Source of the DNA: Shewanella sp. 1CM18E
GTDB taxonomy: Bacteria; Pseudomonadota; Gammaproteobacteria; Enterobacterales; Shewanellaceae
DNA length: 64,000 nucleotides
Assembly: GCF_023161665.1 (NCBI RefSeq)
Contig: NZ_JALNTW010000004.1
Coordinates: 149,182 to 213,181 of the forward strand
Direction of reading: 5' to 3'
Below the pieces are notes generated by a model. The model did not search any database. It saw only the letters and a list, made by a program, of their open reading frames with translations, and was not told the origin of the DNA. Made by a program: the position numbers and the translations under genes. Shown here piece after piece: positions 1 through 64,000 of this stretch (position 1 is the stretch's first letter; each line of letters starts with the position of its first letter).

Positions 1-605
1 AAGGTTTCTTGCAGCGTGGTTACCAGCAGCTTACGCAACTCACGGGTATCACCCGCAATCTCACCTAGCTCACTGAACTGGAACATCTCTAAGCCGTTTA
101 GCAACTCGGTCACTTGGCTTTGAGCTAATTCGTTTTCACGAATTTTGGCGTTAATACTGCCAACATAACCAAACTCGTTGTTAATTCGGCTCCACAGCAC
201 ACGAATCGAATAACGCAGGCCATCAGCAAAGCTATAAACGTGCTCACTTAAATCTGCGAGATAGGCTTCTGATGCGCTGAAATCCACATTATGACGCGCT
301 TCTTTGTAGTGATCTGCCAAGGTTTTAATGGTGGCCAATGACGAGCCAACATTAGAGTCAATTTGACGGTTACGCTCATCACTCAAGGCTTCTTCTAGCA
401 AAGCACGCACTGAACGTTTTAAGCGGAGTTCTTGCTCCGGCGCTGGTCGCCATAAAATATCACTCTTTTGCAGTTTATCGATGACTGAGGCATTAGTCTC
501 ATCCACCGACACTGAGCCCGATAAATATACGTCCATCACCAGCTCTGCGTGGCGTCCAAGCTGTTTTAGCAGCTTAACACCCGCTTGGTGTAAGTTACTG
601 CTCAT
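1..605 (-). CDS. Third subunit of SMC-like cassette, possibly kleisin-like (partial)
   Basis: This frame stays open from an ATG at 605 to the window edge, giving about 201 residues with no stop, so the gene is truncated by the window. The ATG lies one base after the stop of the 217-residue gene, which indicates translational coupling. The product looks mostly alpha-helical and charged, with no signal peptide or membrane segment. In condensin-like systems (MukBEF, MksBEF, JetABC) the third partner of an SMC-like ATPase and a small winged-helix protein is a kleisin, and I infer that role from position and helical character only. I recognise no specific family. The rest of the gene, and any nuclease gene beyond it, lie outside the window. 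Confidence 0.6.
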   Translation of the reverse strand, partial: MSSNLHQAGVKLLKQLGRHAELVMDVYLSGSVSVDETNASVIDKLQKSDILWRPAPEQELRLKRSVRALLEEALSDERNRQIDSNVGSSLATIKTLADHYKEARHNVDFSASEAYLADLSEHVYSFADGLRYSIRVLWSRINNEFGYVGSINAKIRENELAQSQVTELLNGLEMFQFSELGEIAGDTRELRKLLVTTLQET

Positions 606-606
606 A

Positions 607-1260
607 TTAAACCAAATCCCTTTGGGTCGCGGTTTCAGCTTGTGCTTCGAGACTTAAGCCTTCGGTTTCATCGATAAAGCGGATCACCTCGTACAAGTAA
701 TCTAACTTACCTGTGGCGATGTAAATCTGCTTTTCACTATTAGGGCGGGTTAAATAGCCCAGCTCAACTAGGCGCTTAAACACCAGTTTGATCTGTGCAT
801 CAACGTTAGTACTGGTTGAGCCAAACAAACGGTAGTGGCTGATTTTAGCCAATTGCTCACGAAAGGCTGGTGTGTCTTCAATGCGAGTTTGCAGCTCAGT
901 TAAGCGCACTGCAACCCCTTCTGATAGCGGTGCATCTTGACCACTGCCCTCTTGCACTAACACTAACCACTCCACCAGCGGAATAAGCGCATTACAGATA
1001 TCTTTAAACTGCGAAGAAATGACCTTGCGCTCGCCATCACCAATTTGCTGATAGCCGCAGAAAAATACTTCGCCTTCACCGGCAGAGCCTATGGTGCGAT
1101 TAATCTGATTTAAATACTGCTCAACATGCTCACGTGTCGACGGGCTTTTCAGTGCGCGCCAGCCATCTTCGTCTGTGGTGCGACAAATAAACTGACCTTT
1201 AAGCAAACGCTCGATTAAAGCGCTAGTACCTACGATGGTAGTTTCGGTTGCTTGGCTCAT
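607..1260 (-). CDS. Small winged-helix (KITE/MukE-like) partner of the SMC-like ATPase
   Basis: A 217-residue soluble protein. Its ATG overlaps the stop codon of the upstream SMC-like gene by one base (TAATG), and its stop is one base before the next start, so the three genes are almost certainly co-translated. The C-terminal third (about residues 135-205) alternates helices with a short beta pair, as in a winged helix (segment with FKRLVELGYLTRP). That is the fold expected of MukE, JetB or other KITE subunits that bind a kleisin. The assignment rests on gene size, order and predicted fold. I see no sequence signature that ties it to MukE or DUF4194. Confidence 0.6.
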   Translation of the reverse strand: MSQATETTIVGTSALIERLLKGQFICRTTDEDGWRALKSPSTREHVEQYLNQINRTIGSAGEGEVFFCGYQQIGDGERKVISSQFKDICNALIPLVEWLVLVQEGSGQDAPLSEGVAVRLTELQTRIEDTPAFREQLAKISHYRLFGSTSTNVDAQIKLVFKRLVELGYLTRPNSEKQIYIATGKLDYLYEVIRFIDETEGLSLEAQAETATQRDLV

Positions 1261-4200
1261 TACACGGCCTCCTGTGCACGACGCTGATTAAGTTTATCGG
1301 CGATAGGATTAACTTGAGGCTTAACCACCTGCAGTTTTTTAGTTTGTTTATTAATGATGTAGCGATTAGCAAACAGGTTCAGTACTTCCGACTCTGGGTT
1401 CGGGAATGCACCTAACACTGAAATATTGTTGTTTTCACAGGCATCAAATATCTTCTTCACGTTACCGTGATGCAGTGTACCTAATTCATCAATCGGCCAA
1501 TGAATGGTGACTTCTGCACGGCCACGTAATAAGCGGGTAAAGGCTAGTAGGAACTTACATAGGATCAGGTATGCCATACCATGACTCGATGATTCGTTTA
1601 ACTGTCTGTCGGTGCGAATAACTAAGTCACTGTTACCTTCTTTAAGGCGCAGCTCGATTTCAAGTAGCTTAGCAATACCACCTGACAGTGCAGCGCGGCC
1701 GATAATATCTAGCGCGCGGCGCATGCTGTTGGTGTAATCCTCACCTGGCAAGTCGTTAAAGCCATCGGCTTTCCAGCGTTTGAAGGCTTTTACAAATAGC
1801 TCTAGCTCTGGCCAGAACTCTAATTCGCTAATGCGTGAGCGAATCTTAACTGCTGATTCTGATACACCATCAAGGAACAGCTCTTCACCCACTTCACGGG
1901 TAATACGTGCACTTTGCGAGGCGATACGACGGTCAATATCGGCCAAAACATCATAAAACGCGGTTAAGTCGACACCAAAGATCCGCCCTTGCTCACGCAG
2001 CGCCATTACCGATTGCGGCACCATCACGTTAAGCAGCTGCTCAAGTTGTGGCACAAGCTTACGGTAATCTAAGATGCGGATGCCTTTGTCGTTTACAAAG
2101 CTTGATTCTTCACGGGCGCGCTCCCAAGTTTCAGATAAGCCTGAACCTGATTTGCTGGCAATCACTGAATCAAAGTGCTCAACATATTGCTTTACTGAGC
2201 CCATTAATGAATCGCGCTTTAGCAGTTGGTCTTCACCTTGGCGCAAACGCTCAGTTAAGCTGCCTTGAGCATCTTCATTGTTCGGTGGCAGTTTTAGCTC
2301 ACTCAGCTTACGCATTAAGCTACGCAGTTTAGTGAGATTTTCTGACGCTTCAATTTGCACCGCATCTGACTGCTTACGCTCAGCTTCTAGCTCACTGCGC
2401 TGCGCTTTAATCTCATTTGATTTGGCTTTTAATTGCTGCTCTAAATCTAAGCTAGCATGCTTAACCTTACTCAGTTCTGACTGCAGCTTTGGCTTACGCT
2501 GTAACCAAGTATGCTGGTACCAATCGTCATAACGCAGTACTTCACTGCGGCGCTGCTCAGCCTTAGCAATATTGCTTTCTAGGCTGCGAATTTCAGCTTT
2601 AAGGGCCACGATTTTAGCTTCATCAACACCACGAGATTTAAGCTCGTTTTTGTACCACTGCTCACAGGCTTTTTGCTCGCTGGCAGCATGTTCACGGCGG
2701 TGCTGAATGTTAGCTTTCACTTGGCCAAGCTGATTGTCTAATGCGCCAACCACTTCTTGCCAGTAAGCATTCTTTTCCATGCGCGCTTCTAGCGCTTGCT
2801 CTTTTTGCTCTTCGAGCCACTCTTGCTGCTGCGCTTGTAGCTGCTTGATATCGCTATCAATACGCGTAAGTTGCTTTTGTGAGGCCGCTTTACGCTCGTT
2901 CAGCGCTTGGTTAATCTTTTCTTGCTCGGCGCGCTTATCGTCAAACAAACGGCGTAGGTCGTCACGGCTATTTTTGTAAGCAGTGCGGGCAAACGTCAGT
3001 TCACGCAGCAATTTATCTAGCTCAGTATTGGCAGCAACTAACTGATCTTCTGCTTCTGCTTGCAGCTCTTTGGCGCTAGATAATGCTTCTTCGGCTGAGG
3101 CATGTTTCACTCTTAGCTCTTGCTCTGAAGCGGCATACTCTGGCGCTTCAATCGCTTTTAAGTCCAGCGCGATACCGTAAAGCGCGTCTAGGTTATCACC
3201 ACTTAAACTTGGGTGTAGGTCGCTGCGGTGCAGTAGCTCTGAGTTAATCACCTTACCTAAAGTGTTTTCCCAGCCGCTGGCTTCTTTACGTAAAAACTCA
3301 AGTAAGGTGTGCGACTGCGGGAACAAAATATGTTGCAGTTCTTCAAGCTCGCTTTGACGCTCAGTTACGCGAATGCCCGCAACGCGCAAGCTCTCATTTG
3401 CTTGATCGCGCTTAGCTCTTAGCTTGCGTTCTTCGCTGGTTAAGCGGTCCACCTTAGCGTTACAGGCTTCTTGGTCTTCATCAGCGCGAGATATACGCTC
3501 GTCGAACACTGCAAGTACTAACTTCTCATCTTCTGAGTAAGTCACGCTATCAACACGCACTTTAAGCTCGGCTGCATTCACCTTTAACTGGTAGGCTTGC
3601 TCACTAAATTGTGCCTGACCTTTTTCGGTCGATTCACGCCACTCTTGCTCAAGCTCGGCAAGTTCACCGCGGCCAACCTCTCTTTGCTTATCGCGAGATT
3701 CACGCAAACTATCTTGCTCTTGATGCAAGGTTTCTAACTCGCGGTTTAGACCTTCACCAATTTTGCTACGACGGGCGTTGTATGCTGCTTCAATATCTTG
3801 ATGCTTTTCAGTTTGTAGCTTATGACGTTCAGTTAAGTTCTCTAAACTGCCGCGCCAGTTAGGCAATTGCTCTAAATCTGCTTTCGCTTGTTCGATGTCT
3901 GCATCTTGGAAACTGGCATGCTGATCTTCAATCGCGTCCAGTTCATGCTCACACTTAGCCACATCACCTTTGGCAGCAGACAGATCTAAGCTCAGCTCAT
4001 CGCGCTGCTCTTTCCAATCTTCATCAAGCTGACGTAACTGGGCATTGAGTGCTTTAGATAGATCTTGATGGTGTTCTTGACGCTCAACTTCTGTGGTTTC
4101 ATCTTTACTGTAACCACGGCGCAAACTGGCAAGGCGCTGCTCAGTACTTAACAACTGGTCAAATTCTTGCTCTAGCTTTTCAAACTCTGGACGAATTTGC

Positions 4201-4934
4201 TCGAAGCCTTGAATCAGCTGACTTTCGCGGATCCACGCTTCTACGCGCTGTGGGTTTAAACGTGAGCTTGGTGGATTAACCCCGTCTTCTTCTAAAATGG
4301 CAGCGATCATCGATTTGATCGTTTCCATTTTGCCCTCTTTCGAGTGCACCGCTTTCGCTAGCTTTTCAATGTGACGCAGTGAATGCTCAGCTTCACACAG
4401 TGAGAACTGACGGGCGTAATTACGTAACTCAGTGCGGTTACTGCCTGTGCTTAATAGCGCGCGATCGTTTTGGATAATCGCTCTAAACTCGCGAGTATTG
4501 AGCAGGTTAGTCACCGCAACGCCAGCGCGTTTCATCTCACGGCCAAGTTCCGCCATGGTGTAACACTGAATGCTGTCGCCTTGCTTGGTCTTAATGTAAT
4601 CATCAAGCTCAAAGCCTTTAGCAATAAAGCGATAGTTTACCCCTTTACCGTCGCCTGCCGATGCCAATACCGCCTGATACGCTAGGCCGTCTGACTTAAT
4701 GTATTCGTAGATGATAAAGCTTGAATCATGGGGTAAATACCAACGCTCAAAACTATCACGGGTTGATGGCACCACTCGACTTGGGTATTCACCATAAAAA
4801 ACCGGTACTAAACGCTGCAATGTGGTTTTACCCGATGCGTTAGTTCCGCAAATATTGGTGTGGCCATCCAGCGCCAGTTCAACCACTCCCGGTAGGTGAG
4901 TGTCGATAAGTATGATGCGATTTAAGCTTGGCAT
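1260..4934 (-). CDS. SMC-like chromosome/DNA-handling ATPase (DUF3584 type)
   Basis: A 1224-residue coiled-coil ATPase of the SMC/Rad50/MukB class. Walker A is at residues 30-38 (GTNASGKTT). It is followed near residue 66 by a YLP motif. GKT and YLP are the two motifs I associate with DUF3584, a family of roughly 940-1230 residues. A long, Glu/Gln/Lys-rich coiled coil fills about residues 240-1000. The C-terminal head carries a signature-like stretch (SSSHGMAYLIL) and a Walker B with D1149-E1150 (TIHWPIDELG). Head, coil and head in one chain is the architecture of a DNA-entrapping ATPase. It is first in an overlapping three-gene operon. Its role may be chromosome organisation, repair or plasmid restriction; the sequence does not decide between them. 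Confidence 0.8.
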   Translation of the reverse strand: MPSLNRIILIDTHLPGVVELALDGHTNICGTNASGKTTLQRLVPVFYGEYPSRVVPSTRDSFERWYLPHDSSFIIYEYIKSDGLAYQAVLASAGDGKGVNYRFIAKGFELDDYIKTKQGDSIQCYTMAELGREMKRAGVAVTNLLNTREFRAIIQNDRALLSTGSNRTELRNYARQFSLCEAEHSLRHIEKLAKAVHSKEGKMETIKSMIAAILEEDGVNPPSSRLNPQRVEAWIRESQLIQGFEQIRPEFEKLEQEFDQLLSTEQRLASLRRGYSKDETTEVERQEHHQDLSKALNAQLRQLDEDWKEQRDELSLDLSAAKGDVAKCEHELDAIEDQHASFQDADIEQAKADLEQLPNWRGSLENLTERHKLQTEKHQDIEAAYNARRSKIGEGLNRELETLHQEQDSLRESRDKQREVGRGELAELEQEWRESTEKGQAQFSEQAYQLKVNAAELKVRVDSVTYSEDEKLVLAVFDERISRADEDQEACNAKVDRLTSEERKLRAKRDQANESLRVAGIRVTERQSELEELQHILFPQSHTLLEFLRKEASGWENTLGKVINSELLHRSDLHPSLSGDNLDALYGIALDLKAIEAPEYAASEQELRVKHASAEEALSSAKELQAEAEDQLVAANTELDKLLRELTFARTAYKNSRDDLRRLFDDKRAEQEKINQALNERKAASQKQLTRIDSDIKQLQAQQQEWLEEQKEQALEARMEKNAYWQEVVGALDNQLGQVKANIQHRREHAASEQKACEQWYKNELKSRGVDEAKIVALKAEIRSLESNIAKAEQRRSEVLRYDDWYQHTWLQRKPKLQSELSKVKHASLDLEQQLKAKSNEIKAQRSELEAERKQSDAVQIEASENLTKLRSLMRKLSELKLPPNNEDAQGSLTERLRQGEDQLLKRDSLMGSVKQYVEHFDSVIASKSGSGLSETWERAREESSFVNDKGIRILDYRKLVPQLEQLLNVMVPQSVMALREQGRIFGVDLTAFYDVLADIDRRIASQSARITREVGEELFLDGVSESAVKIRSRISELEFWPELELFVKAFKRWKADGFNDLPGEDYTNSMRRALDIIGRAALSGGIAKLLEIELRLKEGNSDLVIRTDRQLNESSSHGMAYLILCKFLLAFTRLLRGRAEVTIHWPIDELGTLHHGNVKKIFDACENNNISVLGAFPNPESEVLNLFANRYIINKQTKKLQVVKPQVNPIADKLNQRRAQEAV

Positions 4935-5226
4935 TGCATTCCTTAATCCAAACAGAGCCGTAACGTGCTACCTCTAATAAGTGCACGTTAAGCGAAAAAT
5001 GTCAGGTCTAATTTCAGGGCTATAAAAAATTCGATGGTCTCTAAATTAAAGGAAACTGCCACTCTTGGCAATTGTGCCAAAGCGCTATTGGGGCAGTTTT
5101 TAAGACCTATTTACTAGAGCGAGATCATACGCGATTTTGGCGTATTTTAATGCTCAATCAATAAGCAGTTAACAAGCGACGCTGGCAATTAAATTCTTTA
5201 ATACTTTTGAACAAAAACAGCCCAAG
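4935..5226. other. Intergenic region upstream of the SMC-like operon
   Basis: This AT-rich stretch holds the promoter region of the leftward SMC-like operon. I saw no clear operator, RNA gene or ORF. The right end abuts the terminator of the AGCS symporter gene, so the operon should have its own promoter. Confidence 0.4.
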
Positions 5227-5258
5227 AAAAAGCCCGCGTCATAGCTAATGAGGCGGGC
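5227..5258 (-). terminator. Rho-independent terminator of the AGCS symporter gene
   Basis: Read on the minus strand, GCCCGC and GCGGGC (5253-5258 with 5232-5237) form a six-pair GC stem followed by a run of five T. It lies about 45 bases after the symporter stop. Confidence 0.85.
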
Positions 5259-5304
5259 CCTATTTAATCAAAGGTACTTACTGCATCTGTGTAAGCTCAA
5301 GTAC

Positions 5305-6675
5305 TTAAGCTAATGAGCTCTGAGTCTGCAAAGCTTGTTGCTTAGCAAAGTACTTACGAGTCTCTTTTAAGATAATGTGTCTTAGACCGATTATCGCTAT
5401 TAGGTTAGGGATGGCCATCAAACCATTTACGGTATCGGCTAGCATCCAAATCACATCCAACTGAATAAACGCACCACCGGCAATTAAGCCTAAAAACACA
5501 CACTGATAAATTTTAATGCCATTGTCGCCTAAGCGTGCACCGGTTAAGTAATACCAGCAGCGTTCACCGTAGTAGTGCCAACCTAAAATAGTGGTAAAGG
5601 CAAAACAAACTAGGGCAATGGTTACCACATATTGGCCAATCACCGCTGAGCCACTAGCAGCAAACGCCGCACTAGTCATGGCTGCACCGGCGGTATCACC
5701 GCTCCATACACCTGTGATGATTAATACTAGACCTGTCATGGTACAGATTAAAATCGTGTCAAAGAAAGTACCAGTCATACTTACCAAACCTTGCTCTACA
5801 GGTTCGTTTGTCTTAGCCGCTGCTGCGGCAATTGGCGCACTTCCTAGGCCTGATTCATTGGAAAATACACCACGTGCAATACCAATTTGTAATGCCTGCG
5901 CGACCGTTGCACCTAAGAAACCACCAGCCGCAGAAATTGGCGTAAAGGCTGAGTGAATAACCAGTTCAAATGCAGGAATGATTTGCTCACTAAAGGTAAA
6001 TAACACCCATAAACAGGCAAGTACGTAACCTAGCGCCATAGTAGGTACTAACTTTTGCGCCACGTTAGCAATACGCTTAACACCACCTAATGTCACTGCA
6101 GCAACCATCAAAGTGAGTATCACAGCAGTTACCCAAGATGGGATCTCAAAAGCAATGGTCATGGCATCGCTAATGGCATTAACCTGCGCAAAGGTACCGA
6201 TACCAAAAAATGCGACACCTACGCCAAACACGGCAAAGATTTTAGCTAACCACTTAAGCCCTAAACCGCGCTCAATGTAATACATTGGGCCACCAGCAAT
6301 ATTACCTTTAGCATCTGTGGTACGGTATTTTACCGCTAACATACATTCAGCGTACTTGGTCGCCATACCAAAAAAGGCAGCTAACCACATCCAAAATAGT
6401 GCCCCAGGGCCACCAATTTTAATCGCGGTTGCCACACCAACAATATTACCAGTACCGATTGTTGCCGATAGCGCAGTACACAGCGCGGCAAAAGATGACA
6501 AATCGCCCTTGCCTTGGTTTGGTTTAAACAATAAACCTAAGGCCATTGGCAATTTAAACACTTGAATAAGTTTGAGTCGTAAAGTCAGGTAAAGACCGGT
6601 TCCAACCAATAAGCACAGGGTAATAGGTCCCCAGACTATGGCATTGATATCGGCTAAAAGCGCTTGAAAATTCAT
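5305..6675 (-). CDS. Sodium:alanine/glycine symporter, AGCS family
   Basis: A 456-residue inner-membrane protein with about ten to eleven hydrophobic helices, typical in length and composition for the alanine/glycine:cation symporter family (AgcS, AlsT, DagA). It is expected to import glycine or alanine with sodium. The N-terminal half contains the conserved stretch with ATIGTGNIVGVA and the GGPMYYIERGLG segment; the middle has the GVFSNESGLGSAP motif of the family. The start is supported by GAGGAA four bases before the ATG. The long leader carries a tandem glycine riboswitch, so glycine is probably a substrate and its level controls expression. The gene stands alone and ends at a strong terminator. 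Confidence 0.93.
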   Translation of the reverse strand: MNFQALLADINAIVWGPITLCLLVGTGLYLTLRLKLIQVFKLPMALGLLFKPNQGKGDLSSFAALCTALSATIGTGNIVGVATAIKIGGPGALFWMWLAAFFGMATKYAECMLAVKYRTTDAKGNIAGGPMYYIERGLGLKWLAKIFAVFGVGVAFFGIGTFAQVNAISDAMTIAFEIPSWVTAVILTLMVAAVTLGGVKRIANVAQKLVPTMALGYVLACLWVLFTFSEQIIPAFELVIHSAFTPISAAGGFLGATVAQALQIGIARGVFSNESGLGSAPIAAAAAKTNEPVEQGLVSMTGTFFDTILICTMTGLVLIITGVWSGDTAGAAMTSAAFAASGSAVIGQYVVTIALVCFAFTTILGWHYYGERCWYYLTGARLGDNGIKIYQCVFLGLIAGGAFIQLDVIWMLADTVNGLMAIPNLIAIIGLRHIILKETRKYFAKQQALQTQSSLA

Positions 6676-6889
6676 GGTATTCCTCGAGTATTAAACAACA
6701 AAACTCTTTAATTAGAGTTATTAATAATCGGAGGAGGAAAAGAAATGCCTGTTGCTAATCACTAACGAATGCAACGAGCGAATGAGTCGACCTAAGCTAA
6801 TGAATATTAACCTAAGTAGAAAAAGGCGCAGCGACAAACGACAGTGACCTCAATGTAGCTATATTGAAATATATAACTAGCACAGTCAT

Positions 6890-7165
6890 CCTCTCCTCTG
6901 TCCTTTTGCCTGAGCGTTTCGCGTAATCTCTTAGCTAAGTTTAATAGCTGAGATTACACTTTCGCCTTCGGCGCTGTGTGACGATTAAGCTTACGAACAC
7001 TTAATTGCTCACAGTCTCTCCAGAGGCTCGTCCAGTAACAGTCCTCACCACTAAGTGGCACCTGAAAGAGTGCTTTGTTTGGCTTTACGCCTTACAAAGT
7101 TGCCTCGTCGGTGTGGGGTTACTCCCCACTCTCCTGCTACCTTCATCCGAACGGATCCCCAACTT
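6890..7165 (-). promoter_or_regulatory. Tandem glycine riboswitch (gcvT type)
   Basis: On the minus strand two glycine aptamers follow one another. The first has GGAGAG (near 7134), a CACCGACGAGGCAA core and an ACTCTTTCAGGT segment. The second has GGAGAG (near 7020), a CGCCGAAGGCGAAA core and the hallmark CGCTCAGGCAAAAGGACAG near 6900. A short linker joins them, and about 215 bases separate the last aptamer from the symporter ATG. These are the conserved elements of the gcvT RNA class, which senses glycine through paired aptamers. Whether this copy turns the transporter on or off cannot be read with certainty. Boundaries are approximate. Confidence 0.93.
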
Positions 7166-7331
7166 TGGCTAACCATTAGGGCTAGTAAGCGATAGGGACC
7201 AGTAGAATGCGCTTTATCAAAAAAGCGCTCAAGTGGTTTAAGTCACATTTTTAAGCTAAATAAGAAGGTTAACGGTTTAATTGCGCAAATTTAATACATA
7301 CCAGGTACATTTTGCGCAATGACTAGGTGCT

Positions 7332-7365
7332 AAAAAGCCGCTTAAGCTAATGCTTAAACGGCTTT
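7332..7365 (-). terminator. Terminator of the DUF3581 gene
   Basis: AAGCCG-TTAAGC at 7335-7347 pairs with GCTTAA-CGGCTT at 7352-7365 around a TAAT loop, and a T run follows on the minus strand. It lies about 30 bases past the stop of the leftward gene. Confidence 0.8.
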
Positions 7366-7392
7366 CGAGGTGTAAAGAATAAGGTGGAGCGA

Positions 7393-8097
7393 TTAACTAA
7401 ATGCGACTCTGCGGCTCTCGTAGGCATCACACATCTGCAATGCAGACTCTTCTTCGTATGGGCGCAATCCACTCATCACCAGTGTTTTAACGCCAGTACC
7501 GACAATGACGTCACCACTGAGTAGCTCAAAGGTTAAGGTCACATCACCACGCTTACCTTCGATTTGTAGGTCTTGCTCCACCAGCTTTAGGCTTACTTCA
7601 GTAAAATCTAAAGTGGTTAAGTCAAATGACATGCTCTCGTAGATCACTAACGGGCGAGCAGGATTAATCATCATTTGGTGCTGCTTCATCATAGGCACCA
7701 AAATATGCATAAAGTTAAGCCCTGAAAACGCCACATATTTGCGAATAAATGACTCGATTTGCGTTTCACAATAACGCACATCACCGCTACGATGCACTTC
7801 AAGGTAACATTTGTCTTTATTGTCACGAATATCAAAATCTTCAGCTACATCATCAGGAAACTGTAACTGCACACCATCGCCAACCATACCAGCGAAGTTA
7901 AACGTCATTTTCTGGCTTAAGCCGTATTGATTAAGGACTAAGGCAAATAACAAATCTCCGGGTACACAAAAACGCTTTGCCGCCACATCGTGGATAGGGT
8001 TGAAGTCTTGAGCAATGCTTTTAGCAAAATCACTGGCCTGGGTCGGAGTGATAGTAACTGACTGGTTTTCTTTTTTAAAATAAGTACTTAAAAACAT
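7393..8097 (-). CDS. DUF3581 family protein
   Basis: A conserved protein of about 234 residues that I recognise as DUF3581, seen in Shewanella and relatives; its function is unknown. The N-terminal part contains DFNPIHD, which resembles the substrate-site motif of MaoC/hotdog dehydratases (FNPxH). The rest also looks like alternating strands and one long helix, so a hotdog-type fold acting on a CoA or acyl thioester is conceivable but unproven. There is no signal peptide. The ATG at 8097 is preferred over an upstream GTG at 8103 because of its GAG-containing ribosome site. It is a single gene with its own terminator. Confidence 0.75.
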   Translation of the reverse strand: MFLSTYFKKENQSVTITPTQASDFAKSIAQDFNPIHDVAAKRFCVPGDLLFALVLNQYGLSQKMTFNFAGMVGDGVQLQFPDDVAEDFDIRDNKDKCYLEVHRSGDVRYCETQIESFIRKYVAFSGLNFMHILVPMMKQHQMMINPARPLVIYESMSFDLTTLDFTEVSLKLVEQDLQIEGKRGDVTLTFELLSGDVIVGTGVKTLVMSGLRPYEEESALQMCDAYESRRVAFS

Positions 8098-8189
8098 ATT
8101 CACTCAAATTATTCATTAGCCATAAAAATAGTGCGTCAGTGTATACCAAGTTTTGCTTTTGACTCACCCGATGAGCTGGTCACCAGTGG

Positions 8190-9209
8190 CTAAGACGGCT
8201 GGTTGCGCTGCCAAATACGGCTAATTGTTTGCCGGCAGCGATTAAAGATTTGCTTAAAGGGATCGCTATAAATGCCCCATAAACTATTGTGACCAGTGAA
8301 ATTACCCACGCCTAAGGTTAACTTGCTGACACTACTCGCTTTAATCAAACACCCTAAAGCGCGATCCCAAATAGCCAGCGCCGACCCGAGGTTTGTATCG
8401 CGATGCTCTATGGCAGCACTATGGTGAACCTGATGCTGTGCAGGGCTAATAAACCAGTTTTCTAGCTTATCCCCCCAGCTGAGCCAAATATGGCTATGGC
8501 GTAAGTTGGCACCAAGTACATTAAAGGCGAACACAAATACATTAGCGCCAAGTACGTCGTACATTTTCAGTGTTGGGCCAAATATGGCGTAACCTATCCC
8601 CACAGCAACGCCTTGGGATAGCGCCATTCGGCAACCATAAAGATAACTTTCGACAGGGTGGGTGCGGTAAATAGTAAAAGGTGTAAGCACTGTGGCTGAA
8701 TGATGCACTTTATGAAATTGCCATAACCAAGGCACTTTATGCAAAATGTAATGCAGTAAAAAGCGGCTGAAATCATCAAGAATAAACAGCAATATGGTGA
8801 ACAGACTCATCACTAGCCATGGCGCAACATCTAACATCAATGCGCCACCAAATAGTGACTCTAATGCCGATGACACACTTAACGCTACAGGCACCATAGT
8901 GAGCATTAACGGTGCAAATAACGCAGCTTTAATCAGTTTATTCAGCACAAACAGTTGATAATCAAGTTTGGCTGAAGCAGCTAAAAATACTTCCTTAGGC
9001 AGTAAAAATGCCGCAAAGCCTTTAATACCTCTTGTTGCTACGCCATCAGCTTTGGTCGCTGCAAAATACACTGGCAGTGCTAATACTACCGCGCCGATTA
9101 AATAGCCGATAAAGATCCGCTTACTGCTATCAAAAGGATAGTTAAGCAGATCGCCTAAATTGATATTAAAAAACGTAATAATGGTGTCGATACGATACTC
9201 CAGTATCAA
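8190..9209 (-). CDS. Membrane fatty acid hydroxylase / sterol desaturase family protein
   Basis: A membrane protein of about 339 residues with the histidine clusters of the FA_hydroxylase superfamily: H153-x3-H157 (HYILH), H166-KVHH, and a later HQVHH cluster. In the family these ligate a di-iron centre that hydroxylates or desaturates lipid substrates. Several hydrophobic helices precede and surround the clusters. It follows the TonB receptor stop by about 35 bases, so it is probably the last gene of that operon, which would link a di-iron enzyme to an iron-uptake locus. The start is uncertain: the chosen codon is TTG, there is no nearby in-frame ATG, and a strong hairpin lies just upstream. 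Confidence 0.8.
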   Translation of the reverse strand: MILEYRIDTIITFFNINLGDLLNYPFDSSKRIFIGYLIGAVVLALPVYFAATKADGVATRGIKGFAAFLLPKEVFLAASAKLDYQLFVLNKLIKAALFAPLMLTMVPVALSVSSALESLFGGALMLDVAPWLVMSLFTILLFILDDFSRFLLHYILHKVPWLWQFHKVHHSATVLTPFTIYRTHPVESYLYGCRMALSQGVAVGIGYAIFGPTLKMYDVLGANVFVFAFNVLGANLRHSHIWLSWGDKLENWFISPAQHQVHHSAAIEHRDTNLGSALAIWDRALGCLIKASSVSKLTLGVGNFTGHNSLWGIYSDPFKQIFNRCRQTISRIWQRNQPS

Positions 9210-9212
9210 ACT

Positions 9213-9238
9213 GGCGGTGGCTTAACTAAACCACCGCC
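9213..9238 (-). other. Perfect intercistronic hairpin
   Basis: Two eight-base arms, GGCGGTGG and CCACCGCC, flank a ten-base loop between the TonB receptor stop (9245) and the hydroxylase start (9209). No T run follows, so it is not a typical terminator. It may stabilise mRNA or reduce translation of the last gene. Confidence 0.7.
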
Positions 9239-9244
9239 GACTGC

Positions 9245-11491
9245 TTAAAAGCGGTATTGATAACCCACTTGAAATTGTTGTGGCTTGCTTGGTCTTGCCC
9301 CGTATGGGCGGCGACTGACAATTTCTTGGGTATCAAACAGATTATCCGCTTTAACGTACACAAGGCCGTATTGGTTAAAGTTATAACTTGCTGACATATC
9401 AACAACAGTAAGCGCTTCGGTTGTACTGCCTGAAAGCACCACACCTTCACCAGAAGCTTCTTTCATCTCACCAATGTAACGCACTATCATGTTAACGTCC
9501 CACTGATCACTCACTAGACCAAGATTGACTGCTAGTTGATTCTCCGGCAAGTAAGGCAGCTCGTCACCTGCAGTGACATCACCCCACATATCAAAACCTG
9601 ACTCAAAGCTAGTTTTAAACTCTGACTGAGTATAGGTATAAGACAATGACATAGGCAGATCGATATCGTCGGTTAAGCTAATGCTATAACCAGAGGTGAG
9701 CTCAAGGCCTAAGATATCAACTTCACCACCGTTAAACTCTGTGTCGTCATCGCTACCACAGCTTGAGAATTGGCAGCCTTCTTTAAGATTACTGATGTCG
9801 TTAAAGAAACCGATAAGTTCTAAGTTAAAGTTACCATCGTTATAACGGCCACCTAACTCGTAGTTAATGCTGCTCTCAACTTCAAGACTTGGATCTTGCT
9901 TAGGGCTGGTTGGCAAAAAGCCTTCATGCACACCAAACAACAAACCGGCATTATCCGATAAGGTGTAAAACGCACTAAAGCTTGGTAACCAAACACGCGT
10001 CGTTTTATTTAGGTAGTTGAGTTCTTCACCGGGCGCGCGGTTTTGATAGTGAGCGTCAATGAATTCACCACGAACACCCGCTGTAATATCTAGCGCACTA
10101 ATGCTGATAGTGTCTTGTAGATATACCGACCAAGCATCGGTTTTTTCACGATCCGTTGTTGATGCTTTAGTCTCACTGCCATCACTAACAAGATTCGCTT
10201 GCTGCATTAAGTAAACATCAGTGGTGTGATTACGCTCAATTTGGTCTTGATGAAAACGTACACCCGTTGCGAACTGATGTTCTAGACCAAATAGTTCCAA
10301 CTGCAAGTTCAGATCAGACTGAATACCTTGCGAGTAATAGGTTCGGTCGTTATTACCTAAAATCAGCTTTTGCGCCTCAGTGACTGAGTCTTGGCTACCT
10401 GTCAGGATATTGTAAAAGGCGCGAGTATCCTCGTTTTTATCTGGGTTAGCTAAGATCTCTTGTAAACTTTCATAAGTATTATCAAACTGCTTGAAGCCGT
10501 TAATTTTGTACCAAGCGCGGTCAAAGTCATTACGATATACACGGGTGGTTACATCAAAATTATCACCAGTAATAAAGTGATTGAACTGCACCTGAGTATG
10601 CTCCCAATCCATGTTATCCAGTTGGCTAGCAACATAGCGACGGTTTGGATTAGCGGCAAAATCATCATCGGTAAGACCTAAATAGGTTTCATCAGAGGTT
10701 TCATCGGCATAAGCTAGCTTTAGCTCGAATACTTGATCAAACGCATCACCCGCTAAGTCATAACGCAGCTTAGCCATAATATCGTTTTTCTCAAAACCAG
10801 TATTACCGCCACCATCTAACTCTTTAAAACCATCGGCACGCATATGCACGCCTTCAATTAAAAAGCCAAAGTTGTCGATAGTATTACCGTAATAGCCGTG
10901 AGCTTTTGCAAAGCCATCACTACCAGCAGAGACATCGATTAAGCCTTCACTGCTTTGTGGTACCGCGCGGGTTACCATGTTCAGCGAGCCTGCCACCGTA
11001 TTTGGGCCGTACTTAATCGCTGCAGGGCCTTTAAAGACTTCAATAGCGGTCATTTTTGAGGTCATTGGAAAATAATATGCAGAAGCTGCTGAATATGGCG
11101 CAGGACCAATGAGCACCCCATCTTCCATGATATTAATTTTTTTACTACGCTCAGGTGTTGCGCCGCGAAAACCGATGTTAGGGCGCAAGCCATAGCCATC
11201 CTCTTCACGAATATTCACCCCAGGTACGCTGTATAATACCCGGTTAATATCATCAAACTTAAACTGCTCAAGTTCTAGCTCATCAATCAAGGTCGCCGAG
11301 CCTGTTTGCTTGCTTAAACGTGCATCATGACCAATGATCTGCATCTTTTCGATATAACTGTCATTCACGCTGGTTTTATCGGAGTCTGCAGCGGTATTGC
11401 TGTCTTTATCAGCCGCTGACACTTGGCTCACTAACGCCAGTTGAATGGCAATAACAAGACTAAGTTTTTTCCCTATTGCAAGATTGTTCAT
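9245..11491 (-). CDS. TonB-dependent outer-membrane receptor (FecA-like)
   Basis: A 748-residue receptor. It has a signal peptide (cleavage probably after VSA near residue 27), a short TonB-box region, a plug domain (about 50-175; segments NIREEDGYGLRPNIGFRG and EVFKGPAAIKYGPN), and a 22-strand-type barrel ending in a terminal phenylalanine (QVGYQYRF). It should import a ferric chelate or other metal complex using TonB energy. Its ATG overlaps the stop of the imelysin-like gene by one base, so the two are coupled. The plug resembles ferric-citrate-type receptors, but the ligand cannot be read from sequence. The Fur-like site upstream of the first operon gene and the imelysin partner both point to iron. 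Confidence 0.9.
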   Translation of the reverse strand: MNNLAIGKKLSLVIAIQLALVSQVSAADKDSNTAADSDKTSVNDSYIEKMQIIGHDARLSKQTGSATLIDELELEQFKFDDINRVLYSVPGVNIREEDGYGLRPNIGFRGATPERSKKINIMEDGVLIGPAPYSAASAYYFPMTSKMTAIEVFKGPAAIKYGPNTVAGSLNMVTRAVPQSSEGLIDVSAGSDGFAKAHGYYGNTIDNFGFLIEGVHMRADGFKELDGGGNTGFEKNDIMAKLRYDLAGDAFDQVFELKLAYADETSDETYLGLTDDDFAANPNRRYVASQLDNMDWEHTQVQFNHFITGDNFDVTTRVYRNDFDRAWYKINGFKQFDNTYESLQEILANPDKNEDTRAFYNILTGSQDSVTEAQKLILGNNDRTYYSQGIQSDLNLQLELFGLEHQFATGVRFHQDQIERNHTTDVYLMQQANLVSDGSETKASTTDREKTDAWSVYLQDTISISALDITAGVRGEFIDAHYQNRAPGEELNYLNKTTRVWLPSFSAFYTLSDNAGLLFGVHEGFLPTSPKQDPSLEVESSINYELGGRYNDGNFNLELIGFFNDISNLKEGCQFSSCGSDDDTEFNGGEVDILGLELTSGYSISLTDDIDLPMSLSYTYTQSEFKTSFESGFDMWGDVTAGDELPYLPENQLAVNLGLVSDQWDVNMIVRYIGEMKEASGEGVVLSGSTTEALTVVDMSASYNFNQYGLVYVKADNLFDTQEIVSRRPYGARPSKPQQFQVGYQYRF

Positions 11492-12729
11492 TAGTCGTTA
11501 TCTCCAGCTGAAGTTTGTGGCAGCTCTAGCGCAAGTGAATTAATAAACTCATTCTTAAGCTTATCGGTTACCGCTTTAACATCGTCATGGGTTGAAGCGA
11601 CTTGCTCTTCATCACTCACCAACGTGTCAGCTAAACTGGTTTGGTAACTGCGGCTATTGGCAAGCGCAGTGGCAATACGTTCACGCAGGGCTGTTGCTGT
11701 ATCGGCATCGTTTTCATCAATCAAATAGTCATCAAAGCCTAACCCTTCATTACCCGAAAACAGCGCGCTAAGGGCTTCAAGGTTACTGCTGATATTTTCA
11801 ATTGAATGGTTTGCTAGTGGAGATTCAACATCTTCCGGACAAACACTGCTGCCACAAATGTTGGCAAATTTGCCTAATGGTACTGCCAACTTGCGATCTT
11901 TCGTCACGCTGTCGATATAAAACAGTGCATCAGAGAGTTTATTGACGGCTTCATGCACTGTAGCAAAGCTACTACCCGCCTCACCCGCTTGCTTTAAGCT
12001 AGCGCCATAGCCGTTATCACCACTCCACTCGATAAGTAACTGCTGAGCGTTATTATTAATATCTTTTGCAGCTTCAACTGCAAACTCACAGCGGGCGACT
12101 CGACGGTCATCGTCAGTGCGATTATCCCAGCCAGCAGGCGTTGAGTTACCAGTACAGCTATGCTCAAAGCTTGGGTTAAATAGCAAATATTCAAGCGCCA
12201 CCATGCCTTTACGTGCAGGTGTGCGAGAAGCTATGTCGTAGGGCGTGCCGTTAATGTCATTGTTTTCAAATGAGACAACATCAAGATCGACACCACAACG
12301 ACTGGTTACCGGCCAAGAATAGATTTTATTGCGCAGTGCGCCATCATCGAATGTTAGCGGGCCAAGCTGCATCATTTCAGCTTGTTGCCATACCGACATA
12401 GTATTGCGCCAACTTTGCTGCGCTGTGGCTGAAGTTTGGGTTAACTCGGTATTATCGCTTGGGTCTTGCTCGAAAGCTTTTGCTACTGAGCAATAAGCGC
12501 TAATGTCGCTGATTTGCTGATTACTGACGCTAACGAATTGCTCAAAAGTAGGAGTGATGACACCGTCAACTAGGTTAACAATAAGTGCTTTTTGGTCAAA
12601 ATCTGAAGTGGTATTGTCTTGATTGCCGTAGTCTGCACCGGCGTCACTGCTAGTGCTTTCATTACAGCCGCTAAGTAATATGCCCATTAAGGCAACACTT
12701 AACACTGAATAGCGGGGATGGCTTGTCAT
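11491..12729 (-). CDS. Imelysin-like (peptidase M75 / IrpA-type) lipoprotein
   Basis: A 412-residue lipoprotein with lipobox LLSGC (Cys22), so it is probably outer-membrane anchored and periplasmic or surface exposed. The body is helical and matches the imelysin family, in which proteins such as IrpA, ICMP and EfeO act in iron acquisition. The usual GxHxxE motif appears here as GMVALEYLLF, so the histidine is replaced by valine while the glutamate is kept. Metal binding may therefore be altered. Several cysteines (CGVD, CTGN, CEF, CGSSVC) suggest disulfides. The ATG has AAGGG six bases upstream. It sits between a DUF4856 gene and the TonB receptor, with which it overlaps. Confidence 0.85.
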   Translation of the reverse strand: MTSHPRYSVLSVALMGILLSGCNESTSSDAGADYGNQDNTTSDFDQKALIVNLVDGVITPTFEQFVSVSNQQISDISAYCSVAKAFEQDPSDNTELTQTSATAQQSWRNTMSVWQQAEMMQLGPLTFDDGALRNKIYSWPVTSRCGVDLDVVSFENNDINGTPYDIASRTPARKGMVALEYLLFNPSFEHSCTGNSTPAGWDNRTDDDRRVARCEFAVEAAKDINNNAQQLLIEWSGDNGYGASLKQAGEAGSSFATVHEAVNKLSDALFYIDSVTKDRKLAVPLGKFANICGSSVCPEDVESPLANHSIENISSNLEALSALFSGNEGLGFDDYLIDENDADTATALRERIATALANSRSYQTSLADTLVSDEEQVASTHDDVKAVTDKLKNEFINSLALELPQTSAGDND

Positions 12730-12769
12730 AGTTTTCCCTTAGTACTTTAGAAAGTAATTAAATAAAAGT

Positions 12770-12811
12770 ACAAAAACAACAAAAGCTCGGCACCTTACGA
12801 TGCCAAGCTTT
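12770..12811 (-). terminator. Possible attenuator between DUF4856 and imelysin genes
   Basis: AAAGCT-GGCA pairs with TGCC-AGCTTT (12782-12811) with one mismatch per arm, and a U-rich run follows on the minus strand. It may partly end transcription after the DUF4856 gene, so that the first gene is expressed more than the downstream genes. Confidence 0.5.
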
Positions 12812-12844
12812 TTACCTTAAAAGGTGTTAATTAACGGTGGTGGA

Positions 12845-14605
12845 TTACCAGTTAGCAACATTGTCAGCGTCAAGCTCATAGCTTGCTTCCAAGATATCGC
12901 GCGCTTCGCTCAACTCTGCAATATAAGCATCCACATCACCAGTTAGCACAGGCTCTTCACCCATCAACTCGTGTAGTTTCACAAAGTCTGCATCAGTGAT
13001 ACCTGCGTATTCACTAAACTGCAGGCCCAGTGCAAAACCTTTCATTTCAGAGTAATGCTTAGCAAGATTTTCATAGTTGAAGTCTGCACTGTCACCACCA
13101 TCTGCAAGTGGCGCAAGATCAGCAGTTACGTCGTTAATGTAGTGCACAACTGTTGCAACAATTGCACGCTCCCAAGCATCAAGACCTGTCATAGCAAAGC
13201 CTTTAAGCTCTTCAAGTTGTGCATCAGTTAGTGCTTGTGGAACGTTATCGTTGATCAGCTTACGACCAGCAATAAAGGCCTCCATAGCTTGCTTGGTGTA
13301 ATCAGTTGCCGCAGCATTGTCAGCGGTACCTAAGTCACGCTTAGCAGCATTAACTGACTGGCCAAAGTTGTACTCACTACGTAGGTCAATTTTGCCGTCA
13401 GCGTCAGTGTCGTGCGAGCCATTCCAGTCACTACGACCATTACCGTCAGCAACCTTACCGGCGATTTCTACATCGCTGTATTCTAGGTAGTTAACTGCAG
13501 CGCCAAAGTAGCCAAAACCTTCATCGAACTGGTGTTCAAGGTTTGTATATGGCTTGCTTGCATCACCTTTAGCAGGTCCAGTGTTATCGGTTCTTAAACC
13601 CTTACCATCAGTATCTACACCAAAGTAATCATCAGATGATTGTGAGTACGCCACTGACATTAATAGGAACTTTTGAATTAACTGTGCTAAATCGACGCCA
13701 TTTTCATCAACGTAAACTTTAGCGATATCTTTACCAAGTACGTCTTTACGTACGCTACCGTTAATTTTATCAACAGCGTTATCTGCTAAACGATCAAACA
13801 AAGCTGCAACTAAATCTGTAGGTGTGGTAGAGCCCGTTGCTCCCCAACCGGCAAATGCGCCATTGTTCCAATCTTTATGCTGACCACCTGTATCGTTACC
13901 AGCAACTTTTTCTAAAATGCTCTTATAACCTGTGATATCTGATAACAGACCATCTTTTGAGTTATCGATGAAAGTGATAGCAATATCATCGTACTCAGTG
14001 TCTTTGTCTGGACGATAGAAGTAGTTAAGCTTTGCAAGAACGGCAGCTTTATCTGCTAAGTTACCAGCATCCACATCAGCTTCTAGCTGATTTTTGATGT
14101 AGTTATTCAGCTCTGCAATTAGTACATGACGACCTGTTTGCCCTGTATAAGCCACACTTGAATCACCATCAATAAGCTTGCTGTCAAAGGTGTAACGATC
14201 CATTACATCGTTGATAGTAATAGTCACTGTTTTAGTAAAGCTGGCATTGTTGTTGTCCGTTACAGTTAACTCTGCTTCAAGCTCTAGAGACTCCGCACCG
14301 TCTGCATCTAACACCAAGCCATCTGCAAGTTGCAGCGTATTGCCTTCAATAACAAACTGATCACCGGCAACGGTAAATGTATGTGTATCACCGCTATCAG
14401 CATCAACTGCAGATAGCGTACCTACAACTGCATTAGCAGTATTTTCGTCAACGGTAACATCAGACAAAACAACATCTGTTGGGGTGCTGTTTGCTGGTGC
14501 AGGCTCGGGAGTTGGAGATCCATCAGAATCAGAACCGCCACAAGCCGTTAATAGCCCCATAGAAAGTGCTATTGTCGTTGCCAAAATCGATTTTTTCAGT
14601 TGCAT
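12845..14605 (-). CDS. DUF4856 lipoprotein with N-terminal cadherin-like repeat
   Basis: A 586-residue lipoprotein with lipobox LLTAC (Cys22) followed by a Gly/Ser/Pro linker. Residues about 40-150 resemble one cadherin-like or VCBS repeat (DVVLSDVTVDEN and TVTDNNNASFTKTVTITIND), which typically binds calcium. The remainder matches DUF4856, starting near DRYTFDS. DUF4856 genes often sit next to imelysin and TonB receptor genes, as here, so a role in surface capture or handling of iron is likely, although the biochemical function is unknown. It is the first gene of the leftward operon, and a Fur-like palindrome lies 82-100 bases upstream of its ATG. Confidence 0.82.
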   Translation of the reverse strand: MQLKKSILATTIALSMGLLTACGGSDSDGSPTPEPAPANSTPTDVVLSDVTVDENTANAVVGTLSAVDADSGDTHTFTVAGDQFVIEGNTLQLADGLVLDADGAESLELEAELTVTDNNNASFTKTVTITINDVMDRYTFDSKLIDGDSSVAYTGQTGRHVLIAELNNYIKNQLEADVDAGNLADKAAVLAKLNYFYRPDKDTEYDDIAITFIDNSKDGLLSDITGYKSILEKVAGNDTGGQHKDWNNGAFAGWGATGSTTPTDLVAALFDRLADNAVDKINGSVRKDVLGKDIAKVYVDENGVDLAQLIQKFLLMSVAYSQSSDDYFGVDTDGKGLRTDNTGPAKGDASKPYTNLEHQFDEGFGYFGAAVNYLEYSDVEIAGKVADGNGRSDWNGSHDTDADGKIDLRSEYNFGQSVNAAKRDLGTADNAAATDYTKQAMEAFIAGRKLINDNVPQALTDAQLEELKGFAMTGLDAWERAIVATVVHYINDVTADLAPLADGGDSADFNYENLAKHYSEMKGFALGLQFSEYAGITDADFVKLHELMGEEPVLTGDVDAYIAELSEARDILEASYELDADNVANW

Positions 14606-14686
14606 ACAAATACCTTAATATTGCTAAAAGTTTAGCGACCAATGAATGTTAACAATTGTGATTTACATTTATGCTACACGAATACA

Positions 14687-14705
14687 AATGATAATACATC
14701 CCATT
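14687..14705 (-). promoter_or_regulatory. Candidate Fur box
   Basis: AATGATAAT, a perfect Fur half-site, is followed after one base by a weaker second half (CATCCCATT, five of nine matches to ATTATCATT). Its position upstream of the DUF4856-imelysin-TonB receptor operon fits iron repression. It is weaker than the perfect box at 56432. Confidence 0.5.
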
Positions 14706-15175
14706 TACATAATTGATATTGTGTTTCTCATAGGCGCTAATAGAACTGATGTAAAGATGCCGGATAGTTTGTAGGGATATAAATCGAAGATTGACCAAGT
14801 TTAACGGTCTCTTAATTAGTTAAACCGTAACTAAACCTCCTATTGATTGAAGATCTGCTAACTATGCGGCGGGGATTGGAACTCAAACACAATATTTCAA
14901 CTCGTCATAAAACTGAGTAAATAAACTGTAAATCAGTCGGTGCTCTATGCTTGGTTTCGCTAAAAGCGCATTCATTATTGGTTTATTGGGGCGAGTAAAC
15001 TTCAAGTCAAAGTTGATGAATTGACGCGGAAAAGCTGTCAAGTCTATGCGTCAAAATTTACATTAATGCTAACAACAATCTGTTTAAAAAAATCGCTATT
15101 ACCACCAACGCAAACAATGCTAAATTGACGTCAATATTGGTTTTTATCTATTTTTGTATAGAGAGTTGTCGATTT
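14706..15175. other. Intergenic region between divergent units
   Basis: This AT-rich region separates the leftward iron operon from the rightward lipoprotein gene. Apart from the Fur-like site beside it, I saw no convincing RNA, repeat or ORF. Confidence 0.4.
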
Positions 15176-15931
15176 ATGGATACTAAATTCAAAGTACTAG
15201 CTGTCAGTTTGTTATGTCTAAATATCAGTGGCTGTGAATATATCGACAATATCTTGCATCCAGATGATGACGATGATGAAGTTATCGTCGATGACCAGTT
15301 CAGAAGTGCCGCGCAACAGGTAGGCCTATCTGACGCCATTATTACTCGCTTGTGCACTGCCACAGACAAGATTAGTGTCAAATGTATAAGCCGATTAAAT
15401 GACGAAACCAACCAGCAAGAAGTGAGAGTTGAGTACGCGTACAATGATGTGCTGCACAAAAATGATTACGCCAAGAGCACGACAACATCAAGAGTCATCT
15501 TCAATCTGCCGGCAGATAGTGCAATCGCCAACTTCACTTTTGAAAACAGCCGCGATATTGAGTTCGATGAAGGTTATCAATACACCGCTGACGAACCTGC
15601 TAATTTTGCAGTAGCGACATTGGTCAACAATCAAAACGAGGCAATAGCTGAACTGACAAATAGCTCAGTGACAACTGAAGTGTCTGATTCAAAATTATCA
15701 AATATTTCAACGGCATCATTAACTAATACAGATTACCCACTGAGCGAGGCGCAAGACTTGGTTAATGCTGCCAGCTCCATCTTGTTTCCAGAGCTAATCC
15801 TCAATGTAACGAGCAGTTCTGTCACTATGCCGACTGATGCCTCATTTGAGATGTTTACTGCAGGTCACAGTGCAATTTTGTCTCATTACTCTGTTACCTT
15901 TTCAACGGCGATCGAGCAAAGTTGGTTCTAG
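15176..15931 (+). CDS. Orphan lipoprotein with acidic linker
   Basis: A 251-residue predicted lipoprotein with signal sequence and lipobox LNISGC (Cys20). An aspartate-rich tract (DDDDDE) follows about ten residues after the cysteine, then a mainly beta-rich domain. I chose the ATG at 15176 because it places the signal peptide correctly; an upstream in-frame TTG at 15125 would add 17 non-signal residues. I recognise no family. The acidic linker and Ser/Thr-rich body are common in surface lipoproteins of marine bacteria. It stands alone between the iron operon and the disrupted GNAT gene, in a patch that looks accessory. Confidence 0.6.
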   Translation: MDTKFKVLAVSLLCLNISGCEYIDNILHPDDDDDEVIVDDQFRSAAQQVGLSDAIITRLCTATDKISVKCISRLNDETNQQEVRVEYAYNDVLHKNDYAKSTTTSRVIFNLPADSAIANFTFENSRDIEFDEGYQYTADEPANFAVATLVNNQNEAIAELTNSSVTTEVSDSKLSNISTASLTNTDYPLSEAQDLVNAASSILFPELILNVTSSSVTMPTDASFEMFTAGHSAILSHYSVTFSTAIEQSWF

Positions 15932-16036
15932 CTAGGACTGCAATAGTAGACTTTTATCGTCCTAGACTAAGGGTTAAGGATTAGGTATTGGGTATTAGAG
16001 ATTGAGCGGCTAAATACTCGTTACTGGAGATATAAG

Positions 16037-16715
16037 ATGAAAATAACAGTCACCGATGATGACAACACCGCAAACGTTAATGCATTAATTGCTGGGGTGC
16101 GCCAGTTCAATGCAGATCATATGGGGCCAGAAACCTCTCAGCCACTTTCTGTAGTCGCCCATGACGCCAGTGGAAAGTTAATCGCTGGCGTTGCCGGATG
16201 CACCATCTATGACAACTTCTTGAGAATACCAATCAGTATAAGAAGTTGATCTACTCAGAGCATTTTTGGCAAACTAATTCAAGGCGAATAGCTGAAAGAA
16301 TGGTTGCTCCCTTTTGAAGTTATTCAACGCAGAAGTAGGCAGCCAAAAACGCTCCAGAATGGCGAGTTTTAGCGGCTCTGATACTGCGTTAACAAGCTTA
16401 AACGTAGAATAACTATGCTCTTCACTCGTTGCCTTGCCTCAGAACCGCTAAACTCTCGCTGAGCGATCAAATCTTTATACTGATTGGTATAATGTTTTGT
16501 GGGTCGATGAGCAACAAAGACGTTCTGGGATAGGTAAGAAACTAATGCAATATGCTGAGACTGAGGCTAAAAGTCGCGGCTGCATCATGGCGCAAGTCGA
16601 TACCTTGTCATTTCAAGCGCCGCTGTTTTACCAAAAACTCGGCTTTGAAATTATCGGTACTGTACCGGGAACAGATAAAAGTCCTGAGCGTTATTTTTTA
16701 TTGAAGAAGTATTAA
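16037..16715 (+). pseudogene. GNAT acetyltransferase, disrupted by a MITE-like insertion
   Basis: The N-terminal part (16037-16225) encodes the start of a small GNAT enzyme (MKITVTDD... GVAGCTIYDNFL). The C-terminal part (from about 16491) encodes VLWVDEQQRRSGIGKKL, which contains the acetyl-CoA-binding Q/RxxGxG/A motif, and continues to a normal end at LLKKY. A 265-bp inverted-repeat element separates them and brings in-frame stops. If 16226-16490 is removed exactly, the reading frame rejoins across FLR-NVLWVDE, so the gene was probably intact before insertion. The intact protein would have been about 137 residues, normal for this GNAT subgroup. The substrate is unknown. Confidence 0.85.
16226..16490. 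mobile_element. 265-bp MITE-like element inside the GNAT gene
   Basis: The ends are inverted repeats: ATACCAATCAGTATAA at 16226-16241 and TTATACTGATTGGTAT at 16475-16490. Imperfect pairing extends to about 26 bases. Inner segments also pair (GCGAGTTTTAGCGGCTCTGA against the complement of the stretch near 16437-16460), so the whole element can fold back on itself. It has no ORF of useful length. These are the properties of a non-autonomous miniature inverted-repeat transposable element. A target duplication is not obvious. Related end sequences occur at 31216, 48189 and 59327. Confidence 0.85.
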
Positions 16716-16896
16716 AAGGTTCTAGGGCCTGGGGTTTGGGGTTTGAGTTCTATGCGATATTTAAATCTCCCTTCAGTCAAAGCGCCACTCTGCTCACAAA
16801 TCACACATTTTGCGTTACCACTCTCATTTAGCTACTCGCCAAAAAACTGATTTAAGCGTAGACTTTGCGCCCTTTTAATTTTGGATCTTCGCTTCA

Positions 16897-18072
16897 ATGA
16901 AACAGCGCCTTGTCACTTGGGCTCCGGTATGGTTATTAGCACTTACCGCCTTTGTCTTTGTTTCTACTGAATTTGTGCCAGTGGGCATTTTAGCTGCTCT
17001 TGGGCAGAGCTTTAATATGAGCGCTGTGGCCGTTGGGCCAATGCTTACCGTTTATGCCGCCGTTGTTGCACTCGCTTCCCTGCCTGCAGTACTGCTATTT
17101 GCGCGCTTTGAACGTAAAAAGCTGTTACTTGGTTTAATGTCTGTGTTTATCATCAGCCATGGCATTTGTGTGTGGGCACCCAGCTACGACATTTTACTGT
17201 CAGGCCGTGTTGGTATTGCTTTAACTCATGCACTTTTCTGGGCGATCGCCCCAGCCCTTGTGGTGAGATTAGCACCTGAAGGCCAAGGGGCTAAAGCCTT
17301 AAGCATTTTTGCTACCGGTTGTGTACTGGCTTTGGTGTTAGGTATTCCCTTAGGTCGAGTCATAGGCCAATTAGTTGGCTGGCGTAGCATCTTTGGTTTA
17401 ATTGCCGTGCTAACGCTGATTATGATGCTACTGCTGTGGCGCGGACTACCAAACTTACCAGCAACTCATGGTGGTAGCTGGCGCAGTTTACCTGCACTAG
17501 CGCGCAACAAAGCCTTACTTTGGCTTTACGCATTAACTATGGTGCTGGTAACCGCTCACTACAGCGTTTACACCTATTTAGAACCCTTACTGCAAGAGCA
17601 TTTTGGTTATTCGGCCAATATTACCACCATGATTTTGTTGATTTTTGGTGCTGCTGGCCTAATTGGCAGTGCGCTATTTAGTCGCTATCAAGGCAAATAT
17701 GCTCAGCAATTGCTAATAATTGCCATTGTCATTTTAGGTAGCTGTATGGCGATTTTACCTTTTATTGCCAGCTACATTTGGTTGTTATTGCCACTGTGTA
17801 TTTTATGGGGTACCGGCATGATGCTAATGTGCTTATCACTGCAATCAAAAGGCTTAAAACTCGCTCCAGATGCCACCGATGTCGCCATGGCGATTTACTC
17901 AGGTCTCTTCAACGTGGGCATAGGTAGCGGCGCATTAATTGGCAGTATTATTGCGGCCAGATTTGGGGTGATTCAAAACAGTAATTGGGCAGCATTAATC
18001 GTTATTATTGCAATTATTCCGCTACTTTGTTTGCTCAAAGCGAGACGCGCAGAGCTTGTAAAAGCCCACTAA
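16897..18072 (+). CDS. MFS transporter, DHA1 family (sugar-efflux SotB-like)
   Basis: A 391-residue integral membrane protein with twelve predicted helices. The first helix motif FVSTEFVPVG is typical of the DHA1 subgroup that includes SotB, YdeA and arabinose-efflux permeases. Between helices 2 and 3 it carries the FARFERKKLLLG loop in place of the classic MFS motif A. It probably exports a sugar or small metabolite by proton antiport, but the substrate cannot be assigned. It is monocistronic, and a shared terminator separates it from the convergent GST gene. Confidence 0.85.
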   Translation: MKQRLVTWAPVWLLALTAFVFVSTEFVPVGILAALGQSFNMSAVAVGPMLTVYAAVVALASLPAVLLFARFERKKLLLGLMSVFIISHGICVWAPSYDILLSGRVGIALTHALFWAIAPALVVRLAPEGQGAKALSIFATGCVLALVLGIPLGRVIGQLVGWRSIFGLIAVLTLIMMLLLWRGLPNLPATHGGSWRSLPALARNKALLWLYALTMVLVTAHYSVYTYLEPLLQEHFGYSANITTMILLIFGAAGLIGSALFSRYQGKYAQQLLIIAIVILGSCMAILPFIASYIWLLLPLCILWGTGMMLMCLSLQSKGLKLAPDATDVAMAIYSGLFNVGIGSGALIGSIIAARFGVIQNSNWAALIVIIAIIPLLCLLKARRAELVKAH

Positions 18073-18099
18073 TAAACAACTCTTCAAATCCGAAAAATA

Positions 18100-18130
18100 A
18101 AGGCGATACTCATAAGAGCATCGCCTTTTT
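18100..18130. terminator. Bidirectional terminator between MFS and GST genes
   Basis: AAGGCGAT (18100-18107) pairs with ATCGCCTT (18120-18127). A T run follows on the plus strand and an AT-rich, T-containing run follows on the minus strand, serving both convergent genes. Confidence 0.85.
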
Positions 18131-18140
18131 GATAAAACCT

Positions 18141-18845
18141 TTAGCCACAACACGAACTTGATGCGCAGCCATTTGATAATGCCACGGCTTCAGTGCCATT
18201 AATTAGGCTCGCTAGATAGGTATTTTTTAGGTAAAAACTGCTAAAGGTCTCGACAAAGTTTTCCGGTACAGTTTTGTCGGCTAACCCCGAATCAATCAGT
18301 GCCGCTTGCCACTTTTGTACTTTCGGGTAACCCGCTAACATATCAAAGCCAGAACAATTACGGATCACCGCAGCGCGATGCAGTAACGGCAGCCAGGCAA
18401 TATCAACATTAGAGATATAATCGCCTTTAAAAAACATGCTTTCAGCTAATTGATTTTCAGCTTTAGCAAAAGCTTTGGCCAAGTTAGCGAGTCGAGTTTC
18501 AAATGTCTGTTGGTCTTTGCTTCCCATAGTGCCGCATTGTGGCATATAGTGTTTACTCGCCTGATACGACCAAGCTCGGTCTAACGCTTTTTGCTCAGCC
18601 GACACTTGCTCAATTGGCGCATATTTATCATCTAAGTACTCAACAATAGCATCAGACTCAAACAGTACAGTTTTATCTTCAGTCACTAGCACTGGTACTT
18701 GGCCATTAGGCGCAATATCTAAAAACCACTGCGGTTTATTACTGAGTTCAATGTATTCAATTTCGAATGGGATATTTTTCATTATTAGCGCCCCCATAAC
18801 ACGTTGTACAAATGGGCAGTTTTTAAAGCTAATTAGTTTGATCAT
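18141..18845 (-). CDS. Glutathione S-transferase family protein
   Basis: A 234-residue soluble protein with an N-terminal thioredoxin-fold GST domain (about 1-78). The CPF motif (C10-P-F) occupies the active-site position used by Omega/Beta-like or glutaredoxin-like GSTs. The cis-proline is in GQVPVL, and FESDAIVEYL is the glutathione-binding ES motif. The rest is the helical C-terminal domain. An unusual C-terminal tail carries three cysteines (CASSSCCG), which might bind metal or be redox active. GGAG lies upstream of the ATG. The likely role is glutathione-dependent reduction or conjugation; the substrate is unknown. Confidence 0.88.
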   Translation of the reverse strand: MIKLISFKNCPFVQRVMGALIMKNIPFEIEYIELSNKPQWFLDIAPNGQVPVLVTEDKTVLFESDAIVEYLDDKYAPIEQVSAEQKALDRAWSYQASKHYMPQCGTMGSKDQQTFETRLANLAKAFAKAENQLAESMFFKGDYISNVDIAWLPLLHRAAVIRNCSGFDMLAGYPKVQKWQAALIDSGLADKTVPENFVETFSSFYLKNTYLASLINGTEAVALSNGCASSSCCG

Positions 18846-19477
18846 TTAGGCTCTCCGAATGAGTCATCTGTTATTGATTACTCCCTTAAGACGAGCCGCT
18901 TTCTAAAAAGACGAAATAAAATTGAAAACTTTATTCTAGCGCCGTCACTCTGCTGGTTAATGCGCTAAGTAAACTCAGTTTATCCTCTAAACTTGTCACT
19001 TTTTCTCTGGCTACTATTCACTAACCACAGGCAATTATGCATCGTTTTTTTAGTTCTAAAACACGACAACTATGGAATTAATTTCAGTTTAAGCATAGCC
19101 ACTTACACTGCGTTAACAACAAATTGACAGCGCTGTCACTTTGGCGTATATCTAGCCAAGATTACATTTTTGTTAAAAGACGGAAGCTTTTAATAAGCGC
19201 GGCACCGACACTTAAGATTATACGATTACCACTAACGAGTAATTATGGTGTTAGCTAGCAACAGATAGCTTTAACACTCGGTGAAGCAAGGATAGGCCTA
19301 GTCATTGATTGCTAGAAATAATGAGCAATCATATGCGGTATGGCTCGCCACTTACAAAAGCTAACTCTATTTCGACAGCTAATAAACAGGGCTGGAGCCA
19401 TCGCTTATATCAAAGGCGCGAGCTGTTAGACCCCCTATCAATTAGCCAATAGTTAATTTCATGATTTAGGAGTGTAA
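18846..19477. other. Regulatory region upstream of hexosaminidase gene
   Basis: A 632-base region between divergent genes. The only clear structure is the palindrome at 19122-19141 (listed separately). The remaining 330 bases before the hexosaminidase start show no ORF or RNA family I recognise, so the transcript probably has a long leader. Confidence 0.4.
19122..19141. promoter_or_regulatory. LacI-family (NagR-like) operator palindrome
   Basis: A perfect 14-bp palindrome with central CG-type symmetry, TGACAGCGCTGTCA (19125-19138), flanked by AA and TT in symmetric positions. It has the form of LacI-family operators. In Shewanella the chitin-sugar regulon is controlled by the LacI-type repressor NagR, and a hexosaminidase is an expected target. 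The assignment to NagR is inference. Confidence 0.65.
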
Positions 19478-22051
19478 GTGAATATTTTAAAAGGATTGCT
19501 ACCTTTAACGGTTGCACTATCGAGCCTAAACGTATCGGCAGATTTTAGCCAAGCGGAACTTAACGAGTTCGCAGATAAAACGAGCTGGTCATGGCAAGTC
19601 GTCGATAACTACCATAATGGTGATAAGTCGCACCTTGCCAATATCGAGCTAATTAACCAGTCTAATGTTGATTTACCTGCAGGGACGGCCGACTGGGTGA
19701 TCTATACCAATGTGATCCGCCCGATTCTAACTAAAGAGTCTGAAGGTTTAGCTTTTCAATTTGTCCAAGGCGACCTTTATAAAATCACTCCTACGGCAAA
19801 CTTCAAAGGCCTAAAAGCGGGTGAAAAGCTAACCATAGCATTTGAAGGCGAGAGCTGGGCATCTTCTTATAGCGACTTTATGCCTAGAAGCTTTATCACC
19901 CAAAACTCACTTACTCCTGCGGTTTTTAGCTCAACCGATACCGAAGATAGCAGCCAATATATCAAGCCACTGGATAAACCTGAGCAGTACCAGCGTTATA
20001 GCAGCCCTAAAGATCACTGGGAAAGACCCACAAGTGCTTGGCGATATGATCGTTACAGCGCGACTCAAGAGTATGCGCTAACAGAAGAAGCAGCCAAGCG
20101 AGTCATCATCCCCACCCCAAACCAGGTTAAGTATCGTAGCTCAAGTACACAGTTAACTGCAGACTGGCAGATCTCCTATCAAGGAAGTCTTAAGTCAGAA
20201 GCAAACTTGCTCGGCGATACCTTAGATAGCAAGCTAAATGGTTCGTTAAAAGTCACACCAAACAACTTACCAGCCCAAGATAAAAAACTGATTTCATTGT
20301 CGATTTATGACGGCGATGAAGATTGGGCAGCTGAAAGCTACAGCTTAGAAGTTGAAAAGAATCGTATTGAAATTATTGGTGCTGATAACGCTGGCGTATT
20401 TTACGCGATTCAAAGTTTGTTAAGCCTGACCCCAAGCGGCACTCATAGCCAAATTGAATTACCTCGCCTAAGCGCCAATGATGCGCCGCAATACGAATGG
20501 CGCGGCTTTATGTACGACATGAGTCGCAACTTCCACGGCGTAGAGATCACTAAAAAGCTTATCGATCAAATGGCGCACTACAAGCTCAACAAGTTGCACC
20601 TGCACTTAACCGAAGATGAATCATGGCGAATAGAGATTGAAGGGCTACCTGAGCTAACAGATTTAGGCAGTCAGCGTTGTTTTGATTTATCAGAAACAGA
20701 ATGTATGTTGCCAACACGCGGTTCTGGGCCTTTTAAAACGTCACAAACCAATGGTTTTTATAGCAAACAAGAGTTTGTCGATATTCTTAAATACGCCAAA
20801 GAGCGTCATATCGAAGTGATCCCTGAGATTGATATGCCGGGCCATGCTCGCGCTGCAATTAAGGCGATGGAGCTTAGATACGATAAATTGTTAAAAGCCG
20901 GCGATGAAGCTGCAGCCAACGCGTATCTGCTATCAGATCCTCTCGACAAATCTGTGTATTCAACGATGCAATACTTTACCGATAACTCCATCAATGTATG
21001 TATGGATTCAACCTACAATTTTGTCGATAAAGTTGCCTACGAGCTACAGCAGATGTACCGCGAGGCGGGCTTAAAACTCAACAATGTGCATATTGGTGGT
21101 GATGAAGTAGGCGTCGGTTCTTGGACCGCCTCTCCTGTTTGTAACCAGCTATATCAACAGATTGGTAGCGGAGTAAAAGGCCCAGCAGATCTAAAAGCCT
21201 ACTTCACTCGCCGAGCGGCGGAAGTATTGGCTGCTCGAGGCCTGAATATTTCAGCTTGGGAAGATGGCATAATGTACGACAGAATCACGCCTTTCCCTAT
21301 CGAGCAATTCCCTAACGATAAAGTCTTTGTGCACGCATGGGATAATATTTGGGAATGGGGCGTATCAGATCGCGCCTATCGACTCGCCAATGAAGGCTAC
21401 CACTCGATTCTTTCAATGGGCACGCACTTGTACTTTGACCACCCGCAAGAGCCAGATCCAACTGAGCGTGGCCTATACTGGGCTGCACGCTATACCGATG
21501 TCGAAAAGGTATTTAACTTTATCCCAGAGGATGTTTACGCCAATGCCGACTTCACCCGCTCAGGAGAGCCAATTACCAACCTAGAAGATCTAGTGGGTCG
21601 CGCGTTGCCGCAACTTAACAAGCCAGAGAATATCGCCGGTATTCAAGGTCAGGTATGGAGTGAAACTATCCGTACCCCAGAGCAACTAGAAGAGATGGTG
21701 TTCCCGCGTATTATTGCGTTAGCTGAGCGCGCATGGCATAAAAATACCGTGCCTGCTAACGAGCAACAACAAAAAGCGCGTCAGTGGGCAGAATTTGCCA
21801 GTGTGTTAGCGCAAAAGGAATATCCAAAACTTGCAGAAGCGGGGATCAGCTTTTATCTGCCCATTCCTGGCGCTAAGCGCATTGACAATCAGGTGCACAT
21901 CATTAGTCAATTGCCAGGCTTAACCATTGAGTACAGCCTAGATAACGGCACCAGTTGGCTGGAATATCGCGAGCCAGTGCAGCAATCGGGAACCATGCAA
22001 GTACGTTCTCGCTCTGGCGAACACACTAGCCGCGTCGGTTATTTTGAATAG
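19478..22051 (+). CDS. Beta-N-acetylhexosaminidase (chitobiase), GH20
   Basis: An 857-residue exported glycosidase that hydrolyses terminal N-acetylglucosamine from chitooligosaccharides. It has a signal peptide (cleavage after VSA near residue 22), an N-terminal chitobiase carbohydrate-binding domain (about 25-170), a GH20b domain (about 205-325), the GH20 barrel starting near YEWRGFMYDMSRNFHG, and a C-terminal Ig-like CHB_HEX_C domain. The catalytic pair is D542-E543 in HIGGDEVG. The GTG start is supported by TAGGAG five bases upstream. The length and four-domain order match bacterial chitobiases. The upstream LacI-type palindrome suggests induction by amino-sugar breakdown products. Confidence 0.95.
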   Translation: MNILKGLLPLTVALSSLNVSADFSQAELNEFADKTSWSWQVVDNYHNGDKSHLANIELINQSNVDLPAGTADWVIYTNVIRPILTKESEGLAFQFVQGDLYKITPTANFKGLKAGEKLTIAFEGESWASSYSDFMPRSFITQNSLTPAVFSSTDTEDSSQYIKPLDKPEQYQRYSSPKDHWERPTSAWRYDRYSATQEYALTEEAAKRVIIPTPNQVKYRSSSTQLTADWQISYQGSLKSEANLLGDTLDSKLNGSLKVTPNNLPAQDKKLISLSIYDGDEDWAAESYSLEVEKNRIEIIGADNAGVFYAIQSLLSLTPSGTHSQIELPRLSANDAPQYEWRGFMYDMSRNFHGVEITKKLIDQMAHYKLNKLHLHLTEDESWRIEIEGLPELTDLGSQRCFDLSETECMLPTRGSGPFKTSQTNGFYSKQEFVDILKYAKERHIEVIPEIDMPGHARAAIKAMELRYDKLLKAGDEAAANAYLLSDPLDKSVYSTMQYFTDNSINVCMDSTYNFVDKVAYELQQMYREAGLKLNNVHIGGDEVGVGSWTASPVCNQLYQQIGSGVKGPADLKAYFTRRAAEVLAARGLNISAWEDGIMYDRITPFPIEQFPNDKVFVHAWDNIWEWGVSDRAYRLANEGYHSILSMGTHLYFDHPQEPDPTERGLYWAARYTDVEKVFNFIPEDVYANADFTRSGEPITNLEDLVGRALPQLNKPENIAGIQGQVWSETIRTPEQLEEMVFPRIIALAERAWHKNTVPANEQQQKARQWAEFASVLAQKEYPKLAEAGISFYLPIPGAKRIDNQVHIISQLPGLTIEYSLDNGTSWLEYREPVQQSGTMQVRSRSGEHTSRVGYFE

Positions 22052-22085
22052 CTCAAAGGCCAGTTACTTTAAATAGCGAGCTAAC

Positions 22086-22117
22086 AAAAAAGCAGCCAAC
22101 TGATTGGCTGCTTTTTT
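22086..22117. terminator. Bidirectional terminator between hexosaminidase and mrcB
   Basis: AAAAAAGCAGCCAA (22086-22099) and TTGGCTGCTTTTTT (22104-22117) are perfectly complementary around a four-base loop, giving T runs in both directions for the convergent genes. Confidence 0.95.
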
Positions 22118-22155
22118 ATATCTTCAAGTTAGTAGCTTTACACTTGTATTAACTC

Positions 22156-24519
22156 CTAACCGCCAATCATCTTCTTCCACCAAGGTAATGGCTCACCACA
22201 ATTCGCAACTGGCTGATAGCTATCTCTTAGCGCTGGTACTTTAACGACGCCAGCACAATCAGCTTGCTTAGCAACGCCGGTATCACGCTCAAAATAACCT
22301 TGAACCACACCGTCGACAGGTGCCATACGCAGGCTTAGCGGTGCGCGGTTATTTAAGAAAGCTTGGTAAACGGCCATCGCGCCACTACTACCATAAAGCC
22401 CTGTTTTACCGTTATCGTCTCGACCAACCCAAATGGCGGCAACATTTCGCTCATCAAAACCAGCAAACCATGAGTCACGCGAATCATTACTGGTACCAGT
22501 CTTACCTGCAAGCGTGACATAAGGGAAATTATTGCCTAAACGCTTAGCCGTGCCCGACTCAACCACTTGGGTCATGGCATACTTAACCAAAAAGTTACTC
22601 GCTGTCGGTATCGCTTGTGATGCCTGTGGTCTTGATGCTGCCAGAGGCTGGTTTTGCGCATTCAATACTGTCGTCACCGAATTTAGATGGCGATAACGAC
22701 CGTCATCAGCAATGGTTTGGAACACCTGCGCCACCATTAATGGCGAGCCGTTAACCGCGCCGAGTAACATAGATGGATACTCAGGAATTTTCTCCCGCCA
22801 ACCTGCTGAATCAAGTGTGGTCGCGACATCACTCACGCCAATTGCCATACCCAGATTCACAGTCGGTACGTTCATCGACTTCTTAAACGCAGTTAATAAC
22901 GGTACTTGGCCGCGGAACTGTTTATCCACGTTTTGTGGCGACCAAGTTTTACCTTGGCCATTTTTCAGGGTGATAGGCTGATCTTTTAGCGGCGAGGCTA
23001 AATTATATTTATCACCTTGATTAAGGGCTGTGGCGTAAACAAACGGCTTAATCAATGAACCAATTGGACGACGAATTTCTACTGCACGGTTAAAGCCTTT
23101 ATAACTCGGTACTTTGTCGCCCACCATAGCGGCAATACCTGCTGAGTATTTGTCAGTAAGCACCATCCCCACTTGCAAGGATTCGTCGTTTTTACCCAGC
23201 TGTTTGAGGGTCTGCTCTACCGCTTTTTCTGCCGCCTCTTGCGCCATAGGATCAAGCGTGGTGTATACCTTAATACCTGATTGCTGCAACAAAGCGTCAC
23301 CATATCGATTAGCTAACTCATGCTTAACCACTGAGAAAAATGCTGGCAGTTTTTGGTGTACTGAGCGATTCGCTTTACGTAAGCCAAGTGGCGACTCTGC
23401 AGCGGCTTGATACTGTGCATTATTAAGTTCACCCGCTTCCATCAGTAAGCGCAACACCAAATCGCGTCGGTCTTGTGCACGTTCAGGATAACGCCATGGA
23501 TTGTAATAAGACGGCCCTTTAATCACAGCCACTAAAAACGCTTGTTGCGCTACAGTAAGCTCTGCAATGGGTCGACCAAAATAAAACTGCGAGGCAAGCC
23601 CCATACCGTGCACGCCGCGGGCTTTATCTTGCCCCATATACACTTCGTTTAAGTAAGCCTCTAAAATCTCGTCTTTTTCATAACGAAAATCGATAATAAT
23701 CGCCATCAATGCTTCACGGATTTTACGGGTAAGAGAGCGCTCACTCGATAAGAAGAAGTTCTTCGCTAACTGCTGAGTTAAGGTTGAGCCGCCCTGCACT
23801 GTGCGCCCAGCGCTAATGTTAACCATGGCGGCACGTAAAATCGCAAATGGATTCACGCCGTGATGCTCATAGAAACTGCGATCTTCAACTAAGATCAGCG
23901 CCTCAACCAAGTGTTTAGGTAGCTTGTCGGTTGCCACAAATAAACGGTCTTCGCCATCGCCAGTGATGATACGATCGAGCAATACTGGCTCTAAGTGAAA
24001 TACGGCTAACTGACGCTTATCGCTATTACGAGCAACCGATACCACGCCATTACTGTCGAAGGTGATCATCACCCTTTGCTCAACTTGATCCCCTTGAGGA
24101 TGCAAAAACGGTCGACGCCACAAATCGATTTTGGTCTTAGATGCTGAAAACTCTCCCACCTGACGCGGATTTGCCACCTTGCGATAACCAAGCAACTTAA
24201 GCTCAGCCATTAGCTGACCATGGCTCACTGCCGCACCAGGATAAAGCGCCATTGAGCGACTAAAAACTTGTGCCGGAAGGTGCCATTTCTGCCCTTCAAA
24301 TTTGCGGGCAATGATCTGGTCTAAATAGATCCCGTAGGAGGCAATCACAACAACTAAAATTAAGCCAAGCTTCCAACAGATAGACCATAGTTTTCTGCCC
24401 CAACCTGGGCCGGCCTTTTTAGCGCTGGATTTTTTGGTTGCTCGCGGTTTTCTTGCTGCTGGCTTCTTTTTCGCTGGTGCTTTTTTAGCTGCGGCTTTGG
24501 GTGTCGCTTTATCTGTCAT
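22156..24519 (-). CDS. mrcB: Penicillin-binding protein 1b (bifunctional murein synthase)
   Basis: A 787-residue class A PBP that polymerises and cross-links peptidoglycan. It has a Lys/Ala/Pro-rich cytoplasmic tail, one membrane anchor near residues 48-68 and a UB2H-type domain before the glycosyltransferase. The GT51 domain has the motifs EDRSFYEHHGV, GGSTLTQQLAKNFFL and EAYLNEVYMG. The transpeptidase domain has the SxxK motif in RRPIGSLIKPF and KTGTSNDSRDSW. The UB2H region makes it PBP1b rather than PBP1a, and such proteins rely on the lipoprotein activator LpoB where present. It follows hrpB by 23 bases on the same strand, a conserved arrangement. Confidence 0.95.
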   Translation of the reverse strand: MTDKATPKAAAKKAPAKKKPAARKPRATKKSSAKKAGPGWGRKLWSICWKLGLILVVVIASYGIYLDQIIARKFEGQKWHLPAQVFSRSMALYPGAAVSHGQLMAELKLLGYRKVANPRQVGEFSASKTKIDLWRRPFLHPQGDQVEQRVMITFDSNGVVSVARNSDKRQLAVFHLEPVLLDRIITGDGEDRLFVATDKLPKHLVEALILVEDRSFYEHHGVNPFAILRAAMVNISAGRTVQGGSTLTQQLAKNFFLSSERSLTRKIREALMAIIIDFRYEKDEILEAYLNEVYMGQDKARGVHGMGLASQFYFGRPIAELTVAQQAFLVAVIKGPSYYNPWRYPERAQDRRDLVLRLLMEAGELNNAQYQAAAESPLGLRKANRSVHQKLPAFFSVVKHELANRYGDALLQQSGIKVYTTLDPMAQEAAEKAVEQTLKQLGKNDESLQVGMVLTDKYSAGIAAMVGDKVPSYKGFNRAVEIRRPIGSLIKPFVYATALNQGDKYNLASPLKDQPITLKNGQGKTWSPQNVDKQFRGQVPLLTAFKKSMNVPTVNLGMAIGVSDVATTLDSAGWREKIPEYPSMLLGAVNGSPLMVAQVFQTIADDGRYRHLNSVTTVLNAQNQPLAASRPQASQAIPTASNFLVKYAMTQVVESGTAKRLGNNFPYVTLAGKTGTSNDSRDSWFAGFDERNVAAIWVGRDDNGKTGLYGSSGAMAVYQAFLNNRAPLSLRMAPVDGVVQGYFERDTGVAKQADCAGVVKVPALRDSYQPVANCGEPLPWWKKMIGG

Positions 24520-24542
24520 TCTACTTCCGTAACGTTTAGCGC

Positions 24543-27065
24543 TTATTGCGAGCTAAGCGTCTTCTTTTTAGTAAATTTGGTCGGCTGGGTATTGGCTGGA
24601 TCATCTGGCCAAAGGTGTCGAGGGTATCGCCCCTTCATCTCTTTTTTTACATGCTCATAAGGCCCTTGCCAAAAACTGGCTAAATCAGCAGTGAGCGCCA
24701 GCGGCCTGTGAGCAGGTGATAATAGCTCCATAGTGACCACTAACTTGCCTTGAGCTAATAGCGGACTCTGTTGCATACCTAAGGCCTCTTGCAACCTAAC
24801 GCTTAGCAAAGCCCGGCCTAAATCATCATATTCAATGGTGACATTACTGCCTGTGGCCAGTGGCCATTTCTTGGGTAGTAAACTGTCTAGCTTTTGCTGT
24901 AAATCCCACGGCAAAAGATTAAGCAGCAGAGTATAACAATCTAATTGCTGTAATTGTGCAAGACTTCTAACTTGATCTAGGTAAGGCCTGAGCCAATCTG
25001 CCAAGGTATCTAATAAGGTTTCGTTATCAAGTGCAGGCCAGTCATACTCTGGGCAGTATTGCCTTGCTAAGCTGACTCGATATTGTAGTTGCTGACAAGC
25101 TTCATTAAAGTTCATTAATGACAGACCTTTTAAGCGAATTTGCTCTTCAATGGCCTGCTTAATTAAGTCTTGGTCGATATTTTTTATTGGGGTCTGGCTT
25201 AATAAAATCTGGCCAATTTTTTGCTGCTTTTCGGCAAAAAATCGCCCTTTAACATCATCCCAGCCGCCGTGTTCTTGGCTCAGCACTAAGGACTTTAGCT
25301 CAGTGTTGAACAGCTGCGGATCTAACTCGGCCGCCAAATAAACTTTGCCCTGTGAACGCCCTTCCGTTTCTTGAAAGTCTGCAACCACGAGCCAAGATGA
25401 ACCAGATAGTGCATCTTCAGCAAGTAAGTCTACGCCGCTGCCGTTAGCAAGTTGGTAACCGGTTACACCGCGAGCTTTAGCTATTCGATCAGGATAAGCA
25501 TAAGCAAGCAAAATGGCGATTTCGTCTCGGCTCGCCTGTCGTGCAACTTGGTTTAAATCAACCCGACCTAAGGCCGATAACTCAAGGGTATTAACCCAGT
25601 TACGGATCTGCTTTTGCGACTCGCCTTGCAGGGCTTCATTTAAATAACGGCTGATGTCCGCACCTTGACGACTGCGGCTACGAGACTCAAGCGTGCCCGC
25701 AAGAATACAGGCCAGAGCAGCAAAATTAACATCGCTATTGTCGCTCGCAGCTTGCTTAGCCATCAATAGCATATGCGCAAGCCTTGGACTACAACCTAAC
25801 TTGTGCGCAGCGCGGCCGTGTGGGGTTATTAAACGTGCATCATTGACCATGGCCATCGTTTGCAGCAATTGCCAACTCACTTGCTCATTTGCCGCAGATG
25901 GTGGGGTCAACATCGGCAACTCGGCTAATGACTTCACTCCCCAAAATGCCCCATCTAGCACCATAGACAGTAAGTCTGTGTGTAAGATCTCTGGCTCATC
26001 AGCTTGAGTTAATCGGCCATGTTCTTCTTGGCTCCATAAGCGTGTACAAAAGCCCGCCATTAAGCGGCCTGCGCGGCCAGCTCTTTGCGCTGCCGATGCT
26101 TGGCTAATACGTTTTAGCGATAACCGAGTTACGCCGGTTTTGGGGTTAAAACGAGCTTGGCGTTTATAGCCTGAATCAATAACTTGGGTAATGCCGTCGA
26201 TGGTTAAACTCGATTCAGCTACGTTCGTTGACAACACGACTTTACGTATGCCTTCTGGCGCTGGCGCAATCGCTTGATCTTGCGCTTTAGCACTTAAGCT
26301 GCCGTATAACGGACAGATCATATAAGCACTGCTATCTAGCCTCGCGCTCAATATGCCATGTAAGCGATTGATCTCACCTTGCCCAGGGAGAAATGCCAGT
26401 AATGAGCCTGTTGTATGCTCATTGAGGCTGTTAATAATCACCTTTGCCATATGTTCGAGCCAATGGCTTTGATTACTCACTGCGCTGTAACTATGCTCAA
26501 CAGGAAAACTGCGCCCTTCACTTTTAAGCTGCTTGGCGTCAGGCATCACATCGCTTAACGGCAAGCCAGATAAGGTTGCCGACATGGCTAGAATTTTTAA
26601 ATCTTCACGAAAGCTAGCTTGGATCTCAAGCGCGAGTGCCAAACCTAAGTCCGTTGTTAAGTGACGTTCATGAATTTCATCGAATATCACCATGTCGATC
26701 CCGCTTAGCTCCGGGTCATGCTGGATCATCCGGGTCAATACGCCTTCGGTGACAATTTCTAATCTGGTTTGCTGCGATACTTTTGAGTCGCCTTTGACCC
26801 GATAGCCCACTTCCGTGCCTAGCTCACAGCCACGCTGCTTGGCAATAAAATGCGCCACATTACGCGCTGCTACTCGGCGTGGCTCTAGCATTAAAATTTT
26901 GCCTTTTATCTCTGACCAATCAAGCATATCCAGTGGCAAAGCCGTTGATTTACCGACACCAGTTGGCGCTTCAAGGATCACTTGGTTCTGGCACTTAAAT
27001 GCATCTCTAAGTGGTGTGAGTAAGGCATGAATCGGTAATGAGGTCACGAGTGGTTTATCTACCAT
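24543..27065 (-). CDS. hrpB: ATP-dependent helicase HrpB
   Basis: An 840-residue DExH-box helicase. Motif I is APTGVGKST near residue 33, the DEIH box lies in IFDEIHERH, motif III is SATL, and the C-terminal RecA lobe has NVAESSLTIDG and QRAGRAGR. A HA2/winged region and the HrpB-specific C-terminal domain (ending in the conserved RYPRHLWPDDP) complete the usual layout. It is presumed to remodel RNA or RNP, but no precise role is settled for the bacterial family. It lies upstream of mrcB with a 23-base gap, so the two are probably co-transcribed. Confidence 0.95.
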   Translation of the reverse strand: MVDKPLVTSLPIHALLTPLRDAFKCQNQVILEAPTGVGKSTALPLDMLDWSEIKGKILMLEPRRVAARNVAHFIAKQRGCELGTEVGYRVKGDSKVSQQTRLEIVTEGVLTRMIQHDPELSGIDMVIFDEIHERHLTTDLGLALALEIQASFREDLKILAMSATLSGLPLSDVMPDAKQLKSEGRSFPVEHSYSAVSNQSHWLEHMAKVIINSLNEHTTGSLLAFLPGQGEINRLHGILSARLDSSAYMICPLYGSLSAKAQDQAIAPAPEGIRKVVLSTNVAESSLTIDGITQVIDSGYKRQARFNPKTGVTRLSLKRISQASAAQRAGRAGRLMAGFCTRLWSQEEHGRLTQADEPEILHTDLLSMVLDGAFWGVKSLAELPMLTPPSAANEQVSWQLLQTMAMVNDARLITPHGRAAHKLGCSPRLAHMLLMAKQAASDNSDVNFAALACILAGTLESRSRSRQGADISRYLNEALQGESQKQIRNWVNTLELSALGRVDLNQVARQASRDEIAILLAYAYPDRIAKARGVTGYQLANGSGVDLLAEDALSGSSWLVVADFQETEGRSQGKVYLAAELDPQLFNTELKSLVLSQEHGGWDDVKGRFFAEKQQKIGQILLSQTPIKNIDQDLIKQAIEEQIRLKGLSLMNFNEACQQLQYRVSLARQYCPEYDWPALDNETLLDTLADWLRPYLDQVRSLAQLQQLDCYTLLLNLLPWDLQQKLDSLLPKKWPLATGSNVTIEYDDLGRALLSVRLQEALGMQQSPLLAQGKLVVTMELLSPAHRPLALTADLASFWQGPYEHVKKEMKGRYPRHLWPDDPANTQPTKFTKKKTLSSQ

Positions 27066-27240
27066 AATGAACTAGGTCAATGCCTTACTTGTTAGTAACT
27101 GCACGCATTGAAAGGCGGGTCGAATAGGACTAGTGTACTCTAAAAGGGGCGTTAGACTAAACAGCTAGCCAAGAGTAAAGTGAGCAACGTGATTAGCGCC
27201 TATTATATTTGATATTTTCAGGCTTAATAAACGGCAGACC

Positions 27241-27762
27241 ATGACCATAAAAACTAAACGTATCTTTTTAGGCTTCGGGCTAAATCCGCAGCAAACCACC
27301 TCTGTCGTTGCTATTCAGCAGCAACTACCAGCCAATGTACGTTTAGTTCCTGCCGCTAATTTGCATATGACCTTAGCTTTTTTAGGCGGCGCCACACCTG
27401 TGCAAATGCAAGCGTTAATCGAGCGTGTCGATAAGCTTAATAAGCGCCAGTTTAGCGTGACGCTTGATAAAATAGCCCATTGGCACAAGCCGAAAATTTT
27501 ATGTCTAAATGGTGCAGCGACTGACATTAACTTACTAAAACTTGCTGCAGATGCCCAATCTATTGCTGCGGAACTAAAACTGCATTGCAGCGAATACAGC
27601 TATAACCCGCATGTCACGCTATCTCGCAAAGCCAAAGAGAATGTCGAAGTTGTGGATTATCAGCCGATAACGCTGCAACCTACCAAGCTATGTTTATTTG
27701 AATCTTACCCGGGCAAAAATGGCGTTGAATACCCGACGTTGCATAGTTGGCAATTAGCCTAA
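27241..27762 (+). CDS. thpR: RNA 2',3'-cyclic phosphodiesterase
   Basis: A 173-residue member of the 2H phosphoesterase (LigT) family. It has both catalytic HxT motifs: HMTLAFLG near residue 42 and HVTLSRKA near residue 124. The family opens 2',3'-cyclic phosphates to 2'-phosphates and, in vitro, can join tRNA halves with a 2'-5' linkage. Length and motif spacing are normal. It is divergent from hrpB and probably monocistronic or read with the small gene that follows. Confidence 0.92.
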   Translation: MTIKTKRIFLGFGLNPQQTTSVVAIQQQLPANVRLVPAANLHMTLAFLGGATPVQMQALIERVDKLNKRQFSVTLDKIAHWHKPKILCLNGAATDINLLKLAADAQSIAAELKLHCSEYSYNPHVTLSRKAKENVEVVDYQPITLQPTKLCLFESYPGKNGVEYPTLHSWQLA

Positions 27763-27848
27763 TTCGAGCTGCGATTAGTATAATTGTTTGTGGTTAACCT
27801 AATCTGGGCTAACCTATGCGTCATTCAGTTCCTGCTAATGAGATAATC

Positions 27849-28160
27849 ATGGAAACCACCGAAATTACTAAAGCCCAACTTATCGCGCTACTCACATCTT
27901 GGAAGCAAGGCGAAATTGACGCCGAAGCCCTACAAAACTGGATGATCACCCACTACGATCCACCAGAAGTAAAAATCGGTACTGGCGAGGCGGAGTGGAC
28001 TCAAGAAGCGATGAATATCGTGATGAACGAATATGAAATTGCTAAAACTGACAAATTCAGACTAGACAATGCTCAATATGCCATTGATTTTGTTAACTGT
28101 AGCGAAAGTACGTTTAACCAAACTAAGCATCTATTTATTCAAGACGGCTTTAACGATTAG
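27849..28160 (+). CDS. Conserved-looking small protein of unknown function
   Basis: A 103-residue acidic, mainly helical protein without signal peptide or cysteine-rich motifs, apart from one Cys in the C-terminal third. The ATG at 27849 is preferred; an in-frame ATG at 27816 would add eleven residues but has no better ribosome site. I do not recognise the family. Codon use looks like that of its neighbours. It follows thpR by about 86 bases on the same strand. Confidence 0.6.
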   Translation: METTEITKAQLIALLTSWKQGEIDAEALQNWMITHYDPPEVKIGTGEAEWTQEAMNIVMNEYEIAKTDKFRLDNAQYAIDFVNCSESTFNQTKHLFIQDGFND

Positions 28161-28178
28161 AATTCGCTGAAAAACAGC

Positions 28179-28207
28179 TAAAAAAATGCCACCTCTCGCT
28201 AGGTGGC
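28179..28207 (-). terminator. Hairpin with leftward T run
   Basis: GCCACC (28188-28193) pairs with GGTGGC (28202-28207). A seven-base A run precedes it on the plus strand, so it works as a terminator for leftward transcription, possibly from the regulator gene at 28585. On the plus strand no T run follows. Confidence 0.6.
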
Positions 28208-28584
28208 TAATCGAAGATGGTTCAACTCGATGACTAATATTGTTATCTTTCTAAGTGACGCCTCTAGTAATCGTTTTAACTCCTGTCATATCCAGTCAAA
28301 GTTTTCGTTTTAGAACAAACTCGCTTTGGAGCCTCATCAAAGTGGTAATAGAAATCTCTGTTGCATTTAGTAGTATCACAACCTCGTAACATGCCTTATT
28401 GATTTAATTTGAAATAGTTTGAAAAGTTTTGAAAGCCGCCAGTCAACCGCTAAAACCACAGCATTAGCAAATGCGATTTACACTAGAATTAGAGCGATAA
28501 CCGCAAACAATTCCGGTACTAGAAGTGCAAAGATTTAGCTGAATTAAATCTTTGAGAGAGAGAAGGTTTTAAGCTTGCGATAGC
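28208..28584. other. Intergenic region between convergent genes
   Basis: About 375 bases without a supported gene. An AT-rich inverted repeat (AAAGATTTA and TAAATCTTT, 28530-28554) lies near the end of the regulator gene, but it lacks the T run of a terminator. Nothing else was recognised. Confidence 0.4.
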
Positions 28585-29649
28585 TCATTCAACTTCAAAG
28601 TGAGTTAGCACTTTAAGGTACAGAGATTCAGAGTCCACAACCACAGCTTGACCACCACTTTCTTGAATGGCATCAATGACCCCCGCAGACTCAACATAGG
28701 TGTAGAGGTAAAACGGTGTTTTATGACCATTGGCTCTAATAGCCTGCAATAACTTAAGTCCAGCTAAAGAATCCCCATGACGGCCCATATCTGAAATAAC
28801 CGCTTGATAGTTATACATACTCAATAACATCAAGGCTTCTTCTGAGGTCACAGTGTTATAAACACCAATATTTTTTTGTTCAAAATAGGCTTTTTCAACT
28901 AGGTTATTCTGTGGATTATCATCTACCCAAAGTATGCGCCCAATAGCTCCATTAGGCTCACTGTAAGCTAATTGCTTGCTCGGCTCAGTATTAAATCCGC
29001 CTCGCCAAAACTGAAACAACAGTCCCAGCACCAAAAGCACTGCGATTAGCACCTTGGCAAAAATCTCCCACCAATTAACTAATGGTGCGGCTACTTGTGA
29101 TTGTTTACCCTGCTGGGTATCAAGAGTTTGCTGGTTCGAGTCGGAGTCAACCAAAGACTGCTCAGTAGTAATACTCGCACTATGGTGACTCTGTTTAGAG
29201 GCTTGTTCATTTTGACTAAAAACTTGTTCTGTCTGAGTCACAGTTTGTGCAGGGCCGAATGTAGAGGATTCGCGAGACTGATGTTCTGCAGCTAACTGCT
29301 GTGCTTGAGCGGCTGTTTGCGCTTCTTGCTGAGCAGCGATTTGCTTACCCAATACATGTTCGAGCCGGTAACCGCGACCATGCACGGTCTGAATAAGCCG
29401 GCCATCATAGCCTGCATTAACAAAGATTTTGCGCGTATCAGATACCAGTTTAGACAAAGACATATCTGACACCACAGTATCAGGCCAGATATACGCTAAG
29501 CATTGCTGCTTACTGCAGTGTTCAGGAAAATGTTCAGCTAAGAGTCGCAGCAATAAGATATGACGTTCATCAATAGCGACAGCATGCTCGCCTACGTGCA
29601 GCTCTAATGCAGCACTATCGACAGAAAATTCTTTAAAGCTTAGCGTCAT
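28585..29649 (-). CDS. Membrane-bound winged-helix regulator with C-terminal receiver-like domain
   Basis: A 354-residue protein with an unusual domain order. Residues 1-98 form an OmpR/ToxR-type winged helix (ending in the recognition and wing segment HGRGYRL). Residues 100-190 are a Gln/Ser/Thr-rich linker. Residues about 195-215 are a single hydrophobic helix. Residues about 235-354 resemble a response-regulator receiver, with acidic pair D243-D244 (WVDDN), candidate phospho-acceptor D287 (ISDMGR) and T317; the conserved lysine on the last strand is missing (AVVVDSES). If topology follows ToxR and CadC, the receiver faces the periplasm, where no phosphodonor is known. It would then be a sensor rather than a phosphorylated switch. 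The target genes are unknown. Confidence 0.82.
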   Translation of the reverse strand: MTLSFKEFSVDSAALELHVGEHAVAIDERHILLLRLLAEHFPEHCSKQQCLAYIWPDTVVSDMSLSKLVSDTRKIFVNAGYDGRLIQTVHGRGYRLEHVLGKQIAAQQEAQTAAQAQQLAAEHQSRESSTFGPAQTVTQTEQVFSQNEQASKQSHHSASITTEQSLVDSDSNQQTLDTQQGKQSQVAAPLVNWWEIFAKVLIAVLLVLGLLFQFWRGGFNTEPSKQLAYSEPNGAIGRILWVDDNPQNNLVEKAYFEQKNIGVYNTVTSEEALMLLSMYNYQAVISDMGRHGDSLAGLKLLQAIRANGHKTPFYLYTYVESAGVIDAIQESGGQAVVVDSESLYLKVLTHFEVE

Positions 29650-29766
29650 AACAAAAGCCTTTGCTTTGCAGCGCCTAAACGGTAATTACAATATTGCAAC
29701 ATAAATGCGGATTACGCAAAAATGGTTATATGGAGAATCAAAGTCAGAAGCTGTTCAGCAGCAAAC

Positions 29767-29792
29767 AAAAATGCCCCGCAAAAGCGAGGCAT
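29767..29792 (-). terminator. Terminator of pepB
   Basis: ATGCC-CGC (29771-29779) pairs with GCG-GGCAT (29784-29792) around AAAA, followed on the minus strand by a T run. It lies about 30 bases past the pepB stop. Confidence 0.85.
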
Positions 29793-29820
29793 TATTAACT
29801 TAAGCGACTAACGTTAACGA

Positions 29821-31098
29821 TTAATCTTCTAGCAAACCGGCAATGGTCAATACACCATGAGTGGTAGCACCCGCTGACCATAAATGATCACCGTTATCAG
29901 AAAACGCCGATGCTAAGTCAATGTGTAACCAGTTTGCCTCTGGCGCAACAAAGCGCCACAAGAAGCCCGCAGCATTTGATGCACCACCCGCGCCACCGCC
30001 TTTCATTGGACGGCTATTAGCCGTATCAGCATAAGGGCTTGGACAGTTATCTTTATGCCAAGGATCTAGCGGTAGCGGCCATACACGCTCACCTACAGCC
30101 AAGGCTTTTTGCTGTGCTAAGGCTAACACTTCAGCTTTTGGCGAGAAAATAGCGTTGTAGTTAGTACCTACAGCCATAACCGCTGCCCCAGTTAGTGTAG
30201 CGGCATCAATAATTAGCGGCGCGCCGGTTTCTGATGCAGCCTGCAGGCCATCAGCCAACACTAAACGACCTTCTGCGTCAGTGTTAACCACTTCTACAGT
30301 CACGCCATTTTTGTATTTTAAAATGTCACCAAGCTTGTATGCATGACCGCTGATCAGGTTTTCAGCGCAGCATAAAAACAATTTCACACGCTTATTCAGG
30401 CCTGATTTAATTGCAAGACCCAGCGCTGCAGTAACGGTTGCCGCGCCGCCCATGTCACACTTCATGCCCAGCATGCCTTCCGAACCTTTAATGCTGTAAC
30501 CGCCTGAGTCAAATGTAATCCCTTTACCCACAAGGGCAACAGATACATCGGCGTCAGTGGCTAATGGATTGAAATCTAGTTCAAGTAAGGCTGGCGGACG
30601 TTCACTGCCACGACCAACAGCGTGAATACCAATCCACTTTTTCTCAAGCAGCTCTTCACCTTCAATAATGCGGTAGCTTACCTTGTCGCCACCAATTTCA
30701 GTTAGCCACTTGGCCGCTTGAGTAGCAAGTACCACTGGCGACAAGTTTTCAGGAGTTTCATTGATAAGCTGACGAGCAAAAGTGGCACTTTCAAGACGGC
30801 TTGTCAGCAATGCTTGTGTTGCTTCATCGCCTGTCCATTTAATAACTGGCGCAGCTAATGCTGTGGCAAAGCCCTGTGCAAAAGCCCATTGCAAGTCAAG
30901 GTTCCACAACTCACCCGTTAATGCGACTTGAGTAACGCCTTGCAATTCTAACTTACGCGCAGCTTGCTGAACTTGCAGTAAGTTGTCGCCTGCAGATAAA
31001 TGAATCGTGGCCGAATCAGCCTGAAAAGTAACATCCGCTCTGCCCCAATGAGCTGCAGCGGCTTCATGGCTCAAAGTTACTTGCATAAATTCCGTCAT
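29821..31098 (-). CDS. pepB: Aminopeptidase PepB (M17 leucyl aminopeptidase family)
   Basis: A 425-residue cytosolic metallo-aminopeptidase that removes N-terminal residues from peptides, forming hexamers with two divalent metals. The M17 signature NTDAEGRL is present. The metal and catalytic segments GKGITFDSGGYSIK and MKCDMGGAA are also intact. The length fits the shorter PepB group rather than the roughly 500-residue PepA. AAGGAC lies upstream of the ATG. It is monocistronic with a clear terminator. Confidence 0.93.
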   Translation of the reverse strand: MTEFMQVTLSHEAAAAHWGRADVTFQADSATIHLSAGDNLLQVQQAARKLELQGVTQVALTGELWNLDLQWAFAQGFATALAAPVIKWTGDEATQALLTSRLESATFARQLINETPENLSPVVLATQAAKWLTEIGGDKVSYRIIEGEELLEKKWIGIHAVGRGSERPPALLELDFNPLATDADVSVALVGKGITFDSGGYSIKGSEGMLGMKCDMGGAATVTAALGLAIKSGLNKRVKLFLCCAENLISGHAYKLGDILKYKNGVTVEVVNTDAEGRLVLADGLQAASETGAPLIIDAATLTGAAVMAVGTNYNAIFSPKAEVLALAQQKALAVGERVWPLPLDPWHKDNCPSPYADTANSRPMKGGGAGGASNAAGFLWRFVAPEANWLHIDLASAFSDNGDHLWSAGATTHGVLTIAGLLED

Positions 31099-31215
31099 TT
31101 GTAGGTCCTTATTATATAAATCGATGTTGAGATAACTTAGCTTTTGACCTAATTATCAGCAACCAGCCTATTTTTAGTGCAAGCAGTCTACTGCATCCAT
31201 TTGTAATTCTAAAGC

Positions 31216-31231
31216 TTATACTGATTGGTAT
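31216..31231. repeat. Isolated MITE-end-like sequence
   Basis: TTATACTGATTGGTAT is identical to the right end of the element at 16226-16490, but I found no matching left end nearby. It is probably a remnant or solo end in the pepB-sfsA spacer. Confidence 0.6.
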
Positions 31232-31359
31232 TAGTCGCTCGGATTATCAGCGCTCAGTTAGCGGCCTCAGCTGAACCGGCAATGAAATAAGACTCCTCAA
31301 GCCACACTTGCTTAAGTTTCTGTTAACCTACAGCCAATTAACTACAAATTGAGTTCACC

Positions 31360-32064
31360 ATGAAATTTGATCCTAGTTTTGATAGTGGCGTATTGATTAA
31401 ACGCTATAAACGATTTTTGACTGACATTAGCCTCGAAGATGGTGAAACGGTCACCATTCATTGCCCAAACACCGGCTCGATGAAAAACTGTTTATTTGAA
31501 GGTGAGAAAGTTTGGTTCTCAGTTTCTGACAACCCAAAGCGCAAATACAGTCGCACTTGGGAGCTTGCTCAAACGTCTGCTGGCCACATGATTGGCATTA
31601 ACACCGGGCGAGCAAACGCCTTAGCCGAAGAGGCGATTAAAAATGGGGTAATAACCGAGTTGCAAGGTTACCAATCACTGCGCCGAGAAGTGAAATACGG
31701 CAGCGAAAACAGCCGCATTGATATTCTGCTTGAAGATTTTGATAGACCAAACTGCTATATAGAAGTCAAAAGTTGTACATTACTAGATGAAGGCCAAGGA
31801 TATTTCCCAGACGCTGTAACAACTCGCGGGCAAAAACACCTACGAGAGCTAATGGAAATGGTCGAACAGGGCTACCGTGCAATACTGCTTTTTGTTGTTC
31901 AGCATACGGGCATAAAGAGTGTTAAAGCAGCAGCACATATTGACCCAGATTACGCCAAATTACTTGCTGAGGCTCACAACAAAGGTGTCGAGATTATCGC
32001 CTATAGTGCGGAATTATCGCCTTTAGAGGCATGTTTGGTTAAATCCTGTCCGGTTAAGCTTTAA
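31360..32064 (+). CDS. sfsA: Sugar fermentation stimulation protein SfsA
   Basis: A 234-residue SfsA family protein with an N-terminal OB-like part ([15 protein letters not shown]) and a C-terminal restriction-endonuclease-like core. The core has the pattern D...ExK in RIDILL and [11 protein letters not shown]. The family was named for effects on maltose metabolism in E. coli, but its fold suggests a nucleic-acid-linked activity; the true function is unsettled. It lies just before dksA, a common arrangement in gammaproteobacteria. Confidence 0.94.
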
Positions 32065-32223
32065 TTCAGTAGATACAGTTGAAATTGTTCTGAATAGCGG
32101 ACATAGTCAAAGAATAGCCCCCAATAAACATAAATTATTTGCCTAGTGAAAAGCTTTCTGGTATAGATAGCGGCCGTTATTTAAAGACGCCCAACAACGC
32201 AAATGATTAACAGGAGATGCGTT

Positions 32224-32667
32224 ATGCCTGAAGGCACTAGAAAACTTGGCGTGCTCGCTATCGCAGGTGTAGATCCTTACCAGGAAAAACCAGGTGAGGA
32301 GTACATGAACGAGGCTCAATTGGGTCACTTTAAGAAGATTCTTGAAGCATGGCGTAACCAATTGCGCGAAGAAGTTGATCGCACTCTTAATCACATGCAA
32401 GATGAAGCGGCTAATTTCCCAGATCCTGTCGACCGCGCTGCTCAAGAAGAAGAGTTCAGCTTAGAGTTACGTGCTCGTGATAGAGAACGTAAGCTAATTA
32501 AGAAGATCGAAAAGACAATGCAAAAGATTGAAGAAGACGATTTTGGCTTCTGTGAATCTTGTGGCATCGAAATCGGGATTCGTCGATTAGAAGCACGTCC
32601 AACAGCCGATCAGTGTATTGACTGTAAAACGCTTGCTGAGATCAAAGAAAAGCAAATGGCAGGTTAA
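32224..32667 (+). CDS. dksA: RNA polymerase-binding transcription factor DksA
   Basis: A 147-residue factor that enters the RNA polymerase secondary channel and works with ppGpp to adjust rRNA and amino acid promoters. Its coiled-coil tip motif DxxDxA is intact (DPVDRAA), and the zinc finger has four cysteines (CESC ... CIDC). The start MPEGTRKL at 32224 is chosen over an in-frame ATG at 32203 because CAGGAGA is ideally spaced before it and the N-terminus matches known DksA. A terminator follows, which separates it partly from gluQ. Confidence 0.97.
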
Positions 32668-32683
32668 TACCTACCTAATAAGT

Positions 32684-32711
32684 GCGGAGCTTTTAGCTCC
32701 GCTCTTTTGTT
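32684..32711 (+). terminator. Terminator after dksA
   Basis: GCGGAGC (32684-32690) pairs with GCTCCGC (32696-32702), followed by TCTTTTGTTTT. Readthrough into gluQ 25 bases downstream is likely in part. Confidence 0.85.
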
Positions 32712-32726
32712 TTACGACTGCTATAA

Positions 32727-33605
32727 ATGGTTAATACGACTTCTTATATAGGCCGCTTTGCGCCCTCTCCTTCTGGTCCTCTTCATTTTGGTTCATTAAT
32801 TGCTGCCCTCGGCAGTTATTTGCGTGCCCGCTCTATGGGAGGCAAATGGCTAGTGCGTATCGAAGATATCGATCCACCACGAGAAATCCCAGGAGCAAGC
32901 AGCGCCATATTAAATACCCTTGAAGCCTATGGCCTTGAGTGGGATGCAGAGGTGCTTTACCAAAGCCAACGCCTCGATGTATATCAAGCAAGAATCGAGC
33001 AGTTGTTACAAGATGACCAAGCTTATTATTGCCAATGCCCTCGTAAGCAAATTCAAGCTATGGGCGGCAGTTACGATGGCCGCTGTGGGCAATTGCCACA
33101 AGCATTAACCCAAGGTGCAATTCGCGTACGTAATCCTTATGCTGTTGCGCATTTTGTTGATCAACACATGGGACCAGTAAGCGTAGATAAAGCCTTTGCT
33201 GCTGAAGATTTTATTATCAAAAGAAGCGACGGTTTATACGCCTATCAACTGGCAGTGGTGTTAGATGATATTCATCAAAATATTACTGAAGTAGTGCGTG
33301 GTTGCGATCTGCTTGAGCCTACATGTCGTCAAGAAAGCTTATATCAGATTTTACAATCGCCGGTACCGCAATGGCTGCATCTGCCACTAGCTTGTGCTGA
33401 AAAAGGTAGAAAGCTGTCTAAGCAAAATCATGCGCCAGCAATAGATAATCTACACCCACAAGCCAGCATTAACGCGGCATTAGCCTTTTTAGGTCAATCG
33501 CCGGTAACCACAGAATCTCAAGTCAGCACTATGATAGCGCAAGCAGTTGAGCAATTTGATTTGGCATTAGTGCCTAAGCAATCAGAAATACTGCTTGATA
33601 CGTGA
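32727..33605 (+). CDS. gluQ: Glutamyl-Q tRNA(Asp) synthetase
   Basis: A 292-residue paralogue of the catalytic half of glutamyl-tRNA synthetase that attaches glutamate to queuosine at the wobble position of tRNA(Asp). It has the HIGH-equivalent in APSPSGPLHFGSL, the KLSKQN counterpart of KMSKS, and a zinc-type cysteine cluster (YYCQCP ... GRCG). It lacks the anticodon-binding domain, so its length is right for GluQRS and too short for GltX. It lies directly after dksA, the conserved neighbour. Confidence 0.95.
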   Translation: MVNTTSYIGRFAPSPSGPLHFGSLIAALGSYLRARSMGGKWLVRIEDIDPPREIPGASSAILNTLEAYGLEWDAEVLYQSQRLDVYQARIEQLLQDDQAYYCQCPRKQIQAMGGSYDGRCGQLPQALTQGAIRVRNPYAVAHFVDQHMGPVSVDKAFAAEDFIIKRSDGLYAYQLAVVLDDIHQNITEVVRGCDLLEPTCRQESLYQILQSPVPQWLHLPLACAEKGRKLSKQNHAPAIDNLHPQASINAALAFLGQSPVTTESQVSTMIAQAVEQFDLALVPKQSEILLDT

Positions 33606-33692
33606 GATCAATCGTATACTCATTAAGCTTTAATTGAGTTATCATAGCCCACTTGTTTTTACCCAAATTAAGATCCAAATCAGAGGTGTCCC

Positions 33693-35090
33693 ATTTTTCG
33701 CCGTATTAGTCAATTCTGTAAACAGCTATTTGAAGATAGTCCAAAAGCTGAAGAACAAACGCAGACAGGTCTTAGTTTAGAGGTCGTGCCTAGGAATGCA
33801 CATGCCATTTCTCGCAGACAAATCAGCGATAATGCGATCAAAGTACTCTACAGACTGCACAAGTCAGGCTTTAAAGCTTACTTAGTCGGTGGCGGCGTAC
33901 GCGATATTTTATTGGGTCTACAACCGAAAGATTTCGACGTTGTTACCAATGCCACGCCGGAAGAGATCAAGCGACTGTTTCGTAACTGCCGTCTAGTCGG
34001 CCGCAGATTCCGTCTTGCACATATCGTTTTCGGACGCGATGTTATTGAAGTGGCAACCTTACGTGGCCACCACGTAGACAGCGGCGAAAAGATCTCAAAA
34101 ACTAACGAATCTGGTCGCCTATTACGTGACAACGTATACGGCAGTATTGATGAAGACGCTGAACGTCGTGACTTCACCATTAACGCCTTGTATTACGACA
34201 TTAGCGATTTCTCAATCCACAGCTATGGCGGTGGATTACAAGACTTAGAGTCTCGCACTATTCGCTTAATTGGCGATCCACAAACTCGCTACCGTGAAGA
34301 CCCTGTGCGCATGCTACGTGCAGTTCGCTTTGCCACTAAGCTTGATATGGAAATTGAGGCCAAAGCTGCAGAGCCAATCAAAGGCTTAGCGCGTTTACTC
34401 AAAGATATTCCTGCTGCGCGTATGTATGAAGAAGTGCTAAAACTGTTCTTTGCAGGTAAAGCACAGCAAAACTTCAATATGATGCGTGAATTTGGTCTAT
34501 TTGAGCCGTTATTCCCATTAGTAGAAACACTACTAAAAGAATACCCAAATGGTGAAACAGCTAAATTAATGCAAGAGATGATGGCCAATACCGATGAGCG
34601 CGTTGCGCAAGATAAGCCGGTAACACCAGCATTTTTCTATGCCGCACTACTTTGGTATCCATTGAGCCAGCGTGCTGATGATATTGCCTTAGAAAGTGGC
34701 CTTAGCTCGTATGATGCTTACAATGCCGCTATGGGTGATGTAATGGAGCAGCAATGCCGCACCATTAGCATTCCACGCCGCTTTAGCACAGTAACCAAAG
34801 ATATTTGGCAGTTACAGCTTAGGTTTGACCGTAATAAAGGCACCAAGGCCTTTAGATTTATTGAGCATCCAAAGTTTAGAGCGGCATACGATTTATTATT
34901 ACTTCGTGCCCACGCTGAAGGTGGCACTGTAGCTAAGAGCGCTGCTTGGTGGAAAAGCTTTGTTGAAGGCAGCGAAGATCAACGTAATGTGATTGCTCGC
35001 TCGGCTAATAAAGGTGGTCGTAACCGTAACTCTAATCAACGTCGCCGTCGTAAGCCTAGTGCAAAATCGGCGCCTAAATCTGCAGAATAA
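33693..35090 (+). CDS. pcnB: Poly(A) polymerase I, probable AUU start
   Basis: Poly(A) polymerase adds 3' A tails that promote RNA decay. The nucleotidyltransferase motif LVGGGVRD-LLG-PKDFDV is intact, as are the RRDFTINALYYD segment and the head-domain helices. The tail is very Arg/Lys-rich (RNRNSNQRRRRKPS). The first ATG/GTG/TTG in frame is GTG at 33786, but coding similarity to the E. coli N-terminus (FTRVANFC there, FRRISQFC here) extends upstream to an ATT at 33693. AGAGG lies six bases before the ATT. E. coli pcnB is known to start at AUU, so I place the start there (465 residues). The stop overlaps the folK start. Confidence 0.92.
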   Translation: MFRRISQFCKQLFEDSPKAEEQTQTGLSLEVVPRNAHAISRRQISDNAIKVLYRLHKSGFKAYLVGGGVRDILLGLQPKDFDVVTNATPEEIKRLFRNCRLVGRRFRLAHIVFGRDVIEVATLRGHHVDSGEKISKTNESGRLLRDNVYGSIDEDAERRDFTINALYYDISDFSIHSYGGGLQDLESRTIRLIGDPQTRYREDPVRMLRAVRFATKLDMEIEAKAAEPIKGLARLLKDIPAARMYEEVLKLFFAGKAQQNFNMMREFGLFEPLFPLVETLLKEYPNGETAKLMQEMMANTDERVAQDKPVTPAFFYAALLWYPLSQRADDIALESGLSSYDAYNAAMGDVMEQQCRTISIPRRFSTVTKDIWQLQLRFDRNKGTKAFRFIEHPKFRAAYDLLLLRAHAEGGTVAKSAAWWKSFVEGSEDQRNVIARSANKGGRNRNSNQRRRRKPSAKSAPKSAE

Positions 35091-35587
35091 TGGCTCAAGT
35101 TTACGTCGCACTTGGTGCTAACTTAGCCGATCCCATTGGCCAGCTTAATTGTGCTTGTGAAGCACTATTAAGTTTGGCTAATGCCGACGACTCCCTTAGT
35201 GTATCTCCATTTTATCGCTCAGCCCCTATGGGCGATGTTGAACAGCCTGACTACGTCAATGCGGTTGCTGGCTTCAGTACCGACCTCAGCCCAATTGAAT
35301 TACTCGATGCATTACAAGCAATAGAAAATCAGCAAGGTCGTATACGCGAACTACGTTGGGGCCCAAGAACGCTGGATTTAGATTTATTGCTATATGATGA
35401 TCAGTGTATCGATATTCCGCGCTTAGTTGTGCCACATTACGGTATGCGCGAGCGTAGTTTTGTACTGGTGCCTTTAAGTGATATCGCGCCAGAACTTATC
35501 TTGCCTGACGGTACAGCATTAGCCAGCCTCATCAATGACTCCCTGAAGGCAGAGCTAGTCTTAGCCGACACTTTAATCGCTGTGTAA
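35090..35587 (+). CDS. folK: 6-hydroxymethyl-dihydropterin pyrophosphokinase (HPPK)
   Basis: A 165-residue enzyme that transfers pyrophosphate from ATP to 6-hydroxymethyl-7,8-dihydropterin in folate synthesis. It carries the HPPK signature RWGPRTLDLDLLLY with its magnesium-binding aspartates and the N-terminal VALGANL. Its ATG overlaps the pcnB stop by one base, so it is translationally coupled. pcnB-folK linkage is conserved in gammaproteobacteria. Confidence 0.96.
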   Translation: MAQVYVALGANLADPIGQLNCACEALLSLANADDSLSVSPFYRSAPMGDVEQPDYVNAVAGFSTDLSPIELLDALQAIENQQGRIRELRWGPRTLDLDLLLYDDQCIDIPRLVVPHYGMRERSFVLVPLSDIAPELILPDGTALASLINDSLKAELVLADTLIAV

Positions 35588-35720
35588 TAGCATTCTGCTT
35601 AATTAGTTTTTCTGCTAGTATGGCCGCGTCTATTTTGAAAAAATTCAACATCAAGTTCATTGAAGTCAACCCTTTGTTGGCCTGTAACAACTTCACAAAT
35701 TGAGTTTTAAAATTACCATT

Positions 35721-36515
35721 ATGTCCAAAATTACAAGTTCAACACTGCGTACCTTTAAACAAGAAGGTAAAAAATTCACTGCACTAACCGCTTACGATGC
35801 AAGTTTTGCCGGTGCATTTGACAGCGAAGGCGTAGAAGTACTCTTAGTGGGTGATTCTATGGGAATGGTACTTCAAGGCCACAGCGACACTTTACCTGTT
35901 ACCGTTGACGATATTGCTTACCACACACGCTGTGTGCGCCGCGGTATTGAGCGTGCATTACTTATCGCAGACATGCCATTTATGAGCTATGCCACGCCAG
36001 AGCAGACCATGACCAACGCTACTAAGCTAATGCAAGCAGGTGCTAGCATGGTTAAAGTTGAAGGTGGCAAATGGCTACTTGAAAGCGTATCTATGCTAAC
36101 TGAACGCGGTATTCCAGTATGTGCTCACTTAGGCCTAACGCCACAATCTGTGCACGTATTTGGTGGTTTTAAGGTTCAAGGCCGCGATGCTGACAACGCG
36201 CAACGTATTCTTGATGAAGCCGTTGCACTAGAAGCGGCTGGCGCACAACTATTAGTAGTTGAATGTATTCCAGCTGCACTTGCAAAAGCGATTACCGAAG
36301 CTTTGACCATTCCAGTTATTGGTATTGGCGCAGGTAAAGACACCGATGGTCAAATTTTAGTGATGCACGACGTACTTGGGATCTCTAGTGGCTACATTCC
36401 ACGTTTTTCTAAGAACTATCTTAAGCAAACCGGCGAGATCCGCGCTGCCGTTCGTGCATACATCAGTGAAGTTGCCGAGGGAATATTCCCTGGTGACGAG
36501 CACACATTTAACTAA
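35721..36515 (+). CDS. panB: 3-methyl-2-oxobutanoate hydroxymethyltransferase
   Basis: A 264-residue enzyme that makes ketopantoate from 2-oxoisovalerate and methylene-tetrahydrofolate, the first committed step of pantothenate and CoA synthesis. The conserved [23 protein letters not shown] and [11 protein letters not shown] segments are all present. The ATG at 35721 gives the standard length and the MSKIT start. An in-frame TTG 21 bases upstream has no better ribosome site. panC follows after 60 bases. Confidence 0.96.
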
Positions 36516-36575
36516 TTATCAGCGCTCAACTGCCTAGTTGAGCGTATTTTATTTTGCTATCAGAGCAGTAAAGTC

Positions 36576-37421
36576 ATGATCACAACTCAATCAATCGCTG
36601 AAATTCGCGCTCAAGTTAAAGCTTGGCACCAACAAGGCGAAACCGTTGCATTTGTACCAACAATGGGCAACTTACACTTAGGCCATATCACTTTAGTGAA
36701 AGAAGCCAAACTACGTGCAGACCATGTGGTTGCTTCGATTTTTGTTAACCCGATGCAGTTCGGCCAAAACGAAGATCTTGATTCATACCCACGCACTTTA
36801 GCTGATGATCAAGCCGCACTTGTGGCCGCAGGCGCAGAATTACTGTTCACGCCAACACCCGACATCATCTATCCAAAAGGTATGGATGCACAAACTTTTG
36901 TTGAAGTCCCAGCGATTTCTGATGAGCTTTGTGGTGCAAGCCGCCCAGGCCACTTTAGAGGCGTGGCAACAATTGTCTGTAAGCTATTTAATATCGTGCA
37001 GCCTGATGTGGCCGTATTTGGTCAAAAAGACTTTCAACAGCTACTTGTTATTCGCACTATGGTTGAAGATCTATCAATGCCAATTGAGATTGTCGGTGTT
37101 GATACCATACGTGAAGCATCTGGCCTTGCGATGAGTTCGCGCAATGGCTACTTAACTGCCGAGCAAAAGCAGCAAGCAGCGCAAATTAAGCGTAGCTTAG
37201 ACGCTATGTCTGCCTCGCTAAAAGCGGGTGAAGTTATCGATGCAGTTGTCGAACAAGCTCTACATGAGCTAAGCCAAGCAGGCTTTAAGCATGACTACTT
37301 AGATGTGCGTAATGCGAAGACTTTTGCTATTGCTAATAGTACAGACAAAGAACTAGTGATTTTAGTTGCAGCTTACATGGGCACAACCCGCTTAATCGAT
37401 AATATCTTGGTATCGATTTAA
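36576..37421 (+). CDS. panC: Pantothenate synthetase
   Basis: A 281-residue ligase that joins pantoate and beta-alanine using ATP. The HIGH-type nucleotide motif is [10 protein letters not shown] near residue 28. The pantoate/ATP loop [19 protein letters not shown] is present, with the KMSKS-like M/SSRN motif ([10 protein letters not shown]). It lies directly after panB and closes the dksA-to-panC run. A terminator follows. Confidence 0.96.
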
Positions 37422-37444
37422 GTTACTTGCATGACAAATCAATT

Positions 37445-37470
37445 AACGGCGCTATTTAGTGCCGTTTTTT
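37445..37470 (+). terminator. Terminator of panBC
   Basis: AACGGCGC and GTGCCGTT form an imperfect stem followed by six T, about 25 bases after the panC stop. Confidence 0.85.
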
Positions 37471-37833
37471 ATTAGCGATTTATACTCACAAAGCTGACTG
37501 AACCCGCCTGAAATAATGAACTCTATGGTTACAGTCAGTAACTGAGTTCGTCGACTCTCACTCATGGCAATATCGCCCGTCAAAATATTGAATTTATATA
37601 AATAATTTCAGCTAAAATACGCTCAAAGACTGATAAAACCGTTGCATTAACCTTAAATAATTTAGTGTCAAAAAACTGGAGTTATTAGTCAACTTCAGCC
37701 ATAGTATGAAAGATTGTTAAGGATAATGCATACTTGTTAATTCTTAAGCATTAATACTTGGCAGTTACGCTATAACAATACGACGTCACATTCAGTCAAT
37801 ACAGCACTCAGGTCAATAAGGACAGTTAACCCG
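37471..37833. other. Intergenic region after panC
   Basis: An AT-rich promoter region for the DUF4124 gene. I saw no supported operator, RNA or ORF. Confidence 0.4.
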
Positions 37834-38343
37834 ATGGCGAAAATTATTTTCACAATAATTTGCCTTGCAGTCGCAAGTTCTGCTCACGCAAAGAGCAGTA
37901 TTTTCAAGTGCACTAAAGACAATAAAATCGTCTTTAGTCAACACTCGTGCCCGACTGAATTTCGCCAGCATAAGATTGAATATCAACTCGGGATCACCAC
38001 AGAAACCGATTCAGATAAACGCATTGAGACTCAAGATCCGCTACAAGCGTTACTGAATAAAAAAACCATTTCAAAAGAGCGCTTATTACAGCTGTTAGAC
38101 AGTGAAGTGTATCGCTTGCGCCAAGAAAATAGTTATTACGAAATACTCAGAGCCAGTGAATTACAAAAGCTTGAGCGTAATCGCTATTGGCAGAAAAAAG
38201 AAAAAACAGATCCGAAATATCTAGAATCCCTTGATGAAATGAATCAGCACTTTGATCAGCTTGTTACCGCCAACGCAGGTGCCATTGATGTATTGATTGC
38301 TAGAAAACAACTCATCGAAGAAGAAGCCGCAAAAGCAAATTAA
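37834..38343 (+). CDS. DUF4124-type exported protein
   Basis: A 169-residue exported protein: signal peptide with cleavage after AHA near residue 20, then a short DUF4124-like beta module with two cysteines (FKCTKDNKIVFSQHSC). In that family the module reads roughly YKWxDxxGxxxYSxxPC. A charged, helical C-terminal half (about 60-169) follows. The family is periplasmic and of unknown function. AGGA lies ten bases upstream of the ATG. It is probably transcribed with the small gene that follows after 39 bases. Confidence 0.75.
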   Translation: MAKIIFTIICLAVASSAHAKSSIFKCTKDNKIVFSQHSCPTEFRQHKIEYQLGITTETDSDKRIETQDPLQALLNKKTISKERLLQLLDSEVYRLRQENSYYEILRASELQKLERNRYWQKKEKTDPKYLESLDEMNQHFDQLVTANAGAIDVLIARKQLIEEEAAKAN

Positions 38344-38382
38344 GTGTAAGCTGTACTGGACTATCTTCTGCCGGAGCACCTA

Positions 38383-38736
38383 TTGTCGACTCTTTCTTTA
38401 GCCTCACTCCAATGGCCAATTGCAGTTAAACATCTTCAGCAAGATGAACTCGTTTATCTCACAGAATTAACTGAGTTAACCGAACAACTGCCTATGTTAG
38501 GCAGCCTTGAAGAACTTACTATCATCGATAGCCGAGGTTTCAGTTACCAGATAGAAAATTGTGCAGCAGGTTTGCAATTACATTTATCAAGGCCGCAACC
38601 ATCGATGGAGCGCCTGATCGAATGGGTGCGACTTCATGCCAGCCAAGCAGGCCATTGCTGCACTAGTAAACTTGCAGCCAATAACATTGAGCAACTGTTT
38701 ACCATACTAGCCTTTATTGAAGACGGTGAGTTGTAA
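38383..38736 (+). CDS. Small uncharacterised protein (possibly DUF4144)
   Basis: A 117-residue protein without signal peptide. The start is a TTG with GGAG six bases upstream. It may belong to DUF4144, a small Shewanella/Vibrio family of unknown function; this is from general resemblance only. A CC pair (GHCCTS) lies near residue 88. It sits between the DUF4124 gene and a bidirectional terminator. Confidence 0.6.
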   Translation: MSTLSLASLQWPIAVKHLQQDELVYLTELTELTEQLPMLGSLEELTIIDSRGFSYQIENCAAGLQLHLSRPQPSMERLIEWVRLHASQAGHCCTSKLAANNIEQLFTILAFIEDGEL

Positions 38737-38777
38737 TGAATAACCCTCTAGCTTCAAACGATTAAAATAACAGACAC

Positions 38778-38807
38778 AAAAAAGCCAACCGCAACGGTTG
38801 GCTTATT
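38778..38807. terminator. Bidirectional terminator
   Basis: AAGCCAACC (38782-38790) pairs with GGTTGGCTT (38796-38804). The A run on the left gives a T run for the leftward ABC transporter, and ATTT follows on the right for the plus-strand genes. Confidence 0.85.
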
Positions 38808-38839
38808 TCAAGTGCTCAGTTCTCGGCAAGTTTTAGCGA

Positions 38840-39616
38840 TTAGCTTCTCAATCCAATACCGCGAGAAATAAGGTAGTAAGCCACGGCCCAAAGTACAGTA
38901 CAGAAACCTACCATCACCCCAATTGAAAGCGGCACGCTCATATCAGCGTAACCTAAGAAGCCATAACGGAATACGTTAATCATATACACGATTGGGTTTA
39001 ACGCCGATACACCTTGCCAGAACTCAGGCAATAACGATAGCGAGTAAAACACCCCACCTAAATAGGTCAGCGGTGTTAACACAAACGTAGGGACTATGCT
39101 GATGTCGTCATAGCTTTTAGCAAAGACGGCATTAATCAAGCCGCCCAGCGAAAACAGAATCGATGTCAGCAGTACAGTTAAGGCCACCAGCCCTAAGTGA
39201 TGCACGCTAATATCGACAAAAAATAACGCCACTAAAGTCACAATAGTGCCCACACAAAGACCACGTGCGACACCACCACCAACATAACCAGCAATAATCA
39301 CATAATGCGGCACAGGCGCCACAATCAGTTCTTCAAGGTTACGTTGAAACTTGGCACTGAAGAACGACGACACCACATTAGAGTATGAACTAGTGATCAC
39401 CGCCATCATGATCAAGCCCGGAGCAATAAACTCCATGTAAGACACGCCACCCATCTCACCAATGCGTTTACCAACCAAGTTACCAAAAATAAGGAAATAT
39501 AAGGTCATACTAATCGCTGGCGGCACTAAGGTTTGCACCCAAATACGGGTAAAGCGGTTAACCTCTTTATTTAAGATACTTTTAAAAGCTGTGAAATACA
39601 GCGCTCTCATGTTCAT
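38840..39616 (-). CDS. yadH: ABC-2 type transporter permease (YadH-like)
   Basis: A 258-residue inner-membrane permease with six predicted helices, of the ABC-2 type. It contains the family stretch FIAPGLIMMAVI and the C-terminal segment with LNPIVYMINVFRYG. Its ATG overlaps the last four bases of the ATPase gene (ATGA), so the two subunits are co-translated. It resembles E. coli YadH, whose substrate is unknown. Confidence 0.9.
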   Translation of the reverse strand: MNMRALYFTAFKSILNKEVNRFTRIWVQTLVPPAISMTLYFLIFGNLVGKRIGEMGGVSYMEFIAPGLIMMAVITSSYSNVVSSFFSAKFQRNLEELIVAPVPHYVIIAGYVGGGVARGLCVGTIVTLVALFFVDISVHHLGLVALTVLLTSILFSLGGLINAVFAKSYDDISIVPTFVLTPLTYLGGVFYSLSLLPEFWQGVSALNPIVYMINVFRYGFLGYADMSVPLSIGVMVGFCTVLWAVAYYLISRGIGLRS

Positions 39617-40557
39617 TTCACACCTCCGGTTTGCTTGCCTTTTTCAACTAATTCAACAAACAGCTCTTCTAAGCGGTTTGCTTTATTACGCATCGACAGT
39701 ACTTGTATGCCTTGCTCATTTAACTGAACAAACACGCTGTTAAGCCCTTGCTCTTTCGCCACATCCACTTCTAATGTATGGCTGTCAGTTAAGCGGCACT
39801 CAACACCGTTAAGCGCTGGCACTGCGGCTAAATCATCTTTTAAATCCAGCACAAAGGTTTCAATATTTAAGCGGCTTAATAGTGACTTCATGCTAGTACA
39901 CTCCACCAGCACACCTTTATCGATAATACCGATATTGCGGCACAGCATTTCGGCTTCTTCAAGGTAGTGGGTGGTAAGAATAATCGTCACACCTTGCTGA
40001 TTTAGATCGGTTAAGAAAGTCCACATCGAGCGACGCAGCTCAATATCAACTCCCGCAGTTGGCTCATCAAGAATTAACAACTTTGGCTCATGCATTAATG
40101 CGCGAGCAATCATCAAACGGCGCTTCATACCGCCTGAAAGCTCACGTGCAGGGCTATTACGCTTTTCCCATAAATCCAGCTGCGATAAATATTTTTCAGC
40201 ACGCTCAAGGGCTACATCACGCTTAACGCCGTAGTAACCGGCTTGATTCAACACAATCTGCTGCACTGTTTCAAACTGATTGAAATTAAACTCTTGCGGC
40301 ACTAATCCAATACACAGCTTAGCCAGCTCTAACTCCGAGTCGATATCATGTTCAAACACCGACACCTTGCCAGACGTTTTTTGCACTAACGAGCTAATCA
40401 CGCCAATTGTGGTCGACTTACCTGCACCGTTAGGGCCTAAAAGAGCGAAAAAGTCACCTTTATTGACCGTTAAACTAATGCCTTTAACCGCTTCAACTCC
40501 ACCTTTATAGGTCTTTTTAAGCGAGTCAATAACAAGGGCTGCTTGAGAATTTGCCAT
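39613..40557 (-). CDS. yadG: ABC transporter ATP-binding protein (YadG-like)
   Basis: A 314-residue ATPase with Walker A GPNGAGKST, Q-loop VPQEFNF, signature LSGGMKRR, Walker B LLILDEPTAGVD and H-loop TTHYLEEAE. The start MANSQAA at 40557 gives the usual YadG length; the open frame runs further upstream to 40620, but that would read through the hpt terminator hairpin. It pairs with the overlapping permease gene to form an exporter. Its substrate is unknown. Confidence 0.92.
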   Translation of the reverse strand: MANSQAALVIDSLKKTYKGGVEAVKGISLTVNKGDFFALLGPNGAGKSTTIGVISSLVQKTSGKVSVFEHDIDSELELAKLCIGLVPQEFNFNQFETVQQIVLNQAGYYGVKRDVALERAEKYLSQLDLWEKRNSPARELSGGMKRRLMIARALMHEPKLLILDEPTAGVDIELRRSMWTFLTDLNQQGVTIILTTHYLEEAEMLCRNIGIIDKGVLVECTSMKSLLSRLNIETFVLDLKDDLAAVPALNGVECRLTDSHTLEVDVAKEQGLNSVFVQLNEQGIQVLSMRNKANRLEELFVELVEKGKQTGGVK

Positions 40558-40584
40558 GGTTATTTCAATCCGTCTGAAAGATAT

Positions 40585-40608
40585 AAAAAACTCCCGCAGT
40601 GCGGGAGT
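40585..40608 (-). terminator. Terminator of hpt
   Basis: ACTCCCGC and GCGGGAGT pair around a short loop, followed by six T on the minus strand. It separates mpl-ubiX-hpt from the YadGH operon. Confidence 0.9.
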
Positions 40609-40691
40609 CGATAAGGTCATTACGCATTAAAATAAGCATTCAAACGAGGTACGCTAAACTTTCCTCTTTAAATGCTCAATTTAGATGGTAA

Positions 40692-41225
40692 TTAGTCCTC
40701 TAATGGAACAACTTTAGCGATGTAAGGCAGATTACGATACTGCTCCGCATAGTCGATACCATAACCTACGATAAACTCGTCAGGAATAGTAAAGCCAATA
40801 AAATCAACTGGTACGTCAACTTCACGGCGCTCTGGTTTATCTAAAAGCGTACAAAGCGCAAGGCTCTTAGGCTCACGTAGTAACAGCATGTCACGCACTT
40901 TGTTCAAGGTATTGCCAGAGTCAATAAGATCTTCAACAATCAGTACGTCACGCCCCTGAATTTCAGACTGTACGTCTTTAAGGATTTTTACGTCACGGCT
41001 GCTAGTCATAGCGTTGCCATAGCTTGATACCGACATAAAGTCGATTTCAACATGACCTTTAATACGTCTGCAAAGATCTGCCATAAACACAACAGAACCT
41101 TTTAACAGACCTACCATTAATAGGCGGTCGCTATCGGCATAATGAGCATTGATTTGCTCAGCCAAAATATCCAATTTTTGATCGATCTCTTCAGCAGTGA
41201 TCATCACTTCAGTGGTGTGTTTCAT
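40692..41225 (-). CDS. hpt: Hypoxanthine phosphoribosyltransferase
   Basis: A 177-residue purine salvage enzyme that makes IMP (and GMP) from base and PRPP. The PRPP-binding signature is [13 protein letters not shown]. The start MKHTTEV at 41225 is supported by GAGAG upstream; the frame is open further but would overlap ubiX. It is the last gene of the mpl-ubiX-hpt run, seven bases after the ubiX stop. Confidence 0.95.
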
Positions 41226-41232
41226 ATAACTC

Positions 41233-41886
41233 TCAGTAGTCGATGTCGCTAACGTTATGCTTGTCATAACCCCAACGATTCGTTAGTGCATGGTTAACGC
41301 CCAGATGGTCAAGAATTCGAGCGACCATGAAGTCTACCAGATCTTCAACCGATTTGGGATTATGATAAAAGCCTGGTGCTGCTGGCATGATGGTGGCGCC
41401 TAACTTAGAAAGCGATAACATATGCTCTAAGTGTATGGCACTAAAAGGAGTTTCGCGAGGAACCAAGATTAATTGGCCGCGCTCTTTTATTACCACATCG
41501 GCAGCTCTTTCGAGCAAATTATTACTCATGCCTGTGGCAACCGCTGCCAATGTGCCTGTACTACAAGGGCAAATCACCATCTGCTTCGGTGCCGCAGAGC
41601 CTGATGCTGGCGGTGAAAACCACTCCTCCTTGCCCAGTACAATAAGCTCACCAGCGACTTCACCAAATTGAGCAAGCAATTGCTCTTTGGCTTTTTCACC
41701 ATTGGCACTTAATTGTAAGCCTTGCTCGGTCGCCAACACGACGCGCGCTGCAGAGGAGATCATCAAAAACACCTGATAATCGCTTTTTAATAATATTTCC
41801 AGCAGCCTCAAGCCATAAGGTGCCCCTGACGCACCAGTCCAAGCCAAGCTTATCGACTTTTCTGCTTTACGATATTTAACGCTCAT
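41233..41886 (-). CDS. ubiX: Flavin prenyltransferase UbiX
   Basis: A 217-residue flavoprotein that prenylates FMN to make the cofactor for the ubiquinone-pathway decarboxylase UbiD. N-terminal [13 protein letters not shown], the [14 protein letters not shown] stretch and [16 protein letters not shown], with the conserved arginine and glutamate, identify the family. It is six bases downstream of mpl and seven upstream of hpt, so the three genes form one operon. Confidence 0.95.
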
Positions 41887-41892
41887 GGTTGA

Positions 41893-43278
41893 TTATTTAC
41901 CTTGCTGACTACGTAACTTACTCAGCAGTTTTTGATGCAAACCACCAAAGCCACCGTTACTCATAACAATAATAGTCTCTCCGGGCTCAGCTTGAGACGC
42001 GACTTGGTGAACTATCTCATCTATGTCGTAGCGCACTTCAACCGGAATTGACCCGCCAGCCATTGCTGACTGAATGTCCCAATCAATATTGCCAGCTTGA
42101 TACAAAAACGCCTTGCTCGCTAAGCTTAGCGAATTAGCTAAAGTGTCTTTATGCACACCGCTTTTCATCGTGTTAGAGCGAGGCTCTAAAATAACGGTGA
42201 TTTTACCGCTACCTACACGAGCACGCATGCCACTTAGCGAAGTGGTGATTGCTGTAGGGTGATGAGCAAAATCATCATACACCTCAACACCAGCAATCGT
42301 ATCTAATAGCTCCATACGGCGCTTTGGCGGCGCAAACTGCGTTAACGCCTCAATGGCCGCTTGAGGTTTCACCCCAACATGGCGCGCAGCAGCAATCGCC
42401 ATTACTGCGTTTTCAATATTGTGCTGGCCAATTAACTGCCAATCCAAAATGCCCTGCGACTCACCATCAAAGAAGACTTCAAACTTATGGCCATCATCCG
42501 TTAAATTCACGGCGTACCAGCCATTTTGATTGGCTGATAAATGATATTGCTCTTGCTCGCTCCAGCAGCCCATATCAATCACTTGCTGCACACTGCTCGC
42601 ATCAGCAGGCCAAATGATTTTGCCTTCACCCGGGACGGTACGTATTACGTGATTAAACTGACGTTGGATCGCTTTTAAATCATCAAAAATATCAGCGTGG
42701 TCAAACTCTAAGTTATTTATCACTAAGGTGCGTGGCTGGTAATGGACGAACTTGGAGCGCTTATCAAAAAATGCGCTGTCGTATTCGTCTGCTTCAACCA
42801 CAAAGAAAGGCGAGCCACCGAGACGGGCCGATACCCCAAAGTTTTGCGGTACGCCACCAATCAAAAATCCAGGCTCATAACCACAATCTTCTAAGATCCA
42901 TGCCAACATACTGGAAGTTGAGGTTTTACCATGAGTACCAGATACGGCTAACACCCAACGCTGCGGCAGAATATGCTCAGCTAAAAACTGTGGACCAGAG
43001 GTATATTTAAGGCCGCGATTTAATACCGCTTCAACACAAGGATTACCGCGACTCATGGCATTGCCAATCACAACCAAGTCTGGTGCGTCATCTTCATTTG
43101 TGCCTAATTGAGATGGGTCAAACCCTTGAATAAGCTCAATCCCCTGCTCTTCAAGCTGAGTGCTCATTGGCGGATAAACATTGGCATCACTGCCCGTAAC
43201 CTTGTGCCCTTCAGCTCTAGCCAGTAAAGCTAAGCCGCCCATGAAAGTGCCACAAATTCCTAAAATATGTACGTGCAT
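41893..43278 (-). CDS. mpl: UDP-MurNAc:L-Ala-gamma-D-Glu-meso-DAP ligase (murein recycling)
   Basis: A 461-residue Mur-family ligase that attaches recycled tripeptide to UDP-MurNAc. It has the N-terminal MHVHILGICGTFMGG, the ATP loop SGTHGKTSTSSML, and the EFDHADIFD and HHPTAI motifs. The start at 43278 matches known Mpl; the upstream in-frame extension of 17 residues is not family-like. It is the first gene of the mpl-ubiX-hpt operon. Confidence 0.95.
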   Translation of the reverse strand: MHVHILGICGTFMGGLALLARAEGHKVTGSDANVYPPMSTQLEEQGIELIQGFDPSQLGTNEDDAPDLVVIGNAMSRGNPCVEAVLNRGLKYTSGPQFLAEHILPQRWVLAVSGTHGKTSTSSMLAWILEDCGYEPGFLIGGVPQNFGVSARLGGSPFFVVEADEYDSAFFDKRSKFVHYQPRTLVINNLEFDHADIFDDLKAIQRQFNHVIRTVPGEGKIIWPADASSVQQVIDMGCWSEQEQYHLSANQNGWYAVNLTDDGHKFEVFFDGESQGILDWQLIGQHNIENAVMAIAAARHVGVKPQAAIEALTQFAPPKRRMELLDTIAGVEVYDDFAHHPTAITTSLSGMRARVGSGKITVILEPRSNTMKSGVHKDTLANSLSLASKAFLYQAGNIDWDIQSAMAGGSIPVEVRYDIDEIVHQVASQAEPGETIIVMSNGGFGGLHQKLLSKLRSQQGK

Positions 43279-43605
43279 ACCGTCACTCTGATGAATGAAA
43301 AATCTGCCTAATTCTAACCAATTCCGCACAATATTGTCAGTTAACTCGTGTTTAATATTCGCTAATCACAGCGGTTGCCAATATGACATGCTCTTAGCCA
43401 GTGTTGAAGCCTATCGCCCGTCAGCGCCAGTTCACACTTTTTAGTAAAAATTTGACAAATAAATGCGTGTTATCACCTTGTGTAACACCCACTATTTAAG
43501 CAATCAGTCACATACGGTATAACTGCATCGAAAAGGCTACCACGCCGGTAGTGCTTCAGCTGAAACTGGCTGACTAACTGAGAATGCCTAAAAGGACTCC
43601 ACGCT
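43279..43605. other. Divergent promoter region mpl / Dcu transporter
   Basis: About 327 bases. It contains an inverted repeat GTGTTA-N10-TAACAC at 43467-43488 of the size of a dimeric regulator site. I could not match it to CRP, FNR or ArcA. Confidence 0.45.
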
Positions 43606-44922
43606 ATGTTTTTCATACATATGCTCTTGTTGTTAACTGTTATTTTTGTGGGGATCCGCCACGGTGGTGTGGCCTTTGGCTTACTTGGGGGCTTGGGCGT
43701 ATCGATTCTTGCTTTTGTGTTTGGCATTGCGCCAGGAAATCCGCCTATCAACGTGATGTTGATTATTTTGGCAGTTGTAGCAGCCTCTGCCACCCTAGAA
43801 GCCACTGGCGGTTTAAAACTGCTAGTACGCTACGCCGAAAAACTGCTGCGTAAACACCCTAACCAAATCGTATTTCTCGGCCCACTGTGTACTTACTCAT
43901 TAACGGTTTTAGTCGGTACTGGCCATTCGGTTTACCCGCTATTGCCGGTAATTTACGATGTTGCTTACAAAAAAGGCATCCGTCCTGAGCGTCCCCTTGC
44001 CATTGCTACCGTTGCATCGCAAATGGGGATTACCGCCAGCCCAATTGCAGCGGCAGCAGCCGTAGTGATTGCCAGCTCTATGGAAAACAACCTTGATATT
44101 AGTCTTATTGATGTGCTGCTCGTCACCATTCCATCGACTCTAATAGGTGTACTTGTTGCCTCAACCTGGAGCCTTAATCGCGGTAAAGATCTCGATAAAG
44201 ACCCTGAGTTTCAAGCGCGCTTACAAGATGAAGATTTTAGAAATAGCCTGATTGATACTGAGTCAGACAGCAGCGATAGCGCTAAGAATGACAGCACTGC
44301 TAAGAAAGGTTTAAGCATCTTCTTACTGGGTATTTTGTCGGTGATTGCGCTGGCAATGTTTGGCGACCAACTACTACCAGAAGGCGTGAAGATGTCGGTC
44401 GCCATTCAGTTTATGATGCTATCTGTGGGCGCGATTATCTTATTAGCGACCAAGATTGACCCGAAGAAAATCGTCCACAGCAATGTGTTTATTGCAGGTA
44501 TGACGGCAGTGATTATTATCTTCGGTATCGCGTGGCTAAGTGACACCATTATTGGCCACCACAAGAGCTACTTGATTGAATCAGTCAGCGATATTGTGCA
44601 CGCGCACCCTTGGTCATTTGCCATTGCTATGTTTACCGCTTCGGTATTTCTAAAAAGCCAAGCAGCAACCTTAACCATTATGTTGCCACTGGGCTTCTCG
44701 TTAGGCATTCCTGCGCCAGTATTAATCGGCGTTTTACCCGCTTGTTATGCCTACTTCTTCTTCCCATTCTACCCAAGTGACCTAGCGGCCATTAGCTTTG
44801 ACAGAACTGGGACAACGCATATTGGTAAGTACATCGTTAATCACAGCTTTATTATGCCGGGCTTTATTGGCGTCATCACAGCTACAGTTGTGGGTTACGC
44901 TATCTCAATGATGATTAATTAA
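43606..44922 (+). CDS. Anaerobic C4-dicarboxylate transporter, DcuA/DcuB family
   Basis: A 438-residue membrane protein with ten to twelve helices that matches the Dcu family of fumarate/succinate antiporters. It has the N-terminal VGIRHGGVAFGLLGGLGV, the GTGHSVYPLLPVIYDVAYK and ASQMGITASPIAAA segments, and the late SFDRTGTTHIGKYIVNHSF. A hydrophilic, Ser/Asp-rich cytoplasmic loop lies near residues 205-235. In relatives it supports fumarate respiration, fitting a facultative anaerobe such as Shewanella. Sequence alone does not separate DcuA from DcuB. AAGGA precedes the ATG. Confidence 0.92.
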   Translation: MFFIHMLLLLTVIFVGIRHGGVAFGLLGGLGVSILAFVFGIAPGNPPINVMLIILAVVAASATLEATGGLKLLVRYAEKLLRKHPNQIVFLGPLCTYSLTVLVGTGHSVYPLLPVIYDVAYKKGIRPERPLAIATVASQMGITASPIAAAAAVVIASSMENNLDISLIDVLLVTIPSTLIGVLVASTWSLNRGKDLDKDPEFQARLQDEDFRNSLIDTESDSSDSAKNDSTAKKGLSIFLLGILSVIALAMFGDQLLPEGVKMSVAIQFMMLSVGAIILLATKIDPKKIVHSNVFIAGMTAVIIIFGIAWLSDTIIGHHKSYLIESVSDIVHAHPWSFAIAMFTASVFLKSQAATLTIMLPLGFSLGIPAPVLIGVLPACYAYFFFPFYPSDLAAISFDRTGTTHIGKYIVNHSFIMPGFIGVITATVVGYAISMMIN

Positions 44923-44978
44923 CTTACCATTTTAATCACAGAGCTAGCAGCTTTAACGGTTAAATAGCGGTAAAGTAC

Positions 44979-45002
44979 AGGCGCCAATATGGCGCCTTTT
45001 TA
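44979..45002 (+). terminator. Terminator of the Dcu gene
   Basis: AGGCGCC (44979-44985) pairs with GGCGCCT (44991-44997) around AATAT, followed by a T run. Confidence 0.9.
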
Positions 45003-45031
45003 TTGTTCATTTTCTAATAAGAGTCCATCCA

Positions 45032-45685
45032 ATGAGTCAGCCATTTTCATTAAACGATAGCCAGTTGCTAATGGACATTATGCGCCTTCGCCGTGACGTT
45101 CGTGGTAATCACTTTTTAGCGACGCCAGTTGATGACAGCGTGTTAGATAAACTGCTTGAAGCTGCCCTGCACGCTCCATCGGTGGGTTATTCGCAGCCTT
45201 GGCAGTTTGTGGTAGTTCGCGATGACACGATTAAGCAGCAAGTACATCAGTCCTTTACCGCCGCCAACAGCGCTGGTAAAGCGCAATTTAGCACTGACAA
45301 ACAACTTCAATACAGCAAGCTTAAGCTTGAAGGTATACTCGAAGCGCCCGTTAATCTAGCAGTGTTTTATCAAAACCAAACAGCTCCAGTACTTGGGCAA
45401 ACCAGCATGCCAGATATGGGACGCTTTAGCGTAGTGTGCGCCATTCAAAACCTATGGCTTATGGCGCGTTCACTCAATATAGGTGTGGGCTGGGTAAGTA
45501 TTGTTGACCCAGAAGCTATAAAACACGCGGTGGATGCACCAGCTAGCAGCGAGCTGATTGGTTATTTGTGTATCGGCTATGTGGATGAGTTCTTAGATGA
45601 GCCAGAGCTGAAAACCGCCGGCTGGGCAGAGCAAAAACATAAGCAAGATGTGGTGTTTCAAAACAGCTTTAATTCAGCCGAATAA
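45032..45685 (+). CDS. bluB: 5,6-dimethylbenzimidazole synthase
   Basis: A 217-residue member of the nitroreductase-like BluB family that fragments FMNH2 with oxygen to make the lower ligand of vitamin B12. The family-specific RRDVRGNHF, HAPSVGYSQPWQF (FMN site) and GVGWVSIVDP segments are present. No other cobalamin gene is near, so it probably serves lower-ligand replacement or a pathway encoded elsewhere. It starts about 30 bases after the Dcu terminator. Confidence 0.92.
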   Translation: MSQPFSLNDSQLLMDIMRLRRDVRGNHFLATPVDDSVLDKLLEAALHAPSVGYSQPWQFVVVRDDTIKQQVHQSFTAANSAGKAQFSTDKQLQYSKLKLEGILEAPVNLAVFYQNQTAPVLGQTSMPDMGRFSVVCAIQNLWLMARSLNIGVGWVSIVDPEAIKHAVDAPASSELIGYLCIGYVDEFLDEPELKTAGWAEQKHKQDVVFQNSFNSAE

Positions 45686-45783
45686 AAAAATTAAAAAAAT
45701 AAAACCCTTTTTCAAAACGGCTGCGTTTATACCAAACAAGACGAGCAAATAGCTTAGTCATCTACTCATTGTTTGGAGCTTTT

Positions 45784-46494
45784 ATGAAATCATCAATTAT
45801 CGCAGCCGTTATCTCTACTGTTATTGCATCAACTTCTTTCGTTGCTAGCGCCCAAGCCGCCGATGTCGACTTTGCTCACCTAAACACCATAGGTACCAGC
45901 GAGCTGACAGTTAAAGCTGATATGGCTGAAGTGAACGTTGAAGTGGTGATTAAAGCTAAAACCGCACAAGAAGCAAAGCGTGGATCAGATAAAGCCGTTG
46001 CTAGCTTTTTAGCCCGCCTTGAAAAAGCCGGCGTTGATAAATCACTTATTCAAAGCGCTAATATCAATTTACAGCCGCAATACCATTACGAGAAGAACAA
46101 GCCTAATCAGCTTATCGGCTACAATGCCAATCGCCGCATTACTGTCACGGTAATGGATCTTGCCAAGTTAAATAGCATTCTTGACTCAGCGCTTGAGCAA
46201 GGCATTAACCGCATCAATAACATTGCACTTAAGTCGAGTAAAGAAGCTGAGTATGTCGAGCAAGCACGTATGGCAGCGATTAAAGATGCGCAGCAAAAAG
46301 CCAAAAGCCTAGCTGAAGGCTTTGGTGAAGAGCTAGATGGCGTATGGCAGATCAGCTACTTTGAACAGCGCCCTATTCAACCTGTTATGCTACGCATGAA
46401 TTCAGAAGCAAAAAGCTTCGATGCAGGCCAAAGCTATCAACAAGGGCAAGTGATGATCAAAGATAGAGTCGAAGTGACTTACCGTTTGAAATAA
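45784..46494 (+). CDS. SIMPL (DUF541) periplasmic protein, YggE-like
   Basis: A 236-residue exported protein: signal peptide with cleavage after AQA near residue 27, then a SIMPL/DUF541 domain to the end (GTSELTVKADMAEVNVEV and the C-terminal RVEVTYRLK). E. coli YggE is linked to lowering oxidative stress; the mechanism is unknown. The ATG at 45784 has TTGGAG five to nine bases upstream; an in-frame TTG at 45769 is less likely. A bidirectional terminator follows. Confidence 0.88.
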   Translation: MKSSIIAAVISTVIASTSFVASAQAADVDFAHLNTIGTSELTVKADMAEVNVEVVIKAKTAQEAKRGSDKAVASFLARLEKAGVDKSLIQSANINLQPQYHYEKNKPNQLIGYNANRRITVTVMDLAKLNSILDSALEQGINRINNIALKSSKEAEYVEQARMAAIKDAQQKAKSLAEGFGEELDGVWQISYFEQRPIQPVMLRMNSEAKSFDAGQSYQQGQVMIKDRVEVTYRLK

Positions 46495-46531
46495 TCACTT
46501 GAAATAGCCGCTGCAATAGCAAAACAGCAAC

Positions 46532-46561
46532 AAAAAGGCTTACCCAAAAGGTAAGCCTTTT
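46532..46561. terminator. Bidirectional terminator between SIMPL and porin genes
   Basis: AAGGCTTACC (46535-46544) and GGTAAGCCTT (46550-46559) are perfectly complementary, with A and T runs on either side. Confidence 0.92.
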
Positions 46562-46585
46562 CAATGCAAACAACTAGCAAAAGAT

Positions 46586-47752
46586 TTATAAAATATAGCG
46601 TACGCCAATGGCCACACCGTCATCTTCAGTTAATTGCTGTGCAGCTTCCTTAGCTGGGTCGCGACTAGAAAAATCGCTGAAGTCTTTACGTGCTTCAAGG
46701 TACATCACCACGCTGTTATCCCAGTAATAATGCACGCCTGCAAACGCAAATTGGCGCTTAAACACGTCACCAGGGTGCACTCTTTCGTACTCGTCACCCG
46801 CTTCTAGAATATTGTATGAAGCCAAGATCTTAACGTTGTTGTCAAAGTAGTAAGACACTAAAGACTCAAGCCCGACCGCATCTTGTAAGAAGCGACCTAA
46901 ATTATCAGTATCGTGATATTCATTGGCATTGACGTTAGCTGCGGCATAAAAACCATATTGATCCCAGCCGCCCCAGCTTATGCCTGCACCATAAATATAG
47001 TCCGTTTCTTTAAGCACTCTGCCACTAGCGGTGGTCGCCATAGGCTCACCAGTATTACCACCAAGGGTTAACACCAACATATCCGTCGCTTGATAGGTTA
47101 GGCCAATGCCGTAAGTATTATCATATTCTGTTTGTACTAGGCGATTCGGATTGCTTGAACCATCATCAGGGACATCAGACACGCTATTTTTCAGCTGCAT
47201 CTGCACCGCCAAACTAAAATCACCAAAACTGTTACGATACTGAATGATTTTATCACCGCGGCCAACACCGTTAATGGCACCGTCAGACTTGTTATAGGTA
47301 TAAGTCCCTGAAGCATTGCCGTCCCACACCATGCCGTAGTTGGTGTTATACACCACGTCATACCATGCGCCCCACTGCTTACCAATAGATACAGAACCGT
47401 AATCGTCGTGGCTTAAACCAACATAACCGAGGCGATTATTAAGAAAGTCACCACTTTTAGTTTCAAAATTACTTTCACTACTGTAAGAAATGGTGCTGTT
47501 ACCAAATGGGTTAACACCCCATTCCAACTTGACGTAGGCTTTCCAGTCTTGAGACATATTGCGGGTAAAGGCAAAGTTAATTCGTGAGCTACCGTTTACG
47601 ACCTCTGTCACCCCTTGGGTGTCGATAACACGGGCATCAACATAGCCACCAATATCAAATACGTTCTTATCGTCTTTAAATACTTCTACTGCATTGCTGG
47701 CTGGTGTAAAAGCCAATGCCGTGAAAGGAACCAGTGCTAGCGCTTTTTTCAT
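46586..47752 (-). CDS. General porin (Gram-negative porin family)
   Basis: A 388-residue outer-membrane beta-barrel. It has a signal peptide (cleavage near SNA at residue 21), then alternating amphipathic strands with many Tyr/Trp/Gly, the porin loop segment SIGKQWGAWYDVV, and a terminal hydrophobic strand ending VGIRYIL-like. The start MKKALAL at 47752 has TTGGAG upstream; eight further in-frame residues upstream are unlikely. It is preceded by a 20-bp-phased repeat array that may bind a regulator. Its solute is unknown. Confidence 0.88.
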   Translation of the reverse strand: MKKALALVPFTALAFTPASNAVEVFKDDKNVFDIGGYVDARVIDTQGVTEVVNGSSRINFAFTRNMSQDWKAYVKLEWGVNPFGNSTISYSSESNFETKSGDFLNNRLGYVGLSHDDYGSVSIGKQWGAWYDVVYNTNYGMVWDGNASGTYTYNKSDGAINGVGRGDKIIQYRNSFGDFSLAVQMQLKNSVSDVPDDGSSNPNRLVQTEYDNTYGIGLTYQATDMLVLTLGGNTGEPMATTASGRVLKETDYIYGAGISWGGWDQYGFYAAANVNANEYHDTDNLGRFLQDAVGLESLVSYYFDNNVKILASYNILEAGDEYERVHPGDVFKRQFAFAGVHYYWDNSVVMYLEARKDFSDFSSRDPAKEAAQQLTEDDGVAIGVRYIL

Positions 47753-47916
47753 GGGATCTCCAACCTTGGGTATCAATTCATCAATCCGTTTTGCAAATTT
47801 ATCGGCTCAACTTGATTGAGCAGAACGAGTCATTATCAGCTTCATCATTAAATTCAGTCATCACTAAACAAAAACATAGCAAACAACTGACTTAATACAA
47901 GTCGTCGCAGCCAACA

Positions 47917-48110
47917 GCCTTGAGCGAGGAATGAAAAGCCTTGAGCTGAGCCAAAAGCCTTGAGCTGAATATAAGAGCCCTGAGCAAGAAATAACGGCTC
48001 TGAGCTAGAGCTCAACGTAAGCATTCACAAGCTAAACTTAAACAGCCTTGAGCCGAACGTAAATAGGCATTAAACCGCCGATTTTGAGCGAAAGTGATAA
48101 TGTTGAGCGA
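47917..48110. repeat. Phased degenerate repeat array (TGAGC units)
   Basis: The word TGAGC, mostly inside AGCCTTGAGC, occurs at 47921, 47942, 47961, 47981 and 48001 (spacing 21, 19, 20, 20), then more loosely at 48049, 48085 and 48104. Each unit is about 20 bases with diverged tails. It begins about 170 bases upstream of the porin ATG. The regular two-turn spacing suggests either a decaying tandem repeat or a multi-site protein-binding array. Confidence 0.8.
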
Positions 48111-48188
48111 AGAATAAATAACTTCAATCAATAACAGCGGGATAGTCAAATCAAGAGGAGCTGGGATAAAACACAAAGGAATGACCTA

Positions 48189-48204
48189 ATACCAATTGCT
48201 ATAA
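48189..48204. repeat. Diverged MITE-end-like sequence
   Basis: ATACCAATTGCTATAA differs at three of sixteen bases from the left end of the element at 16226. No partner end was found. Confidence 0.4.
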
Positions 48205-48249
48205 AACACTAGCGGCTCCCACGTTTGGGAGCACGCTGTAATATCAGGC

Positions 48250-48774
48250 TTAGATTTTCTCCAGCATTTGCGGCTCAAACTGCTCAGGCGTAATCGTCAG
48301 TCCAAGTGCAGCGATTTTGTCATTTAACTGGTTAAGATCACTTTCAACGGTAGCCAAAGTTAAGGTGTTATCGTCTAGGGTATAAACCTGCTTTAAGCTA
48401 GCAAAGTAAAAACTAAGAATAATAAAAGCCGTTGGCTCGTTGCGCTCCGCTGCCTGTTTTATTTTTGCCAGCTTACGGTAAATCTGATTATGCAGCTGTT
48501 TTAATTGCCAAACGTAGTACACCTCTTTTAAAAAAGGCTTTTGCTTTTGGCTGTTTAATACTGCGCTACACAAGCCCAGCGCTAAAACCACACCCATCAC
48601 ATTAAGATGAAAATTGCCGGTAGACTCGCCACTAGCACTAGGTGGAGCGCCAAAAAAGTGAATGAGAATCGCGCCAAAAACTAAAGCTAAAATCGCTAAA
48701 CTGGCTACAAACCCCATAATCACTAAGTTGGTATTTTTGCGATAGGTTTGTTTATCAATGTCCATTAACTGCAT
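48250..48774 (-). CDS. DUF3087 family membrane protein
   Basis: A protein of about 174 residues. It has two N-terminal hydrophobic helices (about 17-40 and 58-80) and a charged cytoplasmic helical region after them, consistent with DUF3087, a family of unknown function common in Shewanella and Vibrio. Three in-frame ATG codons lie at 48786, 48774 and 48765; 48774 has the best spacing to a GAG ribosome site. It is divergent from metT with a long shared upstream region. Confidence 0.72.
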   Translation of the reverse strand: MQLMDIDKQTYRKNTNLVIMGFVASLAILALVFGAILIHFFGAPPSASGESTGNFHLNVMGVVLALGLCSAVLNSQKQKPFLKEVYYVWQLKQLHNQIYRKLAKIKQAAERNEPTAFIILSFYFASLKQVYTLDDNTLTLATVESDLNQLNDKIAALGLTITPEQFEPQMLEKI

Positions 48775-49003
48775 AACATATCTCATTAATTTATCGTTAT
48801 TAATACACTCACTTACACAAGCTTATCATTGATTAATAAAGCCTAGATGAAAAACCGTAAGCAAAAACTAAATACTTCCCCAGTTAGCAAAGTGGCAATC
48901 GGCATATAATCGTGGCAACTTACACAAGCTAATATAAGCCAAAGCTCAACAAGCCATAACCGATATAGCTCACAACTTTGGTTATATTTTGACTTAGCAG
49001 TAA

Positions 49004-49035
49004 AAACATCTAGACGTCTAAATTGACAGACGTCT
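49004..49035. promoter_or_regulatory. MetJ operator (met boxes)
   Basis: Two perfect met boxes AGACGTCT at 49012-49019 and 49028-49035, sixteen bases apart (two box lengths), with a weaker box AAACATCT at 49004-49011. MetJ dimers bind adjacent eight-base boxes with S-adenosylmethionine as co-repressor. The operator overlaps the -35 of the metT promoter. Confidence 0.92.
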
Positions 49036-49051
49036 TTCGATCTCATATCCT
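49023..49051 (+). promoter_or_regulatory. Likely sigma-70 promoter of metT
   Basis: TTGACA (49023-49028, consensus -35) is followed after 17 bases by TATCCT (49046-49051). The second met box covers the spacer and touches the -35, as expected for repression by MetJ. The leader to the metT start is about 110 bases. Confidence 0.7.
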
Positions 49052-49123
49052 CTCATCTATTGAGATGTACCATTCTATGATTTAGCGCTAGCTAATGAGT
49101 AGTTTGTTCCAGCTAGGAGGGCA

Positions 49124-49186
49124 ATGGGAACAATGGTTCAAAGACTGATTGAAGATAAGAGAGATAACATTGACGACTTCCAGTAA
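49124..49186 (+). CDS. 20-codon upstream ORF overlapping the metT start
   Basis: AGGAGG at 49115-49120 is the strongest ribosome site in the leader. It precedes ATG at 49124 (three bases away) and ATG at 49133 in the same frame. The frame runs 20 codons to TAA at 49184-49186, overlapping the metT start (TTG 49170) in another frame. The predicted peptide is charged (several Asp, Arg and Glu) and has two methionines. It may be a coupling ORF rather than a functional peptide. Existence of translation is inferred from the ribosome site only. Confidence 0.45.
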   Translation: MGTMVQRLIEDKRDNIDDFQ

Positions 49187-50522
49187 TGCCCCAGAAGCCC
49201 AAAAAGCTGCCGCGACAACGGCTCCATCATTTTTAGCCCTAACGCCACTATTTCTATTTCTAGCGCTATTTATTGGTGCTGGCGTTTATTTTCAAAGCCA
49301 AGGCGTAGACTTTGCGTTTTATCAATTACCAAGCGTAGTGGCAATTTTACCCGCCATTATCTTTGCTATTTTGATTTCAAAGCAAAAGCTTAACCAATCA
49401 ATAGAAACCTTCTTAAACGGCATTGGCCACTCAAATATCATCGCTATGTGTATGATTTATTTGCTGGCGGGTGCATTTGCTTCAGTAGCTAAAGCCACAG
49501 GTGGTGTTGACGCCACTGTCGCCCTTGGTCTGTCTTTAGTGCCATCAAGCCTATTGCTACCAGGCTTCTTTGTGATTGCCGCGTTTATCGCAACCGCAAT
49601 GGGTACCTCTATGGGTACAATTGCAGCAGTAGCACCTATTGCACTAGGCGTTGCTAACGAAGCGCAAATTGACTTAGCCATTATGGCTGGCGCCGTGATC
49701 TCAGGTGCACTATTTGGTGACAACCTATCAATTATCTCTGACACCACCATTGCAGCCACCCGTACTCAAGGCTGTGAAATGAAAGACAAGTTCAGAGAGA
49801 ACCTGATTTTCGCCATTCCAGCTTCAATTATTACCTTAGTGATTTTCACTTTAGCAGGCCAAGGCCAAGCTGATGTTGCAGCGCAGGAAGTCGACTTTGT
49901 AAAAGTGATTCCTTACCTAACCATTCTGTTTTTAGCCGTTGCCGGTCTTAACGTGTTCGTTGTACTAACCATTGGTATCTTGCTAGCAGGTGTTACCGGT
50001 CTAGCGACTATGGATTACGGCGTAATTCAATTTGGTAAGGATATCTACGCAGGTTTTGGTAGTATGCAAGAAATCTTCATTCTGTCTATGTTAGTCGGTG
50101 GTTTAGCCGCACTAATGCAGCAACAAGGTGGTCTAGCATTTGTTAGCCAGCAGATTGAAAAGCTTATCAGTCGTTTCTCTAAAGCCAAAGGCGAAGCATC
50201 TTGCCGCGCATCAGAACTAGGCATGGCTGCAATTGTTGCTACCACTAACACTTGTGTTGCTAACAACACAGTATCAATTGTGGTTACTGGTGACATTGCT
50301 AAAGATCTCGCTCAAAAACACGGCGTAACACCTAAGCGTGCAGCCAGTATCTTGGATATTTTCTCTTGTATCATTCAAGGTCTAATCCCATACGGTGCAC
50401 AAGCATTATTGGTTGCTTCAACCTTTGCTATATCGCCACTAACGGTTGTTACCCACGCTTGGTACTGCATGATCTTAGCGGTTGTAGCTATTGCGATTGT
50501 GATCTTGCGTAAACGCAATTAA
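49170..50522 (+). CDS. metT: Methionine transporter MetT (NhaC-type antiporter family)
   Basis: A 450-residue membrane protein with about eleven helices, of the NhaC Na+/H+ antiporter family. Typical segments are GTSMGTIAAVAPIALG and GALFGDNLSIISDTTIAATRTQGC. NhaC-family genes preceded by MetJ sites in Shewanella and Vibrio were assigned by comparative genomics as the methionine transporter MetT. The perfect met boxes here support that reading over a sodium-proton exchanger. The start is probably TTG at 49170 with GAGAG six bases upstream; an upstream in-frame TTG at 49149 is possible. Translation may be coupled to the preceding 20-codon ORF. Confidence 0.88.
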   Translation: MTTSSNAPEAQKAAATTAPSFLALTPLFLFLALFIGAGVYFQSQGVDFAFYQLPSVVAILPAIIFAILISKQKLNQSIETFLNGIGHSNIIAMCMIYLLAGAFASVAKATGGVDATVALGLSLVPSSLLLPGFFVIAAFIATAMGTSMGTIAAVAPIALGVANEAQIDLAIMAGAVISGALFGDNLSIISDTTIAATRTQGCEMKDKFRENLIFAIPASIITLVIFTLAGQGQADVAAQEVDFVKVIPYLTILFLAVAGLNVFVVLTIGILLAGVTGLATMDYGVIQFGKDIYAGFGSMQEIFILSMLVGGLAALMQQQGGLAFVSQQIEKLISRFSKAKGEASCRASELGMAAIVATTNTCVANNTVSIVVTGDIAKDLAQKHGVTPKRAASILDIFSCIIQGLIPYGAQALLVASTFAISPLTVVTHAWYCMILAVVAIAIVILRKRN

Positions 50523-50552
50523 TCAGGCAGGTTTGGCTATATAAAACGTTAG

Positions 50553-50581
50553 AGGAGTACATCTAGGTGTACTCCTTTTTT
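50553..50581 (+). terminator. Terminator of metT
   Basis: AGGAGTACA (50553-50561) and TGTACTCCT (50568-50576) pair perfectly, followed by a T run. Confidence 0.9.
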
Positions 50582-50606
50582 GTTTAACGCTATAGCAAGG
50601 GCTCTC

Positions 50607-51320
50607 ATGGACGAAACACTGCAAAATCAATCAATACGCAATGATCATCACCGCTTCATTGTCGTGCTTATTTTTCTCGGCGGTTTGATTGCAGCCGTTG
50701 GTGTATCGACCTCTGTTTGGCTTGAATATCAAAATATTGGCTGGCAGGTCATTAATCTGCGCACCGATTTTTTAGGTGACTACACTTACACCCGCTACGC
50801 CTTTATCTACAACATCTCTTTGATGGTGGCAGGCTTATGCATCATGTTGTCCATGGTCAGTTTATTACTGTTAAAGCTGGGCTATTTTAGCCACTACTTG
50901 GCCTGCATAGGGATTTTTGTCGGCCTGTGTGTGATCTTAATGGGCATATTTCCAATCAACTATCTATGGCCGCACCGACTAGTCTCCACCAGCTTTTTAG
51001 TCGCTACAGTAGTGATGTACTTTTTGTGCATTAGCGATAGGTTTAACCCAAACTCAGCCTGCAGTTGGCCAGTATTTTTTATCAGTGTTTTAGGCTTCAT
51101 TGCATCGTCTGGGCTTATTTTTCAGTTAAACTGGCAAACCTTAGATTTTGATCCATGTGAGCAACACCATCTATGGGATCATTACTGTTTAATGACCATA
51201 ACCTTGTGGGCACAAACAAACATAGTGATGTTATGGTGCCTTGGTCACGCATGGAGCATACGCCAAATGGCCATTAAGAATCATTTAGAACTTTCTCAGC
51301 GCTATTTCGCTGCAGAGTAA
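50607..51320 (+). CDS. DUF998-like integral membrane protein
   Basis: A 237-residue protein with six predicted helices. The layout, and the FPINYLWPHRLVSTSF segment (a Pro/His pair between helices), recall DUF998 and related Frag1/DUF998 membrane proteins of unknown function. The ATG at 50607 follows AAGGG by about eight bases; the upstream extension starts inside the metT terminator and is rejected. It ends eleven bases before rluF, so the two are probably one operon. Confidence 0.68.
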   Translation: MDETLQNQSIRNDHHRFIVVLIFLGGLIAAVGVSTSVWLEYQNIGWQVINLRTDFLGDYTYTRYAFIYNISLMVAGLCIMLSMVSLLLLKLGYFSHYLACIGIFVGLCVILMGIFPINYLWPHRLVSTSFLVATVVMYFLCISDRFNPNSACSWPVFFISVLGFIASSGLIFQLNWQTLDFDPCEQHHLWDHYCLMTITLWAQTNIVMLWCLGHAWSIRQMAIKNHLELSQRYFAAE

Positions 51321-51331
51321 TTACTCACATT

Positions 51332-52048
51332 ATGAGACTCGCAAAATACCTAGCTTTAACAGGCTGCTGTTCACGCCGCGCTGCCACCCGCTTAATCCGT
51401 GACGGCTTAGTTCGAATCAACGAACGTGTAGCGACTCATGTCGACACTGTTACCCTTACCGACACTGAAAACGGCCAGCAATGCGCTGAAACCATCTATG
51501 TTAACGACGAGCTAATTGCCGCCGTCGAAGCCAAAGCCTATTGGCTATTTAACAAAGCCGTTGGTACAGATAGCCGCTTATTAGCTGACTTACCTTGTAG
51601 TTTATTGCACTTATTACCCAGCTCTCCAAGGCTTTATCCCATAGGCCGTCTTGATAAAGACAGCCGAGGTTTATTGATATTAACTAACGATGGTGAGTTA
51701 ACCCATAAGCTAATGCACCCAGATTTTGGTCATGCTAAAACTTACCATGTGCAAGTTGACCGCCCATTTGATGATGCTTTTCTTACCAGCATGGCCGCTG
51801 GTGTAAACTATAAAGATGTCACCACTTTACCTTGTGTGATGAGCCGTTTGGATTCTGATAAGTATCAGATTACTTTGACTCAGGGGCTTAATCGTCAGAT
51901 CAGGCGCATGTCGCAAGCTTTGGGCTTTAAGGTTATCGACCTTAAACGCGTGTCGATTCAGAGCTTGCAGTTAGGGGATTTGCCTGAGGGTTGTATGCGA
52001 CCTTTGAGTTCCGTTGAGCTAACGGAATTGTTAGCTTCTGTTGCTTAG
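51332..52048 (+). CDS. rluF: 23S rRNA pseudouridine synthase RluF-type
   Basis: A 238-residue RsuA/RluB-family enzyme. It has an N-terminal S4 RNA-binding domain (RLAKYLALTGCCSRRAATRLI) and the catalytic motif GRLDKDSRGLLILTNDG, whose aspartate is the nucleophile. QGLNRQIRRM near the end is the second family signature. The N-terminal start, domain size and catalytic context resemble E. coli RluF, which modifies U2604 of 23S rRNA and also tRNA(Tyr). RluE-type or RsuA-type specificity cannot be fully excluded. Confidence 0.88.
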   Translation: MRLAKYLALTGCCSRRAATRLIRDGLVRINERVATHVDTVTLTDTENGQQCAETIYVNDELIAAVEAKAYWLFNKAVGTDSRLLADLPCSLLHLLPSSPRLYPIGRLDKDSRGLLILTNDGELTHKLMHPDFGHAKTYHVQVDRPFDDAFLTSMAAGVNYKDVTTLPCVMSRLDSDKYQITLTQGLNRQIRRMSQALGFKVIDLKRVSIQSLQLGDLPEGCMRPLSSVELTELLASVA

Positions 52049-52109
52049 GGTTTAGGTTGAAGTTAACCATTAAACTTTGTCTTACCAAGCTGCGCTTGAG
52101 CTTAAAGTT

Positions 52110-52215
52110 AGACCTCGTCTAACAACTAAAGTCGTGGCGCTTCGCCCACACCCGAGTCAAGGGGGAAAACGCTTGTCCCCCTTAACAAACCCTCAGCGCC
52201 CCAGACGAAGTTGTT
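52110..52215. repeat. GC-rich foldback element downstream of rluF
   Basis: A structured stretch in an otherwise AT-rich spacer. It contains CAAGGGGG pairing with CCCCCTT (52157-52184), GTGGCG with CGCCCAC, GGCGCT with AGCGCC enclosing both, and outer CGTCT with AGACG. It has no useful ORF. It looks like an intergenic repeat element or a structured RNA; the family is unknown to me. Confidence 0.55.
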
Positions 52216-52540
52216 AATCCTCAGTTATTTTCGACAATCGCTATCCCCTCATATTCGCCATCCATGGCTCACCTAAGGCTACCTCGGCATCCATACCTCG
52301 CTCACGCGGCTAATGTTTACAAGAGTTCTTCAATAACCTAGGCAACTTCGATGGGGAATAGGTGTTTTCTGTTAGCCTGCAAAGTCATCCGGCTTTTGAT
52401 GTGATAACTAAAGACTGTTCCAACTCGCTTTTGGACAGAAACACGTTAAGGTATCTGGTCTATCAGGAGTGACTTAGATGAGGCAAAGTATCTCAATTTA
52501 TCTTATTCGCTCCGACCCCTTTGCCTTACCTTTGCCCCAG
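52216..52540. other. Spacer between foldback element and HEPN gene
   Basis: No gene, terminator or operator supported. The composition changes from GC-rich to AT-rich towards the HEPN gene. Confidence 0.35.
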
Positions 52541-53191
52541 TTATTTTAATGAAAGTTGAAGCTTTTTGATAAAAGCGCTTCCATTTTTGTCAAAAGGTAA
52601 GACGACTCTAATATCCGTATGAACAGTTGGATCTGAAATGTCATCGAATATTTCCTGAATAAGTTCTATCATATGCTCAATGTCATTATGCTCAAACTTT
52701 AAATCCAAGGGCTTTACGCCCATCAATGTGCTTAAATCATTGTGAGCAAGTAACTTTTGTCGCCACCGCTTTATCCCCGTAGACTCATAGATACCTTTTA
52801 ACCCATCAAGCTTCACATCCAACTCTGGGCAGTTACATTGTTTGATTATATGTGCGAGTGATAGATTCTTATTGTTTCCCGTTTCAGCAGGATCTAGTAA
52901 ACAAGCAATGCTCAAACATAGTTTTTCTACATATGCTCTTTTTATTCTATTAAAAATCAAGTCATTGAATTCATTTAAAGTATCTACTGATTCTTGAGAC
53001 GTAAATAAATCACTATATACCGTCAAATCGATACACAAGTCAGTAAAGTAGTTCTTTATCACTTTTAGCTCTTGCTGATTTATCTTGGAACGATCAAATT
53101 CCACACGATGCGGTAAAGGCAAACCATTAGCATTGCAGAACTCGTCAAAAGACGAATATCTTGAAATTTCAGAATCATCCTTTCCTACCAA
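52541..53191 (-). CDS. HEPN-domain protein, AbiU2-like
   Basis: A 216-residue helical protein with an Rx5H motif, R144-QKLLA-H150, followed by Asn-Asp (KLLAHNDL). This is close to the RNKxxAHxD pattern of HEPN_AbiU2-type proteins. HEPN domains are metal-independent ribonucleases found in abortive infection and toxin modules. I see no antitoxin-like nucleotidyltransferase partner. The TTG start has AAGGAG six bases upstream. The gene is AT-richer than its neighbours and sits between two foldback repeat elements, which suggests horizontal gain. Defence activity is inference. Confidence 0.65.
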   Translation of the reverse strand: MVGKDDSEISRYSSFDEFCNANGLPLPHRVEFDRSKINQQELKVIKNYFTDLCIDLTVYSDLFTSQESVDTLNEFNDLIFNRIKRAYVEKLCLSIACLLDPAETGNNKNLSLAHIIKQCNCPELDVKLDGLKGIYESTGIKRWRQKLLAHNDLSTLMGVKPLDLKFEHNDIEHMIELIQEIFDDISDPTVHTDIRVVLPFDKNGSAFIKKLQLSLK

Positions 53192-53415
53192 AATTTACTC
53201 CTTACAGTGAATAGCAACCATACAATGGCCACTTTGTAGCAATACAAAAATTTGGTCAATCACAGTGTGCCAGTATTTGTCTATATTCGCGCAGCTACAT
53301 CGTTTTTGAAAGAAAGGAAAGAAAGAGGTCGGAGCTAATTAGCAACTAATACGGATAATGAACTAGCCTTATAGCCATTACTCCGAATCACCAGAATTAT
53401 GCTTGTCTAAGTCAG
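53192..53415. other. Spacer upstream of the HEPN gene
   Basis: AT-rich and presumably contains the leftward HEPN promoter. No RNA or ORF recognised. Confidence 0.35.
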
Positions 53416-53505
53416 TGTAGATACGGCCGTGACCGTCCATGACATGGACGTCATGGCCGAGCTTACAAGGATGTATTTATAGCGTGTCACGGCAGTATCT
53501 GCACA
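53416..53505. repeat. 90-bp foldback element
   Basis: The outer arms TGTAGATACGGCCGTGAC (53416-53433) and TGTCACGGCAGTATCTGCACA (53485-53505) are near-complementary. An inner hairpin CGTCCATG-A-CATGGACG lies at about 53434-53450. It has no ORF and the form of a small palindromic intergenic repeat or MITE. Confidence 0.7.
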
Positions 53506-53606
53506 TACGCCCGCTGCAGGCGATTGGTAGCTATGAAGCTAAAACATAGAGCACACTTCCCCGTAGCCACTGCTTAAAAAAAATGTAATCAACCTTCATT
53601 CCAAGG

Positions 53607-54125
53607 TTAGCCCACATTGGCCAAACAACTAACCCCAAGCACCTTGGGTAACAACTCTTGTAGTTGAGCATCTTTGATATAGCCCCTAAGGTAACTCACC
53701 AAATTACCCTGCTCATCGAGCAGCAAGGTTATTGGTGTGGCGGGTAACTGCCCAACCTGTTGCATCATAGTGGGGCCAGCCTCAAACCCATCAAAGTCTA
53801 GATGCATCTTCCATAAAGTCTTTTTCAAACTTGAACGGTCTGCGTTGGCGCCCATGGCAACAATGTTTACCTTGTTATCACACTGAGCTAATAAGCGATT
53901 AAACGCCTTGCCTTGCTTAAAACACCAAGGGCACTCTGGCTCAAAAAACATCATTAAACTCGGCTTACCTTTTAAGTGGTCAAGCGTACTCACTTGACCA
54001 CTTTTTAAATTAGCATGCTCAAACCCCAGCAGTTCTAGCGCTTGTGATTTGGGAGTCATAACCACAAGCCCTAGTAGTAACAGCGCTAGCTGTTGACCTC
54101 TCCATTTACTGCTGGGGTTAAACAT
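53607..54125 (-). CDS. Periplasmic thioredoxin-like (TlpA/redoxin) protein
   Basis: A 172-residue exported protein: an N-terminal hydrophobic signal or anchor (about 12-28), then a thioredoxin fold with the active site C65-PW-C68 in FFEPECPWCFKQ. The cis-proline is in ATPITLLLDEQG. It probably reduces or shuttles disulfides in the periplasm. It is 47 bases downstream of the TonB receptor gene on the same strand, so it likely shares the Fur-controlled transcript. That receptor has a CxxC motif in its plug, a possible partner. Confidence 0.85.
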   Translation of the reverse strand: MFNPSSKWRGQQLALLLLGLVVMTPKSQALELLGFEHANLKSGQVSTLDHLKGKPSLMMFFEPECPWCFKQGKAFNRLLAQCDNKVNIVAMGANADRSSLKKTLWKMHLDFDGFEAGPTMMQQVGQLPATPITLLLDEQGNLVSYLRGYIKDAQLQELLPKVLGVSCLANVG

Positions 54126-54172
54126 AGTAAACCTCGTTAATCGTGTATGTTAATCCAGACTACTAACCCTGA

Positions 54173-56356
54173 TTAGAAGGTTGCCTTAAAGCCTGCATAG
54201 ACTTCACGGCCACGCAGTGGTCCCCAGATGTAAGCAACATCGTAACCACCGCTGGCATCAAAGAATAACGGTGTTTCACCTTCGTTCACTTGGGTGTAAT
54301 CAAATAGGTTATTTACCCCTGCATAAAAGTCGATATTGTCTGTTACTGCTTTAGTTACTTTCAGATCAAGCGTCCAGTAAGATGGTGCATCAGTTGATTT
54401 TTTCGAGCTTTGGATCACCGCTCCAGAGCTGTCTACTTGGTTATATCCTTCATAACCGTATTCACTCAAATCACGGCCGCCAATCCATACTAGATTGGCA
54501 AAAATGTCCCAACCATGAATTAAGTAATCGGCATTTAACGTCACACGCTCTTCTACAGGTGCTAAAGAGTAAGAGGATTTAAAGGCATCATCATAAAAGA
54601 AGCCTTCAGCGGTAAAGTTAAGGGTTAAGTCGTCAGTCACATCATAACCAAGGGCAATATCGGCTGTGGTAACAGAGGCTTTTTCATCAAGCTGGCTGAG
54701 TAACGGCACGCCATTATCTGTCTCGCTTAACATGGCAAGGTTTTCAACTTCGGTCCAAGCTAACGATGTAGTCATTGTTAGTGCATCACCGCTGTAGCTT
54801 AAGGCGTAAGTCGCTGAGTTTGAACGCTCAAGCTCTTCAATATCGATTTCAAAACCCAATTCGGCATCTAGTACGCCATGGTCTGTTTCAAAGAAAGATA
54901 ACGGCGCACGATAACCTCGACCAGCCGATAAACGAGAGGTCCATTCATCGCTATGGTTGTAACGAATATCAACACGTGGGGCTAGAATCGACTGGTCAAT
55001 TTCAACACCGTCTTTTTTCGGGTCAATAAAGTCTGCTTTAACATGGTCGTAGCGTAATGCCATAGCAATCTCTAGTTCGTCAGTTGCTTGCCATGTGTCT
55101 TGCAGATAGAAACCTAGCATGTCGTAATCAAATGAATCTGATACGTAGTCTTGATGTCCCTCACCGCTTGAGCGTGAGCGCATCTCTTCACTGCGGTTAT
55201 CAACACCAAAGGTTAATAGGTGTGAATCATTTAGGTAGTAATTAAAGCGTGCATCTAAATACAGCATGGTGTCTTCAGCGTAGTACTTAAACCCTTCATA
55301 GAACGAGTCTTGAGTATGGTCTGAGTAACTGGCAGAGAGGGTCATATTGAGATCGTCATTTAGCTCACGTAGCCAGCTTAGCGATAACTCGTCACGCTGA
55401 GTATGGATCCACTCAGTGGTTTCCCACGCTTTACCGACAAAGTCGTTGCGCACGTCGTTACCAGCAAACAAGGTATCAGAGTCGACACCGTCGTAACTGG
55501 CTAATACACCGCCGGCACTGGTTGCAGTGCCATCGGCATATTCTTTACCTAGCATTGGGCCACCAAATATCTCTGAGTCGACATTTGAATAACGCACAAT
55601 GATGTTGTCTTTATCGGTTAAATCGTGTGACAGGCGCATCGTTAAGGTGCGATTGTCTTGCGATGGCGCTTCGTTAACTAAGTTGTTATCTTCATCTACC
55701 TGATCACGACTATCAAACTGGCCAATCAGTGTTACTCGCGTCGCGCCATCATCACTAATACCTGTACCCAATAAACCAATTTTTTTATTGCCGTTCTCAC
55801 CGACAGATACATCAACCGTTGCGCCATTTTCTTGGGCAGTCTTAGTAATAATATTGATGGTACCGCCAATAGACTCTGGGGCAATTAACGATGCACCTGC
55901 ACCACGGGCCACTTCAATGCGGTCAAGTCCGGTTGTTGGAATCGCATCTACTGCGTAATAACCAGCAATCATGGCGTGTACAGGTAAACCATCAACTAAA
56001 ATAGTGGTTTGCTCACCACGTAATCCGTTAAGCATAATCCGCTTAACGCCACACATAGAACACTCGTTAGAAACCCTAACACCTGGGGTATTATTGATTG
56101 CTTCTGTTAGGTTAACCGCATTCTTATTGTCCATAAGCTCTGAGCTAATGACTTCTGTTTTCATGATGCTGTCAGACAGTACACCAGACTTCTCTAGCCT
56201 TTGCCTTACGCCACGCACTTCAATCTTTTCTATTGGCTGCACAGCAGCGCTTTGCTCATTAGTGCTTTGCTTTATTTCTTTTTTGGTATGTGCAATAGCG
56301 TATGAAGATTGTGTCGCAAGTAACACTGCTAGAGCTATTGAGGTCTTTTTAAACAT
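54173..56356 (-). CDS. Fur-regulated TonB-dependent receptor with CxxC plug motif
   Basis: A 727-residue outer-membrane receptor. It has a signal peptide, a TonB-box region near residue 43 (EKIEVRG), a plug from about 60 to 180, and a barrel ending in a terminal Phe (REVYAGFKATF). In the plug, before the conserved RIMLNGLRG, it has C99-SM-C102. This places two cysteines on a loop facing the ligand side or the barrel interior, unusual for siderophore receptors; it might bind heme or a soft metal. A perfect Fur box lies 76-96 bases upstream of the ATG, so it is iron repressed. The thioredoxin-like gene follows. Confidence 0.9.
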   Translation of the reverse strand: MFKKTSIALAVLLATQSSYAIAHTKKEIKQSTNEQSAAVQPIEKIEVRGVRQRLEKSGVLSDSIMKTEVISSELMDNKNAVNLTEAINNTPGVRVSNECSMCGVKRIMLNGLRGEQTTILVDGLPVHAMIAGYYAVDAIPTTGLDRIEVARGAGASLIAPESIGGTINIITKTAQENGATVDVSVGENGNKKIGLLGTGISDDGATRVTLIGQFDSRDQVDEDNNLVNEAPSQDNRTLTMRLSHDLTDKDNIIVRYSNVDSEIFGGPMLGKEYADGTATSAGGVLASYDGVDSDTLFAGNDVRNDFVGKAWETTEWIHTQRDELSLSWLRELNDDLNMTLSASYSDHTQDSFYEGFKYYAEDTMLYLDARFNYYLNDSHLLTFGVDNRSEEMRSRSSGEGHQDYVSDSFDYDMLGFYLQDTWQATDELEIAMALRYDHVKADFIDPKKDGVEIDQSILAPRVDIRYNHSDEWTSRLSAGRGYRAPLSFFETDHGVLDAELGFEIDIEELERSNSATYALSYSGDALTMTTSLAWTEVENLAMLSETDNGVPLLSQLDEKASVTTADIALGYDVTDDLTLNFTAEGFFYDDAFKSSYSLAPVEERVTLNADYLIHGWDIFANLVWIGGRDLSEYGYEGYNQVDSSGAVIQSSKKSTDAPSYWTLDLKVTKAVTDNIDFYAGVNNLFDYTQVNEGETPLFFDASGGYDVAYIWGPLRGREVYAGFKATF

Positions 56357-56431
56357 TCGTCAATCTCTTATTACTTAATATCGTTTTAATAACTTACTTT
56401 ACTAACAGTAAGAATGAGGTCGATGAAACAG

Positions 56432-56452
56432 TAATGATAATAATTATCATTA
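56432..56452. promoter_or_regulatory. Perfect Fur box
   Basis: Two ten-base arms, TAATGATAAT and ATTATCATTA, are exact inverted repeats around a central A. This is the classic Fur operator in its fully symmetric form, upstream of the TonB receptor gene. Confidence 0.93.
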
Positions 56453-56988
56453 GCAATATATTTAATTAAGTAGTAGCAATTGATTTACAAATATCCGCCG
56501 TTGATCACAAAACGCTTGAGCCGAGACTAATTTAGGCCGGCAAGTATTAACATCCAGCCATTTGAATTTACTAATGCGTAAAACTGAAACAGTAAATGCT
56601 TCCCTAAAATAAAATAGTCTGTAGTGCAAGCGATGCATAGTTAGAGTTACAAATCCAAACAAAAACTATTAAATACAATTGGATATGGTGAATTCCAATT
56701 TAAAAAACATCCAAAGTAATAACAGCAACAACCTTTAGCATTAATACTGGCTAATATTTAAAAATAGTTAGGGATACATAGACAAATAGCCAACAACATT
56801 AATTAGACAAACCTTATTTAAATAATAAAATCCTAATATTTAAATGTCGCACGCTATCAAATATAAGCTATTGAGTATTGAGTATTGAGTATTAGCTAAT
56901 AATATTCAGCACTTGTTGATGCTCGCTTTATACTGCAGAGAAAAATCTTACCCTGTTAATACGCATTGGCCGTTCAAAATGGTAGATC
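56453..56988. other. AT-rich intergenic region
   Basis: Over 500 bases without a gene I can support. The only structure is a heptanucleotide tract, TTGAGTA repeated three times, at 56871-56893. Open frames across it look non-coding. Confidence 0.4.
56871..56893. repeat. Short tandem heptamer repeat (TTGAGTA)3
   Basis: Three uninterrupted copies of TTGAGTA followed by a partial fourth. Related degenerate tracts (GGTATTGGGTATTAGAGATTG near 15985 and GGGGTTT near 16735) occur in other spacers of this window. Confidence 0.75.
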
Positions 56989-57021
56989 AAAAAAGCCGAA
57001 ACACTTTCATGTTTCGGCTTT
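56989..57021 (-). terminator. First hairpin terminator of the S46 peptidase gene (distal)
   Basis: AAAGCCGAAACA and TGTTTCGGCTTT pair perfectly over twelve bases, followed by six T on the minus strand. Confidence 0.92.
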
Positions 57022-57029
57022 AATACACA

Positions 57030-57052
57030 AAAGACCAAGTTCACCTTGGTCT
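57030..57052 (-). terminator. Second, proximal terminator of the S46 peptidase gene
   Basis: AGACCAAG (57032-57039) pairs with CTTGGTCT (57045-57052), followed on the minus strand by TTTTGTG. With the hairpin at 56989 it forms a tandem terminator. Confidence 0.75.
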
Positions 57053-57066
57053 ATATGACTAGTTGA

Positions 57067-59223
57067 TTAATCAACGATTTCCATTTCTTCTAATAGGTTA
57101 TCGGCATTATCAAGATACTTCATTACCCATAGCATATAACGGCTATCCACTTGGATAGAACGGTTAGTCTGTGGATCGTAACCCCAATCACCAATGATAC
57201 TCTCGTACACACCGTCAAATAGCAGACCCACAAGTTCAGCGCGACCATTTAAGGTAGGTGAACCTGAGTTACCACCAGTGGTATCAAGGGTTGATAGGAA
57301 GTTAACCGGTACAGAGTCGAGTGATTTCACGTAGTAATCACCGTACTGCTTATTAGCAATAAGCTCTAACTGCTTCTCTGGTGCATTGAACGGCTCAACA
57401 CCTGTGTCTTTTGCCAATATGCCTTCTAGGCGGGTAAACGGCACAGCTTTAAGGCCATCTTCTGGTGAGTAACCTTTCACATGACCCACTGTGACACGTA
57501 GGCTTGAGTTAGCGTCAGCATAAACTGGCTTACCTTGTTCACGGTTATAGGCAATGATCGCATCCATATACTGTGGACGCACCTTCATCAAATCACCTGC
57601 TAACTGTTTTTCAGCCTTTTCACGCTTCATGCGCTCGTCATAAGTCGCAACTGCGTACTGAATAAATGGGTCCTTTGACTTTTTAAACTCAGCAACTGAC
57701 TTATCCATCCACGCTAGGCGGGTGTCTTTGTCAGACAACTTAGTGTTGGCGTACATCTTATCTAACGTCTTGTTAAATTTCGCCATGTCGAACTTGTTGC
57801 CGATACCAAAGGCTTTATCGAACGCTGGTAAACGCTGATCTTTTGGTAGTGCAGCGTAACGGCTAATTAAGTCTGCCAGTATGGCTTTATCAACACTTGC
57901 CGCATAACGGCGCTCGATACGCTCCATACCTGAAGTAAAGCGAGTCATATCACGCTCTTGATAGCCCGGCTCACGCTGCATATCTGGTAGTGCTTTTTCA
58001 TTAGCTAAACGGTACAAGCGATCAGCTGTGCTCATCATAGTACTGTAACCCATGTAGCTTAATAGCAAGTCACGCTCTTGGCCTTGCTGACCTTTAGCAA
58101 TCAGCTTATCAAGCTCAGCTAGCACCTTACCGTATTGCTGCTTACGCTTGCTGTCGGCGTTAATCCAGTTAGCTAAGTCTTGTTCTAAACCTTTACGGTC
58201 ATCAAGCATGGTTGATTTACCGTAAAACTCGATCATCGAGGTGAAGTTTTTGGCGTAGTTTGCTAGGCCAGCAATCGCGCTTTCATACTTAATACGCTCA
58301 TCACTGCCTTCTGGTGCAGTATTTTTGATGATCTCGATAATGCGCTCACGCAAAATCTTACCTTCTGGATACGCCCACTCAAACTGGTTTTCAACTTCGT
58401 TAGCAGTGCGGTAGCGGTTGGTGCGGCCTGGGTAGCCTGCAACCATCACAAAGTCGCCTTCGCTGACGCCTTTAGCTGATACTTTCAAGAAGCTTTTTGG
58501 CTCGTATGGCACGTTGTCTTCGCTATAATCTGCTGGCTTACCATCTTTTGATACGTAAGCACGGTAGAAAGCATAATCACCGGTGTGACGTGGCCACATC
58601 CAGTTATCGATATCGCCGCCGTACTTACCTACGCTCAATGCTGGAGTGTAAGTTAAGCGTACATCGCGAATTTCTAATTGCTTAACAAGGTAATACTCTA
58701 GACCGCCATGAAAGCTATAAACCTTACAGCGGTAACCGTCTTCTTTTTCACACTCAGCAACTAAGCTCTTTTCCTGTAGCTCAATGCCTTTATAAAACGC
58801 ATTACCTGTCGCGCCATCAAGGCCATTTTTAACCTTGTCTGTTACATCTACTACGCTTTCAGTCACATACACACGTGAGCCCGGTGTTGCTGGTAGCTCA
58901 TCGCTAAACGACTTAGCTAAAAAGCCATCACGCAGTAAGTTATTTTCAGGAGTAGAGTTGTATTGAATTGAGCCATAAGCACAGTGATGGTTAGTCACCA
59001 CTAAGCCCTTTGGCGATACAAATGATGCAGTACAGCCACCTAGACTAATTACTGCATTCATCGGGAACTCGGTCAGTTTTGAAATTGAGTTAGCGTCAAT
59101 TTCTAATCCCTTTGTTTTTAGCTCATCTGCCATTGCAGGAAGCTGATGGGGCTGCCACATACCTTCGTCAGCTATAGCGCCAAAAGAGGTCGCGATAGCT
59201 GCTGTTAAAAGCCATTTTTTCAT
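57067..59223 (-). CDS. S46 family dipeptidyl-peptidase (DPP7/DPP11-like)
   Basis: A 718-residue exported serine exopeptidase that removes dipeptides from peptide N-termini. It has a signal peptide (cleavage after AIA near residue 18). The double-barrel catalytic domain carries the histidine H80 in TNHHCAYGS and the nucleophile serine in TGGNSGSP near the C-terminus. A helical cap domain lies in the middle (about 280-560), and the family segment GGDIDNWMWPRHTGDYAFYR is present. C64 and C81 could form a disulfide. It serves peptide nutrition in the periplasm. DPP7 and DPP11 specificity cannot be separated without an alignment to residue 673 of the known enzymes. Confidence 0.94.
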   Translation of the reverse strand: MKKWLLTAAIATSFGAIADEGMWQPHQLPAMADELKTKGLEIDANSISKLTEFPMNAVISLGGCTASFVSPKGLVVTNHHCAYGSIQYNSTPENNLLRDGFLAKSFSDELPATPGSRVYVTESVVDVTDKVKNGLDGATGNAFYKGIELQEKSLVAECEKEDGYRCKVYSFHGGLEYYLVKQLEIRDVRLTYTPALSVGKYGGDIDNWMWPRHTGDYAFYRAYVSKDGKPADYSEDNVPYEPKSFLKVSAKGVSEGDFVMVAGYPGRTNRYRTANEVENQFEWAYPEGKILRERIIEIIKNTAPEGSDERIKYESAIAGLANYAKNFTSMIEFYGKSTMLDDRKGLEQDLANWINADSKRKQQYGKVLAELDKLIAKGQQGQERDLLLSYMGYSTMMSTADRLYRLANEKALPDMQREPGYQERDMTRFTSGMERIERRYAASVDKAILADLISRYAALPKDQRLPAFDKAFGIGNKFDMAKFNKTLDKMYANTKLSDKDTRLAWMDKSVAEFKKSKDPFIQYAVATYDERMKREKAEKQLAGDLMKVRPQYMDAIIAYNREQGKPVYADANSSLRVTVGHVKGYSPEDGLKAVPFTRLEGILAKDTGVEPFNAPEKQLELIANKQYGDYYVKSLDSVPVNFLSTLDTTGGNSGSPTLNGRAELVGLLFDGVYESIIGDWGYDPQTNRSIQVDSRYMLWVMKYLDNADNLLEEMEIVD

Positions 59224-59326
59224 TTTAATAAGTCCATTTTTTATCTCTTATTAAATAGTTTTATTAAGAGTATTTTTAGAATTTTTGTTGATTGCTTGTT
59301 CTTCACCGCAGCTTAAAAGCCTAGGC

Positions 59327-59342
59327 TTGTACTGATTGCTAT
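59327..59342. repeat. MITE-end-like sequence
   Basis: TTGTACTGATTGCTAT differs at two of sixteen bases from the right end of the element at 16475-16490. No second end was found. Confidence 0.45.
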
Positions 59343-59380
59343 TACATCAGATTATGAGAATCTATTTGGAGGCTTAAAAC

Positions 59381-59421
59381 AAAAAAGCCGAGCCAATATT
59401 TTCATATTAGTGCTCGACTTT
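59381..59421 (-). terminator. Terminator of the aromatic amino acid permease gene
   Basis: AAGCCGAGC and GCTCGACTT pair with one mismatch, enclosing a second AT-rich pairing (AATAT/ATATT). A run of six T follows on the minus strand. Confidence 0.85.
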
Positions 59422-59516
59422 ATCACATGAGTCGCAGGGAACAACAGCCTATGAATTACTCTCTTACAAAGCTGTTATCAACCACTGTTATTGCAGTTTT
59501 ACACTGACATTATCAA

Positions 59517-60716
59517 TTACAGTGCTACCCATAGCTGGGCAAGAATAATGGTTAAACCCGCAAGAGCGGCTAAACCTAGCGCTGTATTACCACCACAAAC
59601 TTGGTAACCACCTAAGTTCTGCTTACGCTGGCGAAGCGCCATCGCAATCGGCAGGAAGATAATCATCACCACCAATGGAATAGCAGCATAACCTAACACC
59701 TTGTAGAAACCGTCTGGGTAGTAAAGTGCACAAAGTAATGGCGGTACAAAGGTTAATAACCAAGTTTGCGCACGACCAAGGGCGTTTTCTTTAGCGCGAG
59801 TCAGTTCGGCAATATAGTCAAACAAGCTCATGGTCACACCTAGGAATGAAGTCACCAATGCCAGGTTAGCGAACAGATCGATAAACTGCTGCAAAATGGA
59901 TGATTCAGCCACGCCTTGTAGCGCTGAAACTAACTGAGGTAAAGAGCCATCGAAAGCATAAACGGTTTTGCCGCCTAAGGTACCTAAGGTCACCATTAAC
60001 CACAGGATATAGCAAACAAGTGGGATGGTTGAGCCAATAATTAGTACTTTACGCAGTGACATAGCGTCGCCATCTAAGTAGCGCACAATTGTTGCGATAC
60101 AGACATGGAAACCAAATGAGGTGAATACAATTGGGATTGCCGCTAACCAAAGATTAGTCAAATCACTACTGCTGACCATACCCTCTGTTGAGTCACGCAT
60201 CATCAGGCTCATATCGACTTCTGGCAGCAGGTAAGCTACCACAATCACTAACAGCGCAATCATCGAGGTGAACAGTACGCGCGATACTTTATCAATCCAG
60301 CGTACGCCGACAGCAATCAAACCACCAAAGATCGCAGTAAAGATGAGTACCGCAATTTGGTTGTCCATCTCCATACCAACAAGGTCCATCTTTGATTCAA
60401 GCAGCGACGAGCCGCCCATTAGATAAACCATGGTTAATGCGAACAGTAAACTTAAGAAAGATGCACCTTGAAACAGTTGACCAACACGACCTAAAGTCTT
60501 GCCGGTAATCGAGTGCATATTAAGTCCGACACCAGTACGTAGGTTGATTTCAAGCATCAAGAGTGAGGTGTAAATCGATACGCCCCAAATAGCAACCAAT
60601 AGAAGTAAAGCGGGAATGGTACCTAATGAAGCTGTTGCTAAAGGCAAAGCCAACATACCGCCGCCAATTGCTGTACCAGCAACGATGGCAATTGAGCCAA
60701 GTATTTTTGAGTTCAC
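59517..60716 (-). CDS. Aromatic amino acid permease (HAAAP family, TyrP/Mtr-like)
   Basis: A 399-residue membrane protein with eleven predicted helices. The first helix contains IVAGTAIGGGMLALPLATA, the hallmark of the HAAAP family (Mtr, TyrP, TnaB), and GVGLNMHSITGKTLG follows helix 2. It imports tryptophan or tyrosine by proton symport. The GTG start at 60716 has AGGA about eight bases upstream. TyrP-like and Mtr-like specificity are both possible. No TyrR box was convincing. Confidence 0.9.
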   Translation of the reverse strand: MNSKILGSIAIVAGTAIGGGMLALPLATASLGTIPALLLLVAIWGVSIYTSLLMLEINLRTGVGLNMHSITGKTLGRVGQLFQGASFLSLLFALTMVYLMGGSSLLESKMDLVGMEMDNQIAVLIFTAIFGGLIAVGVRWIDKVSRVLFTSMIALLVIVVAYLLPEVDMSLMMRDSTEGMVSSSDLTNLWLAAIPIVFTSFGFHVCIATIVRYLDGDAMSLRKVLIIGSTIPLVCYILWLMVTLGTLGGKTVYAFDGSLPQLVSALQGVAESSILQQFIDLFANLALVTSFLGVTMSLFDYIAELTRAKENALGRAQTWLLTFVPPLLCALYYPDGFYKVLGYAAIPLVVMIIFLPIAMALRQRKQNLGGYQVCGGNTALGLAALAGLTIILAQLWVAL

Positions 60717-61170
60717 AAAATTGTCCTGTTAAATTTTATAATTTATTTTTGTAGGTCAGATTTAGAACGACTTTGAGGGAGAGAATTTTGCAAGTTAACA
60801 ATATCAATAACTGCCCCCAATCGAATCTGGTCATCATCGACCTTAAAGATTCCAATTGGCCCCAACGGCTAGTTAAATAAAACGTGTATTCACCTTATCA
60901 ACTTAGCCACTGAGGCTGGATAAATCGTGGAAAATACTGAGTGAATTGCTTCATTACGGCTCTTTCTCTAAAAAATGACTGTCCCGACATTAACAGCAGT
61001 ATTCCCTGCGGGCAAGCCTTCTAGGGCACTTAAAATCAACTCGGCACGACTCGTTAACATAGATGTAAAGTTTAAGCGACAGCTACGTTACTTAGTCCTA
61101 AATTACCAATTAATTTATTGCACTCTTTGGCTTTAGCGTTGAAAAAAACAGCGTAGTCGTTATAATGCGG
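60717..61170. other. Intergenic region between permease and Mn riboswitch
   Basis: About 450 bases with the divergent promoters. I found no supported gene; a weak TGTAAA-type half palindrome near 61062 was not enough to call a TyrR site. Confidence 0.4.
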
Positions 61171-61175
61171 CCTCT

Positions 61176-61345
61176 CGCTTCGGGGGAGTAGCTATCAGTA
61201 ACATGACAACACAATAGACTATACATTGTGACTGTTATCTACTGAGTATGTATCAACATAATTGGCCACATGCCATGGTACATACAGCAGATCAAAATAT
61301 CGATTTTGATCTTGCCCAGCAAGACCTGAGCACCGCACCTCTTAA
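61176..61345 (+). promoter_or_regulatory. yybP-ykoY manganese riboswitch
   Basis: It contains the class-defining GGGGGAGTAGC (near 61182) and a long hairpin (ACACAAT/ATTGTG). A GTATGT-ATCAACATA segment follows, which pairs with ACATAC near 61280. Near 61318 lies the second conserved element, AGCAAGACC. A perfect hairpin GATCAAAAT/ATTTTGATC (61290-61311) lies inside. It precedes a UPF0016 manganese exporter gene, which fits a Mn-induced switch. Boundaries are approximate. Confidence 0.88.
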
Positions 61346-61406
61346 ATTTGGGGAAGAGCTGCTGTGCTTAGTTATTGCTAATAAGTCCCCATTACAGGAT
61401 TAACTC

Positions 61407-61961
61407 TTGGAAGCACTGCTCGCCTCAACCTTTACCGTAGCCATTGCCGAAATCGGCGACAAAACTCAATTATTAGCACTGATTTTAGCTGCGCGATTCA
61501 AAAATAAAACCGCCATTATTCTAGGTATTTTTCTATCAACCTTAGTGAATCACTTTGCTGCCGCTTGGTTAGGGCAATGGGCAATATCTTGGATAAGCCC
61601 AGATGTGGGACGCTATTTAGTCGCCGCTTCATTTTTTGCGATTGCACTGTGGGTGCTGATCCCTGATAAAGTCGATACAGAAGAAAGCCGCTTTTATGCC
61701 ATGGGGCCTTTCTTAGCAACCTTTATCTTATTCTTTATTGCAGAGATGGGCGATAAAACCCAGATAGCCACTATGGTGCTGTCGGCAAAATATGATGCCT
61801 TAGCAATGGTAGTACTTGGAACGACACTGGGCATGTTAATCGCCAATGTGCCAGTTGTTATTGCTGGTCACTTTAGCGCTGAAAAGCTACCACTTACTTG
61901 GATCCACCGCGGCTGCGCCGTATTGTTTGCACTGCTAGGTGTTGCGACCTTGATGTTTTAA
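61407..61961 (+). CDS. mneA: Manganese exporter, UPF0016 / GDT1 family (MneA-like)
   Basis: A 184-residue membrane protein with two homologous halves of three helices. Each half carries the signature E-x-G-D-K-T/S: EIGDKTQLLALILAARF near residue 12 and EMGDKTQIATMVLSAKY near residue 108. The family includes the Vibrio cholerae exporter MneA and eukaryotic TMEM165/Gdt1. The upstream yybP-ykoY riboswitch agrees with manganese export. The TTG start has AGGA about seven bases upstream. Confidence 0.93.
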   Translation: MEALLASTFTVAIAEIGDKTQLLALILAARFKNKTAIILGIFLSTLVNHFAAAWLGQWAISWISPDVGRYLVAASFFAIALWVLIPDKVDTEESRFYAMGPFLATFILFFIAEMGDKTQIATMVLSAKYDALAMVVLGTTLGMLIANVPVVIAGHFSAEKLPLTWIHRGCAVLFALLGVATLMF

Positions 61962-61993
61962 TCATGGTTAATCTTAGCTAAACGGTTAAAAGC

Positions 61994-62029
61994 AAAAAGG
62001 CAAAACAGTATAACTGCTTTGCCTTTTTT
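61994..62029. terminator. Bidirectional terminator between mneA and catalase
   Basis: AAAAAGGCAAA-CAG pairs with CTG-TTTGCCTTTTT around TATAA with one mismatch, giving T runs in both directions for the convergent genes. Confidence 0.9.
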
Positions 62030-62077
62030 GATGTCGCTTACTTAAGCTTAATGCCTGCTAATGCAGAGTTAGCTAAG

Positions 62078-63541
62078 TTACATGCCTAGTGCAGTTTTAA
62101 CACGTTGGCCGTAACCACTATCAGCAGCAGTAAAGTGTTCTACCATCTTCAGCTGCGTAGCTTCGCTAACTAGACTCAAACTACCAACGATATTAGCAAT
62201 CAAGCGCGCTTTTTCATCTTCTGGCAGTAAACGATACAAGTCACCAGCTTGACTGAAATCATCTTGGTCGTAACGACTGTAGCGGTCAGCTTCGCCATCT
62301 AAACGCAGTGGTGGCTCAGCAAATTGCGCTTGGTCTTGTAGGCCGTCAAAACTGTTTGGTCCGTAGTTTCTGCTTGCATCACCACCTGTTTGGCTACCAG
62401 AGAATGGACATTGTGTACCCGCCATTGCTCCGCCACGCTGATGATGATTAGCTGTTGTTGCATGTGGGCAGTTAACAGCTAACTGGTTGTAGTTGGCACC
62501 AATACGGTAGCGTTGAGCGTCAGCATAAGCGAACAAACGTGCTTGCAGCATCTTATCTGGCGATGCCCCTACACCTGGTACCAAGTTGCTTGGCGCTAGT
62601 GCCACTTGCTCAACTTCTGCAAAGTAGTTTTGCGGTAAACGGTTTAGCTCTAACTCACCAATTTCAATCAGTGGATAATCAGCGTGTGGCCATACTTTGG
62701 TAAGGTCAAACGGGTTGATCTTGTAAGTATTAGCCTCAGCTTCTGGCATGATCTGTACTTTAACGGCCCACTTAGGGAAGTTACCGTCAGTAATCGCTGC
62801 CACCATATCGCGCTGTGACGAATCAGGATCAATACCTTTAAGGATATCCGCCTGCTCAGCTGTTAAGTTAGCAATACCTTGCTTAGTCTTAAAGTGGAAC
62901 TTCACCCAGAAACGCTCACCTTCTGCGTTCCAGAAAGAGAATGTGTGTGAACCAAAACCATGCATTTGACGGTAGTTAGCTGGAATACCACGGTCTGACA
63001 TCAATACTGTCACCTGATGCATAGCTTCTGGATTTAGTGCCCAGAAGTCCCACATTGCATGTGGATCTTTCAGGTTTGTCTGTGGATTACGCTTCTGGGT
63101 ATGGATAAAGTCTGGGAACTTAATACCATCACGTAAGAAGAACGTCGGCGTGTTATTACCTACGATATCGTGATTACCGCGAGTCGTGTAAAAACGTAGG
63201 CCAAAGCCGCGTGGATCACGCTCTGCATCAGCAGAACCCATTTCACCACCAACTGTAGAGAAACGCACAAAGGTTTCAGTCTCTTTACCTACACCGTTGA
63301 AGTGGTCAGCGATTGTGTACTCGCTCATATCGCGAGTTAGGGTGAACTTACCGTAAACACCGGTACCTTTGGCATGCACGATACGCTCAGGGATGCGCTC
63401 GCGGTTAAAATGCGCTAGCTTCTCAATAAGGTGCCAATCTTGCAGTAATAGTGGACCACGCTCGCCTGCTGATAGTGAATTTTGGTCATCACTGATTGGT
63501 GCGCCATTTTGTGCGGTAAGAACTCGGTTTTGCTGACTCAT
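62078..63541 (-). CDS. Monofunctional heme catalase (small-subunit, clade 3 type)
   Basis: A 487-residue catalase that converts hydrogen peroxide to water and oxygen. The distal histidine is in the N-terminal RERIPERIVHAKG segment, the conserved FLRDGIKFPDFIH is present, and the proximal heme ligand tyrosine is in RLFAYADAQRYR. The size fits clade 3 NADPH-binding enzymes. No signal peptide is present, so it is cytoplasmic. The ATG has AGGAG seven bases upstream, inside the stop region of a 19-codon leader ORF. Enzymes of this type are usually OxyR-controlled; no OxyR site was confirmed here. Confidence 0.95.
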   Translation of the reverse strand: MSQQNRVLTAQNGAPISDDQNSLSAGERGPLLLQDWHLIEKLAHFNRERIPERIVHAKGTGVYGKFTLTRDMSEYTIADHFNGVGKETETFVRFSTVGGEMGSADAERDPRGFGLRFYTTRGNHDIVGNNTPTFFLRDGIKFPDFIHTQKRNPQTNLKDPHAMWDFWALNPEAMHQVTVLMSDRGIPANYRQMHGFGSHTFSFWNAEGERFWVKFHFKTKQGIANLTAEQADILKGIDPDSSQRDMVAAITDGNFPKWAVKVQIMPEAEANTYKINPFDLTKVWPHADYPLIEIGELELNRLPQNYFAEVEQVALAPSNLVPGVGASPDKMLQARLFAYADAQRYRIGANYNQLAVNCPHATTANHHQRGGAMAGTQCPFSGSQTGGDASRNYGPNSFDGLQDQAQFAEPPLRLDGEADRYSRYDQDDFSQAGDLYRLLPEDEKARLIANIVGSLSLVSEATQLKMVEHFTAADSGYGQRVKTALGM

Positions 63542-63544
63542 AAA

Positions 63545-63604
63545 TTACTCCTCACCTTGGCTAGCTTCGAGCCAAGTTTCGATTAAATCAAATACGGTGG
63601 CCAT
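63545..63604 (-). CDS. 19-codon leader ORF directly upstream of the catalase gene
   Basis: ATG at 63604 with AGGGG five bases upstream opens a 19-codon frame encoding MATVFDLIETWLEASQGEE, ending in TAA at 63545. Its last codons (GAG GAG TAA) form the ribosome-binding site of the catalase gene, whose ATG is three bases after the stop. This design suggests translational coupling or a conserved leader peptide. The peptide would form an acidic amphipathic helix. It is too short for family assignment. Confidence 0.5.
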   Translation of the reverse strand: MATVFDLIETWLEASQGEE

Positions 63605-63963
63605 GGTTTACCCCTAATCTGCGATACGCTATGGCAATGCGGCTACTTGCCGCTTGTCGATGTGGTAAGAATAAACACCTTCCACAAAACAATAAAACGA
63701 TTAAAGACGATAAGCTTAAACTAAATTACAGATTAAAGGAGGCGGAAAGATGGTGCTCAGTAAACTTCAATTTAATTAAGAGCTTGCAGATTAGTGTTGA
63801 ATTTAATTAACAGTATTGATGCTAATCAATAAATAAAATGTTCAGGTTTAATCACCAACAAGTTTTAAGTTTGTGAGTTTTAAACACTAGAAATCAACGA
63901 TTTATTGAGAAGAAAACAGAGGATAACTCCAGAAGGTAGTGTTTTTACTCTATTTACATTTGT
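63605..63963. other. Region upstream of the catalase gene
   Basis: AT-rich promoter region. No operator or ORF could be supported from the sequence alone. Confidence 0.4.
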
Positions 63964-63994
63964 AAAAAAAGGGAAGAATGAGTCATTTCTTCCC
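63964..63994 (-). terminator. Terminator of a leftward gene beyond the window
   Basis: GGGAAGAA (63971-63978) pairs with TTCTTCCC (63987-63994), followed on the minus strand by seven T. The gene it serves should lie to the right of 64000 on the minus strand. Confidence 0.8.
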
Positions 63995-64000
63995 CTAATT

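What the first reader, a model, noticed from the sequence alone, without database searches (positions are those of the whole stretch)
1..4934. SMC-like (DUF3584) three-gene cassette resembling a condensin or Wadjet core in a different gene order
Seen: a 1224-residue protein with head, long coil and head (Walker A at 30-38, D1149-E1150 Walker B), followed by a 217-residue winged-helix-like protein and a helical third protein, with stop/start overlaps of one base and a gap of one base. Known: MukBEF, MksBEF and JetABC use the same three component types, and JetABC adds a nuclease JetD. Inference: this is an independent SMC-like complex transcribed ATPase first, unlike JetABCD, where the ATPase is third. 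It may organise DNA or exclude plasmids.
Basis: partly seen in the sequence, partly recalled or inferred. Interest (0 to 1): 0.78.

Follow-up and report, generated by a model that had tools for sequence, protein, structure and literature searches.

The report
Shewanella condensin with an optional nuclease
A DNA-organising motor complex kept by nearly every Shewanella carries a probable DNA-cutting partner gene in some species and lacks it in others, including this one, which gives a natural experiment on how chromosome machines and plasmid-defence machines turn into one another.

Summary
In detail: an SMC-like ATPase (DUF3584, 1224 aa), a MksE-type KITE (217 aa) and, completed outside the window, a 406-aa protein that looks like a MukF/JetA kleisin, transcribed ATPase first. 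The genome is a Shewanella near S. pneumatophori. It has no JetD_C or DUF7281 match, but does have a canonical SMC. The complex is core in its family: 144 of 146 genomes have a homologue, and the core's dN/dS (about 0.02) equals the neighbouring transporter's. In 69 of those genomes the operon has a fourth gene, a DUF7281 toprim protein whose model resembles Top6A, MksG and JetD. In the window's clade it is in 54 of 130 family loci, changes state at least 11 times on the tree, and has about six times the core's dN/dS. One relative keeps a 41-residue stub. In a distant clade 20 of 20 loci keep it. I read this as a Muk/Mks/Jet-type complex with a housekeeping core and an optional Wadjet-like nuclease, here absent and probably lost. 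Chromosome and plasmid roles are inferred. PADLOC gives only weak matches. The published idea that MksBEF arose from Wadjet by losing JetD becomes testable between close relatives.

The parts
1260..4934 (-). SMC-like ATPase (DUF3584, MukB/MksB/JetC type), 1224 aa, first gene of the operon
   Evidence: PF12128 1643.6 bits; Walker A 30-38, D1149-E1150
607..1260 (-). KITE subunit (MksE-like), 217 aa, second gene; shares one base with the ATPase stop codon
   Evidence: (PF21980 28.1 bits, cut-off 27)
1..605 (-). 5' part of the kleisin gene (MukF/JetA type, 406 aa in full; completes 616 bases left of the window at C36:148566)
   Evidence: AlphaFold2 and Foldseek

Best explanation
This is a Muk/Mks/Jet-type SMC complex whose three-gene core (ATPase, KITE, kleisin, in that order) is a housekeeping condensin of Shewanellaceae, working beside canonical Smc. 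Shown: the three components (the kleisin by model only), intact ATPase motifs, near-universal presence, strong purifying selection, and a fourth DUF7281 toprim gene at the same place in 69 of 146 family genomes. Inferred from MukBEF and Wadjet: kleisin N-termini join two SMC motors, which load on DNA and extrude loops. Where the fourth protein is present, it docks on the same motor and cuts small circular DNA once the loop is fully extruded, as JetD does. In the window's species the nuclease gene is absent, most likely lost, so the complex would act on DNA without cutting it, helping chromosome organisation or segregation like P. aeruginosa MksBEF.
For: Homologue in 144 of 146 family genomes; same order in 152 of 153 loci, the exception cut by a contig end. 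Walker A lysine in 151 of 151 aligned ATPases. Median dN/dS 0.024 (ATPase), 0.020 (KITE), 0.022 (kleisin) without the nuclease and 0.024, 0.014, 0.020 with it; nuclease 0.147. The neighbouring transporter scores 0.0245 (43 pairs) against 0.024 for the ATPase (41 of the same 43 pairs within the dS limits). Kleisin: Foldseek ranks 1-11 all MukF/JetA chains, best E 1.8e-4. Fourth protein (model of the G063 protein): VIA-align MksG Z 12.7, Top6A 11.4, JetD 10.9, Spo11 9.6, then other toprim proteins at 6.8 and below; E, D and D of the toprim motif invariant in 33 of 33. One relative (G054) keeps a 41-residue stub, 97.6% identical to the G088 protein. Canonical SMC above the family cut-off in 142 of 146, the window's genome included.
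Against: No experiment. Low dN/dS shows that the function matters, not that it is chromosome organisation; a constantly useful defence could also be core. Presence/absence alone does not polarise: with the nuclease at the root, a gain-plus-loss model fits much better than loss only (lnL -46.3 against -78.9), a flat root or a root without it fits slightly better still (-45.5, -45.0), and the fitted gain rate exceeds the loss rate; very unequal branch lengths confound all of these. The kleisin model has pTM 0.46, Foldseek TM-scores to MukF/JetA are only 0.11-0.30, and in VIA MukF ties with STAT bundles at Z 12.2. MksG and JetD are not in the 50 Foldseek rows for the fourth protein, where Top6A leads; they come up in the VIA second look.
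Confidence: 0.66

Rival explanations
1. The complex is a defence system in all members. Lineages without the DUF7281 gene still exclude plasmids or phages, using an unlinked nuclease or by non-cutting sequestration.
For: Homologous four-gene operons lie on large plasmids and in the distant clade. The operon is replaced by the distant version at the same locus in six Shewanella genomes, as defence loci often are (recalled).
Against: A homologue is in 144 of 146 genomes, whereas defence systems are usually patchy (recalled). No JetD_C or DUF7281 match in the window's genome, though other nucleases were not searched. Core dN/dS is about the same with and without the nuclease.
Confidence: 0.18
2. 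The ancestral state was a three-gene condensin and the nuclease was acquired several times as an add-on, so condensins become defence systems rather than the reverse.
For: The gain-plus-loss model gives a higher gain than loss rate and fits far better than loss only, and a root without the nuclease fits slightly best.
Against: The nuclease tree follows the core tree (Mantel r 0.87, largest of 999 permutations 0.40). The one apparent transfer I noted (G122) is not supported: holding it in its expected place is not rejected, AU p 0.4. All 20 loci of the distant clade and the locus G510 have it. G054 shows a direct loss. Eleven of 31 well-supported splits of the nuclease tree are not in the core tree, some conflicting with supported core splits, so exchange among near relatives is not excluded.
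Confidence: 0.2
3. The fourth protein is not a nuclease partner but a regulator or topoisomerase-like factor that happens to share the operon.
For: It has no tested function; its Pfam family DUF7281 is of unknown function. Foldseek ranks Top6A first.
Against: In the VIA second look its best match is MksG, with JetD, Top6A and Spo11 close behind. The toprim E and DxD are invariant in 33 of 33. It follows the kleisin gene in all 73 loci where it was found.
Confidence: 0.12

Closest known systems
MksBEF of Pseudomonas aeruginosa (three-gene condensin without nuclease)
   Same: ATPase, MksE-type KITE and kleisin; no nuclease gene; coexists with canonical SMC; described as acting in chromosome segregation (PMC7485682, start of abstract and passages seen)
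   Different: Known mks operons run kleisin-KITE-ATPase (mksFEBG; PMC10123090, passages seen); here ATPase-KITE-kleisin. No P. aeruginosa sequence was compared here.
Wadjet / JetABCD / MksBEFG
   Same: Same three core types plus, in relatives, a toprim protein whose model resembles MksG and JetD
   Different: Gene order. The fourth protein is of the DUF7281 family, about 300 aa, and absent here. PADLOC Jet models score the ATPase at 16.7 bits and the KITE at 15.6 bits at best.
MukBEF of Escherichia coli
   Same: Kleisin model matches MukF chains best
   Different: MukB (PF04310) not detected in this genome. E. coli has the ATPase last (mukFEB, recalled).

Membership tests
Muk/Mks/Jet superfamily of SMC complexes | SMC-type ATPase with Walker A and B at the two ends of a long protein, DUF3584 | tested here: met
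Muk/Mks/Jet superfamily of SMC complexes | MukE/MksE-type KITE partner | tested here: met
   PF21980 at 28.1 bits (cut-off 27) for the window's protein; 31 of 35 members of A4 match at E<=0.01
Muk/Mks/Jet superfamily of SMC complexes | MukF/JetA-type kleisin | tested here: met
   by predicted fold only: Foldseek ranks 1-11 MukF/JetA, best E 1.8e-4, low TM-scores; VIA Z 12.2 tied with STAT bundles; no Pfam family for the window's protein
Muk/Mks/Jet superfamily of SMC complexes | The three proteins form one complex that extrudes DNA loops | not testable with these tools
   needs purification or microscopy
Wadjet (JetABCD) | JetD-type toprim nuclease in the operon | tested here: not met
   none in the window's operon or, by JetD_C or DUF7281, its genome; relatives have a DUF7281 gene there
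Wadjet (JetABCD) | Recognised by PADLOC Jet profiles | tested here: inconclusive
   best 16.7 bits, E 0.00037, a short N-terminal stretch of JetC; cut-offs are not given
Wadjet (JetABCD) | Order kleisin-KITE-ATPase-nuclease | tested here: not met
   ATPase-KITE-kleisin in 152 of 153 loci, the other cut by a contig end
Wadjet (JetABCD) | Restricts small circular plasmids | not testable with these tools
   needs a transformation or conjugation assay

The most novel reading that the evidence does not exclude
One bacterial family shows a reversible switch between condensin and plasmid-cutting machine: the same conserved SMC motor gains or loses a plug-in DUF7281 nuclease at least eleven times while the motor is held under unchanged selection, and whole operons of the always-armed version replace it at the same chromosomal site. 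The armed form would be an unrecognised, ATPase-first Wadjet type that also rides on large plasmids.
Probability: 0.45. Interest if true: 0.8.

Novelty: new variant of a known kind. Interest (0 to 1): 0.62.

Why it matters
A review speculates that MksBEF condensins descend from Wadjet by loss of JetD (PMC10586767, passages and one section read). Here genomes with and without the nuclease can be very close: the operon core of G054 (stub only) and G073 (nuclease) is 96.4% identical in DNA over 6.1 kb, and G063, which has it, has an ATPase 91% identical to the window's. So the step can be tested by deleting one gene in one species and comparing with a naturally nuclease-free neighbour. It also points to a likely plasmid-defence type that PADLOC 2.0.0 matches only weakly, and to a candidate function for DUF7281.

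Tried and rejected
Sequence matches of the window's three proteins to solved structures: none informative (profile searches gave only a weak Spo11 match for the fourth protein, E 0.006). PADLOC gave weak Jet matches for ATPase and KITE and for 6 of the 9 fourth proteins scanned; NCBIfam gave only weak coiled-coil SMC matches. Nuclease remnants downstream of the kleisin in loci without the gene: 1 of 79 (G054) at tblastn E<=1e-3 (the 79 include G023, whose locus ends at a contig end). Transfer of the G122 nuclease: suggested by the FastTree, not supported by the AU test. One promoter/terminator scan downstream of the kleisin: nothing above shuffles. By VIA, MukF ties with STAT bundles, so the kleisin call rests on the Foldseek ranking and the topology.

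Corrected on the way: G023 was first counted as lacking the nuclease (12 changes, 21 losses); the gene is on another contig, and it counts as present (11 changes, 20 losses). G127 (contig split) and G071 (ATPase in two open frames) were left out of trees and dN/dS; both have the nuclease. Pairs with dS outside 0.05-2.0 were dropped. Of 71 family genomes with DUF7281, two (G123, G108) have it elsewhere and not at this operon.

Full report
What is there. The window is G000:C36:149182-213181. On its minus strand lies an operon of a 1224-aa ATPase (1260-4934), a 217-aa protein (607-1260) and a third gene that starts at 605 and leaves the window. Fetching the flank shows the third gene whole: 406 aa, followed after 447 bases by a transporter-like gene, with no nuclease between. 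The ATPase is DUF3584 over residues 8-1196 at 1643.6 bits; the small protein just passes the MksE cut-off (28.1 against 27). The 69 named loci found with the ATPase are all Shewanella or Parashewanella, the nearest S. pneumatophori at 98%, so I take the genome to be a Shewanella.

The third protein is probably a kleisin. No Pfam family matches it. An AlphaFold2 model from 70 relatives (mean pLDDT 81.1, pTM 0.46) shows N-terminal helices with short strands, long helices, low-confidence linkers at about 256-271 and 295-320, and a C-terminal part ending in two strands. Foldseek against solved structures ranks MukF or JetA chains in all of the first eleven places, best E 1.8e-4, two at E<=0.001, with TM-scores of only 0.11-0.30. 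VIA-align gives MukF Z 12.2, tied with STAT helical bundles, so the assignment rests on the Foldseek ranking and the topology.

A core complex of the family. A homologue of the ATPase is in 144 of 146 genomes drawn from the window's family; the two without it are both of genus g3, with 2.3 and 1.3 Mb held. In the class only 10 of 369 genomes, the window's own included, had one at this sensitivity. I tabulated 153 loci: the order ATPase, KITE, kleisin holds in 152, the other being cut by a contig end. Canonical SMC is above its cut-off in 142 of 146 family genomes, the window's own at 991 bits. MukB was over its cut-off in 4 of 146 and not found in the window's genome.

An optional fourth gene. 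Downstream of the kleisin many relatives have a further gene, its open frame 220-351 aa long with one of 637. All ten that I scanned belong to DUF7281 (PF23947), with sub-threshold similarity in some to Top6A/Spo11 toprim and JetD models. DUF7281 is in 71 of 146 family genomes and not in the window's; two of the 71 have it elsewhere, leaving 69 at the ATPase-first operon. A model of the G063 protein from 33 relatives (pLDDT 90.3) has Top6A as its best Foldseek match (E 7e-5). In the VIA second look it is closest to the C. glutamicum MksG nuclease (Z 12.7), Top6A (11.4), P. aeruginosa JetD (10.9) and Spo11 (9.6); other toprim proteins such as DnaG follow at 6.8 and below. The toprim E and DxD are invariant in 33 of 33 sequences. 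In one Shewanella (G123) a separate operon, by gene sizes and its MksE match in the usual kleisin-first order, carries a nuclease that passes both the DUF7281 and the JetD_C cut-offs, which links the two families.

Presence and absence. On a FastTree tree of the joined core proteins (151 loci), loci fall into a distant clade A (ATPase 22-28% identical to the window's), the single locus G510, and the window's clade B. After correcting G023, clade A has the nuclease in 20 of 20, G510 has it, and clade B in 52 of 130, with at least 11 changes of state, or 20 losses if it is never regained (20 also with forks under 0.9 collapsed). Within the family alone, with G127 and G071 added and two loci of another family left out, clade B has it in 54 of 130 and clade A in 15 of 15. 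The window's subclade of 12 lacks it, while its sister subclade of 7 (ATPase 88-91% identical) has it. The nuclease tree broadly follows the core tree (Mantel r 0.87; largest of 999 permutations 0.40), though 11 of its 31 well-supported splits are not in the core tree; the one apparent transfer I tested is not supported (AU p 0.4). G054 keeps only the last 41 residues, 97.6% identical to the G088 protein, direct evidence of one loss; the other 78 loci scanned have no remnant. Against a pure-loss history, a two-rate model that allows gains fits much better than loss only, and a root without the nuclease fits slightly best, so the direction is not settled.

Selection. In disjoint close pairs the median dN/dS of ATPase, KITE and kleisin is 0.024, 0.020, 0.022 without the nuclease (26, 25, 22 pairs) and 0.024, 0.014, 0.020 with it (19, 20, 20 pairs); the nuclease is at 0.147 (20 pairs). 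The adjacent transporter, a plain comparison gene, is at 0.0245 (43 pairs). Lacking the nuclease leaves no clear trace of relaxed selection on the core. In clade A the core is faster: ATPase 0.045 in Shewanella (6 non-disjoint pairs) and 0.091 in genus g2 (4 pairs).

Exchange and mobility. In six Shewanella genomes the clade A operon sits beside the same downstream transporter (84-91% identical to the window's) as the clade B operon elsewhere, and in five of the six also beside the same upstream genes; in the sixth (G089) the contig begins too near. The KITE and kleisin matches listed there are 22-31% identical, so the whole operon appears to have been swapped in place. A single-gene tree of the transporter does not group the six, so more than one exchange is possible. 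One genome (G042) has both types. Plasmid records hold distant relatives of the ATPase, none over 60% identical (45 records). Five of the six plasmid regions I opened have the full four-gene operon, the sixth a fragment next to a transposase gene. On a tree these five plasmid ATPases fall outside clade B plus G510 (support 1.0), that is on clade A's side.

Mechanism. Shown: components, intact ATPase motifs, conservation, optional toprim partner with a Top6A/MksG/JetD-like model. Inferred from the literature on JetABCD (PMC10586767, passages and one section read) and P. aeruginosa MksBEF (PMC7485682, passages seen): kleisin-joined double motors extrude DNA loops; with the nuclease docked, complete extrusion of a small circle triggers cutting; without it the motor acts as a condensin. 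For the window's species the second case applies.

What is new. Known mks/jet operons are described as kleisin-KITE-ATPase(-nuclease) (PMC10123090, passages seen). Searches for 'MksB' with 'Shewanella' found no paper, 'DUF7281' none, 'DUF3584' five, none of which by its listing treats this system, and 'Wadjet' with 'Shewanella' eight, which I did not open for this. The 2011 paper that defined MksBEF was not held, so it may already mention ATPase-first operons; the novelty claim is limited accordingly. I file this as a new variant of the Muk/Mks/Jet kind, not as Wadjet, since the window's operon has no nuclease.

Noticed in passing
L235 (G123:C1:1531000-1544000), 2377-7874: A four-gene run (426, 189, 931, 300 aa) that looks like a kleisin-first Mks/Jet operon, beside a ZacA-like gene; the 189-aa protein scores 121 bits to MksE and the 300-aa protein passes both DUF7281 and JetD_C; the 426-aa protein has no family match.
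   Followed up: partly
L236 (G108:C1:2095000-2107000), 6221-7150: An orphan DUF7281 gene with no KITE or kleisin match around it, near a phage-type integrase and after a Na/H exchanger gene, in a genome whose core operon lacks the nuclease.
   Followed up: partly
extra contigs of genomes with 2-3 contigs, L317-L329: Clade B genomes with the nuclease have extra contigs of 13, 23, 150, 162, 212, 231, 249 and 279 kb; those without, 2.9, 50, 52 and 63 kb. Taken as plasmids, this fits restriction of small plasmids weakly (hand-computed one-sided Fisher p 0.03 for >100 kb, post hoc, contigs not independent), with 13 and 23 kb exceptions and a 9 kb contig in a clade A genome (G076).
   Followed up: partly
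plasmid hits H1-H11: All eleven plasmid records with at least 65% of the ATPase covered are longer than 100 kb; no comparison was made with plasmid sizes in general.
   Followed up: no
L234 (G071): The ATPase gene lies in two open frames that meet at one base, either a frameshift in nature or an assembly error.
   Followed up: no
G131, G088, G073 (C1:963175, 2517131, 2485556): Three Shewanella genomes have an additional MukB-like long protein (1532 aa open frame) with a weak JetD_C match about 5 kb away, possibly another SMC-nuclease system.
   Followed up: no
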